64,000 nt of DNA from Planoprotostelium fungivorum (Eukaryota; Evosea; Variosea; Cavosteliida; Cavosteliaceae): contig MDYQ01000002.1 of the NCBI GenBank assembly GCA_003024175.1, positions 248,001 to 312,000 on the forward strand, in the 5' to 3' direction. Below are positions 1-64,000 of this stretch, piece after piece. Both the position numbers and the translations under genes were made by a program. Position 1 is the stretch's first letter, and each line of letters starts with the position of its first letter. Under the pieces are notes generated by a model. That model was not told where the DNA came from, searched no databases, and was given only the letters and a program-made list of their open reading frames with translations.

Positions 1-975
1 CCTCCCCACATCGATTATGATGATGCCACCGGTGGTGCTTCTCAAGTGAGGATCAATTCGAATTTTCTAGCTTCAGATGTACCATGTCAACTTGAAGACA
101 TCGTGATATAAATCGTATCACAAGCATATGGTCACCCTCACAATCATCATCACATCATGATCATCACATCAACATCAACAGTCCATCATCATCATCATCA
201 ACACATCACATGAGCATCGTGAGATTGACACAGTGACATTGACACAGTGACATTGACACAGTGACAGGAATGGATGTGGTCTGTAGGCAATCAACCATTC
301 TCCCACACATCTTCCGGTCACAAGTTCTCTCAGACTCAGAGAGATATCACCATGAGGAACTATGTCGTGGCACTGTTGAACGAAACTGCAACACGTGTCA
401 ATGGCGCCATCGATAGTCTCAGCCACATCGCGTGCAGTATCCACATTTTTCTTTTTCTACATTTGAAATTTTTCTTGAATGTGAAAAGCGAAGAAAAATC
501 TCGGAGCGTTGGAATTCTCTCCTTCCGAACAATTGGTGGAAAAATTCTATCTCATCAAGGATAGAATGTCAGATGTGAGACATATCGACGAGATTGATTG
601 ATGTAGCTGATGAGAGAAACAGATCGCCAGATTGACTGCTTTTTTTGATCCATCCGCTATCACGCAGACGCAAGAACTCTTGATTCTATCTGATAGGTGA
701 TACAAATCATCGATGTACATCACCCTATCGTCTTCAATATCACACATCACATCACCGTTCATCACATCATCAGCCACACTGATGACATCAGCTTCATCTC
801 CGATGTGAAAGAGATATCCGACACGATGGGTCTCTACCGATGCATCGACGATGACACATCTCATCGAGAAATCGACTCGAGTTGGCTTCTACCCATCGCC
901 ATCTTAGCTGATGTCGCGATTCTTCTCTTCTTGATCTTATTCCGCTGGAAACCAAACAAAGTGAAGATCAATTAA
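1..975 (+). CDS. 3' part of a single-pass membrane protein (partial)
   Basis: The window seems to open inside a plus-strand gene. Open stretches flanked by splice-like signals (a donor GTGAGG near 46, an acceptor ending TGACAG near 267) lead to a last exon ending with TAA at 973-975. The final ~30 residues hold one hydrophobic segment (around SSWLLPIAILADVAILLFLI) followed by a short basic tail ending KVKIN, which fits a C-terminal transmembrane anchor with a small cytosolic tail. The 5' end lies outside the window and the middle exons are uncertain. I recognise no family. Only the last exon is reasonably supported. Confidence 0.35.
222..266. repeat. Short tandem repeat, 14-nt unit
   Basis: About three copies of ATTGACACAGTGAC lie head to tail just before the likely acceptor at 266. 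It appears to sit in an intron. Confidence 0.7.
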
Positions 976-1120
976 AGAAGAGAGAGGAACGGCTCATACT
1001 TCATTGTGAAACGATTTGATGAGAACTGCGGCCGAAAGTTCGAAAATAACGAATAGAAACCCTCCCAACTTCTGATAAGTGATCGATATTCCTGAAAAAT
1101 GTCATTTTATATTCCTCGTT

Positions 1121-1887
1121 CTACAACTCACCCAAGACGGTGAATTGCATGGGCGTAGATTTCAGATAGTTCTCAAAGAAATCGATCTGTCGAATGATAT
1201 CCTTTCATTCATTTCAGTCCAATAATAATTGTACGTACAATAAAATAGAACAAATCATACTCAAAGATAGATCGATGAACTCTCACCCCAGAACAATGAG
1301 GGCTCTTCAGAGCAGATGATTGATACAATTGTCCACAGAGTTCACCGCCAAATTTGTTGACGTAGGCAATGTTCAAGAGATAAACGGAAGAGACAACTAA
1401 GAACAATACGACGATGAGAGGTGGTGTGATGTCATCGTATTGGACTTGGTTCATTCTATCGAATGTCAGTGATGATGTGATCGATGACGATGAGGTGATG
1501 ATGATGCCATCACCTCCACATGATGACACTGGATAGTAACAAGGCTGTTCCCAAGAACAAAGATCCGAGAATGACAGGCGTCCACAATTTCTGCGTCTTC
1601 TTGATATCTGTCCCCCATCAGCCCTCACATCATCGATGATGTCTATGGATATCACCTGTTCGCAATCTCTGATGCTGCGTGATCAATACGTCGATGGGAA
1701 TTCGATTGTCAGGTTGCCCAGTGGACCTCGCCGCGTAAATCAACTGCGAGCAGTAGATCCGAATGTCGACAGCGTGCACCCATCTGTTTCCATTCAATCT
1801 CTTCGGTCGACATTCTTTCGATATCACCCCAATAGATCCATGATGAGAAAACAGCTGAAGATACTGATGGACCCGGCGAACCACATG
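1121..1887 (-). CDS. Multi-pass membrane protein, unknown family
   Basis: Four exons join in phase on the minus strand. ATG at 1887 opens MWFAGSISIFSCFLIMD, a membrane segment. An intron with donor GTGATATC follows, then an exon ending QHQRLRTGD. The next part holds a second hydrophobic segment (TPVILGSLFLGTALLLSSVI), and another segment (PPLIVVLFLVVSSVYLLNI) follows. The last exon begins DIIRQIDFFENYLKS and stops at 1121-1123. The total is about 180 residues with at least three membrane segments. The stop overlaps a possible donor (GGTGAG), so a further small exon is possible. It is in the same orientation as the next membrane gene at 2035-2811. I do not recognise the family. Confidence 0.55.
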
Positions 1888-2034
1888 ATGGGCTCGACTA
1901 AACTGTGGAGGATGAAGATGGAAGCTGGAAGTGACTGCATGGTCTTGTATGGTATCTCGTGATACTTTGAATAGTGCACCATGGCAATGATGCTCCTGTA
2001 CACGTCAGTCTGACGTGCGTGACGTGTGATGACG

Positions 2035-2811
2035 TCACTTGATGTAAGAGGCGATGAGGAAGAGGAGGGCCACGGTGAGGGTGAGGATCATGTTCCTCAG
2101 AATTTTGTTTGAGATTTCGGTCTCGATTTTGGGTTCGACGGATAATTGCTTGGTGATCAATGTCTTGTAGTGTCTCTTGTGGTAGCGCATGTACCACAAG
2201 AGGTAAGCGTAGCTCAGTAGTCCGTAGAGGGACAGGATGACCCACACTGCGAGAGGTGAGATCGTCAGCGTCATCGTGTTTGACGTGTATGTTGATCGAG
2301 GTGAAAGATGGTGAGAGATGTGATGATGATGTCTACGCACCCGGATTACCGATAGATTGTATGGTGATCTGTATGGAATGAGATGTGGTCGATTGAGTGG
2401 GTCACAATCACCTCTGTTCCTCCGATCTGTGAATGAATCGTGAGACCAACGTAGAACTGGATCACTATCTGCCATATCGTCCACACCAACATGGATATGA
2501 TGGTAACAATGGGACGCCACAAGTGACCACTGTAGTCGATGAGACGTGAAGATGTCGTTTGTTCGTGTCTCACTCTTCAGAAACACCTAATGTGTTCACC
2601 CAGATTGGTAACCATCTGAATTGATTGAAGCTGATTCGATTCTCACCCGCGACAAGAAAATGATCGTCCTCGTCTTCCTCTCTGTATTCCAGTACGGGAA
2701 GTTCTTCGTATGACAGAGCTGATGATGGATCAATGGACTCGTTCAAAGTTCTCGACGCAAGAAGACAAAGAATGAAAACAGAAGTGAGATTCACTCAGAC
2801 GAACCTGACAT
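2035..2811 (-). CDS. Three-pass membrane protein, unknown family
   Basis: The ATG at 2811 starts MSGSSETLNES. Introns of the usual GTGA...AG kind join an acidic N-terminal exon (EYREEDEDDHF), a second exon with the segment PIVTIISMLVWTIWQIVIQF, and a last exon with SLYGLLSYAYLLWYM and a C-terminal segment ILTLTVALLFLIAS, ending SYIK then stop at 2035. The protein is about 165 residues: an acidic cytosolic head, three hydrophobic segments and a basic middle loop (YHKRHYKTLITK). The ATG was preferred over a GTG reading that would give a signal-peptide-like start, because the ATG exon joins in phase through a canonical GTGAAT donor. The function is unknown. The gene shares a 180-bp upstream region with the plus-strand gene at 2994. 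Confidence 0.55.
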
Positions 2812-2993
2812 AATGCTCGTGTTCGTGTTGTGTCGATGCGTAAAATGTTGATATTCTCAAACGGAGGCGAAGAAAACGCGAAAACCGATTTTCACCTTCA
2901 ACAATCCTTAACACCGTGTCTGCAACCTTACATACAATTCGTTTCGTTCAAGTAAAAACCAGTGTTGACCTACAAAGTCGCCTCTCATCTACC
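2812..2993. promoter_or_regulatory. Shared upstream region of two divergent genes
   Basis: Only 182 bases separate the minus-strand ATG at 2811 from the plus-strand ATG at 2994, so both promoters must lie here. I see no clear TATA box, only A-rich runs around 2870-2895. Confidence 0.4.
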
Positions 2994-3356
2994 ATGGACA
3001 CGATTGCGTCAGACAGTCGATGCAACCGCTTGGGGTCGCCATTCTACCCAAGATCAGTCACTGTCAGAGGAAGGTGTCGTTCGATCCGTCATTCATCGTC
3101 CAACCATGATGAGAAATCGTAAAACCCTGAAGACACCCACAGTTCAATTGCAGGACGTTCCACCATCCATCAGTCTTATGTAAATCTTCCTCCTTCACTT
3201 TTGTTGGGCGGATCAACCAACAAGGGAAAACCTCCGAAGACGCATCACTCCTTCACAGTAAGAAGGTCTCGCAGGTCCGCGCTGTGTTCGATATCGAACG
3301 CCGATGGAGACGGATTGATCGATGTCGTTCAATATCCATTGCCCCACCTGAACTAA
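2994..3356 (+). CDS. Small basic protein, about 97 residues
   Basis: Two exons, 2994-3073 and 3143-3356, join in phase through a GTGTCG...CACAG intron of 69 nt. The product starts MDTIASDSRCNRLGSPFYPR, has a basic middle (KTHHSFTVRRSRR) and ends with VVQYPLPHLN. The second exon is open over its whole length and the TAA is at 3354-3356. There is no membrane segment or recognised motif. Support is the long in-phase joint and the fit between the flanking genes; the start is the first ATG in that frame. It could also be a chance reading. Confidence 0.4.
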
Positions 3357-3481
3357 AATGCTCCTCTTCATTACACCACAGAAGAGCAGACCTCTATCGA
3401 AAAAACATTTATTTCATTCTCGAAATTTGTATTTACACTCTCGCACTGATGATGTTGATGGTACAGGGTCTCGATCGACCA

Positions 3482-4482
3482 TTACATGCTGCCGACTCCC
3501 GCGGTTGTCATGGTGTACATCGGATGTCTATAGACGGGCTGCATGCACTCGTACGCTTGTAGCTTCTGTCTCGTGATGAGCAGCTCCTGCTTAAGGAAGT
3601 TGATCTGATCGACGAGCTCGTATTGAGATGGAAGGGCGTGGCTGGCTGACGAGTGTTGCCATACGTTGTGTCCGTTGTATGATAGAGGGTGGGGTCCATT
3701 CTGCATGGAGGATATGGACATGCCGCCACCGACTACGGTGGAGATGGATGGTAACTCGATCCTGGATGCCGACAGAGGGCTCAGAGGTTGGCTCTCTTTC
3801 GTCTTGATGGGTTCGATGATGGCGACTTCATCCTCTGAAGATGCCTTCTCGGCGAGGGCGAAGAGCGACTCGATGGGTGATACAGATGTCTTTGGGGCTT
3901 TTGGAGATGGAAGACCCTCGTTGGAGTTCTGTCTCTTCCTCGATCTTCCCTGCATGGCGAGTCTCTCTGCTCGGCGGCTGTTCTTGTTGACATGGGCCAG
4001 TTGTCTGATCATTTTGATGATACCCAGAGCCTCCTTCTCTCTTCCGTTCTCTGCGAGGTCCTCCAAGAGGGGTAAGAGACTGTTACCTCTATATTTCTAC
4101 AGACGACGTTCAGAAGGTGTATCAAAATGGTGTATCTGTCTCGTACCTTGATCAACTCGGCGAAGCGCTTGAGTTTCTCTTCGTTGTTGGGTGAATGGAT
4201 ATCGGGCTCGTATGTTCTCTCCCAGTTTCCTCTGACCGTAGAACATTGATTGAAAATGGAGGAAGCGCAAGCATTGACGGCGGCCACCACCGACAGCTGC
4301 TCGACGGGCGTCAAGTCCTCTATGGGTTTCAAGAACTGAGGAAGCCTCCTCTCTCTCAACTCCAGGTACTGTCTCAGTCTGGGTAAGATCTCCTCATCGG
4401 GTAGCTGTGTGGCACACTTGTACTCCCAGGGCTTATCGTATACACCCCACGGCTTCTTCTCTGCTGCTACCTTGTTGCTCAT
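3482..4482 (-). CDS. Unknown protein with C-terminal coiled coil
   Basis: The ATG at 4482 starts MSNKVAAEKKPWGVYDKP. The first exon encodes a helical region (LPRLRQYLELRERRLPQFL, then LTPVEQLSVVAAVNACASS). An intron with donor GTACGAG joins LIK in phase to DLAENGREKEALGIIKMIRQL. A basic stretch follows (RRAERLAMQGRSRKRQ), then a Ser/Pro-rich region, and near the end a short coiled coil (VDQINFLKQELLITRQKLQ). The stop is at 3482-3484. Total is about 300 residues. The basic patch could be a nuclear targeting signal. No domain was recognised. Confidence 0.65.
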
Positions 4483-5314
4483 GTTGCTCCTCCTGATTTG
4501 TGTCTGTGTCCTCGTTAGGATGATAACCCCGATATCGCTCCACAAATGTCGGGGACGGTGCAGCCGTCAACAACCACTGGCTGGCCGGCATCGGAACGTT
4601 TCCGCCCCACTCGGATGATTTCGTGACTTCTCATCCCCTCATCCTTTCACGGTCGCAGTAGTCTGGCTGAAAGTGTGACGGATGATGCAGCTGTGATGTC
4701 TGCTGGAGGTCCTGATGGTCAGCCGGTGGCAGTGTTCCCGTTCAGCTCAGAGAAGTTCGTGTCCGCTGTCGGGTCTGCGGGCGAATTTCGGTCAATCGCA
4801 ACGTTCGGAAAACCCGATCTTGTACTCTGTCCGAAAAGTGACGGAGAATTCGGAAATTTGTAAACGAACGCCGGCGTTCGCTGGTACAGTCGCCTGGGAG
4901 ATTCGCAGATGATGGCCAGCTTCTGCGAGAGTGGGATGCGAATGAAAGAGCAAATTTGAGGGCGAAGAGGTGCGTTCGCGTAGAGGGCGGTGTTTGCTTC
5001 CTCGGACGCACGAGAGAGAGCTTTATTCTATTTCATTGCTTCTCCTCCCCACTTAGAGGAACCCACAGGGTGTGATATATCGACGACGCCTCATACAGAG
5101 TACTTCTACGGCTTCTACGATAGAAGTTTGTCTCTGATATCAAAGACATTTTTGTCGAGGTAAACATCGGCTGGTCCGATTGTCTCATATAACCCATCAC
5201 AACCCATCCAGCTGCATTTGCAGAGGGTAAAGGTGACATAATTATTTTCATTCTCTTACATCACGGCGATACGATGTTGTCGTTAGAAGGATTGACTCAG
5301 AGACAGCATTCAGC
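4483..5314. other. Gene-poor interval
   Basis: Only short open readings without splice support occur here (for example a 62-residue one at 4675-4863). It includes the upstream regions of the minus-strand gene at 4482 and the plus-strand gene at 5315. No RNA gene or repeat stands out. Confidence 0.4.
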
Positions 5315-5938
5315 ATGAAGATATTTCGGAAAGTGAGGAGAAGTGCTCTTCTCACGGTGAGAAGTCATTAGAACACTGGCATCGATTCTAATAGAATACA
5401 GAACAACGTCTGCAAGCAGATCGGAATATCAAAGTCGAGTAAAATCAGGGTGGAAGACTTCGACAGATGCTGGAGAAAGTATTTAGAATACAAGATGAGA
5501 GGAATCCACGGCGGCGAGCGAATCATGCTCAAGCTGCAAGCCATGGCATTCATCAAGGTGACAATTTATCTCAACCGCAACTCTCTAGAGTATCTTTGAT
5601 AGATGTACAACGAATCATCTCATTCCAAATGATGTCGATGATGCGATCATGACTGATGTGGTGTCAGCATTTCTATTCGGCTATTGGGGAGGAATACGAA
5701 GAGACGAGAGCGGAGAAGATCTTTTCAGATTGCGATGAACTGGACGTAGGGACCATCAACTACGATCAGTTCAAGGTGAGCTGCTCTATCCACGTTCAGA
5801 ATTGAATAGGACACAGAAATTATTTTATTTATGTGGAGTGAATAGAGTACATTTCACGGAATCACTCGAGAGCAAATTGAAGCACAGAGGAAGAGTTGTA
5901 GACCGAGACGCTCGCGGTACGTCTTCGGATCTTTTTAA
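5315..5938 (+). CDS. EF-hand protein, possibly the N-terminus of the RBR ligase
   Basis: ATG at 5315 opens MKIFRKVRRSALLT. An intron ending AATACAG leads in phase to an exon carrying IRVEDFDRCWRKYLEYKM, then after a further intron an exon with EEYEETRAEKIFSDCDELD followed by VGTINYDQFK. The stretch SDCDELDVGTINYDQF matches an EF-hand loop (Asp, Asp, Asp at the ligand positions, Gly, then Ile and a closing Asp). After QFK two continuations fit. One is a short exon ending RRSRYVFGSF with a stop at 5938. The other is a longer intron that joins in phase to the acidic start of the RBR ligase (TDEECTEDSFEDYSGG). The coordinates given are for the stand-alone reading. Confidence 0.5.
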
Positions 5939-5951
5939 ACCCTAATCCCAG

Positions 5952-7964
5952 ACAGACGAGGAATGTACCGAAGATAGTTTCGAGGACTATTCTGGCGGGA
6001 ACTACAACACCCAGCAGGCTGGACCAGTGGTCAGCTGTAAGAAGTACAATATCCTGAACCAAGAAGAATTGAAGCAAATGATGAGAATCGTTTTCGAGGA
6101 AATTTCTTCGGTCATCGGTCTACCACCTCACGATGTGATCCTGCTCTTGAAAGCCTTTGGGTGATTTATTTCATTTTATTCTCTTTTCATGTTTCAGAGC
6201 TGAAATTAATAGGTGGGACAGAGATCGAATGATGTGTCATTACTACGATGACCCGGATAAATGGAACATCAAGGCCGGGCTATCACGAAAATTCGTACCG
6301 AACCGCCAGCGCACGCTGCAGTTTGTCACCGGAAAACCCGATGAAAACTCGACGACGTTCAGTTGTCCCGTCTGCTGTGATGACGTGAGTTCATCACCTT
6401 GATCATCGTGATCAGTGATCATCACGAAGTTTGTGACGCTGACGCTGTGATAGGTCGACGTGTGTGATACGTATGCTATGAGAGCTTGCGGTCACACTTT
6501 CTGTCGTGACTGCTGGAAGCAACATTTCCGTACCGTTGTAGACAGCTTCGGGCCCCATCTATTGAGCCGGTCCAAATGTATGGACCCAGAATGCAACATC
6601 GTCGCCACTTTGGCCGACTACAAGAATCTGGGAGACGAACGTTGCATCGAGAGGTGGATGTCGATGAGATTTCGATGGAATCTAAATGAAATTTCGCAGA
6701 TATTCCTATTTTCTATCCAAGAGTTTCGTGGAGCATCACAATTCAGCGGCGTTCTGCCCGTCTGGCTGCGGTTCGACTTTTCTCAGAATGTTCCAACCAT
6801 CAGCGGATGACGCGAGGCCTTCAGACAGTCTCGTCCAGTGCAAATGTGGCGGGAAATTCTGGTGAGCCACGACATTCAAATTTCAAATCGGCTCATTCCC
6901 GACCAGTTTCGATTGCGGTCATGATGCCCACGAGCCAGTCAACTGTGCCCAGATGAACGTGTGGAAGGAGAAGAACGACAGCGACGTAGACTCTCTCAAA
7001 TTAGTCACCGCCATTGCCAAGCCTTGTCCACAGTGTGGAATCCCTACAGATAGAACGGTAAATTTACATCAACGATATGTCGATGCGTATTTCGATGAAA
7101 TCTCATCACCGTGCAGGACGGCTGCAATCACATGTCTTGCCCACAGTGTCTACACGGTTGGTGCTGGCAGTGTCGTCAGCCGTGGCAGGTTCACGGCGAT
7201 CGCACCGGTGGTTTCTACTTTTGCAACATGTATGAGAGGTCGAACGAGATCATCAAGATGGACGAAGAAGCAGAGGCCGTGAGGGAAGATCACAATCGAT
7301 TCTTACACCACTTTAACGGTTACCACGTCAACGACAAGGACGAGAAGGTGAGGAAAGACGGAGGGTAAGAGACTGACGACGTGGAAGGGCACGATCGCGA
7401 TGAGAGATAGCATAGAGAGCACCGCCGCGGAATATTCACTTCGAACCGGTGGCGACCCTTCCTTCTTGATGGAAGCGTTGGACACGCTCGCCCAGGCCAG
7501 ACGGACCATCAAGATGTCTTACGTGTACGCGTACTTCTTACCCACCGGCGAGACGTCACAGAAACAAGTCTTCGAGATGCAGCAGGCTTTGGCTCAAGAG
7601 ATATGCGAGAGGCTCGCGAAAGAAGTGAGAGGAGACGAAAGTCAAGAGCTGATGATGATATAGGTCATGACGAGCGGAGAGGAATTAGACCGCAACAAGA
7701 TCGTATACCTTCACAAGGCTTGCAGACAGGTGAAGAGAAGTCGTACGGAGGTGGATTGAATCGATGCAGTACCTTCAGAACTTGGTGGATTACTTCGAGA
7801 GCCCTGTGGGTAGAGCTCTGTACAGCACTCCCTGCAGAAGTGGTAAGACGAGGGAGAAGCAGAAGAAGAATCAAACCAACTGGTGGATCTGTCCTACCTG
7901 CACTTTTGGCAACCCGAATCACAGTCAACGCTGCGAACTCTGCGCTCAAGATCGTTTCACGTGA
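5952..7964 (+). CDS. Ariadne-type RBR E3 ubiquitin ligase
   Basis: The exons give, in order, an acidic N-terminal stretch (DEECTEDSFEDYSGG); an Ariadne-like UBA region (LNQEELKQMMRIVFEEISSV, then GLPPHDVILLLKAFG); RING1 beginning CPVCCDDVDVCDTYAMRACG with HTFCRDCW; an IBR part (CPSGCGSTFLRMF, CKCGGKF, FDCGHDAHEPVNC); RING2 with CPQCGIPTDRT and DGCNHMSCPQCLHGWCWQC, whose cysteine in HMSC is the expected thioester-forming residue; a helical Ariadne domain; and a C-terminal RanBP2-type zinc finger (WWICPTCTFGNPNHSQRCELC). The stop is at 7962-7964. RBR ligases take ubiquitin from an E2 onto the RING2 cysteine before passing it on. The first exon is uncertain: there is no in-frame ATG upstream of the acidic stretch, so either an internal Met (MMRIVF) or the EF-hand exons upstream start the protein. 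Confidence 0.88.
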
Positions 7965-9182
7965 TAAAGAGGATGCGAAATGAATCAGAACGTTTTGGAA
8001 TGATTATCCTTCCTTCACGAAATCTACCGTCATGGACCGGAAAATATGATGGTGCCGAAATTACCCGGTTAATTGTACGCGGGTGATTTTGCGGCTAATT
8101 GGTTGTACCCGGGTCAGGGCTTCTCGGGCTGAAGAGAAATCGCTGGTCGGGGTGATGACCCGCCTGCGGGATGATGCTGATCGATCGATGCGACGAGATG
8201 ATCCTTCGTTCCACACAGCCGCTCTGGCGAGAGAAGAGGATCTCATTCGGTCACCTTTGGATTCATCATACAAAACCCCTTTGATATGTGTTAATTACTT
8301 CGATCACAATCCCGTGTGAGGTTTTCATCAGTGCTATCGCGGCCAACTTGGTGACGAGTGAGGACTCACCACGATCAAACATTCTCTTCGATCATCATCT
8401 ATCTCATTGCTGGGAGACCGATCAAGTGATCAGAAAGATAGTAAGGGGGAGTTGCTCGGATGGTAGCTGATACAACCCACTCATCTCAGCCATTGAGGGA
8501 CAACACCTCGGCTACGGCCAAACTTTATCCGGTCATCATTGGAGCCCTTGGACTGTCTCCCTCGTGAGGAACTTCTTCAATCTTGTGGTGGTAGAGAGGA
8601 GAGCTGCTTGTCCAAGGAAGCGTAGCCCCTTGGCACATCAGTCATCATCAGCACCTGGAGAGACGCGGTCAAGAGCTACCCCCGCGGACACCACGTGTAA
8701 GATGAATAAAAACCTAAGACACTCGGGACCGGAAGATCTGGTAGCGATGCACGTGGAGGGCAACCGACTGGACGTCATCATCTTAGCCAATAGGACAACA
8801 CTTTGAATACAGGGCCAAACTTTATCCGATCATCATTGGAACCCTTGCAGCCATTGGGCAGCTCCTCTACCAGTCATGCCACGAGATCATGAGAGGCAAT
8901 CCTCGGCACATCCTCAGCTGTACCTGGAGAGATTCGGTCAAAAACTACTCACTTTGACATCATCCGCAACGATCAAAGTCATACGACACCCGTCGTACCA
9001 TCACTCGCACAAAATAAAACTGCTCTGAACAAATCACTACCGCTCTTGCCGGCATAATTAGGTGTTTCACTCATCAAGAGACATTCTTGCCACTGTTGGC
9101 AAGTTCTCACAGACATTTTCATCTTTGATGTGCAAGGGACGAAAAGGCCGATAAATACATTTTATATACAATTTCTATACAT
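7965..9182. other. Gene-poor interval containing a tandem duplication
   Basis: No splice-supported gene was found between the RBR gene and the small minus-strand gene at 9183. Plus-strand open readings of 60-80 residues have no family resemblance. The main feature is the diverged tandem duplication at 8486-8960. Confidence 0.45.
8486..8960 (+). repeat. Diverged tandem duplication, offset about 295 bp
   Basis: Two copies share matching blocks in the same order. The stretch from about 8489 (AGCCATTGAGGGACAACACC) recurs from about 8786 (AGCCAATAGGACAACACT). GCCAAACTTTATCCGGTCAT at 8517 recurs at 8814 with few changes, and a later block (ACCTGGAGAGACGCGGTCAA) recurs as ACCTGGAGAGATTCGGTCAA. Indels separate the blocks. 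I see no terminal repeats or coding potential, so this may be a relic of an unidentified repeat. Confidence 0.65.
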
Positions 9183-9509
9183 CTATAGTACGAGGGGAAG
9201 ATAACTGCGGTTGTACGATAGCTCCGCTCCCGCCGTGATAGCGGCCAGGATGAGGCACAGGATGATGAATTGGATGCAAACACTTTGATATTCCATAAGT
9301 TGACTGTCGGAAAAGCTCTGGTAAGACGATGTCGGGGTCGTCGATCGCGGCCGCGTCATAGTGGGAGAGACTGGTGGTGATGTTGTCTGTCTGGGAGATG
9401 TTGGTGGCGATCGGTCGCTCTTCGGTGATGTCTTTCCCTCGGCCTCCTCGAAAGAGATCTTCTTCACCATCGACTTCTTTAATACATGTTGTAAGATGCT
9501 CTTGCCCAT
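9183..9509 (-). CDS. Small tail-anchored membrane protein
   Basis: An uninterrupted 108-residue reading runs from ATG at 9509. It has a basic start (MGKSILQHVLKKSMVKKISF), a Ser/Thr/Pro-rich middle with repeated SPP/SPR/SPT motifs, and one hydrophobic segment (VCIQFIILCLILAAITAG) about 15 residues from the C-terminus. This is the layout of a tail-anchored protein with a phosphorylatable cytosolic stalk. There is no recognised domain. The gene is flanked on both sides by gene-poor DNA. Confidence 0.55.
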   Translation of the reverse strand: MGKSILQHVLKKSMVKKISFEEAEGKTSPKSDRSPPTSPRQTTSPPVSPTMTRPRSTTPTSSYQSFSDSQLMEYQSVCIQFIILCLILAAITAGAELSYNRSYLPLVL

Positions 9510-9569
9510 CGTTGCTCTCTTTCAGAATGATTGGTTGAGTGGGAGATAAACATCGGCGGAAAGACATTT

Positions 9570-10203
9570 GCCGCTACTGCTTGACACATCGGCTATTCCG
9601 CTATAAAACTCATCGGCAAGCCGAAGAGGTCAAACGAGGCCTATGAGCACTTATATCGTCGTGATGTAACACACGTTCACCGAGATACTGCCACTCTCGT
9701 TGCTCGCAGTCTTCTCGTCTGTGCGAGATGAACGCGGGTCCCTGAGTGCTTTCTCTGTGTCTTGAGAAAATGTCTTCCCGCCACAATCAGATGAGATCTA
9801 ATCGTTGCCCCTACGAGGACCACAGGAAGCACGTGAATTTGGTTCTGGGCGGCATTACCTCCTCTACTCACCTGTCCCAGCTTAAATGGTCACGGTGTGC
9901 CTATCTTTTCCATCGTTCCGTTCGATATCACTTCCATTCGTGACACGACCACGAATTGGTTATGCTTTGCCACGGTGACGAAACGCTGGCACGTTCTCAT
10001 GCGTGGAACCACAGTCGGAGTTCTCTCAGAGAGAAGAAGTGAAGCACAATTCCCTCCTTTGTGACACTATCCCAAAATCGTAGATGTCAATCGCCCTTGT
10101 TAGCTGTCAGAAACACACACAGATATAGAATAAGGGGAGAGAAAGCGGGGGGTCATTATAACAGAATCGAGAAACCGAGAAGGCAACAGCAGCAGCAGAG
10201 AAA
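9570..10203. other. Gene-poor interval
   Basis: Only short open readings on both strands lie here, none joined to a neighbour by good splice sites. Promoters of the flanking genes (minus at 9509, plus at 10204) must lie in it. A GCAGCAGCAG run near 10190 is the only simple repeat. Confidence 0.35.
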
Positions 10204-10568
10204 ATGGTGGAGACCTACAAAAGATTCGTCAGGCAAGACAGCTTTGCATCCTTGATGGGTGAAGTCGAAGAGATGGCATTAGAACTCAAGGTCGATACAA
10301 TGTTGAGAGTCCAAGAGATCACTGAGCAGGTGTGTCATGTCTCGAATGGTGTCATGCTTCTGTGGCTTACTTTCTGCCAGGAGAGGAGAACAAATCGCAA
10401 CAGCGCTCCGCCAGAGTTGGCCAGCTGGAGAAATGCTCTTCCAGGAAACCGAAGGAGGGTCCGCCACGAGTCCCCCATCTCCCTGACTCGCTGCGGACTC
10501 ACAATGTCTGGTTAAGACATTCAATCATCCGAATGCAACCGCGAGATACCTTAGCATCGAGTACATAG
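10204..10568 (+). CDS. Small protein with amphipathic N-terminus
   Basis: Exon 1 (10204-10329) encodes MVETYKRFVRQDSFASLMGE and a helical acidic stretch ending VQEITEQ. A GTGTGT donor follows. Two acceptors fit in phase: one gives a basic tail ending TRCGLTMSG, the other joins to NKSQQRSARVGQLEKCSSRK and a Pro-rich tail ending RDTLASST with the stop at 10566-10568. The product is about 90-110 residues. Function is unknown, and which acceptor is used cannot be decided here. Confidence 0.5.
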
Positions 10569-10661
10569 AAGACAGAAAACGAAGGACTGTTTGAGAGGCT
10601 GAACCATCACCTCCATAATTTTGATAAATATTTGAGAGAATCGAATGGCGCCATTTCTTTA

Positions 10662-12525
10662 TCATGATCCTCTCGGCTCGATCTGTAGACTCTTAACGTG
10701 TGCCTCTCTCTCGTCCATGATGTGAAGGGTCTGGCCACTCAAACACCTCTCGATGAAATCGGCCACGATGTAAACGGGCGCCAGCTGGTATGACTTCTGC
10801 TGGTAGATCCGAATATCACCGATGACCCTCGCGATCATCAACCTCTTTTCAAAGTTGATGAGCCTCCCGTGATGCAACATGTTGACGTTTCCATCTTCGA
10901 TGAAACTGTCCACCATCAATCTCACAAACTCTTTCTCTTCATCCTCACGTCAAATCCGCCAGATAAATACCAACGTAAGGAAGGCTGATGAAGCGTTCAG
11001 CCGATGACGTCCAATGAGATCTCATCCATCTCGACTCACCATGGAGGATTCGCTTGCTTGACTGCGTCTCGAATGACTTTAAAGTTGCGATGGAACATGT
11101 GACTGAAGGTGGACTCGAACGTGCGTGATAGATCGCTCGGAACGAGATTCCAAGAGTGTTTGAGGCGGCTGACGGATGAGTTGAGTAGGCCGGAGACGAT
11201 TCCCATCATCGAGTTGAAGTTGTTCAAGAGTTTGCATTCCTTCACTTTGGTGTCAGTTGAAGCGGATGACGGTGATGATGGGATTGAAGAGGGTGGATGA
11301 TGTGATGATGTGATTAGATGATGTGATGTAGATGATGTGATGCAGATGATGAGATTGAGGATGCAGATGATGAGATTGAGATGATGGAGATGATGGAGAT
11401 GATGTCTCACGATGGATGTTCGGATGAAATGGGTGATGATGAGGGCTCTCTTGTGAACATCTTCTTCTCTCACGATCTCAGATATCACCCATCGATTACA
11501 CTGTCTTCACGTCATTCATCATCTCCTCATCATGTTCGTGTGATCGTGCGATCATGTGATTGTGATGATGGTGATCACGATGAACTCACTCTATTGAAAC
11601 GATCGATGAGGCTGACGATACGTGGTGCTCTCACGTCCCCTTCTTTGCTCCAACTCTGATCGAGACACTCGCTGGGCTGGATCCTCTTGAAAACAGCATA
11701 CTCCGACAGCGTCATCTGCCTTCCCGCCGATCAACTCTTTTCAAATTTCAAATCTCCCACCTCGCGATCTCCACCGGTGAAATGTCCAACAGCTTCAGAT
11801 GTTCGGCGGGTACGTCTGGTACGTACGGCTCTGGCAGCCTCTGAGAAGTCATGACATGGGTGTTCTTTCTCATCTCCCTCTGCTTCTGTATGAAAGCTCT
11901 CATCTGAGTGGCTGGACCCGGCTCATCTACCGACAAGATGACATCGACAAAGTCCATGAGGCGTTTTAGAAGGTGCTCCTCTTGAAAGTCGAAGAAAAAA
12001 TGTTCAACCCAATATTTGAGAACGTACCACACTCGAAGGTGGATGTGTCTTCTAAATTTCTCGTTCCTCTCATCATCTTCGAGATGAAGGTGATGGAGTG
12101 GAACATGGTAGCTGTGAGAGGTGAGCGAAGGTGTCTTTTGTCGTGATGGAGATGATATGGTCACCGCAGGATCAAGATGTCGAAGAGTTCTATGGGTGTG
12201 ATGAAACTCCGATAAGTGAGGAGGAAACTACTCGTCAAGATGAGACCTTGAGAGGTGTGAGTTTCAAATGATTTGATGGAATGTAATGATTGTGAATGAT
12301 ATGGGATGTCTGACCCTTTCCACTCTCTTCTGTGAGTTTCTCGATGAGCTTAAAGATGGTGGCGGCCTTGATGGAGATCACTCCCGTGTTCTCATCTGTC
12401 GTGTATTGTATGGTGTCCCTCGTGTCCTTCACGTCGAAAGGATAAGTGGTCTTATGGGTGGTCGAACCTGAATTATACGTGAGAGTCTTCCATTGGACAT
12501 GTTCTACCTGCATCTTCCTCCGCAT
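10662..12525 (-). CDS. Ras guanine nucleotide exchange factor (RasGEF)
   Basis: The ATG at 12525 opens MRRKMQVEHVQWKTL. Next comes a RasGEF_N region (IKAATIFKLIEKLTEESGK, later IHLRVWYVLKYWVEHFFFDF), then the CDC25 catalytic domain: LKLLDISPVEIARQMTL, LNNFNSMMGIVSGLLNSSV with RLKHSW, FKVIRDAVKQANPP, LPYVGIYLADLT, FIEDGNVNMLHHGRLINFEK and a final helix ending EPRGS. These are the conserved blocks of the fold that opens the Ras nucleotide site. It should load small Ras-like GTPases with GTP; amoebozoans use many such GEFs in chemotaxis and phagocytosis. There is no extra N-terminal domain, so it is short for the family (roughly 440 residues). The introns are rich in GATGAT runs. Confidence 0.9.
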
Positions 12526-12596
12526 ACTGTTCTTTCAAAAACTGTTCATATCTGTTTCACATCCCTTAGCATCTCCATCACCAATCACTCTTGCCA

Positions 12597-12869
12597 TCAC
12601 CTCTCTACATTCTTTGCGACGCGAACCTTCTGCTCTTCTTCTTGTTTCAGAGTTGTCTGTCTCTCTATCTCCTTCTTCACTTCCTCTTCTCTCTCTTCTT
12701 TCTCGATTCGCTGTTGTTCGGCGGCCACCTTCTTTAGGTATCGCATGATAGACCATGTCGAGACGGCGGCGGCGGCGATGAACACGGTAGCCACCACGAT
12801 GCGGAGTCTGAGTCGTGCATCGGTGGACGTCAGATCAGTCATCGAAACATCTGTGAAGGTGCTGATCAT
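12597..12869 (-). CDS. Small single-pass protein with charged helix
   Basis: An uninterrupted 90-residue reading runs from ATG at 12869. It has a short polar start, one hydrophobic segment (LRIVVATVFIAAAAVSTWS) and then a strongly charged helix of Glu/Lys/Arg repeats (QQRIEKEEREEEVKKEIERQ). It lies between RasGEF and SNRNP40, all on the minus strand, with about 70-80 bp on each side. The layout recalls small mitochondrial or ER proteins with a helical tail, but I recognise no family. Confidence 0.55.
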   Translation of the reverse strand: MISTFTDVSMTDLTSTDARLRLRIVVATVFIAAAAVSTWSIMRYLKKVAAEQQRIEKEEREEEVKKEIERQTTLKQEEEQKVRVAKNVER

Positions 12870-12947
12870 CGTTTCTCTCGTCTACAACCCCATCTCCATC
12901 TCCCATCTTCCATCATCTCGACGCGTGCCATCATGTCACAAGACTCT

Positions 12948-14562
12948 TTATAGTTTGATCTCTCCCAGATAGATGTTGTTGTCACTGCTGGCCGATGCGA
13001 TGATGGGCTCTGTGGGATGGAAGTCCACATCGTTGACGGAACCTCTGTGGCCGGGCAACTTATAGAGAACCTTTGTGGTGTTGGCGTCCCAGATGTTGAC
13101 GAGACGATCAGATGAGCCCGCGGAGATGCGAGACCCGTCGGGTGACCAAGCACAGCGGAGGAGATTCTTCTCAAAATTGTGCTGGAAGACGTTCAGTTTC
13201 TCCTCTATAAAGTACCATGATGATGATGTCGATGATGGATGGACGTGATGTCATGATGGAGGTGAGGTGATGAAGATGAAGACAGACCTGAGCTCCCTGG
13301 AAGACTTTGACGCAACGATTTCCCTTCACGTAAGGCTTGACGTCGAATATGCGGACGGTATCGTCCATGGCGTTCGTCAAGAGGTAGTTGCCATCGGGTG
13401 ACAATCTGATACCTGTCACAGTGTCCGTGTGTCCTTCGAACCTGTTCTCTATGCCACCCTCGCGAACGCTCCAGACCTGTCGATTCGATTCAGCGAACGC
13501 ACGGATCGTTCGGTGAACGGTTCGATGGGTGGGACGACTCTCACCTTGATGTCGTTGTCGATTCCGGCGGAGAAGATTTGTTCAGAGTCTGCGGAGAAGC
13601 AGGCGGATGTGGCAGCGTACTGGCTGTCGTACGATGTGATGGCGTGGCGTTTACGAGTATCCCACAACTTTAAGAGTCAGATGATGATTGGATGATGATT
13701 GGATGATGATCGGATGATGAGATGGTGATACTGATGACATTGTGTAGAGATGAAGAGATGAAGGAATGTGGAAGAGAATCACCCTGACTGTAGAATCGTC
13801 TGAGGTCGTCACGACGAGGTGAGCTCCACGACGGGTGGCACTGCAGCTGTTGACGAAGGAAGTGTGACCCTGGTACTTTTTGATTCTCGTTCCTGAAGAC
13901 ATATGAGATGACGATGTCGATCATGATGCAAGATGATCACCTGTCTCTGCGTCCCACACTGCGAGGGTCTTATCGGCTGATGCCGAAAAGATGAGACTGA
14001 TAAGATGTTAGTAGAGAAAGAGTGGAGGCATGGATCTCACGTGCTGTCATGAGAGAAACAAGAGTCTAATACAGCGCTCGCATGGCCCTTGAGGACCATG
14101 GTGTTATCACAATCACCATATGTGTTCCATACATCTGACGAAATTAGAAAATCGAGAGGAAGAAAGATATAAAGCGACTCACAGACGCATTTGTCGAAAG
14201 AAGAAGAACAGAGGAGACTGCCGGTATGATTGAATCTGACTGAATAAACTTCGGCCTGATCGATCATATTAACGACGGAACACGATGAAAATACGAGATG
14301 AAGATAGAGACGTACCTGGTGGCCGGAGAGAAGCATGATGGGTGCTTGAAGACTGGACGTTCTCTTTATGTGCTGCTCCTGTTCAGCTGCGGTCTTCGAT
14401 GATAGACGAAGATCTCCTCACCATCAGTGCCTTGGCTGCGTCCGTGGGGATGTTTGAAATCAGCTGTTTCTTCGAAGTAGGTGCATCCTCTTCTGTTTTC
14501 TGTTTCTTTATAACGAGTGCTCCCCCTGTCGTAGCCTCTGGCTCCTTACGCTTGCCCTCCAT
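12948..14562 (-). CDS. SNRNP40: U5 snRNP 40-kDa WD40 protein (SNRNP40 / Prp8-binding)
   Basis: Start ATG is at 14562 (MEGKRKEPEATTGGALVIKK), stop at 12948-12950 after EIKL. Seven WD40 blades can be followed through short introns, with segments close to human SNRNP40: LLSGHQ...AEVYSVRFNHTGSLL, VWNTYGDCDNTMVLKGH, the ADKTLAVWD blade, YQGHTSFVNSC, AGIDNDIKV, LTNAMDDTVRIFDVKPYVKG, GNRCVKVFQG and the C-terminal LPGH blade ending IYLGEIKL. In animals this protein binds Prp8 in the U5 snRNP and tri-snRNP. The N-terminal extension is basic, as in orthologues. Identification is firm because the order and spacing of the diagnostic segments are kept. Confidence 0.93.
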
Positions 14563-14840
14563 TTTGTTTCAGACGAGATCAGATGATGATGGCCGTTTCA
14601 GCTCGTTGTATTTCGATCTATCAATATAATTCCAATTTTAAATATTTTAAACATCATCACCCTTACAAGCTTCTTATGCCACACTTCAGCTGCGTTCTAT
14701 AGATATAAAGTATGGTCAGAGGGAATCCCAAGGTTCGTCGCGGCTGAACGCCATCTTCAAGCGGATTCGACTCGATGTAACGTCAGCTTGAGACTGAAAC
14801 TGCGACATCACTTTATGTAAATTCGATACAAAGAACACTC

Positions 14841-17800
14841 TTAATCCAAAATCTTCCTCAGTCTTCTCCTCTGTTGAATATCACTGTTCTCATTACTAGA
14901 TGTCTTCTCATTCGTCTTGTTGTCCGTCTTGCCCTTCTCAGTTGTGAGTCCCCATGGATGATTCGATATCTGAGGATGAACGTGTTGAAAGAGTCGCTGG
15001 ATGGATGACATGGCCTGTTGGTCCTTCCAGATCGGCATGTCTGCATATTTCTTTCGAACGTGTTCCAGATGCTTCAGACCGTTCGTGGAGACGGTCGTAT
15101 CGACCGACATCATCTGATTGACCGACTGATTGAAAATGAGATCACCATCCATCATCCGATCTGATTTCGTATGACTCACATCAACCAACATGGAAGAGAA
15201 GTCTGAGCTCTTCGACCAAGCCTGAAAGAGAACCGTGAACGTGGTTGAGAGGGGCCCAGTGTATTTCAACTCCAATAGACACATCAACAGACGAGATGTC
15301 GGTGTCGAGCTCCTCAACAGCTGCACGAAACCATATAGAACCTATTCGACTCGATCAGTCCACCTCTACACCTTCTCTTCACCTCTTGTCTCTGGGCAAA
15401 TTTGGCTTGGATTCTCTTAAACAATTGAACCAACACGTCGGTGATGTCTGTGATGTCCGATGAGAATTCAGCCAAGATGAGCTGCCACAACCACGTCTGC
15501 GCGAACGTGTCCCATTGTTCTCCATCATCTTCGCACAGACACGATGCATCTGTGGAGGATGAGATGGTGATGTGATGATGGATGGAGATCACCTAAGACG
15601 GGCATCAATTTGTCACCGAATAATCGGATGTCCCTCAGATATAGACGTGATGTGAGGTTGTTCAACTGAAGTGTGTCAGATGATGATGATGGTGATGTTC
15701 ATCATGAGCGAAGGGGGAACGATGATGTGGTGTGATGATTGGATGGTAATTGGATGATAGAAACTAGATGATGGTGATGATGTGATGTGTGATCGTCGTA
15801 CCGAAACTGCGTCGATCGTCGTGACGATGAGCTGAATGAACTCGGTGCATCCACATGCTATCTCTGGTAGATATCTGTATTCCATCACTCCCCATCATCA
15901 CCCTTCGACTCACCTGCAGACGATGGGAACGAGAGAGTGGAACAGTGTCTCGATGTCTTCACCACATCTCTGTACTTCTCATCAGATGCTGATCGTCATC
16001 ACGATGACGATCGCGATGATCACCTTCATGTCTCTGACAAACAGCTCTCGAGCTTCTTCTGGTCTGTGATACAGCATCGATCGATAGATGGATAACTCTC
16101 TCCCATCCGTCTTCTCTTCTTTCATCTCCGTCTCCTCCATGATGTTTACCGGAAAATTCTTTCCACCGTTACGATTTGAATTTCAAATCTGCTCACCTCA
16201 AAGTGTCGCGTGACCAAGTAGAGGAGGACTCGCAGGGAGATCGTCTCGTCCATCTTACTGATGAGGTACAAAAGTTTAGAAGTTCGATCACTCTGCTGAG
16301 GTGTAGAGGTTGATCTCGTTGTATCCAAGTGGGAGAAGAAAGTGTTCAGTATGGAAGGTTCATCACTATGAGGTGTCAGTGATGATGTTGTGATGATCGC
16401 GATGATCTTGATGACGGATGATGATCGCGATGACGGATGATGATCATCATGAGGGGTGATCATCTATGAGCATGGATGTGTCACCGTTGAGATATGTCTG
16501 TACAGGAGATCTGCTCTAACTCGGTCGACATCGCACCGTGGAGGCACGTGATGACCTCATCCGTCGCACTGTCCTCTAGTTCCTGCCTCACGAAGGCGTC
16601 TGTCAATCTCGTCACATTCTCCAGAGGCTGATGGAGCATCTTCTCCATCAATTCGGGCAGGTTATATTCTTCCTCCATCACCTCTCTGTCTTCATTCAAC
16701 TTCCTCGTACGAAAAGAGAATACGATACCGTTGGTCGATCTGTGAGCTGACATCTCCCTCTACAACTTCTGGTTTGATCGTTGTAGATGGAGAGGCCTCC
16801 ATTGACGTTGATTTCGGTGATTCTCTCGTCTCGGCCAAGGGGGGTAAGATGTCTTCCCTCTTCATTTTCTTCTCTTCCGATTCGCTCGCAGCAGCTACAA
16901 CGCTCGATCTCCTCACATCTTCCAGATTGTGCTCCTGTCGTTCATCAGAACGAGAACGTTCTCGGAAACGTATGAGATATTTCTGAGAATTTCTCACCTT
17001 GAGCCATTGGGGTGGAAAGTCACCCTTGTCGATGTAATCGCGATAGATGGAATTCCACAATTCTACCATTTTTCTCACTCTCTCGGTGTCTAATGCTGGG
17101 CAGGTGAAGAGTGGTACGATATTACTATGAATTGTTCAATGGATGGAGGGATATCTAGGCATTGATCGTGTGTATGATTGAATGGATGAAATGTGAGTAA
17201 AAGTGTAGATGATGAATAAAGAAGATGGATAGAACGAATGAGGTAATGAAGATGACATTTCAACTCACTTTACAACTCCCTTTTTGATCATGATGGATAA
17301 CGAATTGTGCACTCCCTGCACGATCATCTCCTTCTTTTTCGGATCGTAAAACTCCATGACTAATCCACTCAGTCCTCTCCTCTTCAAAATGACTCACCGC
17401 TCAGGAGAAAATCTAACAAGGTGCTCGTCAGCTTGTCATACTTTGGCATCGACTTCATCATCAAAAGCAACGCAGGTTCGATGTTCATAATGTTGTCTCC
17501 CCTCTTCTCATCGAAAAACATCCAATCGTAAAACAGGCACAATTTCGCGTTGGCCGTCATGATGGGCGTCTACAACGGTCACGTGATCGTTGTCGTACGT
17601 TGTCGTGAGGCACTCACCTTTACGCAGCGAAATATCCAACCGATGAAAGCCCAGCGTGGTAAGATATCCGTGGCTAAGATTGCGTTCGTGGGGTGGATGC
17701 AGCAGCAGATGAAGCGAATGAGATCAGGTATGAGACTGTCTGGGTGGAAACTTCAGAGAAGATTCCGCGTCGACTACTGATCACCGGAATCGGAGGAAGA

Positions 17801-19468
17801 GAGGAATTTGGCGGCGAACCAATCTTGGTAGCGCTTCTGATTTCCCATTTTGACTTGGGACAAGATGAATGCGATCTGAAGATATATCGATCAGCGGTGA
17901 TCATCGTGAATACGAGGATATCTTTATGATGATGGTGATGATGATTGTGATGATGATCGTGACGAGTGACATGATATGATCATTGTGATGAGGATCATTG
18001 TGGTGATGATGTGGTCGAGATGATCATGATGATGACTGCCGTGATGACACACCTGTGTATCCATCTCCGGTGTTACCCTCAACTGCGGATACGTCTTCGG
18101 CGTCTTCGTGGTCAACAGAAAATCCACGAAAGTCATCTGCGGCGTCTGTCCCTGTCAGCTCCTCCGTCTACAACTCTCTCACCTGTCCGTTCCTAAGAAC
18201 GACGTTGGGTAACAGAGAAGAAACCGATTTCGTGAAAATTTCCTTCCAGATGTTTCCAAATATCGGAATCTGACATCGATCAGATCTGATGACGTCATCA
18301 CACGTCATCCAAATCACCTTGACAACATCCTGAAACAGCCGAACGAGGTCTCTACCGATGACACTGCACTCCACGATCTGTCGACGTTTCAACCGTGTCG
18401 ACAATAGAAGATATTTACCTTGTTCGTGAGAAGATCAGAACACAGACGGATCTCCAAGTTTCTGATGTGTTCGTGTCTAGAATGAATGTGGTCGGGTATC
18501 AATCGAAGGAAGGTGTAGAGAATGTTTGGAATGAGGATCGAATTGTTGAGAACGTTCGTTCTGTTTCAAGTTGAGTGCACATGGATGGGAGACGTGATCG
18601 CGATCGAATGTGATCGCGATGGTGATCGCGTCGAGATGGAAAGATGGAAGAGGAGATACCTGTTGTGTTGTAGAATGAGGATGAGCATGTTATAAGTGAG
18701 CCAGATATTTGGAATAGATAAATCCCCCCCGGAAATATTTCGCAAGAGGAGAATGAAGAGAGAGTCCATCTCTGGTAGATTCAAATTCATCAGGTAACTG
18801 AAGATCCACAACAACTGGAGTTTTCGATGAGGTTCGTGGGTCGGATGCATGTGACGTACCTGGATCTTGACATTCTCTTGTAATTTGTGAAATTTCTTGA
18901 TGAGTTGGTCGATCTGATCGACACAACATTTGTAACCATCACTAACGATGAACTGAAGATATCCGAATAACAACTGATTTGCACATCAATCCGATCGTAT
19001 CAAACATGTATCATGATGTCATCATCAGAGAAATACACTTACGGTTGAACCCTGTTGATCGAAAGAACAAGGTATGCTCAAAATAAATTCGGGTGAGTTC
19101 TCTGCAATGTGATTGTTTTGCAGGGGGAGAGTGAGCATGGCATACAATAGTGCCTGTGTCATCTCTATATATCCATCCGCATGGCTCGTCGCCTGAGGTG
19201 GTGTCATTTGTAGGCGGAATGGATGCAGATTATACCTTTTCCATCAGAACCTGCGTTACTTCTCTCTCGCTACAGTGAGCCGTCAGAGAATGAAAGATCG
19301 TTAGAGCTCGGCTCATGCTCTGTCCATCGATTGAGCGGTGCATCTTGATCATATCATATCACTCACGAGTTCCTGCTCGTCCTGTTCATCGACATCTCTT
19401 CTAACGAATAATCTGGAAGGTTTAGGTGGTTCATTCTTTGTATTTCCTTCTCTGTGTTGACCCATCAT
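14841..19468 (-). CDS. INTS3: Integrator complex subunit 3 (INTS3)
   Basis: The first exon opens at ATG 19468 ([16 protein letters not shown]) and passes through [10 protein letters not shown] to [16 protein letters not shown]. Segments in order match animal INTS3: [28 protein letters not shown] and [38 protein letters not shown] (human: IAGGDVTAKNIWL); [15 protein letters not shown] (human [12 protein letters not shown]); [34 protein letters not shown] (human [11 protein letters not shown]). The C-terminal half is more divergent, with a charged Ser/Glu/Lys linker and a final basic helix ending RRRLRKILD. Integrator cleaves nascent RNAs, notably snRNA 3' ends, and INTS3 also belongs to the SOSS DNA-repair complex in animals. 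This is the longest gene in the window, with about 20 exons. Nothing looks missing. Confidence 0.88.
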
Positions 19469-19560
19469 TCCGATCATTCATGCTCTCCGATCAGTTCGTC
19501 TACAACAAAGCAACGCGTCAGCAGAGAAATCCAAATCATCCAACCCTCATCTCCTCCAAG
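19469..19560. promoter_or_regulatory. Bidirectional upstream region, INTS3 / SPCS2
   Basis: Only 92 bases separate the minus-strand INTS3 ATG (19468) from the plus-strand SPCS2 ATG (19561). The region must hold both start sites. No motif stands out beyond mixed A/C-rich sequence. Confidence 0.5.
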
Positions 19561-20234
19561 ATGAGCAGCAAGCAGCAACAGCAGATAGCATCTACGACCA
19601 CTGCCGTCGAACCATCTCCACCTCCCGCCATCATCAAAGTCAATCGCGATGACGCAGCCGCCCTCAAGCGTGGTCTCGATGATCTGGTTCTCGGATACTT
19701 TCTAGAGACGAAAGGATTCCAACCTGATTACTCCATCAGCAATCAAAAGTTGTTGGTCGCGACCATTGCAGTGTCTATGGCTCTCTTGGCTCAATTCTGG
19801 CCAGAGCCATTCCCTAAGAACTGGTGGATATTATTCGTCTGCTGTGGAACATACGCCATCCTGGCCAACATTGTCTTTCAATACATCTTGTGGTTCAAAG
19901 AGAAGGACATCATCTTACAGACAACGGTGAGGGAGATTCAGTCATGTACATCGTTCTCATGTTCTGTAGACTGGAGAGCCCACACCCCTTAATGTGAAAA
20001 GCAGCATGCCAAAGGTACAATACAACTACACTCTCTGCATTCAATCGAGACAAGATCAGAACATCAGCGAACAACTCGTGAGACCAGTGGGTTCCTTTTA
20101 CGATGAGACTGGTGAGAACCATCGCGTATTTGATGACTTAGAGAACATCAGGACGTCTCGATGATGTGAAGTTTAAGAAGGCAGTTCAAGACCTCTATTC
20201 GACCTTCCAAAACGCAGAGAAGAAGAAGAAGAAG
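19561..20234 (+). CDS. SPCS2: Signal peptidase complex subunit 2 (SPC25)
   Basis: Three exons. The start is ATG at 19561 (MSSKQQQQIAST); an in-frame ATG further up at 19480 would lie almost against the INTS3 start. The protein has the conserved block VNRDDAAALKRGLDDLVLGY, then GFQPDYSISNQKLLVATIAV, two close membrane hairpin segments (LVATIAVSMALLAQFW and WWILFVCCGTYAILANIVF), and a cytosolic tail with VQYNYTLCIQ and SEQLVRPVGSFYDETG. It ends in a Lys-rich run before TAG at 20232-20234. SPCS2 is a non-catalytic subunit of the ER signal peptidase and contacts the Sec61 channel. Length (about 200 residues) and topology fit the family. Confidence 0.92.
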
Positions 20235-20322
20235 TAGAGAATAAATCATCTCTGTACTGTTTCTTTTGTATCACACATAATGATCATCTGACTTCTCACT
20301 ATCTAAAACCGATTTTGCACTT

Positions 20323-22067
20323 TTATTTCTTCGCCTTCTTCTTCGATTGTTTCTTCTGCTCTTGTCCCCTCTTCTTTGGTTTCACTTCTTCTTCCTTTAT
20401 CTTCGGATGTCTCATCAGCTCCTCCACTTTGTCTGAGCTCGCTGTCCAGCATCACATCACCGTCCATCATGAAGAAAGACTACCTCCAAACACTTGCTTG
20501 GCGATGTCGATCAAGAAATCGGATCCTTTCGTGAAATCGACTTTGGGGTGGGACAGCATGACTTTGAGTCGATCAAAGTTGCCGCTGGCGCAGGCGTAGT
20601 GGACATAAAAGTTGTTGTCAAACATTCCGGGATGGATCTGAGAAGATAAGATCAGCGAACACTCTCCATCACCATCATGATGATGCTGATGAAGAATAGG
20701 GTGACGACGCTGGTGATGACGATGATCACCCCTCTGTCTTCCAAGTGACGTTTGATGACCTCGTGCCACAGCTTGCATACTTTCATGCAGCTGAACCACT
20801 CCCTAGATAGCACGAAGAATTGCCCGAGGATCCGAGGACGAGGAGGACAAGACATCCCGCCTGTCTCGTCAATCATCGTCATCGTCGTCATCATCTGATC
20901 ATGATCATCTCACCAAGTTGCTGTCAGATGTTTTCTTCTGTGCCCTCATCAGAATAGTCCCTCCTTTGATGGGATGTTGTCGAAGTCAGATTTTCGACGA
21001 AATTTCTCCTCACAGTCGTCCAGGGTAACCACACGGGCTGCTCCGGTACACCATTGTAACAATAGTCGTCGTCATCATCGTAATATGACGGACGTTTGTC
21101 TCCATCATAAGGCTTCATCTCCAAGTCTACATCATCAAGTCAACGCGATGAACATCGACATCCGCACCTTCTATCGTGATGTCATCGTCGATGCCTGCAT
21201 CTAACTTCTTGTACTTCAACTGGAGACGATGAGATGATTCACAACGATTTGATGTCACCTGTTCGATGGTGTGTGGTATCATGTATCGTATCTGTGATGT
21301 CTTCTAACCCGAACGTGATTTCATCTCATCGATCTCTGCATCAATCAATCGACATCCATTCAACCACATCAATGTCATCCAAATCCATGATGCACGTCCA
21401 TTCAATGCGTAGAGTGCGAGATGATTCGGGTGGATCAGTCACGATGACAGCGTCTGCCGTGATGTCTTTGCATTCCAAGAAATCATCCTCGTGTAAGAAA
21501 TAAATCTGGTAGCTGGGCTCTTCATCCTCTTTCGTTAGCTCTTCTTCATCTTCTCTCGGGTCTCTTTGATATTTTCCGATGATGTAATTCGTGGTACCAC
21601 CGACCTGATGTCAGTGTCATCACGGCGAACGTGACGACACTGAACAGTGGATAGTACTGCCTTCGCAGGAGAAAGAGGAGAAGGAGGGGAGGAGAAGATG
21701 ATGAGATCTCACATATCTTCGATCTCTGTGGGTTTGATACATGCTGAGAAGGAAGCGTGCAGCCTCTTCGTGTTTTCCCTGACGGATGAGATCTCGGCTG
21801 TAGCTGAGCTCGGCTTTGTATTTCTTATTGCAGCTCTGAGTGTGACGATCAACTTGGTTGTGATTCATGACTCACCGTCTCGCGCAGGTGATAGATTTTC
21901 TCCGACAACAGTTCCACATCGATGGAGGAGGTCTGTCCACAGCATAAACTGAACATCGACTCCTTCATTATCTTGATGTCTTCAGATTTCCTCGTGCGAA
22001 GAATAGACAATCGCATCATCTCATGGCAGTCGTTGATCGTGGAATCTCCGTTGGGAGATGATTCCAT
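20323..22067 (-). CDS. F-box/ankyrin-type protein, perhaps two genes
   Basis: From ATG at 22067 (MESSPNGDSTINDCHEMMRL) an N-terminal helical part (ELSYSRDLIRQGKHEEAARF) leads to an exon with GGTTNYIIGKYQRDPREDEE and EPSYQIYFLHEDDFLECKDI. That exon can stop at 21341 or splice on. Downstream exons carry LKYKKLDAGIDDDITIEG, an acidic stretch with SYYDDDDDYCYNG, an F-box-like piece (LSREWFSCMKVCKLWHEVIK) and one ankyrin-like unit (VHYACASGNFDRLKVMLSHP, then KVDF). The tail is Lys-rich (KKQSKKKAKK) and stops at 20323-20325. F-box proteins serve as adaptors of SCF ubiquitin ligases. The ankyrin unit resembles those of the gene at 40863-41955. A split into 21341-22067 and 20323 to about 21215 is possible. 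Confidence 0.55.
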
Positions 22068-22139
22068 TCAGAATCAAATCGAAATTGTGACGGTGATATT
22101 ACCTAGAATCATAGGGATTGGATCAGCAAACAGAACACC

Positions 22140-22548
22140 TTCCATCTGTTCCTTCTCAGAGACACCACAAAGCAGGCATGACGAAGCGTAAGAAGCGACG
22201 AGCTAGATCTCCTACAGAAGAAAGAAGAAGAGTCTTCTGAAAGCGAACGAGAGCCCTCTGAGAAGGATTACGGCCACGCGTGGGAAATTTACGTTCCGTA
22301 TCTACAATTCGAAAATGATTTCTTTTGAATTTCTATCGTTTTCTCTATCAGAACGAAATGAACTGCCAATCGATCGATGAACTGCCTCTGAAGGTAAAGG
22401 ACAACGACATTGAAAGAGATCAGCCAGCTCGATATGAAACTCTCTTGGATGAGCTTTTCCGCCTCCCGTATTTGTGGTCGACACATTTTGACGATTTTCA
22501 GATTGTAGAGAATCTCAGCTCGCGTCACATCGCGGGACATCAAAGAAC
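22140..22548 (+). other. Unassigned open stretches upstream of PFK-2
   Basis: Two open stretches look protein-like but could not be joined. One is acidic (KKEEESSESEREPSEKDYGH), ending near 22325; the other carries ERDQPARYETLLDELFRLPY and WSTHFDDFQIVENL, up to about 22590 and overlapping the PFK-2 first exon in another frame. They may be a short gene or 5' exons of the PFK-2 gene. Confidence 0.3.
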
Positions 22549-25166
<2,618 letters not shown>

Positions 25167-26309
25167 TAAAATGTGCCGTTTCGCTGTCTATGATGAGAAG
25201 ACATCAGATCAGCTCAAGCTGCGAAATCTAGCGACTTCGCGTGTAAGGCAACAACATCTATAACAAGAGCGCTGTAACTAGTACGCTATGGGCTCCCCTT
25301 TGGCACCTCAGGTAGGGACATTACTTGTTCCGAAAACATCACTCGATTCTGGTGATGTTACCGAGATCTGTCAGTCGGTGTTCAAGGAGCAAGTAGGGGC
25401 CAAAAGCGGGTGCTCTCGCTGTCTTGATTTGATTGATCCGCCTTTGCTTCCTCTGCCGACATGTGTTCTGGTGGATGCAAATCTCCTTGACCCAAGGGTG
25501 GACACGTCATCCACTTCTGAACAAGCAAGCAATCATCTGATTTAAAATTGATCGAGCAGGACTCTTTTGACCTCGGTTGGCCTTCAATTTCCCCACGGAT
25601 CTGCTTCAACCACAGGATGGTGACACTCCAGCTGCGCGAAGGAGAGCAGTAGGCATCAGTGATACTAGATACGAGTTCTGGAGAGTGAGAAGGATGTTTT
25701 CCATCAGGGTGAGTAGAACAGCGAAGCCTTTCCGCTGACAAAATGTCAGATTTCGAGATATGGTCAATGCACTAGCTCGTCTGCATCCGACAGTTGGTGT
25801 TCATTGTTGATTATTACTACTAGACGTACGCTAAGTCTACCGCTTTCCCGCACGCCCTCGGGCATAGGAAAATGAAGCAGATTCACTGTTATGCACGGTT
25901 CATCATCGATAAATACACAAGTGGAATATCTTTTTTCTGTGATACGCTGTAGTTTTATTCAGACAACTGACGTCTAGGTTGGGAAAACTCATCGATCAAA
26001 ATCTCTTCATTCCCCACCAAGAAATATGACGGAGACAACTATTTATTCACTTTCTTACCATCAGCAACGAGATTCAGCAGTCATTAGAGAGACGTGCAAA
26101 CCCACCTTCTGACTGATGTGGAATAACCGCCCGCAAGGTCCCTCCGTGTGCGCAGGTAGAAGAATAACTGCTCAGAAGATACACCCTCACGTCCGCTCTT
26201 CAGAAGCTTCGGTGATGGTTTCGCATCTTGGACGGTCCAGGCTCGAATTAATCAGAAAAGCTGCGATTCATCGTCTGATCACAAAACACCCCCAAATCTA
26301 CGAGCAAAT
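25167..26309. other. Gene-poor interval
   Basis: About 1.1 kb between the convergent ends of PFK-2 (25166) and the carboxylesterase (26310). An 85-codon plus-strand reading (25288-25545) and a 119-codon minus-strand one (25382-25741) overlap; neither resembles a known family or has joined exons. No RNA gene was recognised. Confidence 0.35.
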
Positions 26310-28843
26310 TTATTTCTTTCCAGTGATCCAAGAAGGAAGGTAAGTGAGAGACAACATTTTGGCGGCGAAATACAACTGGTCCGTCAGCCGGCCGTTTTTC
26401 GCATTGTAGATATCATGCCACAGCTGCATGTTGACCTCCCTCTCTTCTTCTTCGTCCAGAGCATTGGCCGTCTCAAACATTTGATCCCCCTCCACCTCCC
26501 CCTTACTCTCTCTGAACGTCATCACCTTGCCTAGTCCTCTCAGTTACGACTCGAAATTCCCGTTATATTTCACCTCCTCGACCGTTGTAGATGGGCCAAG
26601 CCTGAGGCTCCCCGTTGACGGCAAATTGGATCCACCTCTTGGCCATGTCATAAGAGATCTTCCAGTCCTTTCCTTGTGCGTCACGACTCTCATCGAAGCA
26701 GGGAGTGTGTAGAAACACACTGGCAATCTCTGAAGCGTGCATGATTCCTTACATCAGATCAGATGATGTCTTCATGTGATGGTATGATCATGATGTGATG
26801 AATCATGCGATGATCGTGATTGATCATGTGATGAGCAACGTGTAGACTCACCCAAATGGGGTCGATTGACATCCTCAATCGATTGCTTGAGCCATCCACA
26901 CAGGTGATCGAAGTGGTAAAGTCTCACCGTCGCATTATTTCTACCCCTCCGATTTCCCGCCACGAGATTCCTATCACGTCAGCGCTCGCGATCGCTCAGA
27001 CATTTCACCTCGCCGCAGCTATGGCAGGACCTATAAACATGACGTCACTGATCAAGTCTGCCTCCGCTTTATAAGCTGCCTTCTCTCCCTCTGGCGTCGT
27101 TTTATCACCGGGGAGACCAGGATAAGCCTATCGTTTTCCGTCAGAAGAATCACACGAATCGTGTCATGAAAGATAAGAAGACGATCGTCTGAACGTTCAG
27201 TGACAGAACGGAGAGATGAGAAGATAAAGATACTCCACCTGTCTAACGTGCTCTCGTGCAATTCCAGGAATAGTGTTGAGAAGAGTCGCGTACTTGACTG
27301 GATCGGTGAGGTCCACGATATATCCCCTCCCAAACAGAGAACCCTCGTCCGTGTTGCATCCCAGAATGACATTCGTGATGTCCGAATTGATGTACCCCGC
27401 GGAGATTTGTTTAGCTGGTGACAGGGGAATGATGTGGCCCAGGGAAGGTACGTACCTGTCGGGGTGAGAGGGATAGTTGTAAACATACGTACTTCCAGTG
27501 AGTATTGTTCTCCACGGCCTCCATCAGTTTCGAGTTGGGAATTTTTCTCATGGCCTCGATCTACAACAATTAGATTTCGGTTCTCGTTTTATTCTCACCT
27601 TTTGTAGGGGAGGAAGGCTCTCGTCGATTCCACAGTATCTGACGAGTTCACCCCAGACATGACTGTTGTCACCGGGTGGCTGAACGATTGTGTCAGATGA
27701 GATCATGAAACGATGGTTTCATCTTAGGTGATCATCACTTGACGTGATGATGATCTGATCTTGTGATCCGTCGTGTCTTACGAAATCATATCGATGATGA
27801 TCAGATCATTGCTGATGACTTACGATCGTATCAGCTGTACCACTCTGGAGGATGGCTCGCTTGAATCCAGATGATTTCTCCAGAGTCATATGTATGGCCA
27901 CAGAGACTGCACCCGCCGATTCACCAAAGAGAGTGATGTTGTCCACGTCCCCTCCAAATCTCTCGATGTTATTCTTCACCCACCTGATCGGCCGTGTCAA
28001 CTCCACAAGATGATCGTCATCATCACGTCTCACCGGAGCATCATCTGCTGATCGGCTATACCGTAGTTACCAGTTTGTCTCTCTGCATTTAATTCTCTGA
28101 GATCATCGTGACAGATGAAACCGAGGACATTGACTCGATAGTTCCCCGTGACGACGATCACCTGAGAAGAATGAGCTGTGAGAATGATGTGAAGTGTTCT
28201 GATTCACATCAGGGAAATGACGCAACAGATCGGTGGGGTCATAGATACCGGTCTGAGCGCTGTTTCCATCTCGAAATGAGCCACCGTAAATCCACACCAT
28301 CACGGGTAACTTCTTTCCCTCCTGTGATGTGAAAGTCAGACGGTGAAGCGAGGAAGAGGGAAGGGAGTGGATGGCACTCGCCTGCGATGGACAGAACACG
28401 TTGAGGTTTAGACATTCTGTGTCAGATTGAGGATATCTCCTGGTGATGATGCCTGATTTGTCCCAGATGGTCTCTAATCCTGTGGTTAAGTGAGAATCAT
28501 CGATCGGGAGTGACATCGCAGCGGACCTGATACGTTCTGCGGAGGTATAGGACCAAAATCATAACATTCTCGAGCCTGTGAGATCGATCAGATGACACAT
28601 AAAAGATGGTTAACATACCTCCTCCCAATGTTCTGGCTCCTCTGGATAAGTCCATCTCTGACATTTTGCATAAGGGATACCCAGCCACTTCTCTTCAAAC
28701 ACATCAATCATTTCACATCCATTCCATCGATGCTCACTGATGGGTTTCTGGGAGCCTGGTGGAAGATGGACAGTGCTATCTTTCGACAGAGGGTGAGTGT
28801 CGATGAAACCTCTTACGGGACCCGATGTGGTGATGACTTCCAT
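26310..28843 (-). CDS. Type-B carboxylesterase / cholinesterase family hydrolase
   Basis: Starts at ATG 28843 (MEVITTSGPVRGFIDTHPLS) with the N-terminal signature leading to EKWLGIPYAKCQRWTYPEEP. Then follow DTECLNLNVFCPSQ, KKLPVMVWIYGGSF (oxyanion-hole glycines), NYRVNVLGF, NNIERFGGDVDNITLFGESAGAVS (catalytic Ser in GESAG), NVILGCNTDEGSLF (catalytic Glu), and across an intron NRPHLGIMHASEIASVF (catalytic His in MHASE). It ends YLPSWITGKK, stop at 26310-26312. No signal peptide is visible, so it is probably cytosolic. The catalytic triad is complete and the length (about 580 residues) fits the family. Substrates of this family are esters of many kinds, so the substrate cannot be told. Confidence 0.9.
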
Positions 28844-28980
28844 CGATCCTGCCGCAGTTTATTGGAAAACGTCGTCTCGGAACATTTGTCCCGAGATTTC
28901 TCCGGTCAACCGCGTTCAGATGAACAGCTGTACAGATTAAATAATTTGAAATACACATCATCTTGATCGTGTATTGATCA

Positions 28981-31092
28981 TCAGTGCAAGTTCTGTTGGA
29001 GCTCTTGGTATTGACTGTACAGCTGTGCAAATTCTTCTTGGTGTTTTCTTCTGTGATCTTCGTATTCAGCACACAGGATGTCGTATTGCTCTTGCATCTT
29101 GTCTTTCTCCAATTGAACCTTTGCCTGCACACGTTATTCAGCATTACACGTGAGAAAAATGAATTCACCTCTCGAATTCGATCAACTGACGACTTTTTCT
29201 GTTTTAACTGCGACAGCTTCTCCTCCAATGCAAGTGATCTCTTCTTCTCCTCGAATAACTTCCTCTCTAACTCGCTCATCTTCTGTCGCTGATCGGTGAT
29301 CATGTTCAATAACACGTCGTTTTCCGTATCATCTCCAGTGGTTGACGCTGGCGTCTTTCTTCCCGATTCTGCCCGCTTCAATTTAGTCTTCAATATTTGA
29401 ACCTAACATTCGTCATTTTAAAGAAGAAAAAGATTTCCCTCTCACCTCTGCCGTCAATTTTGCGTTGGATTCTCGCAATTGTACGACTAATTCTTTGATC
29501 TCCTGTCGCTGATTTCAATATGATGAGGGTGGACGCGAGTGAATGCCATGATCCTTTACCTGGTCCGTACTGAGCCCTTGTGGATCGAAACTGGGAAATG
29601 TCTTCACGCCTCTTTGCTTCATCTTCTTTCTCATCGACGATTCCGGCTCATGATCGATTTTGGTCATATCCCAATGATAGATGTGATCGCTGTCAACGGT
29701 TGTGCCTCCCAGAGTCAACGTATCGTTGTGTTCGGAGATACGACGGTCGAATGACTTTCCCGGTGAAGCCCCAGCGCCAATCTAAATTTCTCATCAACGA
29801 ACGAAAGATGTCCATTTAAACGAATCCGTATTTGATATCTTTGATCGCTTCGTTCACGTCTGAATAACGATAGAGATGTGAACGATGAGACTATTTACCG
29901 ATATCAGGTCCAATTGAGCTTGCGTTGACTTCTTGAGTTGATTGATCTGTTGATCAACAGATGAGAAGACCTTCATCACTTCAACTCACCCTGCCCAACA
30001 ATGATTTTGAAACGTCTGGATCGTCCAATAAGATCAAATCCCTCTCGAACTTCTGTATGACGGGGCCCAAATGTTCCATGACTTCTTCATCATTCGCGTT
30101 CACCCTCAAATCTTTGCCTCTCGTGTTGTTCTTGTATCTACTTGGACTCGCCACGGGTGAGCCTCCGAACGCTTTCTCAACATTCTATCGCACCTCGTCA
30201 ACGTTGAATCAGAGTGATTGGATGACTCACCGCAGGTAACACACCACTGAGGGCGTAGGCGGCTGGAACTTTAGACAATTCCTTCGAAAAGACGAGAGAT
30301 GAGACGGTGTCGTTCTGTTTCAGTGCCTCAATCATAGCCTCCACTCCCGCCGTGGTGACCGGATTTCCCTCTAATTTGAGCGTCTCCAATTGACTGTCAC
30401 TGACTACGACACCTGGCCATCCGATCAGACTGCATGCGATGGGAGAATCACACCGAGATCGGTCAATGGAGCGTCCATTGGTGGATTGTTTCTGAGCGCG
30501 AGTGATAATTTATACATGCCGTCGTCACCGATTTGATTTTGAGATAAATTCAGATGCTGAAAAGTTCAGCATGGTGAGATGGTCAGACGTAGTGCATCAC
30601 CTTGAGAGTTTGATTTGTACAGAGTGCTTCTGATATTACGGCAGCGCCCACGTTACCGATGCGATTGGCTGATAGATCTAAATCAATCAGAAGGGTAAGG
30701 CTGTTGAGAAGTTCTTTGATGGCCTAAGTGAGGCTGTTAGGTGTGGATGATTGCCTTCATTCACCTTGCACGCTCGATTGTCTATAAAATTGTGACTGAG
30801 ATTTAGCTTCGTCAACGTATTACACGATGTAAGAGAAAGGATAACGGGGATCGCATCGGCCGACGTCTATAAAGATGTTCAATCATCCGATTGCATTGAT
30901 GATTCGACCGATTCTATATAAATACGGTGAGACGTCATTCACCAGCTTCTTGTGGCTAAGGTCGAGCTGGACGATCCCCACCCTCCTCTTTTGAAATGAG
31001 TCGAAGATGGTAATCAACGACTGAGACGGCATTATCTGCATCTCTTTGCATTTCCTTTGGTATAGACCAGACATGGTGATCCTCTCATCCAT
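28981..31092 (-). CDS. Leucine-rich repeat plus coiled-coil protein, LRRC45-like layout
   Basis: ATG at 31092 (or 31074, MSGLYQRKCKEMQI). The first exon holds IVQLDLSHKKL. Several exons then encode RNase-inhibitor-type LRRs, one per exon: LLIDLDLSANRIGNVGAAVI, TLKHLNLSQNQIGDDGMYKL, LETLKLEGNPVTTAGVEAMI. A linker follows, then VMEHLGPVIQKFERDLILLD and LKKSTQAQLDLISDVNEAIK. The C-terminal third is coiled coil: KMSELERKLFEEKKRSLALE, KVQLEKDKMQEQYDILCAEY, ending YQELQQNLH at 28981. Total is about 590 residues. LRRC45 in animals, a centriole-linker protein, has the same order of LRRs and coiled coil and a similar N-terminus, so a centrosome or cytoskeletal role is a reasonable guess. The start lies 41 bp from the stop of the homeobox gene. 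Confidence 0.75.
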
Positions 31093-31133
31093 CTTCCCGC
31101 CTCTCTTTCATTCAAACCTCAACGGTTCATTTA

Positions 31134-32267
31134 TTATCTACAACGGTCGTTGGGCTCATGTCTAGACCAGCTGAAATCCCTGTCTTCTACACCCATGTAT
31201 CGATTGAGATCATCAGAAGGGTCCAAATTGTGTGATGTCATGTCGGCCACGGCTAATGCGAGGTCCACATCGTGTGGAGAGACCATGCCTGATGGAGATG
31301 TCAATCAGAGATGTCGAATGACCTCCTCACTCATCATGGCGGTCGTGTCTTCCACGGGCATGATTTCGATTCTCGATCGCTTCTTACTCTTCTGTATGGT
31401 GTCATCTAGGTTCTCGAAGATGAGATGAAAAGACGTCAATCACCTCTTCGATCATATTTCGTTTTGACTTTCCTCTCTCGTTAGAGAACCATTTAGACAC
31501 TTGAGAAGATGTGAGACCGATTTTAGATGAGATGGTCTCGTAGACGGAGGGCTCTGGATTGGGGTTGCCAAAGAAGGCACCCTTCATGAACAGAATCTGA
31601 TCCTTCGTGAACACCTGCAGCTCTTCAGCCACCCTTCATCTCTACCTTTTATGTGAAATAAATATATTATAAAATGTATTATTATATATTTATTTCAAAT
31701 TGTGAAAAAGAGAATTATTATTAGTTTAAATATTGATAAAAAATGAAATATTTCTTCTTCTCTTTTCTTCTTTTCGATTTTTAAACTCACGTTTTTCGTC
31801 TGCTTTGTTCGATATTCAAATTTCCCTGCAGAAGCCAACCTGGCCCTCTTGTGTTTGAACCACGTCTTCACCCTCTTCAACTCCAGCCCCGCTTTCATCG
31901 CCACATCACTCGTCTTCGAATAAGGATCCGTCTGAAATGCCCCCTCTAATACTGCTATCTGTTCCTTTGAGAAATACTTCTTCTCGGGTTGGGCATCATT
32001 GACTTCGGTCTCCCTCCGATGTTTGAACCATGTCGAGATCTGATTGTATGAGACTTTTCCATCGAGCTGTTTGACGAGATTTTGTTTCGTATTCATGTTT
32101 GGGTATTTGTCTTGAGCCCAAACGCTGTTGAGGATGTCTGATTCAGATTTTGATGGCCTCCATCTGATCTGATATGAGATGCAGAGAAGATGGATGAAGG
32201 GCACCTGTGAGGTTTTTGTCCCGTCTCGCCGGTCGTGGCTTTTTTCGTTGGGCTCTGAAGAGGTCAT
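31134..32267 (-). CDS. Protein with three homeodomains
   Basis: ATG at 32267 (MTSSEPNEKSHDRRDGTKTS). After one intron, three helix-turn-helix units follow. The first is RWRPSKSESDILNSVW...VSYNQISTWFKHRRETE. The second is KKYFSKEQIAVLEGAFQTDP...LKRVKTWFKHKRARLA. The third, past an AT-rich intron (about 31640-31790), is VFTKDQILFMKGAFFGNPNP...SSQVSKWFSNERGKSKR. Each has the recognition-helix core WF-x-x-x/N-x-R of homeodomains. The first two have WFKHRR and WFKHKR, with His replacing the usual Asn, while the third has WFSNER. A C-terminal region has KKRSRIEIMPVED, and after a GTGAGG intron MVSPHDVDLALAVADMTS, ending HEPNDRCR at 31134. The protein is about 300 residues and probably a nuclear DNA-binding protein. 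Confidence 0.8.
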
Positions 32268-32391
32268 CAGAGATGATGATGAGGGTGAATGGAGCCTCTC
32301 ACTGATTTTTCTTTGTCATTTGGGATATGTTCAGGTGCCTGATATGATAGCGTGTTCGTCTCTAAGGGATAGGTGTATACTGTGATATGGT

Positions 32392-32781
32392 TCAGACTTC
32401 GGTGAGATGATTCGATGTGACACCATTTGAAAACAGATTGGCTGGATTATTCGAGCACATAAAAGACTCCAACTGAAGTTGTCCTCTCTCTTCGTGTGGG
32501 AAACTGTGCATCATTTACAAGATGCGAGTGATACTTCTTGTGTTTGTGAACGACATAGATTGTATCATCACCAGTGTTCAGAATGAGCACTACCCACGAC
32601 GACATCTAGAGATAATTGGGATCCAGATGTCGCCTCTTCGTTCAACTCTGATGATTCAGCGGAATGCTCAACACGATCATGTGAAGTGTTTTGTTCCTGT
32701 TCACTGCTTCAATATTGTCTTCTGTTGCATATCACATACCTTCGCTGCATTGATAGCATCGTAATGCAGAACGTCCAACAT
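32392..32781 (-). CDS. Small acidic protein, about 90 residues
   Basis: Three exons join in phase: MLDVLHYDAINAAK, then EQNTSHDRVEHSAESSELNE (to AHSEH), then CFPHEERGQLQLESFMCSNN ending HLTEV at 32392. Introns begin GTATGT and GTGATG and end ACAG. An in-frame stop lies upstream of the ATG at 32781. No family was recognised. It lies between the CDK and homeobox genes, all on the minus strand. It could instead be a set of upstream exons of the homeobox gene. Confidence 0.4.
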
Positions 32782-32934
32782 CTTGCAATACGTCTCGTCG
32801 TCTAACGTCCGATTCTAACGCCGATCTTCCTTCTCAATGTGGCGCATCGATGATTTGGCAGCCGATCCCAAGATTCCAGTTTACACTCAATGTAAATTCG
32901 ATTTCGATAAATATTTCGTAAATTTTATACAAGT

Positions 32935-34209
32935 TCATTGATACTCCATTCCTCTGTAGTTCTTCTTGTCTAAATTGTTGAAGTAAGGATGTCTCAGGGC
33001 CTTCTTGGCTGCGATACGTTTGGTGGGATCGTACTGCAACATCTCCTGGCGATCGCATCAGATGTGTACGTGATCGTATGTGTGAGACAAAGTTGTGGGT
33101 GATGATGAGAGATGAATGATGTGATGACACATCTGATCAGATGATGTGATCACGTGACGTGATCAGCTGATGGTGTGATCAGATCGAGGTGATCACACAA
33201 ACTACGGAGCACATCACAAGATGTCTCACCATCAACAGTTGATATCCAGACTCATCCAAGCCGGGGACACTCTTCCTGATATCCGTTCGCTTCCACTGTG
33301 GAAACTCGGGTGAAAAATTTTGCAGCGATTCGATGTTGGGCCACATGTCCCGGTTGGGAGTGCCCAATAGATGAAAGATGCGATACAGCTACCGTCGTCA
33401 TCAGAGGTGAAAGAGCAAGCCATGGTGCACGCACCTGATCGACCTCAGAATCGCCCTGGAAGAGTGCACGGCGGGTCGTCATCTCTGCAAAGATGCAGCC
33501 GACGGCCCACATGTCTACGGAGGTGGCGTACACTTTGCTGCCCATCAGCAGCTCGGGGGCTCTGTACCATAGTGTGATGACCTTGTCCGTGTGAGATATC
33601 TTATTGTGGGTTGAGGGTCACCTCTTTCGTGTAGGGCCTCATAGGTACTCCGAAAGCTCTGCCGAGCCCAAAATCGGCCAACTTGAGAGCTCCCTTCCGA
33701 TCGATCAATAGATTCTGAGGCTTCAAGTCTCTGTGTAATACACGGTGGGAGTGACAGTAGGCGATGGATTGTATGAGTTGGTACAGGTAGCTCTGGAATA
33801 AGTTGAGACGGTAGAAACGCTTCGAGGGAGAAGTCTTCACCTTGACGAGCTGAGGCTGGATGACATCATCAACCGAGTCGATGTATTTCTTCAGATCGAA
33901 GTCAAGAAATTCGAAGACGAGGAAGAGACGATTGGGAGTGGTCAAAACATCTTCCAGTCTGCTTTGCTTCAGCGAGTCTTCAGATGTAATAGTTCACCTG
34001 ACGATGTTGGGGTGATCGAGCTCTTTGAGAAGAGAAATCTCTCTCAGAGATGTAGCTGGGATTCCTTCATTGTCCGAGTCCAGCCGAATACGTTTCAGAG
34101 CTACGATTCTATCCGTCTCCCGATCTCGGGCGCGGTAAACCATTCCATATGTTCCCTCTCCCAATTTTTCAAGGATCTCATACTTTGTTGTTGGACCATC
34201 GCCGTTCAT
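32935..34209 (-). CDS. Cyclin-dependent kinase, CDK1/2/5-like
   Basis: ATG at 34209 ([20 protein letters not shown]). The glycine loop is [11 protein letters not shown] and the catalytic Lys is in VALKRIRL. The cyclin-binding helix reads [14 protein letters not shown] where most CDKs have PSTAIRE-like sequence. [21 protein letters not shown] and the T-loop with a threonine ([17 protein letters not shown]) are all present, as are [14 protein letters not shown] and the C-terminal [20 protein letters not shown], ending GMEYQ at 32935. Length is about 310 residues, like CDK1/2. The CDK insert and short C-lobe show it is not a MAP kinase. CDKs of this group drive cell-cycle steps with a cyclin. 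The variant helix leaves open whether it is the main mitotic CDK or a CDK5-like one. Confidence 0.92.
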
Positions 34210-34595
34210 TGAGCCCTTATGATCCAGTCAATCAGAGATCACACGATACGATATCGATATAGAATATGAACCTCTCGGCTGACTCACGAGAAGAAGAAGT
34301 GGTTTAGATGGAATACAAGAAGAGGAACCCTGGAAGGCGCTTCCAAAATTTTGAATGTCTGAATTTTCCCGCGCGATCCCGCCTTTTTTGCGGACTTTCC
34401 ATCTACAACGCAGTGATGACAAGACCTGTCCAGTTCTCATTGGAATGAAACAATATGGGGAACTGAGAGGAAGTCGATGGAAAACTCACGGGCCATGTCA
34501 ATGCGTAATCCAACTCAAAACGCAGAGACAACAGCAACACGAACCACACGAACAATGTGCGTAGAAGGGGATGTAGATCTTCTGACATCCTACAG
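34210..34595. promoter_or_regulatory. Upstream region shared by CDK and HAM1-like genes
   Basis: 386 bases between divergent ATGs at 34209 (minus) and 34596 (plus). A 69-codon plus-strand reading at 34355-34564 shows no similarity. An acceptor-like CCTACAG just before 34596 leaves room for a 5' leader intron of the HAM1-like gene. Confidence 0.4.
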
Positions 34596-37090
34596 ATGAG
34601 CGACCAAGCGATACTTGATGCACGACAGGCAGCCCTGAACGGAGCTACGACTCTGTTGACCGTTGCCAAGGGAGAGGCACCCTCTAACCAACAGCTGAAC
34701 GATACTTTGGACTCCAGTGTGACTGCCATCGAGCAGCGCAGAACGGTGAGTGACGTCACATCCTTCCCACCTTCATCCTCTAAACATGTATGAAGGAGGC
34801 CAACTTCAGCGAGCACGGAGACCAATTGGCCATCGACGCCGAGAGAGCCCTTCACATGGCCAAGCTCTTCATCAACGAGAAGAACAAGGACGAAGTCTTC
34901 CAGGACCTCTTCTATCAATCGAAGGGTGCCAAGCAGGATGCCAAGAAGCACACCGACAGGGTGACACCTCCATCCTCTTCCGTTCGATCCACTATCTCAC
35001 ACGTCACACAGATCAAGGAAGATGTCAAGGACCAAGTGTTAGAAGACATCGACGAATTGGAAGAGAAGGTCGACGACATCTACTACGTCGCCAAGAGAGT
35101 CTCATACGAGATCATCCGCTCGAAGCATTTCCGCAAGCTCCTGCTTGATGTCCTCGAGCTCCTCCGCACCATCTTCTACCGCAAGGTCCAGCAATCTGCC
35201 TCCACTCTCGCTCAGGTGAAGTCTCTCTCTATGCTTCGACTTACGTTGCATCAGCTCAGCGAGGGAGGAAAGGCCATTGGATCTGCCATCCAAGAGGACA
35301 TCCAGAAGAAGGACTCGAACGCCTCCGAGACCATGATCACCACCGAGGTAATGGACATGATGTCCATCATGTTCTAACACCTCTCGACAGGCTGTCGGAC
35401 AGACCGTGAAGGAAGAGGCCAAGGGCCTCACGCTGACCAACGAGGAATCTCAAGAGATCTACAACCGCCTCTTGGTCATCTTGAAGACCATTCAAGCCAA
35501 CGAAGACTATCAGCTGGCAGTGAATGGAATCTTCCAGCTCATCGATCAGCTGAAGCACCAGGTGAGAAGAAGGAAGGAGGAGGGAATTTGACTCGTTGTA
35601 GATCGGCGATCTTCACCTCGATCAGCAGATCCAGACCGATATCCAAAAGGACGCCCAAGCCAGAGGCCAGAAGATTTGGTCCGACGTCACCACCATCATC
35701 GAGAGGTGACGATCATCCATCGTCTCATCACCATCGTCAACCGATCACGATCATCATGCTCATCCTCTTTAGATTCTCCGGAGAGGGAAGTCTGAAGCCA
35801 GTCTTTGATAACCTTGTCCTCTTCTACAAGAGCATCGCCGATGATGACAGAGCGAGAGCCATCTTTGAAGACGGAAGACTTTTGACCAAGAGAAGTTTCT
35901 CCAACCCTAAGATCATCAACGATCCCTCTTACAAGAAGCAATTCGAGTCTCTCTTTGAGAAGTCGAGGTAAGCATCATCACATCATCAACCAAAATCTCG
36001 TGCACACATTCAACATCTCAACACGACCACCGTCCATCTCATCGCACATCGCACCATCTCATCACCCGTCATCGATCATGTCATCTCATCTTCATCCTCT
36101 CACTTTCTGACCCCACTCTAGAGCTCTTACCAACGACCCCAAGTACAACCAACTCTTCTCCGATATCATCAGCGGCGCCACAGACATCCTCCAGAAGATC
36201 AGAGACGACCCCACCTCTAACGACCTCGCGGACTCCCTTCGCAGATTCGGTCAGGATTTGGCACTCGACTCCAACGGAAGAGTGTCCATCGGCGTCATGC
36301 AGGATTCTCTCATTCAACTGAAGAACTTGCTGGTGCCAGTCATCGCCAGCCAGTTGAAGCACATTCCCATTGCGAGAATCGACGGAGAGACAGACAAGTG
36401 GCAGTTTGCCCTGGAAGGTGAAGTTTTATTTCATTCTTTCTCAATGATGCATCGATCACATTTGTCATCGTTCATTATCATCGATGATGATGCGAGATCG
36501 ATCGTCATGATGATGAAAGAGGTGACATCGTACAGGTATCGTCTTCTCTGCCTATGATGTCTTACCCGACTACCTCAAGTTGTACTTCCAGACCGAGTTG
36601 AAGGTCGATCTGAAGCAGGCATCGACAGACACCGCCAGGGCCTTCTTACGCCTCGAAGTCAACAACATCCGAGCTCACCTCAAGGACCTCCACTTTGCCT
36701 ACAGAAGGAAGGTTTTCCCCACCATCGAGGACGAAGGTGATGATGTCAACACGTGCCATGCGGTTCTCATCCTCTAAAGGTTGGGCCGACGTGGATCTCG
36801 GAGGCAAAGGTCTCAGCTTACGCATGGACTGGATGGTGTCGACCAACGACAGAGACCAGACACGTCTGTCCATCGCCGATGTCGATGTGTCCATAGACGA
36901 TCTCACCATCACGGTGAAGAAGGCAGAATCACACGGCGTCTTAGACAGGATGGCCGTGACCCTCTTCAAGGGAACCATCAGGAGAGAGATAGAGGATGAG
37001 CTGCAGGTGCAGCTGAGATACTTTGGAAGGTACATCTCGGACACCCTCAACGATGCGTTCCTGTCGGCATCGAAGCCCCTCTCCGGTTGA
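34596..37090 (+). CDS. HAM1-like (DUF4449) protein, probable lipid-binding
   Basis: ATG at 34596 (MSDQAILDARQAALNGATTL). About a dozen exons join through short introns. The N-terminal half is almost all helix: HGDQLAIDAERALHMAKLFI, KDQVLEDIDELEEKVDDIYY, LTLTNEESQEIYNRLLVILK, RLLTKRSFSNPKIINDPSYK. The C-terminal half has VVFSAYDVLPDYLKLYFQ-like sequence (exon from 36538), NNIRAHLKDLHFAYRRKVFP, TIEDEG, ADVDLGGKGLSLRMDWMV and DDLTITVKKAESHGVLDRMA, ending LSASKPLSG at 37090. This pattern matches the HAM1 family known mainly from fungi, whose C-terminal part is thought to be related to lipid-binding TULIP folds. There is no signal peptide or membrane segment. The function is not settled in the family. 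Confidence 0.7.
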
Positions 37091-37601
37091 AACGAACGAG
37101 AGAAATAGATATAAACGTGATGTGAAACGAAATCATGTAATCATCACCATCGCGTAGAACATGTGAAGATGAGCCTCTGTCTGTGCGTGAACGACAGTGC
37201 ATTCTATATCCGTGATGATGATGTCACCTGTGACGATGTGATGTGAGCTTCTCGAAGTTGGTTCCCGTTCATGCGGGGGGTCATACCCGTCCGACCCAAC
37301 TCGAGAACATTTACACGTAGAACCGTTACAAAAGGAGAAGGACCTTTAGAGGATGAGCACCTGACGATCACCCATAAGCAGCCGTTGAGGTGTCTGCGTT
37401 TGTCAATTCCTCGCTACCGTGTCTCCGAACCGAAGTTTTCGTGTCGTTAAATGACAAGGATATTTCCAATGCACGGTAAGCAGACGTGACGATATGCTGT
37501 AGTTACCGTAGGAGTTTGAGGTGAAGACGGGAGCACGAGAGAAGCCCGAGATCCCCTCTTCTACTCGGGTTGACTGGGGTCAACATTTTCTATCGAACGA
37601 G
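37091..37601. other. Intergenic region with a structured element
   Basis: Between the HAM1-like stop and the PA14 gene start. It contains a possible folded RNA at 37250-37306, listed separately; otherwise nothing was recognised. Confidence 0.4.
37250..37306. other. Branched hairpin candidate (unassigned)
   Basis: TCTCG (37250) and AGTTGG (37256) pair with CCAACT (37296) and CGAGA (37302), giving an 11-bp stem with one bulge. Inside is a small hairpin CCCG-TTCATG-CGGG (37264-37277). There are no tRNA A/B boxes and no upstream DUSE. It may be an RNA gene or chance. Confidence 0.3.
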
Positions 37602-40600
37602 ATGCAGAGGTCATCCATGTTCGTCCTGCTTCTATGCAGTATCGTCCTCTTTGTGGAGGCTGACGTGACACCCAGCACTCTGACCCTGCAAGCCCAGTTC
37701 AGAGACTTCTGGCCATGTTCTAATGCCAAGTTCTGTGGAAGTCTCTTGGCCAACCCCATGAACTGCACGGCACAGGGATACAAGTGCCACCCGGACTTTG
37801 AGAGATATAATGGAGTCGACAAAGGAATCCCTCAGATCAATCTGGGATCTGATGGACTGCCCGTCTTGAACACGAGCGCCGCTCATCCTTCTATCACCAA
37901 CTCGGACATGTACTATGCCTTCTACCATGACGCGTGAGACGGAGGAGACGTAGAAATAGTTTCTGAGTGATTCCCAGATGGCCCAACGGAACATTGACAA
38001 AGTACGGATATTACATCGCACAGAACATCACCCTCACCCAAGTCAACCCCGGATGTAACGCCACTGCCACTCCAGGTGAGAAGATCAAACGAGAAGCCCA
38101 TATATGAACCTTCTCAGGATGTGATCGTATATTCCGTGGAACTTTCCCCACCTTCTTCCAGCTGGATGGTATTGGCTTCGGGTGAGACTGGACGTCTCAT
38201 GTGAGTCCATATGGAGCTGATCGATCTCCAGTAATTACAAATCGGATTCCGGTGGTAACTCGGGTCACAACTTCGCCTTCACTATGATGGTCTACAACAT
38301 CTTCCAATACAACGGAGGAGAGATCTTCACCTTCAGCGGTGACGATGATGTCTGGTGAGCTCTCCATCTTCCCGTCTCTTCCTCTTCCACTGACTTGCCA
38401 TGCAGGGTCTTCATCAACGGAAAGTTGGTCATCGATCTCGTAAGACCTCCCTACTTTTAGACTCTTTGGGACTGATCACGTGACAGGGAGGAGTTCACGG
38501 TGCCATGACCGGCTCAGTCAACATCGACAGTTTGGGACTCGTCAAGGGAAAGGGTTACGACTTCCGTGTCTTCTACAACGAACGTCACACCTCTAAATCG
38601 ACCTTGTGAGATGATTTCATCCGAACGTGACTCACGCTCCACAGTGACATGACAACCAGTTTGGCCCTGCAGTGTCCCTACTACGATCACTGCAGTGAGT
38701 TTCATCACCTCGAAGACGAAAGACTGACGCTCCACAGATGTCTGTGGCGGTGACGGACAATCGTGCTGCACGGGTTGTACGACCGCCAACCAGTGTAAGA
38801 AGGCTGCTTGTGCCGTCACCTCTGGTAAGTTTACGAATTTTAGGAAAGTCTGACGTTTACACAGGGGATTGTATTTTCACCGATCTCACTTGTGACACGT
38901 CGAGAGACAACAAGTGTTTCACCACATCTTGTGATCCCAACAAGGGATGCATCCAGACTGCCACCGTGTGCAACGACTTCAACCCCTGCACGGTCGACTC
39001 GTGAGACATCATGTGATGGATGATGATGCTCATCATGATGAACAGTTGCGTCAACTCTACCGGGTGTTCTTTCCGTGCCGATATCGACGATGACGTCTGC
39101 ACGAACGACATCTGCACTTCGAATGGCATGAGCCACCCACAAAAGTGTAACGTTGCGTCAGACAAGTGCACTCAGAGGTGACCACTCTATGTCGACGATA
39201 TCTGAACGTCGACAGAGGGTGCGATATCAACGGTAACTGCTACCAGAACACCATCGTAACTTGCCCTGGTGATCAATGCCAGATCAACGGTGTGTGCAAC
39301 ACCCAAACTGGTGGTTGCTCTTACACCAACGTGACCTGTGACACCTCCGACAAGTGCAGGGTATGAACAATCGTGACGTCATCGACCGAAATCTCACCGA
39401 AATCTTCAGACCAACTACCGATGTGACCCCAAGTACGGTTGCACCTCTGAGCCAAGAGTTTGCCCCGCCAGTGCCAACTGCACCTCGTGGAGCTGTAGCT
39501 CCGCCAATGGATCTTGCACCCCCTCTTTCCAATCGTCCAGCACCTGCAAGCAGTGCAACAGCAGCTGCGTCAGCGATCCCTGCAACACTAGATCTTGTGA
39601 CTTCTCCACTGGAACTTGCATCGTCAAGCCAACCTGTCCCGATCTCAACTTGTGTACCCGCCAGATCTGCACCGTAGATTCGAGCAACAAGGCCGTATGT
39701 ACCGTGAGTACAACTTTTTAAACCTTAAAACCGTTCCACGCATTGTACGATCTGACGTCTCCAGGTCGATCCGAAGAACTGTGATTCGGGCAACCCTTGT
39801 ACCCCCGGTCACTGCAATCTCAGCACAGGTACCTGCGTTAACCAGACCGTACAAGACTTCTGTGATGATAAGAGTCTCTGTACCATCGATACCTGCAGTG
39901 TAGTGGGCGGCAACGCCACTTGTCATCACGACATCACTTGTCCTTCCACATTCTGCAATTCTACCACCTGCGAGCCTTCCACGGGTGTCTGCACTTACAC
40001 CAGCCCCAACTGCACTTCGGGTAATCTGTGTTCACCCGGTACGTACGTTACGCTCGTGACGTGTAATGACGTCATCAGGTTTCTGCAACACGACCTCCCA
40101 GGCCTGTGACACCACCCCCGTACTGTGTGACGACGGTTTAGATTGCACGGACGACACGTGCGACACCGCCAACGGTAATTGTACCTTCACGAACAATTGC
40201 AACGACAACAGCATCTGTACGACCGATCTGTGCAGCAGCGAGACGGGCAACTGTACCTACTTGGAGAACCCCATTCCAACCAATTCTTCCAATTTGTGTC
40301 AACTGTTCTACTGCGATCGAGTTCTCGGCAACATCAGCACGCCTTTGGCCTGTTATCCGTCGGACTCTTGCTCTTGCAACCCGGCAGTCGGCTGCGAGTG
40401 TAAATATGGGCTGGGAGTAGGAGTCATCGCTGGTATTACTGCAGGAGCTGTGGCCGGCATTGCCGTTGGAGGTGTAGCTGGTGAGTCGGTCATGGACGTA
40501 GCATGATGACGATGAGACTGATGGAACGACAGGTGCTGCCATTTTGGGAATCGGAGCGAAGAAGGGTTACGATGCCTTCATGGCCGGTTCCATCAGCAGT

Positions 40601-40672
40601 GGAGCTGTCGTGAACAATCCTCTTCACGTGCCCGCCGGTGGAGAGTCCATCAACCCATTGTACGATGCTTAG
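37602..40672 (+). CDS. PA14 / CTDC-repeat membrane protein, psi-like
   Basis: ATG at 37602 opens a signal peptide (MFVLLLCSIVLFVEA). A PA14 (fibro-slime) domain follows, with FSGDDDVWVFINGKLVIDLG in the calcium-binding loop and GVHGAMTGSVNIDSLGL after it. Next are Cys-rich repeats of about 24 residues of the Dicty_CTDC type (CTVDSC, CTNDICTS, CTIDTCS, CTDDTCDTANGNCTFTN, CTTDLCSSETGNCTYLE). Near the C-terminus lies one membrane segment (GVGVIAGITAGAVAGIAVGG), then a short tail with AAILGIGAKKGYDAFMAGSI and ending INPLYDA at 40672. Dictyostelium psi-family proteins (prespore-inducing factor and relatives) have the same layout, including the GAKKGYD tail. It is probably a cell-surface or shed protein acting in adhesion or signalling. 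Confidence 0.9.
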
Positions 40673-40862
40673 AGCGTGAATAAACGGTTTATTTGAAGAG
40701 TTCAAGTCGATTTGAAGCTCAAATTCGAGAATCATCCCAAGTCGATCCATCACATGAGAATTCTCAAAGTTTGAATACCGTTCGCTGAATGTCGCACATA
40801 TAAAAAAAGATCGGGTCGAGGAAACGACGCACCAGAAATCACAACTCGACCATCAGAACACA

Positions 40863-41955
40863 ATGGAAGGAGTCAATCGGAGTGGGACGATCAGCAGTTA
40901 CGACGTGACTAGGACCATATTGAAGAAGGTTTTGGATGATTGTGATAATGGGACGGATCTTAGAATACAAATCGCTCGTCTTCGCAGCACGTGCAGGACA
41001 TGGAAGGGGACAGGTAATTACAGGTGTCATTTCTTCTGCTGACACATGAATAGTGGACGCTTTCACTGATCTTTACCGCATTTCTGATTTAGAAGATGCC
41101 ATACGGAGAGGATTACCTGAATCTGTTCGCCTCCTCATGGATCTCATCCATCTGTCTGCGAAGCAGAAGCACAAAGCATTCGTCCTCGCTTGTGTTCAAC
41201 AACTCAATCCATACGAACACAAACGTGCAGAAGTTGTACAGGTCTTCCTGTCCGATCCTGATTGTGATCCTGCCGCCGAGAACAACGAGATCATCGTAAG
41301 AGCCTCCATCTCTGGCAACGGCGAAGTAGTGAAGACACTTTTATCCGATCCACGTGTGGATCCATCTGCTTATTTCAATGAGCCCATTCGAGAGGCAGCT
41401 GGAAGAGGTCATACTATCGTGGTCGATCTGTTGCTGGCCGATGTCAGAGTTGATCCTTCAGATGTGAAGGATCAAGCCCTCAGAGAGGCTGCAAGAGGGG
41501 GACACGACGACGTAGTGCAGAGTCTTCTGGCTCATCCACGTGTGGACCCAGGTGCATTAGAGAGTCAAGCCATCCGAAGTGCCGCCGAAAGAGGACACCT
41601 ACGCGTGTTCGAACACCTCTTGAAAGATGGGAGAGCTGATCCAACGGCGAATGACAATGAGACGATCATCTTCGCATCAGATCACGCGTCTAGAACAGGC
41701 ACACACGAAATGTTGAAGCTCTTGTTGAGAGACAAGAGAGCCGATCCATCAGTAGACAACAATTTCATCATGCAGCAGGCCGCTAAACACGGACAATTGG
41801 AAGTGATGGCGTTACTCTTGGCCCATCCGCTCATCGATCCCGCTGCAGATGATAACATGGCCATGCGAACGGCCTCTTTGTGGGCCAGGCACGATGTCGT
41901 TGCACTACTGTCGACCGATCCACGTGTGGATCTTAAACAACGATATGGGATATAA
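40863..41955 (+). CDS. Ankyrin-repeat protein
   Basis: Two exons (40863-41013, 41054-41955) give 350 residues, starting MEGVNRSGTISSYDVTRTIL. The N-terminal 45 residues look like a degenerate F-box-like helix set ending RSTCRTWKGT. At least six ankyrin-like repeats of about 34 residues follow, of an unusual kind with the hinge DPRVDPS (VKTLLSDPRVDPSAYFNE, VVDLLLADVRVDPSDVKD, VVQSLLAHPRVDPGALES, VFEHLLKDGRADPTANDN, MLKLLLRDKRADPSVDNN, VMALLLAHPLIDPAADDN). The end is DLKQRYGI. Ankyrin stacks mediate protein binding; the partner is unknown. The gene at 20323-22067 carries one similar unit. Confidence 0.85.
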
Positions 41956-42172
41956 TAAACGATTGTACAGAGAGATGTTTAAATCGAATGAGATACGCTC
42001 GAGCGTGAGCTGAATAAATTCGACATCAATCTCATGCATTGGAGATATGGACTAAGATATACGAATTTCACAGTATAAGGTGGTGATGACAATCTCCAAA
42101 TCTGTATTTAGAGATACGGCTGCGTGAATTATTGGTAAAAGCCTGTAAATTGGTTTGACGATTGTAAAGGAG

Positions 42173-42225
42173 GATGCGCGCGCTAAAAATTTTCATTTTT
42201 CAAAAAGGTTCCGGAGGCGCGCATC
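42173..42225. other. Inverted repeat, 9-bp arms
   Basis: GATGCGCGC (42173-42181) and GCGCGCATC (42217-42225) are exact reverse complements around a 35-nt A/T-rich loop. It lies 218 bp past the ankyrin gene stop. Could be an RNA 3' end structure or part of an RNA gene; nothing nearby decides. Confidence 0.45.
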
Positions 42226-42572
42226 AAGGCCAGCCCAACCGCCAATGGTCCTTTCTCTTACAACTCTTATCGGCTTGGTGTAAGGTAAAAGCAGTTGGGT
42301 ATGCTTACATGTCCCTCACATACTTTTCTCTTCGAGATAGCACTTCCATTTTTCACCATATCTTCCTCCTCAGACCCGCAGACCCCTCCGACCGATGAGT
42401 AACACCTCTTGACCCCTCAATTCTCTTCTCTTCTTCAAATCAGATCCACATGGCAAATCGATTATCATCTCGATAGCATGTCTATGCACTGACCTTCTCA
42501 AGTGTCTAGAGCATTCAACTAACGCTAGCCCAGGTGTTTCAGGGCCCTAATCAAGGCGGACGGTTGTTATTA

Positions 42573-42583
42573 AAAACCCACAA
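42573..42583 (+). promoter_or_regulatory. DUSE-type upstream element of the U2 gene
   Basis: The sequence AAAACCCACAA fits the Dictyostelium upstream sequence element A(A/T)(A/T)(A/T)CCCA(C/T)AA. It ends 53 and starts 63 bases before the U2 5' end at 42636, the spacing known for Dictyostelium snRNA and small RNA genes. It is probably the snRNA promoter core. Confidence 0.75.
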
Positions 42584-42635
42584 TTTTTCCCGGACTACTT
42601 AACGGCTAGTTGACCCCGCGGGCACCCCAGGAAGC

Positions 42636-42897
42636 ATCTTCTCGGCTTTTTAAAGCTTAGATCAAGGTGGGCCGCAAATCCTCTTCATCACATCACATCA
42701 TCATCACTCATCTTCATTTCTGACACGAAAACAGTGTAGTATCTGTTCTTATCAGTTTAGTCGACTGATAGCCCTGGGTACTCCAGGGCATCCGACTAAA
42801 TTAATTTTTCTCTCGGGTGAGAGGATCAACACCGGAGCTTGCGAAGGTGCCTCTTACACGGATGAATTCAGCATTGCACTGAAGCTGACTTTCGTCC
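42636..42897 (+). ncRNA. U2 spliceosomal snRNA, with an internal intron
   Basis: Two exons, 42636-42666 and 42735-42897, make a mature RNA of about 194 nt. The 5' end ATCTTCTCGGC... (U2: AUCGCUUCUCGGC) forms stem I and ends GATCAAG. Exon 2 starts TGTAGTATCTGTTCTTATCA, containing the branch-site-pairing GUAGUA (42736-42741). Stem IIa is TATCAGT/ACTGATA (42750-42756 with 42764-42770), and its loop TTAGTCG pairs with CGACTAA (42793-42799). Stem IIb is GCCCTGG/CCAGGGC. The Sm site is AATTTTTC (42803-42810). A hairpin CTCTC-GGGT-GAGAG follows. Stem IV has GGATGAA/TTCGTCC outside and TTCAG/CTGAA inside, around loop CATTGCA (U2B''-binding loop in human: AUUGCAGU). The 3' end is estimated. U2 pairs with intron branch sites in the spliceosome. 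A DUSE lies upstream. Confidence 0.93.
42667..42734 (+). other. Spliceosomal-type intron inside the U2 gene
   Basis: The 68-nt insert starts GTGGGC, ends GAAAACAG, and has a possible branch site TTCTGAC 14-20 nt before its end. Its removal joins ATCAAG to TGTAGTATC, the near-invariant U2 sequence, with no base lost or gained. Its length matches the protein-gene introns in this window. The inside is TCATCACATCACATC-like, the same low-complexity sequence seen in neighbouring introns. Confidence 0.88.
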
Positions 42898-42940
42898 ACC
42901 GTTCAAATAATCAAAAGATACAAAAACGTAAGATAATCGT

Positions 42941-43294
42941 CTAGAAATGATTTAACGTACAAACAACGAGGAAAAACACCCCTTGTACGAGAAGTGAGTG
43001 ATGATCGAGATGACGGATCAGCAACCATGTATTGACCCAAAGATCGAAGCCGTAGAGAGACGACAGAACGAGAGGTGAGATCAAGTGCGATCGATGATAG
43101 CAGTAGAGAGGTGAGATCATGAGTGTGAATGTGATGAACAGTGTTGGAGTGGTGATCCAAGGTTCGTCTGCCACGAATGCTGATGAGGTGATGGTCACGC
43201 ACCACTCATGACAACAAACATGAAATACGACAGTGGCGTTATGATGAATAAACCTTTTGTTTGCCATTGGCAATAATATGTCCATCGTATACAT
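42941..43294 (-). CDS. Probable multi-pass membrane protein
   Basis: An uninterrupted 117-codon reading from ATG at 43294 (MYTMDILLPMANKRFIHHNA) holds several hydrophobic segments (PTLFITFTLMISPLYC, LISPLVLSSLYGF, LLVQGVFFLVVCTLNHF). It ends at 42941, 43 bp from the U2 3' end, so the two are convergent. Another reading just upstream (43341-43616, with LNVNLESELAWLLGGWFGAD) may be an earlier exon of the same gene. No family was recognised. Confidence 0.4.
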   Translation of the reverse strand: MYTMDILLPMANKRFIHHNATVVFHVCCHEWCVTITSSAFVADEPWITTPTLFITFTLMISPLYCYHRSHLISPLVLSSLYGFDLWVNTWLLIRHLDHHSLLVQGVFFLVVCTLNHF

Positions 43295-43691
43295 CGATCA
43301 AAAATTCAGGAACTCTGGAAACTGTAGAAGTTACGTTGTATTAGACTATCGTTGTACATCTCCTCGAGCATCGACTCGACTTGAACACGATGTTCGAATT
43401 CATCAAGTCAGCACCAAACCATCCACCGAGCAGCCACGCTAACTCGCTTTCCAAGTTTACGTTGAGTAGAGGCTTCCGATTCGTTACCATCGAGTACCTC
43501 TGTCGTGAAACACTTTCAAATTCATTAAGTGATCGGGAGGATGTAAGGATTCGCCATCTTGGTATTGTGTCTAATGAGAGTCGATAGGTACTGAGAAGAC
43601 GAGGACTATTTGACAATCAAGGAGATGGAAAGATCACCACACATTGATATTTGTTTATTTGCTTCTCGCATGTAGTAGAATACAGAAGAGG

Positions 43692-46375
43692 TTAGGACGT
43701 GCTGTACTTGCTGTCCTTGTTCAGAGCCAGCTTGGCCATCTGCTCCTGCAGGAGCGTGTTCTTCTTCTGGACCTCCGAAGGTGTCCTGATGGTCAAGCTC
43801 GACCTCAAGAACTCGTTCGTCTGTCCTCTGTTTCTCCTCTCCTCCATCATGTCCTCCACGGCGGGGGCTACGTAAGAGAAACCTGTCACGATGAGTCGAT
43901 GTCGGTTGTATTGCGATGGTTCACCCTCAAAGGCTTGCTGCTGCTGCGATGTCAAGTTGGACTCGCTGAACGAATAAGCGGCTTTCTCGTTGGTGGAATC
44001 TGGATCGAAAAACCTGACATCCATCTCACTTTTCTGCGGGATTTCAGTGAGGATGCGATGACGTCACGTGACGTCATCATTACGTACGAGATTGGGACGG
44101 AAGGGAGGCTGGACCATCTTCTTGACGAGCTTGTCCCAATCGATGTTCTTGAAGAAGGGGTGGCTCTTGAGTCCTTTCACTCCGTCCTTGTTGGCTCCCA
44201 TTCTCTTGACGGGGTCTCTCTCCAACAACTGCACTACGATCAGCCGTTTCATTCTGTATGGAGAATAACGATTCGATTGGAAGATAACGAAAGATGAATG
44301 TGAGAGAGAATCGATGAAAGAGAAGATGAATGTGATAAGAGAGAATTGATGAAAGAGAAGGAAGAGAATAGAAGTGAGAGACGTACACCACTGATGAGAG
44401 TGCGTGCCTCGGGTGAGAAGTAGGGAGGGAAGGTCAACTTTTCAAAGACAATACGCTGGTTCATCTCCCGATTGTTCTCGGAGTAGAAGGGTGGCTGTAT
44501 GATGTTATTTCGCATTCGCATCTCTCAGATGCAAACTCACCATACCGCAGAGCATTTCGTACCTGTGGTGACGTCAGGAGGTGAGATCTCGAGGAAATTC
44601 GGACTCACACAAGCGTACCGTACGCCCACCAATCTACGGCAAAGTCGTAACCCTTTCCTAACAGAATTTCGGGTGCTAAATATTCCATCAGAAATAGAAT
44701 AACCAAAATAAAATAGAATAAAAGATACACAGTAGAAGGAGAGATCACAGAAGATACGATCCACACGATATCTCAAGATAGAAGATAAAAATTAAGATGA
44801 GAGCAATGAACACGAGAGATAAATAAGAACGATGAGATAAAAACAGATGAACGAGATCGAGTCAAACGATTCTCACCGAGATACTCTGGTGATCCACAGA
44901 AGGTGTGAGTGGTATTGCCCACTCCCAGATCCTCTTTACACATTCCAAAGTCAGTCAGACACACGTGACCGTTCATGTCCAACAGCAAATTCTCGGGCTT
45001 GAGGTCTCTGTGATGGATGAATTCGAGGAAAAGATGGGCGGGAAACCATACCGGTAGACGATCTTGAGGCCGTGTACGTACTCCAGGGCGAGGAGAATCT
45101 CGGCAGCGTAAAATTTTGCACGGTCTTCGGTGAATCTCTTGGATTCACAGAGGTGGAAGAACAATTCACCTAAAGAGGTCATCAGCATCATCATCACTCC
45201 ATCATCATGATCATCATCATGATCATCATCATCATGATGGTCTATATCTCACCTCCACAGACGTAATCCATGATCATATACAGCTTGTCCTCCGTCTGGA
45301 AGGAATACTTTAAAGAGACGACGAAGGGGTTGTTGAGTCTTCGGAGGACGTTCTTCTCGGATAGAATGTGAGCGACAACTCCAGTGCTAACGATGTATTC
45401 TTTGCTCATAACCTTCATGGCGTACAGACGATTCGAATCCTTCTTCTTCACCATCATCACCTGGGGGGGTTAGACATCATCATCGCATGCGATGGACATC
45501 ACCTTGCCGAAAGCACCACGACCGACCGTCTTCAACAGTTGAAAGTCCTTCAGACCCACTTTTTTCTGGACGTGCGTTTCAGATGATGGATCATGTTTCA
45601 GAAGATGACGTGGAACGAGATGGAAGATGATGCAGAGTGAGATGGAGAGTGATGTGCGATGAGATGGAGACTCACCGATGTAGAAGTGTATTGGATCTTG
45701 AGATGGACCTCCGGGGAGGGACGATGACTGGACAATGACAACTGAGGAGAAGTGAGTTCGGGATCCATCTCTGGATATCGAAGTTTGAACCACTGGTCGA
45801 TGGGTTTCTGGTGGATCACACTCGATATGGGGATCAGCAGGTATCCGAGCTGAGTTGCATTAGAAGATGAGATGGAAGGAAGGTATATACCTTCTTCAGG
45901 GCTGATTGATCGTTCGACAGATCCTGTATCGTCTTGGAATCTTCAGTGTAGCTGACGGCATATAAAGTGACGTACAATTGCAGCTCTGTGTTGGTGACAT
46001 CACTGGTATCCATCAGAGGTCAAGTTCCTTTTTCTCCTCACAATGTATAGCCCTCGTCCCAGGCCTCATACTGTTGGTCATTCTCTTTACTCTTCTTGAC
46101 AGAACGAGTTTGGATCTGTTGATTCTCCAGCTGAAGAACTGCAAAGGCCTCCCCACCTTCATACAAAATCAGTTCCGCATTATCATCAGGCTGAGCCTCT
46201 TGTCTCTCACTCTTTTCGGGGGGAATGTTCTTGCACTCTCGCACTGTCGATTCAGTCAACTCACATCCTAAACGCATTTCGATATGGGATGTGGATATGG
46301 ACATCGGATCGACAGGGAAGAGATGAAAGAGGACTCACGACTGATGAATAGTTGTCCCTGCTCTGCGTCTCCCAT
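43692..46375 (-). CDS. AGC-family Ser/Thr kinase with N-terminal C2-like domain
   Basis: ATG at 46375 ([12 protein letters not shown]). The N-terminal part resembles a C2 domain: [44 protein letters not shown] and [13 protein letters not shown]. The kinase starts [20 protein letters not shown] and has [53 protein letters not shown], activation loop [14 protein letters not shown], and [20 protein letters not shown]. The AGC tail has [20 protein letters not shown] and the hydrophobic motif AFEGFSYVAP. It ends NKDSKYSTS at 43692. AGC kinases are activated by PDK1 in the T-loop and by TORC2 at the FSY motif. C2 plus AGC kinase resembles yeast Sch9 and the novel PKCs; the catalytic part is closest to SGK/AKT/S6K-type kinases. 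Confidence 0.9.
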
Positions 46376-46544
46376 CTTCAATTGCCCGAAGATGAACCAG
46401 CGGTTTCGAAAGAAATGTTGTCAGTAAGCTTGCGCTGATTTGGCCTCAAAAAAGGAGACAAGACACGCGACACGAAAAGACGTGACAAACAGCATCATGA
46501 ACTCCATCACGAGAGCGACGTGATTGTCTAGTTCTACACATGTT

Positions 46545-47571
46545 CTATTGTCTCCACTTGGGTTCGTTCAGTTTCCACGCTTCCCGCTTCATCTCAAGTT
46601 GATCTTCTACCCAATGGAGGTCCTCTTCATTGATGCGGTTAGCCATGGCGGCATAGAGGGTGAAAGATAGGGCAAAACAGAACCTGCAGGTGTTGTCAAC
46701 ATGAGACATGATCCCGTGGCAGCATGTCCTTCCTACCTGTCAATAGTCATGCAAGGAGCCACCCAGAGCACCAGCAGCATGCCGATCATGATGGGATGTC
46801 TCATATGTTTATAGAGGTTCTGTGTGTGTCGCCCTGTTCGAGTTAGAGTGGAAGGGGATGGTGAATCACCTTTCGACGCAATCGGCTCCCGATCACCAAT
46901 CAAATGGGTCCAGATCTGATGTTGTCAACGGGTGTTTCGAATGATGAACAGCACACCTGTTTCAGGCCCATCAACTCTAGATGATCCATCAAGAATGTTT
47001 CGCCCCATATCAGAATCCAACCGAGGAGGTAGGGATAGACGAGGTATCGGTTCCATTGCAGAGACAATCTCCAAATTACGACGGGGATGTAGTTCCAGTG
47101 AAAGAGGAGGCCCTTACTATGATTCAGCACAAGATGTGGTTGTTGTATAGATCACCTCGAGTGCGAGGGCAGTTGATAAGATGTAGGTACTTCTTTCAAG
47201 GTGGGACAGCTGCTCTTTGGGTTATAGATAGATCATTTTTGGACATGATATTCACCGTTGATGCTCTCCAGGCTCGCTTGATTGGTCCACATGCCATCAA
47301 CGAATGCTGAACGACAAATCCACCAACGCACAAGATGTTTCTGAGCATGGTCGATTGGAGAGACAAGCCTACCAATCATTCAGTATGCGAGATCAAAAGG
47401 TCACAGATCACCCGTTTTGTTGGCTTCCTCGTGGAATCCCGCGCGATAAAGGAAGATTCCAACATGATAGAGAGTTAGATTGACGGACAGGTATGCGATG
47501 ATGCCGATGAAGAACTGGATCAGGCGAGAAGGCCTCGGATCAGAAGCTAATGAGCGGAGCACTTCCAACAT
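46545..47571 (-). CDS. NnrU/MddA-type membrane methyltransferase-like protein
   Basis: ATG at 47571 (MLEVLRSLASDPRPSRLIQF) runs into a first membrane segment (FFIGIIAYLSVNLTLYHVGI). Later exons have YIPVVIWRLSLQWNRYLVYP, WILIWGETFLMDHLELMGLKQ, and LYKHMRHPIMIGMLLVLWVAP followed by CMTID, FALSFTLYAAMANRINEEDL, and a tail ending EPKWRQ at 46545. The pattern RHPxxxG...W..P.MT...F......Y......EE.DL is that of the isoprenylcysteine-methyltransferase-like membrane families NnrU, nurim and methanethiol S-methyltransferase (MddA). DHLELMGLKQ matches the MddA segment HFELFGLRQV. It should be a multi-pass ER or other membrane protein; methylation of a small thiol is a guess. Confidence 0.7.
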
Positions 47572-47801
47572 CATCAGATGAATCGATGGATGATATTATT
47601 ATTTGAAACGGGCAAAAAACGCGGGGATACTATCTACAAACGATAACACCGATTTTCATTCTTTGAGTCTGTACAGCGATCATTGTACGTAATCAACTCT
47701 TGGTCTCGATCGAGTCAGGCTGAAACGATCATTTCATGGGGAGAGGTCTTGATTGATCGAGAACACCAACCAGGTCATTTTGATGTTTATTGACATCGAC
47801 A

Positions 47802-48668
47802 TCACAGTGATCCCTCTAGCCTCTTATACTTTGGTCTTTCGACTTTACAATCCCAATCCATCTGCAGCTGTTTGCTTCCTGGTGGATAGTCCCCGTCCAC
47901 GTCACTGGCGGTCGTCCAATGAGAGATAACACCATGCGCAGCTGCCACATCCCTCTTCAAACGGTAGACGATGTCTGGATGTCCACCTCCACACAGGACG
48001 TTTTCTCTGTCCTTCGATTCTGTTGATGTCTCATACTCGTCGGGCTCGACCACCGCCCAGAGAGGCATCATCTCCCCCTCTGCTTTCATGTCCATGTCGA
48101 TGTCCAGTGGATTCGTCTGTGGGTTCGTCTTTGGGTCGTACGGATGAGGCACTCCGGCATTGATCAGATCTTCTTTGATGTCCATGTTGCCCACATCGTA
48201 ATTGACTTTCGTGATGGACGCATAGATGGTCTTGACTAGAATCTCCCAGACATCGGTCATGTCCACAGCCGATCCATCTTTGATATCACTCTCGGTCACC
48301 ACGTGTTGAACTAGCCAAACCGATCGATTAAGAGGTGTCTCACGGTCGATGATTAGAAAGTCCTCGTTCATTCTTTGGCTGTCTATGGATCTCCTTATGG
48401 ATGCGTGTGATTTTCCGTGATGTTCTTTCGTTGCATCGTGGATGAATAGGTGAAAGGTGGGATTCGTCTGAGCAAACGATCCTAGCTCAAAGTCTCTATG
48501 GACTTCCTCGATCTCGTCAGACGATAGAGGATCGATGAGGTAGGCGTGAAGGATTGGTACTTCCCCCTTCTTGATGTGCATCTTCGGGTGGCAATCAGAT
48601 TGACACATGTGTAGGATCGCTCGACATTTGTCTTGCATTCCTTTCAGAGATTCCGACGTCAGAGTCAC
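47802..48668 (-). CDS. Intronless protein of unknown function, 288 residues
   Basis: A single uninterrupted reading, unusual in this intron-rich window. It starts MTLTSESLKGMQDKCRAILH and ends RPKYKRLEGSL. It is acidic, without signal peptide or membrane segment. Notable stretches are CHPKMHIKKGEVPILHAYLI near residue 30 and RSVWLVQHVVTESDIKDG in the middle. The C-terminal part has YPPGSKQLQMDWDC. No family was recognised. The lack of introns could mean retroposition or gain by transfer, but codon use looks like its neighbours. Confidence 0.75.
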   Translation of the reverse strand: MTLTSESLKGMQDKCRAILHMCQSDCHPKMHIKKGEVPILHAYLIDPLSSDEIEEVHRDFELGSFAQTNPTFHLFIHDATKEHHGKSHASIRRSIDSQRMNEDFLIIDRETPLNRSVWLVQHVVTESDIKDGSAVDMTDVWEILVKTIYASITKVNYDVGNMDIKEDLINAGVPHPYDPKTNPQTNPLDIDMDMKAEGEMMPLWAVVEPDEYETSTESKDRENVLCGGGHPDIVYRLKRDVAAAHGVISHWTTASDVDGDYPPGSKQLQMDWDCKVERPKYKRLEGSL

Positions 48669-48734
48669 ACCATCCTCTCACGATTCGAACCGTTCTCTGT
48701 TTAAAATGGATAGAAGGCATCTCATTTATTCTCA

Positions 48735-50161
48735 TCACGTAAAATGGTAGCCACCCACAGATTGCTCGGCCAGAAGAACGATCTTTTTATCTCCTACGAA
48801 CGAAGCATATTCTAAGACGTCTCCCTCTTCTTTCACTGCATCATCTCTCAATCTCCATCACATTATGCATTCCATCGATTGTCTCACTCTGTACACGAAT
48901 GCTCTGAGGACCTCTCGCGAGTTTCCTTCTGTCGAATATCTTGATGTAGTTGTCAACCGGACAGACGAACATGTGTCCATCATTTTGCCACGATGGTGAC
49001 GTGGTGTCCTTCGGAGCTCGAGTTTCTGGATAGAGGTTGATGGTTTGTGCGATCTTCGGTGCTCTCATGTCTACGAGGGCCACATGTCCAGAGGGGCTCT
49101 GTCGGCTGATGGAGTCAGCGATGATGGAGTGGATGATTTCACCAGACGGAGAAGAGTTCGGCCTCGTTTGGAATCGTAGAGATGGATGTGATCTGCGAAG
49201 GTGAGTGATGTTGATGTACTGATGAAGAAGAGATGCATCACTCGATGGTCAGTGTTCAGGCTCATCTTCTGTTGAGATGCATCGAAGTCCCAAATTTTGA
49301 CCACACTACAAATGTTGAGAATTGAGACGGAAGAGTGCACCTCACCCTGAATGATCACCACTGTACAGAAGTTTCGAAGAAAAGTTTGTACAGAGTGCAC
49401 CCACCGTCGCTTGGTGGTTCAACGCAATTTCCGTCGTCGTTGTTTTCTTTTCTCCCAATCTCCAAATGTGCTGAAATTTTGAATTCAAAATTCAAATCTT
49501 CATTTGTCGTTTCGATCATAAAGAGACTCACTACTGTTTGATCTGAACCACCTGAAATGAAAGACTCTTCACCGAACCACGCGATCGACTCTGCGTAACC
49601 TTTTTCGTGGGGTTTCTTCTTCACCCACATGCTCGTGATCTGATGATGTCATCACGATCGTCATCGTCATGTGTCATGGTGATACGGATGAAAACTCACC
49701 GTTGGCCACCTGCTGAGATCACACCATAACATGAGGTTACATGCGTAGGTTACGGCTATCCTGTTCCCGCTCAGACTGTGGGCCACACCCATTGGAGATG
49801 AATTTCCGGTCTTGAGTCCGTGATTGATTTTCCACTTTTCTACGGGAGAACTGACAGTGTCAGAGTGGTCACAACACGATCGTGATGATCGGTGTGGATG
49901 TGATGTGATGATCGGTGTGGATGTGATGTGATGATCGATGTGATGATGATCGTGATTGTGATGATCATGCATGACATGAGCGTGAAGTGATCGATATGAT
50001 AATGATGATGATCCATCAGACGAGATGATCAGGATCACTCACCCCGTGTTGAAGTCCCAGAATTTGATGTTACCTGATTCGTACGAAGTGGTGAAGCTGA
50101 TGTTCGATCCTCTTCCCAAGCAGAATCCAGTGATCTTATCCCTCTCTATGTTGTGATTCAT
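48735..50161 (-). CDS. WD40-repeat protein
   Basis: ATG at 50161 (MNHNIERDKITGFCLGRGSN). Blades can be followed through short introns: FTTSYESGNIKFWDFNTG, NRIAVTYACNLMLWCDLSRW, ESIAWFGEESFISGGSDQTV, a blade ending VKIWDFDASQQKMSL, a piece with HIHLYDSKRG, the exon with GHVALVDMRAPKIAQTINLY, and HMFVCPVDNYIKIFDRRKLA. The last exon has GDVLEYASFVGDKKIVLLAE and ends VGGYHFT at 48735. The order of blades and the VDMRAPK / IKIFDRRK pair recall THO complex subunit 3 (TEX1/THOC3), but I could not confirm it. It is a single-propeller scaffold of about 330 residues. Its start lies 19 bp from the stop of the upstream gene on the same strand. Confidence 0.75.
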
Positions 50162-50180
50162 TTCGATCTACCATCGTGAG

Positions 50181-52938
50181 CTACTTCTCCCTCCATATCC
50201 TCACTTGTTTCGTCCTGACAAAGTGATCGTCCTCTGGCACTTGTACTTCCTTCTCTTCTTCTTCGTTCTTTCTCTTCTTCTCGTTCGACGGCTGTTCGTG
50301 TCATGATTCATGTCACTCGTAACATTTGACGATCTATTTTGACGTGTGTATAGATGAGATGGCATGAAGAGAAGATAGATGACGAATTGACCCACGGGAC
50401 ATAGAAATAGATCGTCCGAGTCGCTGTCAGAACATATCATCTCTTCCATCGGGTCATACGTGTACTCCTCCTGCGTGTCATGATCGTGTGTGATGCATAG
50501 AGCTCACCCTCTGTCTCTTCTTCTCGTTGACTTTCTCCACTTGTATCTCTCCGATCTTCTCCTTTGGTTCTTCTTTCTTCTTCCCAAACGTCCCTCTCTT
50601 CTCTGCTTCTGTCTCGTTCTTCTGTTCCCTCTTCTTTCCGAATTTTGTCTGTTCTGTCTTCTGAGAACTCTTGTCTGGTTCAGATGTAGATGATTTGTTT
50701 GCTGGCTGTTTGTTCTCTTCTACTTGAGATATCTGGTTGGATTGCGTCGATTTCTGTTTGAACGTCAAAGATGATGATGAAGAAGATCATCATGATGGTT
50801 GTGATGTGATGAGGTGACTTACTTTGGATGTTACGTCTGATGTGTCCTCCAATCGAGTAAATATGTCTTCTGCATATTCGGGGGACTCTTCTAATAACTG
50901 ATTCAATTTCCCCATCTCTTGTTCTTCCTCCTTCTGAATCGATTTCATCTCTTCCCTCATATTCTCGATCTGTCTCTCTAGTTCCGCAATCTTTCTCTCA
51001 TCAGTTTTGAAGAGCGAAATGTGGATCACCTTCTCTCTCCTCCTCTCTCCTTCTCTCTTCTTCTCTTTCACTCGATAGAGCTGATACATGTCATTATCAT
51101 CATCATCATCATCATCGTTTCATCGTCATCATCATCATCATGCAATCACCTGACTGAAGAGAATCTTTCGAGTCTGCTCTCTGACCATCTGAATGTTCTC
51201 ACTGACCTCATCATTTGCATTGTCGTGTAGATCAGGGAAGATCGTAGAACTCTTCTTCGTGCCCATCAATGCACCTATCGAATGGCATCAACATAAATCT
51301 GTACGAGTTCTCCGTGAAATTTGGTCGAAATTTCGCATTCGTTTTGCTTTCACCTTTTCCGCTCGTTTTCGTCTGACTGTTGCCTTCCAATCGATTGATC
51401 GAAGCTCTCAAATTAGCCTCACGTTGTGATCGAGAGGCAGCCTCAGCTTCAGCTTGTGCGATTTCTGCTCGCTGGAGAGCTGCCGCAACTTGAGCCCTGG
51501 CCGCTTCCTTTTGCATTGCTAATTCGGCTTCTCTCTGTCTCTTTCATCAATATCGTTCCTCTTCTTGTTCAAATGACAATCTCACCTTCTCTTCCTCCTC
51601 TATCTTCTTCTTTCTCTTGTCCTCCTGCTCCCTCTTCTTCTCTTCTTCTCTCTTCTTCTCCTCCTGCTCTCTCTTCTTATCTTCTTCCCTCTTCTTCTCT
51701 TGCTCCTCCCGCTCTTTTTTCTCCTGCTCCTCCCGCTCTTTTTTCTCCTGCTCCCTCTCCTTCTCTTGTCTCTCCTTCTCTTCTTGTCTCTTCTTCTCTT
51801 CCCCTTCCCTGACCAACCTCTCGATCGATTCTCTCTTCGTCTTCTCCATCTCTTTCTGCGCCCTGTCTCGATTGATGTAGTCCAACATGGTGCTACTGGT
51901 GTAGCTACCAGCGGAGCCAGATGATTGGATGGTTGATGCATTCGATTTTGGGGTGTTGGGTGTGTTGATCGTGGTGGTCGGTGTAGACATGGGTAGATCA
52001 TCATCATCATCGTCATCGCTCAATGTGATGACGTTGGGAGTGGAAGATTTCTTCGGTCGTCCGAACAATTCTGTAAGTGAGTCAGATCATCTCATCATCT
52101 CATCTCGCGATGCAAGTGAACGACACCGATGCAACGGACATCAATGTGTGAGTATCTTCACCTCCTTTCGGTCGATAATTATTGCTACTGGATATTTTGA
52201 CAGAAGAAGCCAAACTCTTGAATGGAAGATCAGACATCTTCGGTGTCTTCTCGCTTGGCTTCTGAGTAGCAGCCACCGGCTCCGTTTGTGGCAAGGAATC
52301 ATCGTCTGTCTTGACCTCTCTTTCCTCCTCTTCTGCGGTGATCTTTGGTTTCGAGGGTGATGATGCATTGACCTCTCGCAATCGATGCAATTGTTTCTTG
52401 GTTATCATTTCTTCTTCTGATTGTGAATTGCCTTCGAATGGGTTCTGTGTCTCGTCCAACATGTCGTCATTCCTTTGCGTTGATTCGTAAGGGGTGAAAC
52501 CATTCTTGGCGGTGGGAAAGAGGAGGGGTTCTTCGTCCGTACTGGATGAATCCACCTTTCTCTTCTTGTGAATGGGACTCGCTGCTGGCTGTGTCATCAA
52601 ATCATCAATCTTCTCCAATGTCTCATCGTCGAAGAAATCAGCGTCTGCAGAATCCTCTGATGAATGTCAGATGGATGATGATATTCCATCCACCTTGAAG
52701 AACGACGGTGACTGGTTCATCTTGTTTCTCCTTCTGTTTAGGAGTTAAGATGCTGTAACTGAAAAGTTTGTATGGTATCTGATGTCTAACGGAGAATGCT
52801 GGTACTCCTAATGTCTTCTGTGTGGGTTTTAGATGATGAATGATGGATCAAACTGACGACAGGGGATAACTGTGGTTGTGAACCGATGTAGAGTTGAGTG
52901 CTCAATAGATCTCCATCTCTCTGTCGGCGCGATGCCAT
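50181..52938 (-). CDS. Large charged, partly coiled-coil protein, probably nuclear
   Basis: ATG at 52938 (MASRRQRDGDLLSTQLYIGS). Exons in order give an N-terminal part with ILTPKQKEKQDEPVTVVLQ; an acidic, basic-patched region (DADFFDDETLEKIDDLM, PIHKKRKVDSSSTDEE); a Ser/Thr-rich region with VITLSDDDDDDDLPM, which resembles a SUMO-interacting motif; a long Glu/Lys/Arg helix made of repeated EKKREEQ-like units (about 51600-51840); an Ala/Gln/Glu helix (AARAQVAAALQRAEIAQAEA); a compact piece with NSYRFMLMPFDRCIDG; another coiled coil (ERQIENMREEMKSIQKEEEQ); a Lys-rich region; and a last exon ending DDHFVRTKQVRIWREK at 50181. KKRKV-type signals suggest nuclear location. No family was recognised. 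Confidence 0.65.
51600..51840 (-). repeat. Coding low-complexity repeat (Glu/Lys/Arg)
   Basis: Imperfect repeats of about 15-30 nt (AAGAAGAGGGAG-like on the coding strand) encode the EKKREEQ-type single helix in the gene at 50181-52938. Repeat number is likely to vary between strains. Confidence 0.7.
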
Positions 52939-53232
52939 GTTGAAATGACTAGATGCTGATCGTAACACTGTCTCAATTGATTAGGGCGTTGTAGACGTTG
53001 AGGAAGAAAACATTGAGACTGCCTCGTTAAGACTATCCAATACAAGCGATATACGTGACCCACACAGAGGACAGCATCCTACAGCCATCAAAGGAACAGA
53101 TCCTCGAAGAAGGTCACCCTTCGTTTCACACGTCACCCTCTTTGACGATCGAGATGGTGCACTCCATCACACATACACACGGACGACAGAGGCATCCTCT
53201 CAAACGATCGACTCTGACTCGTCCACTTTTAT

Positions 53233-54776
53233 TTAGAAGGCCGCACCGAAGCCAAAGACACCCTTCATCCTGGCAAAGTAATTCGAAACCCATCCAGCCT
53301 CCGTGTTCTGTCTCTCAGAGTCAGGCACGTCCTTCTGCGTGAGGGTGAGGTGTACTTTGCTTTCCTTCTGAGAGAACTCCATGGTCACTGTGGAATAGTG
53401 CCCCTCGGGCCACTTGTCTATCCTCCACTTCTGTACAATCTTGTTCGGTCTCTCCTGATCACATCTTCAGTCATCATGCGAGATGAGATCGATTTTATTT
53501 CGTTTTATTGTCGATCTACAATTTGTTGTCGATGGATGATTAGGATAGGTAGATGATTTTCGACGAAATTTCGGATGCTCACCAGCTGTACGTTCTCTCC
53601 AGATACGTAACCCCCGAACAGTTTGAATTTCCCGCCAACTTCAGCTGACATCTGAGCGTCACCTCCAGCGTAAGCTTTGACGCGGTTGATGTCCACGAAG
53701 CTCGCGTATAGATCTTCCGTTCCACAGACAAACTTCTCCTTCACGGTGAGAGTACAAGTCCTCAACTTGCTGCTTGTTTTGGCGGGAACGGGGGCGGGAG
53801 CGGATACGGGGATATTCATCTCGGGTAGCTTGCTGACGATCTGAGAGGGTGAGATGACGTGTCGTGATGGACGATGAGATCACCTCTGCAACGGCATCCT
53901 TGTCGTGGATATCGACCTTTGCAGGTGCTGCGGCCTTGGCAGGTAAGAGTTGTTTGGCAGCACCGGCTGATGCATCGTCAATCATCGGATGATGTAGAAT
54001 GAGATGCAAAGATGATTGGATGATGTAGAATGAGATGCAAAGATGATTGGATGAGAGAGGATGAGAGAGGATGAGAGAGGATGAGAGAGGATGAGAGAGG
54101 ATGAGAGAGGATGAGAAGTAGATCATGGAGAGTTACGCACTGGCTCTCATCTCGGTCAAAAGTTGAGGGAGCTTCTGCTTCAAAAAGGGGATGATCTTTG
54201 CTCTCAGTTCATCTTTGACGCGGCTCTTCTTGTTGTCCTTCTCATCTTCGACGGTTACGCGGACTTCAAAGTCATCGTCGTCGTTCTCTTCTGAGATGTA
54301 TGGCATTTGAATAGTACCTTTCACGTCCTCTGTTGATGATGTAAGAGACATTGGATGATTGGAAATGAAGAGGGGAACGCACAGATGGATAACATCCTCA
54401 CCTGTGTCTGAGATTTTTCCCTTCCAGTCGATGGTGATGTCTAACTCGTAGAAAAAAATGACTTTAGCCTTACGTGTGTTGACAGACACCTGCATTCCAT
54501 CAGAATGTCTATATGTACACTTCTATCGCTCACCTCTCCAGTCATCTTCAGTGATTTCGTCTCGACCGATGTAACGCTAGTTTCAAAGGTCTGATTCACA
54601 ATCAGCTCCGTCAGACGATTCTTGACCCATGCGGTGTAATCAGTTTCAGTCCTGCTCTCGTATCAACCATCACGAGTCGATCATTCAGAGCCTCACCAGT
54701 GCCAATTGTTAACATTCTTTCCATCTTCTCTCTGCTGAACAATCCAACGCGGATCGCCCTGACCTACTGCTGCCAT
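53233..54776 (-). CDS. AHSA1: Hsp90 co-chaperone Aha1 (AHSA1-like)
   Basis: ATG at 54776 (MAAVGQGDPRWIVQQREDGK). The N-terminal Aha1 domain has NNWHW...TETDYTAWVKNRL, VSVNTRKAKVIFFYELDITI and DWKGKISDT, then GTIQMPYISEENDDDDFEVR and the helix AKIIPFLKQKLPQLLTEM. An Ala/Lys/Pro linker leads to the AHSA1 C-terminal domain: TCTLTVKEKFVCGTEDLYAS, GKFKLFGGYVSGENVQL, ERPNKIVQKWRIDKWPEGHY, STVTMEFSQKESKVHLTLTQ, and the end GVFGFGAAF at 53233. Aha1 binds Hsp90 and speeds its ATPase. Both domains are present and length (about 360 residues) fits the family. One intron carries the tandem repeat at 53985-54117. Confidence 0.93.
53985..54117. repeat. Intronic tandem repeats in the Aha1 gene
   Basis: Two copies of a 31-nt unit containing GATGTAGAATGAGATGCAAA are followed by six copies of the 10-nt unit GATGAGAGAG, next to the exon ending LLTEMRAS. 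It makes this one of the longer introns of the gene. Confidence 0.9.
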
Positions 54777-54922
54777 GATGACTCTTCTGTTGTAATCCTA
54801 TGTAAGATCTCGAAAAATGGTGATGGCTAATTGTTCTTGTATTATGAAGTTTCGGTGATTCGTCACCATTAATTACCGTTGTAGATAGGGTCGTTTGCAT
54901 TACATCACATAAGCCAACCGAG

Positions 54923-55203
54923 ATGATCAAGTTTAGACATACTGTGGGGATTTATATCTTCTTCATGGGTTCCATGTTGTGTGGGTCCAGTGCTGTCGTC
55001 AGGTTCATGAAGCCCAGCATGGTGAGCGTCACGTTTTTGTGCTTCTCTCACCTTCACAGCGTTTACCTCTGGACACGTATTGCACCGAACAAGATTTGAA
55101 TACCGTGAAACGACTGCAAACTGAGGTCGATCAGGAATTGAGACGTCCCGGCATCTTGCCTCGACCATACCAACGCCTGCATCCCAAGCTGGAGAGTTCA
55201 TAA
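54923..55203 (+). CDS. Small single-pass protein, about 80 residues
   Basis: Two exons join in phase: MIKFRHTVGIYIFFMGSMLC to FMKPSM, then RLPLDTYCTEQDLNTVKRLQ to the end HPKLESS. The intron begins GTGAGC and ends CACAG. The N-terminal basic residues and one hydrophobic segment (VGIYIFFMGSMLCGSSAVV) followed by a helical, Arg-rich tail look like small inner-mitochondrial-membrane proteins. No family was recognised. Confidence 0.6.
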
Positions 55204-56439
55204 TGTATAGTGGCGAATACACGATAAATGACAAATTGTACAAGTGCCTCCACCATTAACAGGTTTTACATAGGACACACCATCGATTCAATGTACAGAT
55301 GGACGCGTAAACGTCCATATGGTAGCAGTCATCTTGTTATCTGGCATACGTGAAGCACACTTTCTGTTTAATCTCTTCTTCACAATCTTCTGAGATGTCA
55401 CGAGACGTCGGTGACCATCGTGTGGAATGTCCTACGACCCAATATTAATACCGAGCGATCCATTGCATGTCGTTCATGTGCTGGTTGGTCCTTCTAAAAC
55501 CCCTAAATGTGTCTCCACAGATCAGGTAGATAGAAGTCTGGCGTTGGTGTGGAACTGAGAGGAGGGTGGTTGTACATATGACTCAGAGGTGGATAATACT
55601 CAATGAGGAGTACCAATGCACCATTCTCTATTTATCTGGACATCACGAAAGCATCCATCATTGCCATTCAGGAACAATATTTGAAGATGGAAACCGCATG
55701 GTGACGTCGTTATCCCTATACATCACTATCACGGCCTGATCCGTCACAGATCGACTTCATCTTGACCTTCGCTCGTCATTATCTAAATGCATAAAATCAA
55801 TACTACAAACACCCCTCTGCACCCTTGGCATCGTTCCAGACAGCGGTATATTCATGGTCATGGAGTCTTTCGCAAGGCATCAACGCCCACATCAACTATG
55901 ACCTCGGCATCACCGTCTACGAGCTCAGCTACATTTCTCCCTCTGAGATTGTGCTCTCCTCGAGTTGAATTCAAGGTCATGTGTGGTCAACAGATGAGAG
56001 CTTCGTGGTTGACGTGAGATTTTGCAACGAACTCGATCGTATGATATTTAACGTATGAGCATCACATACTCTATTATTCTGTATAGGGAACCTGAACTGT
56101 TTGTCATCTCGATTTCCGAATGAGTGTATGATATGCCCAAATTAATACGCAAAGGTTTCCAGAGCGATGAGCTCAGCGCGCCAGACATAATGTGAGGAAT
56201 GCGTCAAAAGTAAGTAAAACAAATACAAAGCTTCATCATGGACCATTCTCACAGCCAGTGTGCAAGTCTGACTTCCCTTGCTGTTCATAGAGGCCATAAA
56301 TAGTTTAACAGCTTTTGAGCTACTCTGCGAGTCAATCTGAATTTTTTCCACTGTGGGGCATCCCGTGTCATCCTGCTTGTCATATCGGTCCCTTCGTACC
56401 GGTCCTATTATCAGCTTCGGCAGCCTTTCTTCAGGTATC
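55204..56439. other. Gene-poor interval, 1.2 kb
   Basis: No splice-supported gene. It contains a perfect 7-bp hairpin ATGGACG-CGTAAA-CGTCCAT at 55299-55318 and the upstream region of the adenylyl cyclase gene. No DUSE-like element was found. Confidence 0.4.
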
Positions 56440-59010
56440 ATGGTGCAGAGCAAGGTCATGCCTTTTCAATTGGAGGCCAACCCCAGCTTTGTAGAGTCTG
56501 TGAGATCAGGAGCATCCAATGCCAGCACCGCTTCACTCCGATCGGGTCGTCGCAGAGGATGGAGAGATCGACTGGCCTCATTTCTGTCGATCAGAAGCAT
56601 GAGTGTGCTGTTGACCGTCTTTGTCATGGTCTTAGCGGCCACGATCACGTTAGTCGTAGGACAGGCAACACAGACCATCATCGTTAAAACTTTGGTGCAG
56701 GATAGAGCACTGGGGAGTCTCTCTCTGACAAGTACCGCTTTGGCGTCTACGTCAAATTTTGGATCCATCGTGACTAATCTATGTGAGTTTCTAACGTCCA
56801 ATCCCGTCTGAACTCTCATCATCTGATCTTTCCAGTCGGAACATTTGGTAAAACCTCGAACGTGTCTTCCCTCTCTGCTAACAGAGTTACTCCATCCATC
56901 TGGCTGCACATGTTCGAGATGGCCCAAATTTACGGTCAACAGGTGAACACACATCATCCGATCCCACGCATCACATCGTCGTCATCTTCTCACACCGACA
57001 GCTGGGGACGAATTATTACTTCGCAGCCTACTCTCCCACCGGCAGATTCCTCTTCCGTGACCTGTACACGTATTATGACGTCTCTCCCGAAGGCAATTCC
57101 ACCAGGCTATTGGCGTGGTCAGTCAACAACACCCTCCTCACCGAGTTCGACTTCAGCACCCCACCTTATTCAAATCGAACTATCTACCCCCTTGGCTTCT
57201 ACGGTACTTTGGGTACGACGTTTCCCTGCCAGAGAGGATACCATCGATCGGACGTGATTCAGCAGTACGGATCCAATGGAATCTACGCCGCCACTTCATA
57301 CATCTACGTGATATGTGATCAAAATGGTCTGCCACTGGCAGGATTAATTTCGGGTGCCAGTTTGAGCAGGTGAGACGAATTTTGCGCGTCACGCTGACGC
57401 GATCAGCTTGGTTGATGCATTGAATACCACTCGGGACACCTTGTCCATCGTGATCAACGACAAGAGGATGTTAGTCTGCTCCTCTGATAGTTCCCCTCCC
57501 TTCATCAACCTGAACGCAGCGGGATTTGGTACTCGTGTCTACGCTCCGAATAGTACCGTAGATTGGATCGCCATGGCTTCTGCTAAGGTTCCCCTCACTG
57601 CACCCTTTCAACAGATCATCCAATACAACGGAGCATCTTATCTTCTCGTCTCAGACCAAGTCAGAGGTGTCGCTCTGTCTAATTGGACCCTGATTCAACT
57701 CCACTCTCTGTCGAAGCAAGATAGCATTAATGCCACTTATTTGGGGTGAGTCAAAGATGAAGATAGATCTGATGAAGATAAGATACACAGTATTGGCTCT
57801 GGCGGTCACCGTGGGCATCATGATTGTCCTTGTCTTCTTCGTCACGTACTTCTTAACGAAGCCACTGAAGGACATGACTGCCGATCTTTACAAAGTATCA
57901 CGCTTAGAGTTGGATCTCAAGGGAATATCCGATCCCATCTTCTACGAGGCAAAGAAATTATCGCACGCCTTCTCACAACTTCATTCTGCAATCGTATCGT
58001 TCAAGAAATTTGTGCCGACACAAGTGAGAATGATGATCTGATCCTTCGGGTTAAACACCGTCAGGTCATCGTCAATATTCTCAAATACAACCGAGAAGCT
58101 GTATCCCACCTCTCCCAAGCCAAAGTGACTGTGATGTTTCAAGACATCGAGGGTTTCACATCGATGGCGGAGACGATGAGTCCTCTTGATCTGGCAGCAC
58201 TCACGGAGGAATATCTCGAAGCGATGACCGAAATCATTTCTAGTCACGGAGGAACCATTGACAAGTACATCGGTGATTGTGTGTATTCTAAGCTCGAGAT
58301 GTCAGAATGATGCGATCGCAGGCATCATGTCCATCTTTGGGAAGCCAGAAGTTCTACCGGAACACCCAGCTGCAGCTTGTCGCTGTGCTGTTGCCTGTCA
58401 AAACGCGCTGGTGGTGTTGAACAAGAGGTGAGGAAATGACAGATCTCTAAAGATCTCTTACATCCATAGTTGGAAGAGACGGTATGGTGTTGAGATTCAC
58501 ATTCGGATCGGCATCAACACTGGAGACGTCCTCGTCGGGAATATTGGTTCTGTGCATCGAATGAGCTACACTGTATTGGGAGATAACGTCAACCTCGCGT
58601 CACGTCTAGAAGGCATCAACAAGGTGAAACCCTAACGTGGACTTTCTTCATCTGATCGTGATCATCAGCTGTACGGAACCAACATCATCATCTCGGAGGC
58701 CGTATTTCTCACAGTTCCAAAAGAATTCATGACCAGACGTTTATCGTCCGTAAGGGTTCCAGGGAAAGCCATTCAAACTAGCATCTATCAATTATGCGAG
58801 AACGATGAACAAAAGTCGAGTTTATTCACGGCGTATGAGAAGGCTTTGACTCTCTTCGAGAACTATCGGATGGACGACGCCATGGCCGTTTTGAAACAGA
58901 TCCCATCTCATTCAATGGATTCCTCAACTCTGAGGCTGATGAAGAGGATCGAGATGAGCCCCGATGAGAGACCACAAGGGTGGACAGCCACTGAAATTTT
59001 GACAAAATAA
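56440..59010 (+). CDS. Class III adenylyl cyclase with two membrane segments (ACG-like layout)
   Basis: ATG at 56440 ([20 protein letters not shown]). A basic cytosolic start precedes membrane segment 1 ([20 protein letters not shown]). A roughly 310-residue extracellular sensor follows ([35 protein letters not shown], several NxT/NxS sites). Segment 2 is [25 protein letters not shown]-like helix ([20 protein letters not shown]) leads to one cyclase domain: [16 protein letters not shown] (first metal Asp), [11 protein letters not shown] (second metal Asp and a Lys typical of ATP use), [16 protein letters not shown], and [19 protein letters not shown] (catalytic Asn and Arg). It ends ATEILTK at 59010. 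A single domain means it should dimerise. It would turn an outside signal into cAMP. Confidence 0.88.
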
Positions 59011-59199
59011 TGATGAACGTTGTACATTGGATTGGTTAGACATTGTTTCGATGTGAATTGACTTTCAATTGTGACGAGCGGGCGTGTTATGTGAAAAAGC
59101 AGAAGAAAATCTAATAAAAGTAGAGTCTATTGGCGCGTTGTTTTCGTGCTGCTTTCTGCCACACAATCACACCTTGATTGTCCTCATATTAGCCACAAC

Positions 59200-59811
59200 A
59201 TGCTGACTAGAATCGTAAGGCCCGCAGTCAACAAGGTGATTCATCACATTCTACATTCGATCGACATCCTGAACTGTGTTCTCCTTCTCTCGTCTAATGA
59301 ACCCCTCTAGAGCTTTGGAACCTCTACTCGTTCGTACCATGTCTCTTCCTCTCTTCAGGCTGGTCCATCTGGTGAGAATCGAAATGATTGATTATATCCT
59401 CGACCACATTGATTAGAGGCTCATCTTACCAATAGACCGTGCCAAGTTCGTCAGAACTAAGGAACACATGAACATTGGAACCATTGGTCACGTCGATCAC
59501 GGAAAGACGACATTGACCGCCGCCATCACACGTGTTCTGGCCGAGAAGGGTAAGTGAAGCCAGTGCGTAGGACCCCCTCTGATCTCCTTCAGGTCTGGCT
59601 CAGTTCACTTCTTACGATAAGATCGATAAGACACCCGAGGAGAGAGCTCGTGGTATCACCATCACAGCTTCTCATGTAGAGTACGAAACCGACAACAGAC
59701 ATTATGCACACATTGATTGCCCAGGTTCGAATCCATCCATTTCCATCTCCATCTCATCACATTCCACTCCTCACCATCTAATCTCCCGCAGGCCATCAGC
59801 ATTACATCAAG

Positions 59812-59843
<32 letters not shown>

Positions 59844-61051
59844 AGGCATCCTCGTCGTCTCTGCACCCGATGGACCCCAAGAGCAGACCCGAGAGCATCT
59901 CATCTTGGCCAGAGAGGTCGGTATCCCCTCCCTCGTCGTCTTCATGAACAAGATGGACAACGTCTCTGACCCCGAGCTCGCCGAGTTGGTCGAAGAGGAG
60001 ATCAGAGATCTCATCACTCAGTATGGATTCCCCGGAGCTAAGGTGAGGGGACCGTTGGGAGATTTAAATTGAGTTCGAGTGCAGATGCCCATCACGAAGG
60101 GATCGGCCAAGACCGCCCTCGATGAGCCCGCAGACAAACCAACTGATCTCGGAAGAAGATCGATCGAGGCTTTGATGAAGACTGTTGATGAGTACATCCC
60201 CACTCCCCCAAGGTGGGACGCCCATACATCACGTGACATCATACGAGTCACGATGTCATACTTCAAGTCACGACATCGTACTTTGAGTCGTGACGTCGTA
60301 CTTTGAGATACGATATCGCGGGGAGGTGATGGTGGAACTGATGTGATGCAGACCTCTCGACAAACCCTTCTTGATGCCCATTGAGGACGTCTACTCCATC
60401 GCCGGAAGAGGTACCGTCATCACCGGCCGTATCGAGCAGGGTGTCATCAAGGTGATGGACGTGCATGACCTCATCGTCTAAACGTCCGCAGGTAGGAGAG
60501 GATATCTCCGTCGTTGGAGGAGGAAAGGGAGTGCCTAAGGTGTCTGTCACTGGTCTCGAGATGTTCAGAAAGTCCATGGAGACGGCTCAGGCAGGAGACA
60601 ACGTCGGTGCTCTCCTCAGAGGTGAACGTCTCGTTCGATTTCGGTTGGCTGATTGTAGATAGGTATCAAGAGAGACGAAGTGACCAGAGGAGGAGTGGCC
60701 TGCAAGCCAGGATCTCTCAAGGCCTTCCAGCGTTTCAAGGCTAAGGTGAATCTTCATCACCGTCACATCATCACGTTCTGATGGCGATGACAGGTCTACA
60801 TCTTGACCGAAGATGAGGGAGGCAGAAAGAAGCCCTTCAGCAATGCCTACCGACCTCAGTTCTTCTTCAGAACTGCCGACGTGACTGGAGCCGTCACCTT
60901 GCCAGAGGACAAGCCGATGTGCATGCCCGGAGACAACGTCGAGATGGACGTTCAGCTCATCACCGCCACGCCCATGAACGAAGGAATGAGATTCGCCATG
61001 AGAGAAGGACAGCTCACCGTCGGTGCTGGTGTCGTCTCTAAGATCCAATAA
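59200..61051 (+). CDS. TUFM: Mitochondrial elongation factor Tu
   Basis: ATG at 59200 gives a mitochondrial presequence rich in Arg and Ser ([20 protein letters not shown], then [12 protein letters not shown]). The mature part starts near [20 protein letters not shown] with G1 (GHVDHGKTT), switch regions ([16 protein letters not shown]), G3 ([12 protein letters not shown]), G4 (FMNKMDN) and G5 (GSAKTAL). Domains 2 and 3 follow ([60 protein letters not shown]) to the end VVSKIQ at 61051. It brings aminoacyl-tRNA to mitochondrial ribosomes. All G motifs are intact. One intron (about 60236-60320) is made of repeated CGTACTTTGAG-like units with palindromic parts. Confidence 0.95.
60236..60320. 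repeat. Intronic short repeats in the EF-Tu gene
   Basis: Three imperfect copies of a 24-nt unit containing CATCGTACTTTGAGTCGTGA run through the intron, with internal palindromes (CACGTG, GATATC-like). The repeat is not coding. Confidence 0.7.
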
Positions 61052-61204
61052 ATAAATGACGTGTGCCTTACGTGAGTCCGTGGGGCTTTTCTTGGTGTCA
61101 CGATCTTTGAGTCGCATGATGCATCACGTGATGGGATGGATGCAGAGACGATGGATGATTCTCGATGTGATGCATGGGAGTGATGGAGGGAGATGCAAGA
61201 TTGT

Positions 61205-62125
61205 TTATAGACTTTCGGGTGAGAAACCCATCCATGTGCTGCCCCATCCACTCTTCCATCCCTCTAATTGTCCGAAAAATGATAGTCCCTTCTCATTGTC
61301 ACACTCTGTGTCGACCCACATCCAATCGGCCGTCTCTGGTCTTTCCTCCAACTTCTGCATCATCACCCGCATGATGCAAGTGGCCAGACGTGACCTTCTG
61401 AACTCCTCCACCACGTTCAAAGTGCCGATACTTCCATCCACGTGGATGAAAGCCCATGCGGCCAGCTTCCCATCCGTAGATCGAATGGCGCCAGACCATC
61501 CCGCCTCGATCCTGGATGAAAGATACTCTTTACTCCGCACAATGTGTGATGCCGCCACGATGGCGTCGAGATCATCATCCACCAGTGGAGAGACGATGAA
61601 ACCTTCGGGGACTTGCAACGGAGGTAGAGGGGATGGTGGTCGGATGAACTTGAAGCAGGGATTTGTCCATGTGGGTTGCAGGTGAGGCACCCACTTGTGA
61701 TGCACAGAGCCGACGACGAGACCTCTCGGGAGGCTGACGTCATTATTGTCTCCTCTTAAGGCACCAAGGGCGGAGGACAATCCGGCCCTGACGAATTGTT
61801 GTACAAATGATACGTCTTCAGGAGAGGGTGGAATCTGCTCGCCGTCGATGGATGTGAAGAAGCGGCTCTGTTGATCGGTGATGCGACATCGTCTAGTGAG
61901 ATCGGGTAGGGCCAAGATGTAGACACCGAATCGGTGTGGCCAGATAGATGAATCGATTGGCAGGCATTCTAAGGTAGTCCAGATGAGGAGAGCGTGATGC
62001 GATTGTTGGGCGATGTGACCCAATGCGGGGAGAGAATAAGGTAAAAAACTGTGGAGAAGGGAGGCCAATTGAAGATAAGACCTCTTGTCCACTGGATATA
62101 ATCGTGTGTCTGCTTGATCGATCAT
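61205..62125 (-). CDS. GNAT-family acetyltransferase, FR47/GLYAT-like
   Basis: Intronless, 306 residues from ATG at 62125 (MIDQADTRLYPVDKRSYLQL); an earlier in-frame ATG at 62254 would add a Ser/Phe-rich stretch that looks non-coding. The N-terminal half resembles the inactive GNAT-like half of glycine N-acyltransferases (GHIAQQSHHALLIWTTLECL). The C-terminal half has GFIVSPLVDDDLDAIVAASH, SGAIRSTDGKLAAWAFIHVD, and the acetyl-CoA-binding motif as GTLNVVEEFRRSRLATCIMR (normally V.P..RGKG.A), then WMWVDTECDNEKGLSFFGQL and GWGSTWMGFSPESL at the end. It should transfer an acyl group from CoA to an amine; the substrate is unknown. The motif A glycines are partly replaced. Confidence 0.8.
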   Translation of the reverse strand: MIDQADTRLYPVDKRSYLQLASLLHSFLPYSLPALGHIAQQSHHALLIWTTLECLPIDSSIWPHRFGVYILALPDLTRRCRITDQQSRFFTSIDGEQIPPSPEDVSFVQQFVRAGLSSALGALRGDNNDVSLPRGLVVGSVHHKWVPHLQPTWTNPCFKFIRPPSPLPPLQVPEGFIVSPLVDDDLDAIVAASHIVRSKEYLSSRIEAGWSGAIRSTDGKLAAWAFIHVDGSIGTLNVVEEFRRSRLATCIMRVMMQKLEERPETADWMWVDTECDNEKGLSFFGQLEGWKSGWGSTWMGFSPESL

Positions 62126-62257
62126 CGCGATTGCGAAAAAACAGAAAATCAAATCAATAAAGGAGGGCACACAAAAGATCCAAGACGAGCTAGAGCTCTC
62201 GAAACTTCTGAATGGAATAATAGCACAATCTGACGACATGAAGCATAATGGCACAAT

Positions 62258-63660
62258 TTATTGATGAAGTCCTCCGGTACACTTGATGGAGATGGGAGAT
62301 CCGTCATTGTCTAGGAAGGAGACCTCGTTACCCTTCATCAGACCACCTCCGTGAGAGAGAGCGTACTGATAGCTCACAACACGATAAGCAGTGTCACCGT
62401 ATCCTTTCTTGTTCAAGGCATCTATGCGAACCTGGAACAAGTCATCATCATGAACGGTCACCCCCTCACCTGTAAGAATGTCTTCAGCCAGCGCTCCTGA
62501 GAGGCTTGGTCGTCAGAGGGTGCACCAACTTGGTTGTTTGTATTCTTTACCATACCACCGAGGGAGAACTGATCATCACCGTCTCCCTATTCGAGTCAAT
62601 CGTTGACGTAGTCATCATCGTCACCTGTTCGATGCAGGCGTCGTAGAGTTGAGCACGAGTGAGAGGCAGCCACAGTTTGTACTGCTCTGCGTATCTCTGA
62701 GAGGGGTTCCAGTAGTTCTCAGTGACGTAGTCCCATTGAATCGTGTTGAACGTCTGATTCTGGTGAGAAGCTTGAGCCCACAGGCCGCAGAGTGAATCTA
62801 GACCATCTACGTTGTCCGAATTGACTACCTGATGGACTCGTGAGATCACGCTTGTCATGGGATGAGTGTCGTCACCTGCTTTAGACGAGGCAGGAGCTTG
62901 CTGAGAGGAGACTGTGGATAGACTTGTACGAAATTCTTCACGACGTCGTAGAGGTCACCCGATGCGGTGTTGAATCCTGGGAATCCAGCCGTATAACCTG
63001 GAAACGTTCAGATCCATCACCATTAGCACATGTCTGCGTGAATCACCTCCACCATCATGGATGTTCTCGCAGTAATCAAACTTGAGCTCGACTTGAGAGT
63101 TTTCGTAGACACTAGTGGCCCTGTAGGCAATCTCCTTCTGGCAGTCGGTGAATGTGTGACCGTCTCCTCCATTACCACTGCTGCTGCCCGTCGAGCTACC
63201 TCCCGTCGAACTTCCTCCAGAGGTTCCTGATCCAGAGGATCCAGATCCAGAGGTTCCTGATCCAGAGGTTCCTGATCCAGAGGTTCCTGATCCAGAGGAT
63301 CCAGATCCGGTAGAGGATGACGAGTTGTGGTTGACGATTCCGGACGCTCGACAATCGACTGGTGTGGAAGTTCCGACGGAGCTCTTCAACCAACAAGAGC
63401 CTTGATTGTCTCCACAAGTGGCGAAAGCGAATGCGACGCATTTCCTGACGACATTCAGATCGGAAGGCGTGCAATGTGACGACTCACGCATACTTGAAGC
63501 ATTGGTTCTGGCATAGCTGAACGGACTGAGCCTTGACTTTCTTAAAGTCAGAACCGGGGCGGTCATAGCCGTCGTCGATGGGACCGTGATCTCCCTGAGT
63601 GCCCTCACACAGAGCAGCTGTGACTAAGACGACAAGGATGAAGAAGAGGCTCTTGGTCAT
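62258..63660 (-). CDS. Secreted PAN domain - Ser/Gly linker - GH46 chitosanase
   Basis: ATG at 63660 starts a signal peptide (MTKSLFFILVVLVTAALCEG). A PAN/Apple-like module follows with CQNQCFKY, CVAFAFATCGDNQGSCWLKS. A linker of SGSGTSG repeats comes next (63180-63312). The catalytic part has KEIAYRATSVYENSQVELKF (Glu in YENS in the place of the GH46 general acid), YCENIHDGGGYTAGFPGFNT (Asp in HDGGGYT in the place of the nucleophile-activating Asp), GDLYDVVKNFVQVYPQSPLS, GLWAQASHQNQTFNTIQWDY, LTRAQLYDACIEQ and a last exon ending CTGGLHQ at 62258. GH46 enzymes cut chitosan and are known mostly from bacteria and chloroviruses. A secreted chitosanase would help an amoeba feed on fungi. Both catalytic residues are kept. 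Confidence 0.88.
63216..63312 (-). repeat. Coding minisatellite of the chitosanase linker
   Basis: Near-perfect copies of an 18-nt unit (GATCCAGAGGTTCCT on the plus strand, with 3-nt variants) encode Ser-Gly-Ser-Gly-Thr units. Copy number is likely to vary. Confidence 0.85.
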
Positions 63661-64000
63661 CGTTGTTCAATTTTGAAATAACCTTTGTCGCCCACCACAT
63701 TCGACAGAGAAGTCGATCGAGTCTTCCGATTTGACCGGTTCCACCCGGAATTCAACTTTTCAAAGGTGATTTCTCATGTTGTGTGTTGTACACCTGATGT
63801 GCATCCCTATCAGCTGATCAGAATGAGGCAACCATACTGACGAGGTTCATTTGAATTTCGATCTCAACTGACGGTGTACACTGGATTTTACAGACATCTT
63901 TAGAGAAGGAAGATCATCTGTCCTAGAACAGATTGCAACGATGGACGAATGATGGTAGTGGATCGATGGGTTTAAGAGGCTCAGAGGTCTCGATGACATA
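63661..64000. promoter_or_regulatory. Upstream region of the chitosanase gene
   Basis: 340 bases to the window end, with no open reading of note. They must hold the chitosanase promoter on the minus strand. No clear motif was seen. Confidence 0.35.

Follow-up and report, generated by a model that had tools for sequence, protein, structure and literature searches.

A U2 snRNA gene with a probable spliceosomal intron beside its branch-site-pairing region in a probable amoeba

The interrupted U2 gene in the window

The DNA analyzed here (the window) is a stretch of 64,000 nucleotides. When its sequence was read directly, positions 42636-42666 were found to be ATCTTCTCGGCTTTTTAAAGCTTAGATCAAG, which corresponds to U2 exon 1, and from position 42735 onward the sequence reads TGTAGTATCTGTTCTTATCAG, which is the start of U2 exon 2. 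The two parts are separated by an insert of 68 nt at 42667-42734. The insert begins with GTGGGC and ends with AAAACAG, that is, it has the form GT...AG, and it lies between nucleotides 31 and 32 of U2 in the human numbering. The features of the locus are listed below. In the list, class B means the interrupted U2 genes of the assembly and class A the uninterrupted ones.

42519-42533, forward strand: CTAACGCTAGCCCAG, conserved upstream at -117 and similar either to a branch site followed by a 3' splice site or to a pair of transcription-factor sites
42577-42584, forward strand: PSE-like snRNA promoter element CCCACAAT, in which the core CCACAAT begins at -58 relative to U2 position 1
42636-42666, forward strand: U2 exon 1 (stem-loop I to ATCAAG), read from the sequence; identical in 9/9 class B genes, the joint being uninterrupted in 6/6 class A genes
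42667-42734, forward strand: putative 68-nt intron GTGGGC...ACAG; GT (8/9) or GC (1/9) ... AG across class B
42720-42724, forward strand: branch-site motif CTGAC, in which 42723 would be the branch A and lies 11 nt ahead of the last base of the intron; the 7 distinct inserts that represent 9/9 class B copies all have CTRAY at this distance
42735-42904, forward strand: U2 exon 2, with an approximate 3' end, comprising the GUAGUA branch-pairing region, stems IIa/IIb, the Sm site, and stems III and IV; RF00004 match, 4/170 columns variable in 8 complete class B copies
42803-42809, forward strand: Sm-site-like AATTTTT, which we take to be the Sm site; aligned with the AUUUUU positions of RF00004
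42913-42918, forward strand: 3'-box-like AAAAGA downstream of the U2 end

Only one Rfam family, RF00004 (U2), exceeded its gathering score in the window. The match covered 42703-42904 with 87.5 bits (E 6.1e-16), the gathering cut-off being 46 bits. This match begins within the insert, because the first 30 or so positions of the model were aligned to intron sequence while the real 5' domain lies further upstream. The direct reading and the RF00004 match together confirmed an earlier note on this DNA, which had claimed a U2 gene split by a 68-nt GT...AG insert. The note had placed the gene at 42636-42897. The end differs, as the RF00004 match reaches 42904; from the DNA the end of exon 2 is approximate.

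We also made a sequence profile from the six uninterrupted U2 genes of this genome. This class A profile matched the window gene lacking 42667-42734 as a single piece with 139.9 bits. With the insert in place, the same profile gave two matches, of 110.5 and 14.4 bits.

Two classes of U2 gene and what varies in them

The assembly that we searched consists of 471 contigs and 36.9 Mb. With Rfam, 15 U2 places were found among the best 46 of 645 first-look candidates, which were the ones scored. The RF00004 cut-off was exceeded at 14 of them, and the fifteenth is interrupted by an N. A search for the core pattern GTGTAGTATCTGTTCT...ATCAG gave 15 exact matches, which were the same 15 places, and all of them contain the GUAGUA branch-pairing core in GUGUAGUAUCUGUUCU. 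When a 28-nt piece of exon 1 was searched with three mismatches permitted, nine places were obtained, all with zero mismatches, and the control with the backwards pattern gave none.

These nine places constitute class B. Each has the full 31-nt exon 1, followed at the same position by an insert of 65-69 nt, and none of the nine lacks the insert. They lie on contigs C90 (the window), C94, C120, C451 and C23, with four more on C387, one of which is cut by an assembly N. The other six of the 15 places constitute class A and have no insert: C27 carries three of them, C123 two and C234 one. The search for intron-free U2 copies that had been suggested earlier thus yielded six. The identity between the classes is 72-79%, the value of 72% being that of the C234 copy. 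The 23 nt that span the joint of the joined window gene (AGATCAAG/TGTAGTATCTGTTCT, the slash marking the joint) are identical in 6/6 class A genes. Thus, class A shows the predicted joint within one genome. Taken with the 139.9-bit match in one piece, this bears out the claim that removal of the insert restores the U2 sequence.

The spacing UGUUCUUAUCAG is present in class B and in the Rfam consensus, whereas class A has UGUUCUAUAUCAG, that is, one additional base between the branch region and stem IIa. When stem III was compared between the classes, 8/8 pairs held in one of the C27 copies (A_C27a), some of them through changes on one or both sides. In the C234 copy 4/8 pairs fail, three of them at gaps. 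Because the alignment slips register in stems IIa and IIb, we gave this stem comparison no weight.

At C387:110608-111709, two class B copies stand in tandem, the first of them broken off at a single N. From this N to the second copy there are 154 bases that match window positions 42482-42635 exactly, which points to a recent duplication or else to a chimeric assembly.

The sequence CCAYAAT (CCACAAA in one U4 copy) was found at -56 to -63 at 31/31 places, namely 15 U2, 6 U1, 3 U4, 6 U5 and 1 U6. The single U6 in this count leaves out an altered second U6 copy and a U6 fragment. The element is also present at -58 of the U12 gene, and the background of CCAYAAT in the window is 0.055 per strand-kb. 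Both U2 classes therefore carry the promoter element of the genome's other snRNA genes. On the 3' side, AAAAGA lies 8-9 nt past the assumed U2 end in 8/8 complete class B genes and in 5/6 class A genes (the sixth has GAAAGA); it also follows 11 of the 15 U1, U4 and U5 genes and is absent after U6.

We looked for inserts in these other snRNA genes as well. The gene counts obtained with Rfam are lower bounds, because 41-47 first-look candidates were scored per family. No insert was found in at least six U1, at least three U4 and at least six U5 genes or in the intact U6 gene; each match was unbroken, had roughly the length of its model and began with the expected 5' motif. For U6, where the best 47 of 3290 candidates were scored, there is at least one intact gene (C74:56400-56602) with the altered second copy directly after it, and the fragment is on contig C448.

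Since the two classes are just 72-79% identical and no contig has both of them, they might come from two mixed organisms, such as an amoeba together with a yeast (e.g., Rhodotorula) on which it fed. Against such contamination, the assembly has a single Prp8 match, and five of the six U5 matches are identical, with a single-base difference in the sixth; these two findings make a mixture of two eukaryotes unlikely. Moreover, the promoter element is at an equal distance in both classes, as in U1, U4 and U5, and the GC content of the flanks (about 3 kb) is alike, being 0.448-0.498 for five class A loci (C234 was left out) and 0.453-0.480 for class B. The presence of a U12 gene also disfavors a basidiomycete or ascomycete source, because the Ascomycota and Basidiomycota are mostly without minor snRNAs according to PMC10639083. 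We rejected a mixed origin on the single Prp8 match, the uniform U5 and the common promoter element, and consider it extremely unlikely. As to the source, the actin has its best PDB matches in the chains 4efh, 3chw and 1nlv, which are actins of Acanthamoeba and Dictyostelium, and an amoeba with U12 would agree with Protostelium aurantium; the species is probably this one or a relative. A search with the protein of a window gene yielded two JGI proteins of 40-41% identity.

In order to describe where class B varies, we counted the variable columns over its eight complete copies. The exons had 4 variable columns of 201 (0/31 in exon 1 and 4/170 in exon 2), and the insert had 33 of 58 ungapped columns. 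Just upstream of the genes 51/84 columns were variable, and just downstream 34/60. For exons versus insert the Fisher test gave p ~1e-21, a value that is descriptive, since the test takes the columns to be independent of one another and the copies have a common ancestry. All nine copies have the same exon 1. In contrast, the lowest pairwise identity of the inserts is 0.377, and what is kept within the drifting inserts is the splice signals and a CATCATCATCA stretch. The near-invariance of the exons beside the variable insert and upstream columns indicates that the joined class B RNA is under selection.

The variants of exon 2 are out of step with the intron types, as the C451 and C23 copies have one intron type and different exon 2 sequences. 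Some gene conversion among the class B copies is therefore likely, and this slightly weakens a purely selective reading. Conversion that was confined to the 31 nt of exon 1 amid diverged neighbors would be, however, a poor explanation of the perfect identity.

These data bear on whether the class B genes are dead, that is, U2 pseudogenes with an insertion, with class A as the sole source of U2. The six intron-free genes could indeed suffice, and an assembly gap interrupts one of the class B copies. Nevertheless, exon 1 is identical in all nine copies while more than 50% of the ungapped columns are variable in the intron and in the flanks (eight copies), and the decay of exons at the pace of their flanks that marks a U2 pseudogene was not found in these copies. 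In addition, class B has retained the promoter and 3' elements, and it is class B, not class A, that has the UGUUCUUAUCAG spacing of the Rfam consensus. We consider it very unlikely that class B is dead. The earlier note held that an intron-free U2 gene elsewhere, combined with a dead copy at this locus, would speak against its reading. The former exists (6/15 places), but the latter is contradicted by frozen exons amid diverged introns and flanks.

The same comparison bears on a second possibility, namely that the insert stays in the U2 RNA and forms an expansion segment there. A retained insert would separate the U2/U6 helix I strand from the branch-site loop. Its sequence would also hardly be expected to drift as far as it does apart from the splice signals and the stretch mentioned above, and class A is continuous at the joint. 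Retention is exceedingly improbable.

Splice signals of the inserts

All nine class B inserts end with AG, and they begin with GT in eight copies and with GC in one. The 5' ends are GTGGGC, GTACGG, GTAGGG, GTAGGC and GCACGC. The branch motif is CTGAC or CTAAT, with its A exactly 11 nt from the end, in the seven distinct inserts representing 9/9 copies. In the window, a CTRAY at this distance is found at 25 of 2934 YAG sites.

For comparison, we inferred coding introns from 15 HSP70-family regions. Sixty-six introns were predicted, eight were dropped, and 56 distinct ones were kept. These have a 5' consensus of GTGAGT and a median length of 46 nt. YTRAY was found 5-40 nt from the 3' end in 26 of the 56, versus 13.8 +/- 3.0 in shuffled sequences. 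With 26 of 56, the motif is not a strict rule in this genome. Among the 26 that have it, the distance peaks at 11 nt, and CTGAC is the commonest form.

The U2 introns, at 65-69 nt, fall in the upper part of the coding length range, 60 nt or more being found in 11/56 coding introns. Relative to the coding introns, their 5' sites ranked between the 0th and the 34th percentile, so that they are weaker than most and speak against a plain match, as does the GC start of one copy. A at +4 was present in 0/7 distinct U2 introns versus 46/56 coding introns, and G at +5 was present in 7/7. The 3' site of the C94 insert scored below that of every inferred coding intron.

We considered whether the minor (U12) spliceosome removes the intron, since its use would spare any need for U2. 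The 5' motif of U12-type introns is RTATCCTT. The 5' ends of the inserts match it at 3 to 5 of 8 positions, on which ground we rejected removal by the minor spliceosome; the branch motifs CTGAC and CTAAT also argue against it, CTGAC being the one that is commonest in the coding introns. On the other hand, a U12 gene is present in the genome, and in PMC10639083 an amoeba that may be the present one is reported with 265 minor introns. The name Protostelium aurantium corresponds to Planoprotostelium fungivorum in the NCBI listing. Removal of this intron by the minor spliceosome is extremely unlikely.

Dispersal of the introner type was also looked for. A DNA-similarity search of the assembly with the insert gave six matches, all of them in class B U2 genes. 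Because the inserts of C94, C23 and C451 were missed too, this search excludes only a close family. An introner origin was set aside, as the insert matched class B U2 loci only in a search that was blind to the three most diverged inserts.

As a separate observation, 4 of 6 U1 genes start with ATACTCACC, not with ATACTTACC, and such a start is predicted to pair with GGTGAGTAT. Among the inferred coding introns, the 5' splice site seen most often is GTGAG.

Proposed processing, known introns in RNA genes, and upstream elements

From these comparisons, the locus very probably holds a working U2 snRNA gene with a short U2-type intron that is excised by the major spliceosome. The earlier reading of the insert as a U2-type spliceosomal intron is well supported by the comparative evidence. 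We infer from the DNA that the class B genes are transcribed and spliced and that their product is incorporated into snRNPs.

The proposed course of events is as follows. A class B primary transcript would be made from the snRNA-type promoter, with the intron one base before GUAGUA. The major spliceosome would then excise the intron in the usual two steps, using the 5' GU, the branch A (42723 in the window) and the 3' AG. By this excision, both the strand for U2/U6 helix I and the loop that recognizes the branch site would be restored, along with the continuity that is seen in class A. The helix I strand and the branch-site loop must act together in U2. The unspliced precursor, in which they are 68 nt apart, should therefore not work as U2.

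For this splicing, U2 would be supplied by class A, with its six intron-free genes, and by class B U2 made earlier. It had been pointed out in the earlier note that the spliceosome would need U2 to make U2. That holds for class B, which would need U2; a strict circularity does not hold, as 6 of the 15 places are intron-free. That is, the circularity is not absolute, because class A, which lacks the insert, could supply the U2 for splicing class B. The paradox would thus become a bootstrapping dependence, in which class B U2 requires U2, but not class B U2. As the genome has nine U2 genes with the intron and six without it, this question can be tested, both for the source of bulk U2 and for the dependence of class B on splicing capacity.

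A bolder speculation, to which we give rather little credence, is that the supply of U2 has two tiers. Class A would seed the spliceosome, and the more numerous class B genes would yield U2 only if splicing already runs. Through the weak 5' splice sites of class B, the bulk output of U2 would become a self-reinforcing readout of spliceosome capacity, and a difference in role or life stage between the two U2 isoforms could follow.

An mRNA-type intron in the U2 gene of Rhodotorula hasegawae was described by Takahashi et al. (1993, Mol Cell Biol 13:5613; cited in PMC2586383), and, as cited there, that gene is like the present one in being a U2 snRNA gene with an mRNA-type intron. This kind of intron is therefore not new, as it has been in print since 1993. 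The earlier note had named its fungal precedents in general terms; this one, in U2, is close. The present case differs from R. hasegawae in that the source is a probable amoeba, that there are nine copies with diverged introns, and that an intron-free U2 class is also present. The R. hasegawae intron is reportedly also in a conserved region near the branch-site recognition sequence. One proposal for how snRNAs acquire introns is erroneous reverse splicing onto RNAs of the spliceosome itself. If the Rhodotorula intron is at or near the same spot, there would be two independent gains beside the catalytic core, which would support an origin by reverse splicing.

The introns in U6 genes, which are found in fission yeast and also in other yeasts, lie near functionally central nucleotides. 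As cited in PMC10484740, they were described as mRNA-type introns by Tani and Ohshima (1989, for fission yeast, and 1991), and in that description they resemble the present case in being spliceosomal introns inside a spliceosomal RNA gene. They differ in that the gene is U6, not U2, is a Pol III gene, and belongs to fungi; the intact U6 gene found here is without an insert. Introns are also present in the U3 snoRNA genes of budding yeast. Spliceosomal introns are reported in fungal rDNA as well, and both of these are, like the present one, spliceosomal introns in non-coding RNA genes. Because the products of the U3 and rDNA genes act outside the spliceosome, no feedback on splicing arises from their introns.

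In the open-licence literature (titles and abstract openings, among the matches listed), we found no report of an intron in an amoebozoan snRNA gene. As far as we searched, what appears to be new is the lineage, the nine-copy intron-bearing class with strong comparative evidence for removal of the intron, and the coexisting intron-free class. Among the matches listed, this would be a case outside fungi in which the spliceosome processes its own U2, and in which the processing touches the branch-site recognition loop.

Finally, several elements were noticed upstream of the class B genes. CTAAY...CAGG is present at -107 to -118 in 9/9 class B genes. It was found near that position in 0/6 class A genes, and among 17 other snRNA loci there was one loose match, in a U5 gene at -104. 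The spacing within this element is about the same 11 nt as that from the branch site to the 3' splice site. A GTAAG-like 5' site is present near -237 in 5 of 7 aligned class B copies, the window copy having GTAACA at 42399. The CTAAY...CAGG element could belong to an upstream intron of a longer precursor, or could be merely a pair of transcription-factor sites; it is perhaps outside the gene proper. Further upstream, an inverted repeat, GATGCGCGC...GCGCGCATC, surrounds AAAATTTTCATTTTTCAAAAAGG at about 42173-42225 of the window. It is located near the upstream edge of a unit of about 0.7-0.9 kb that is common to the class B U2 loci.
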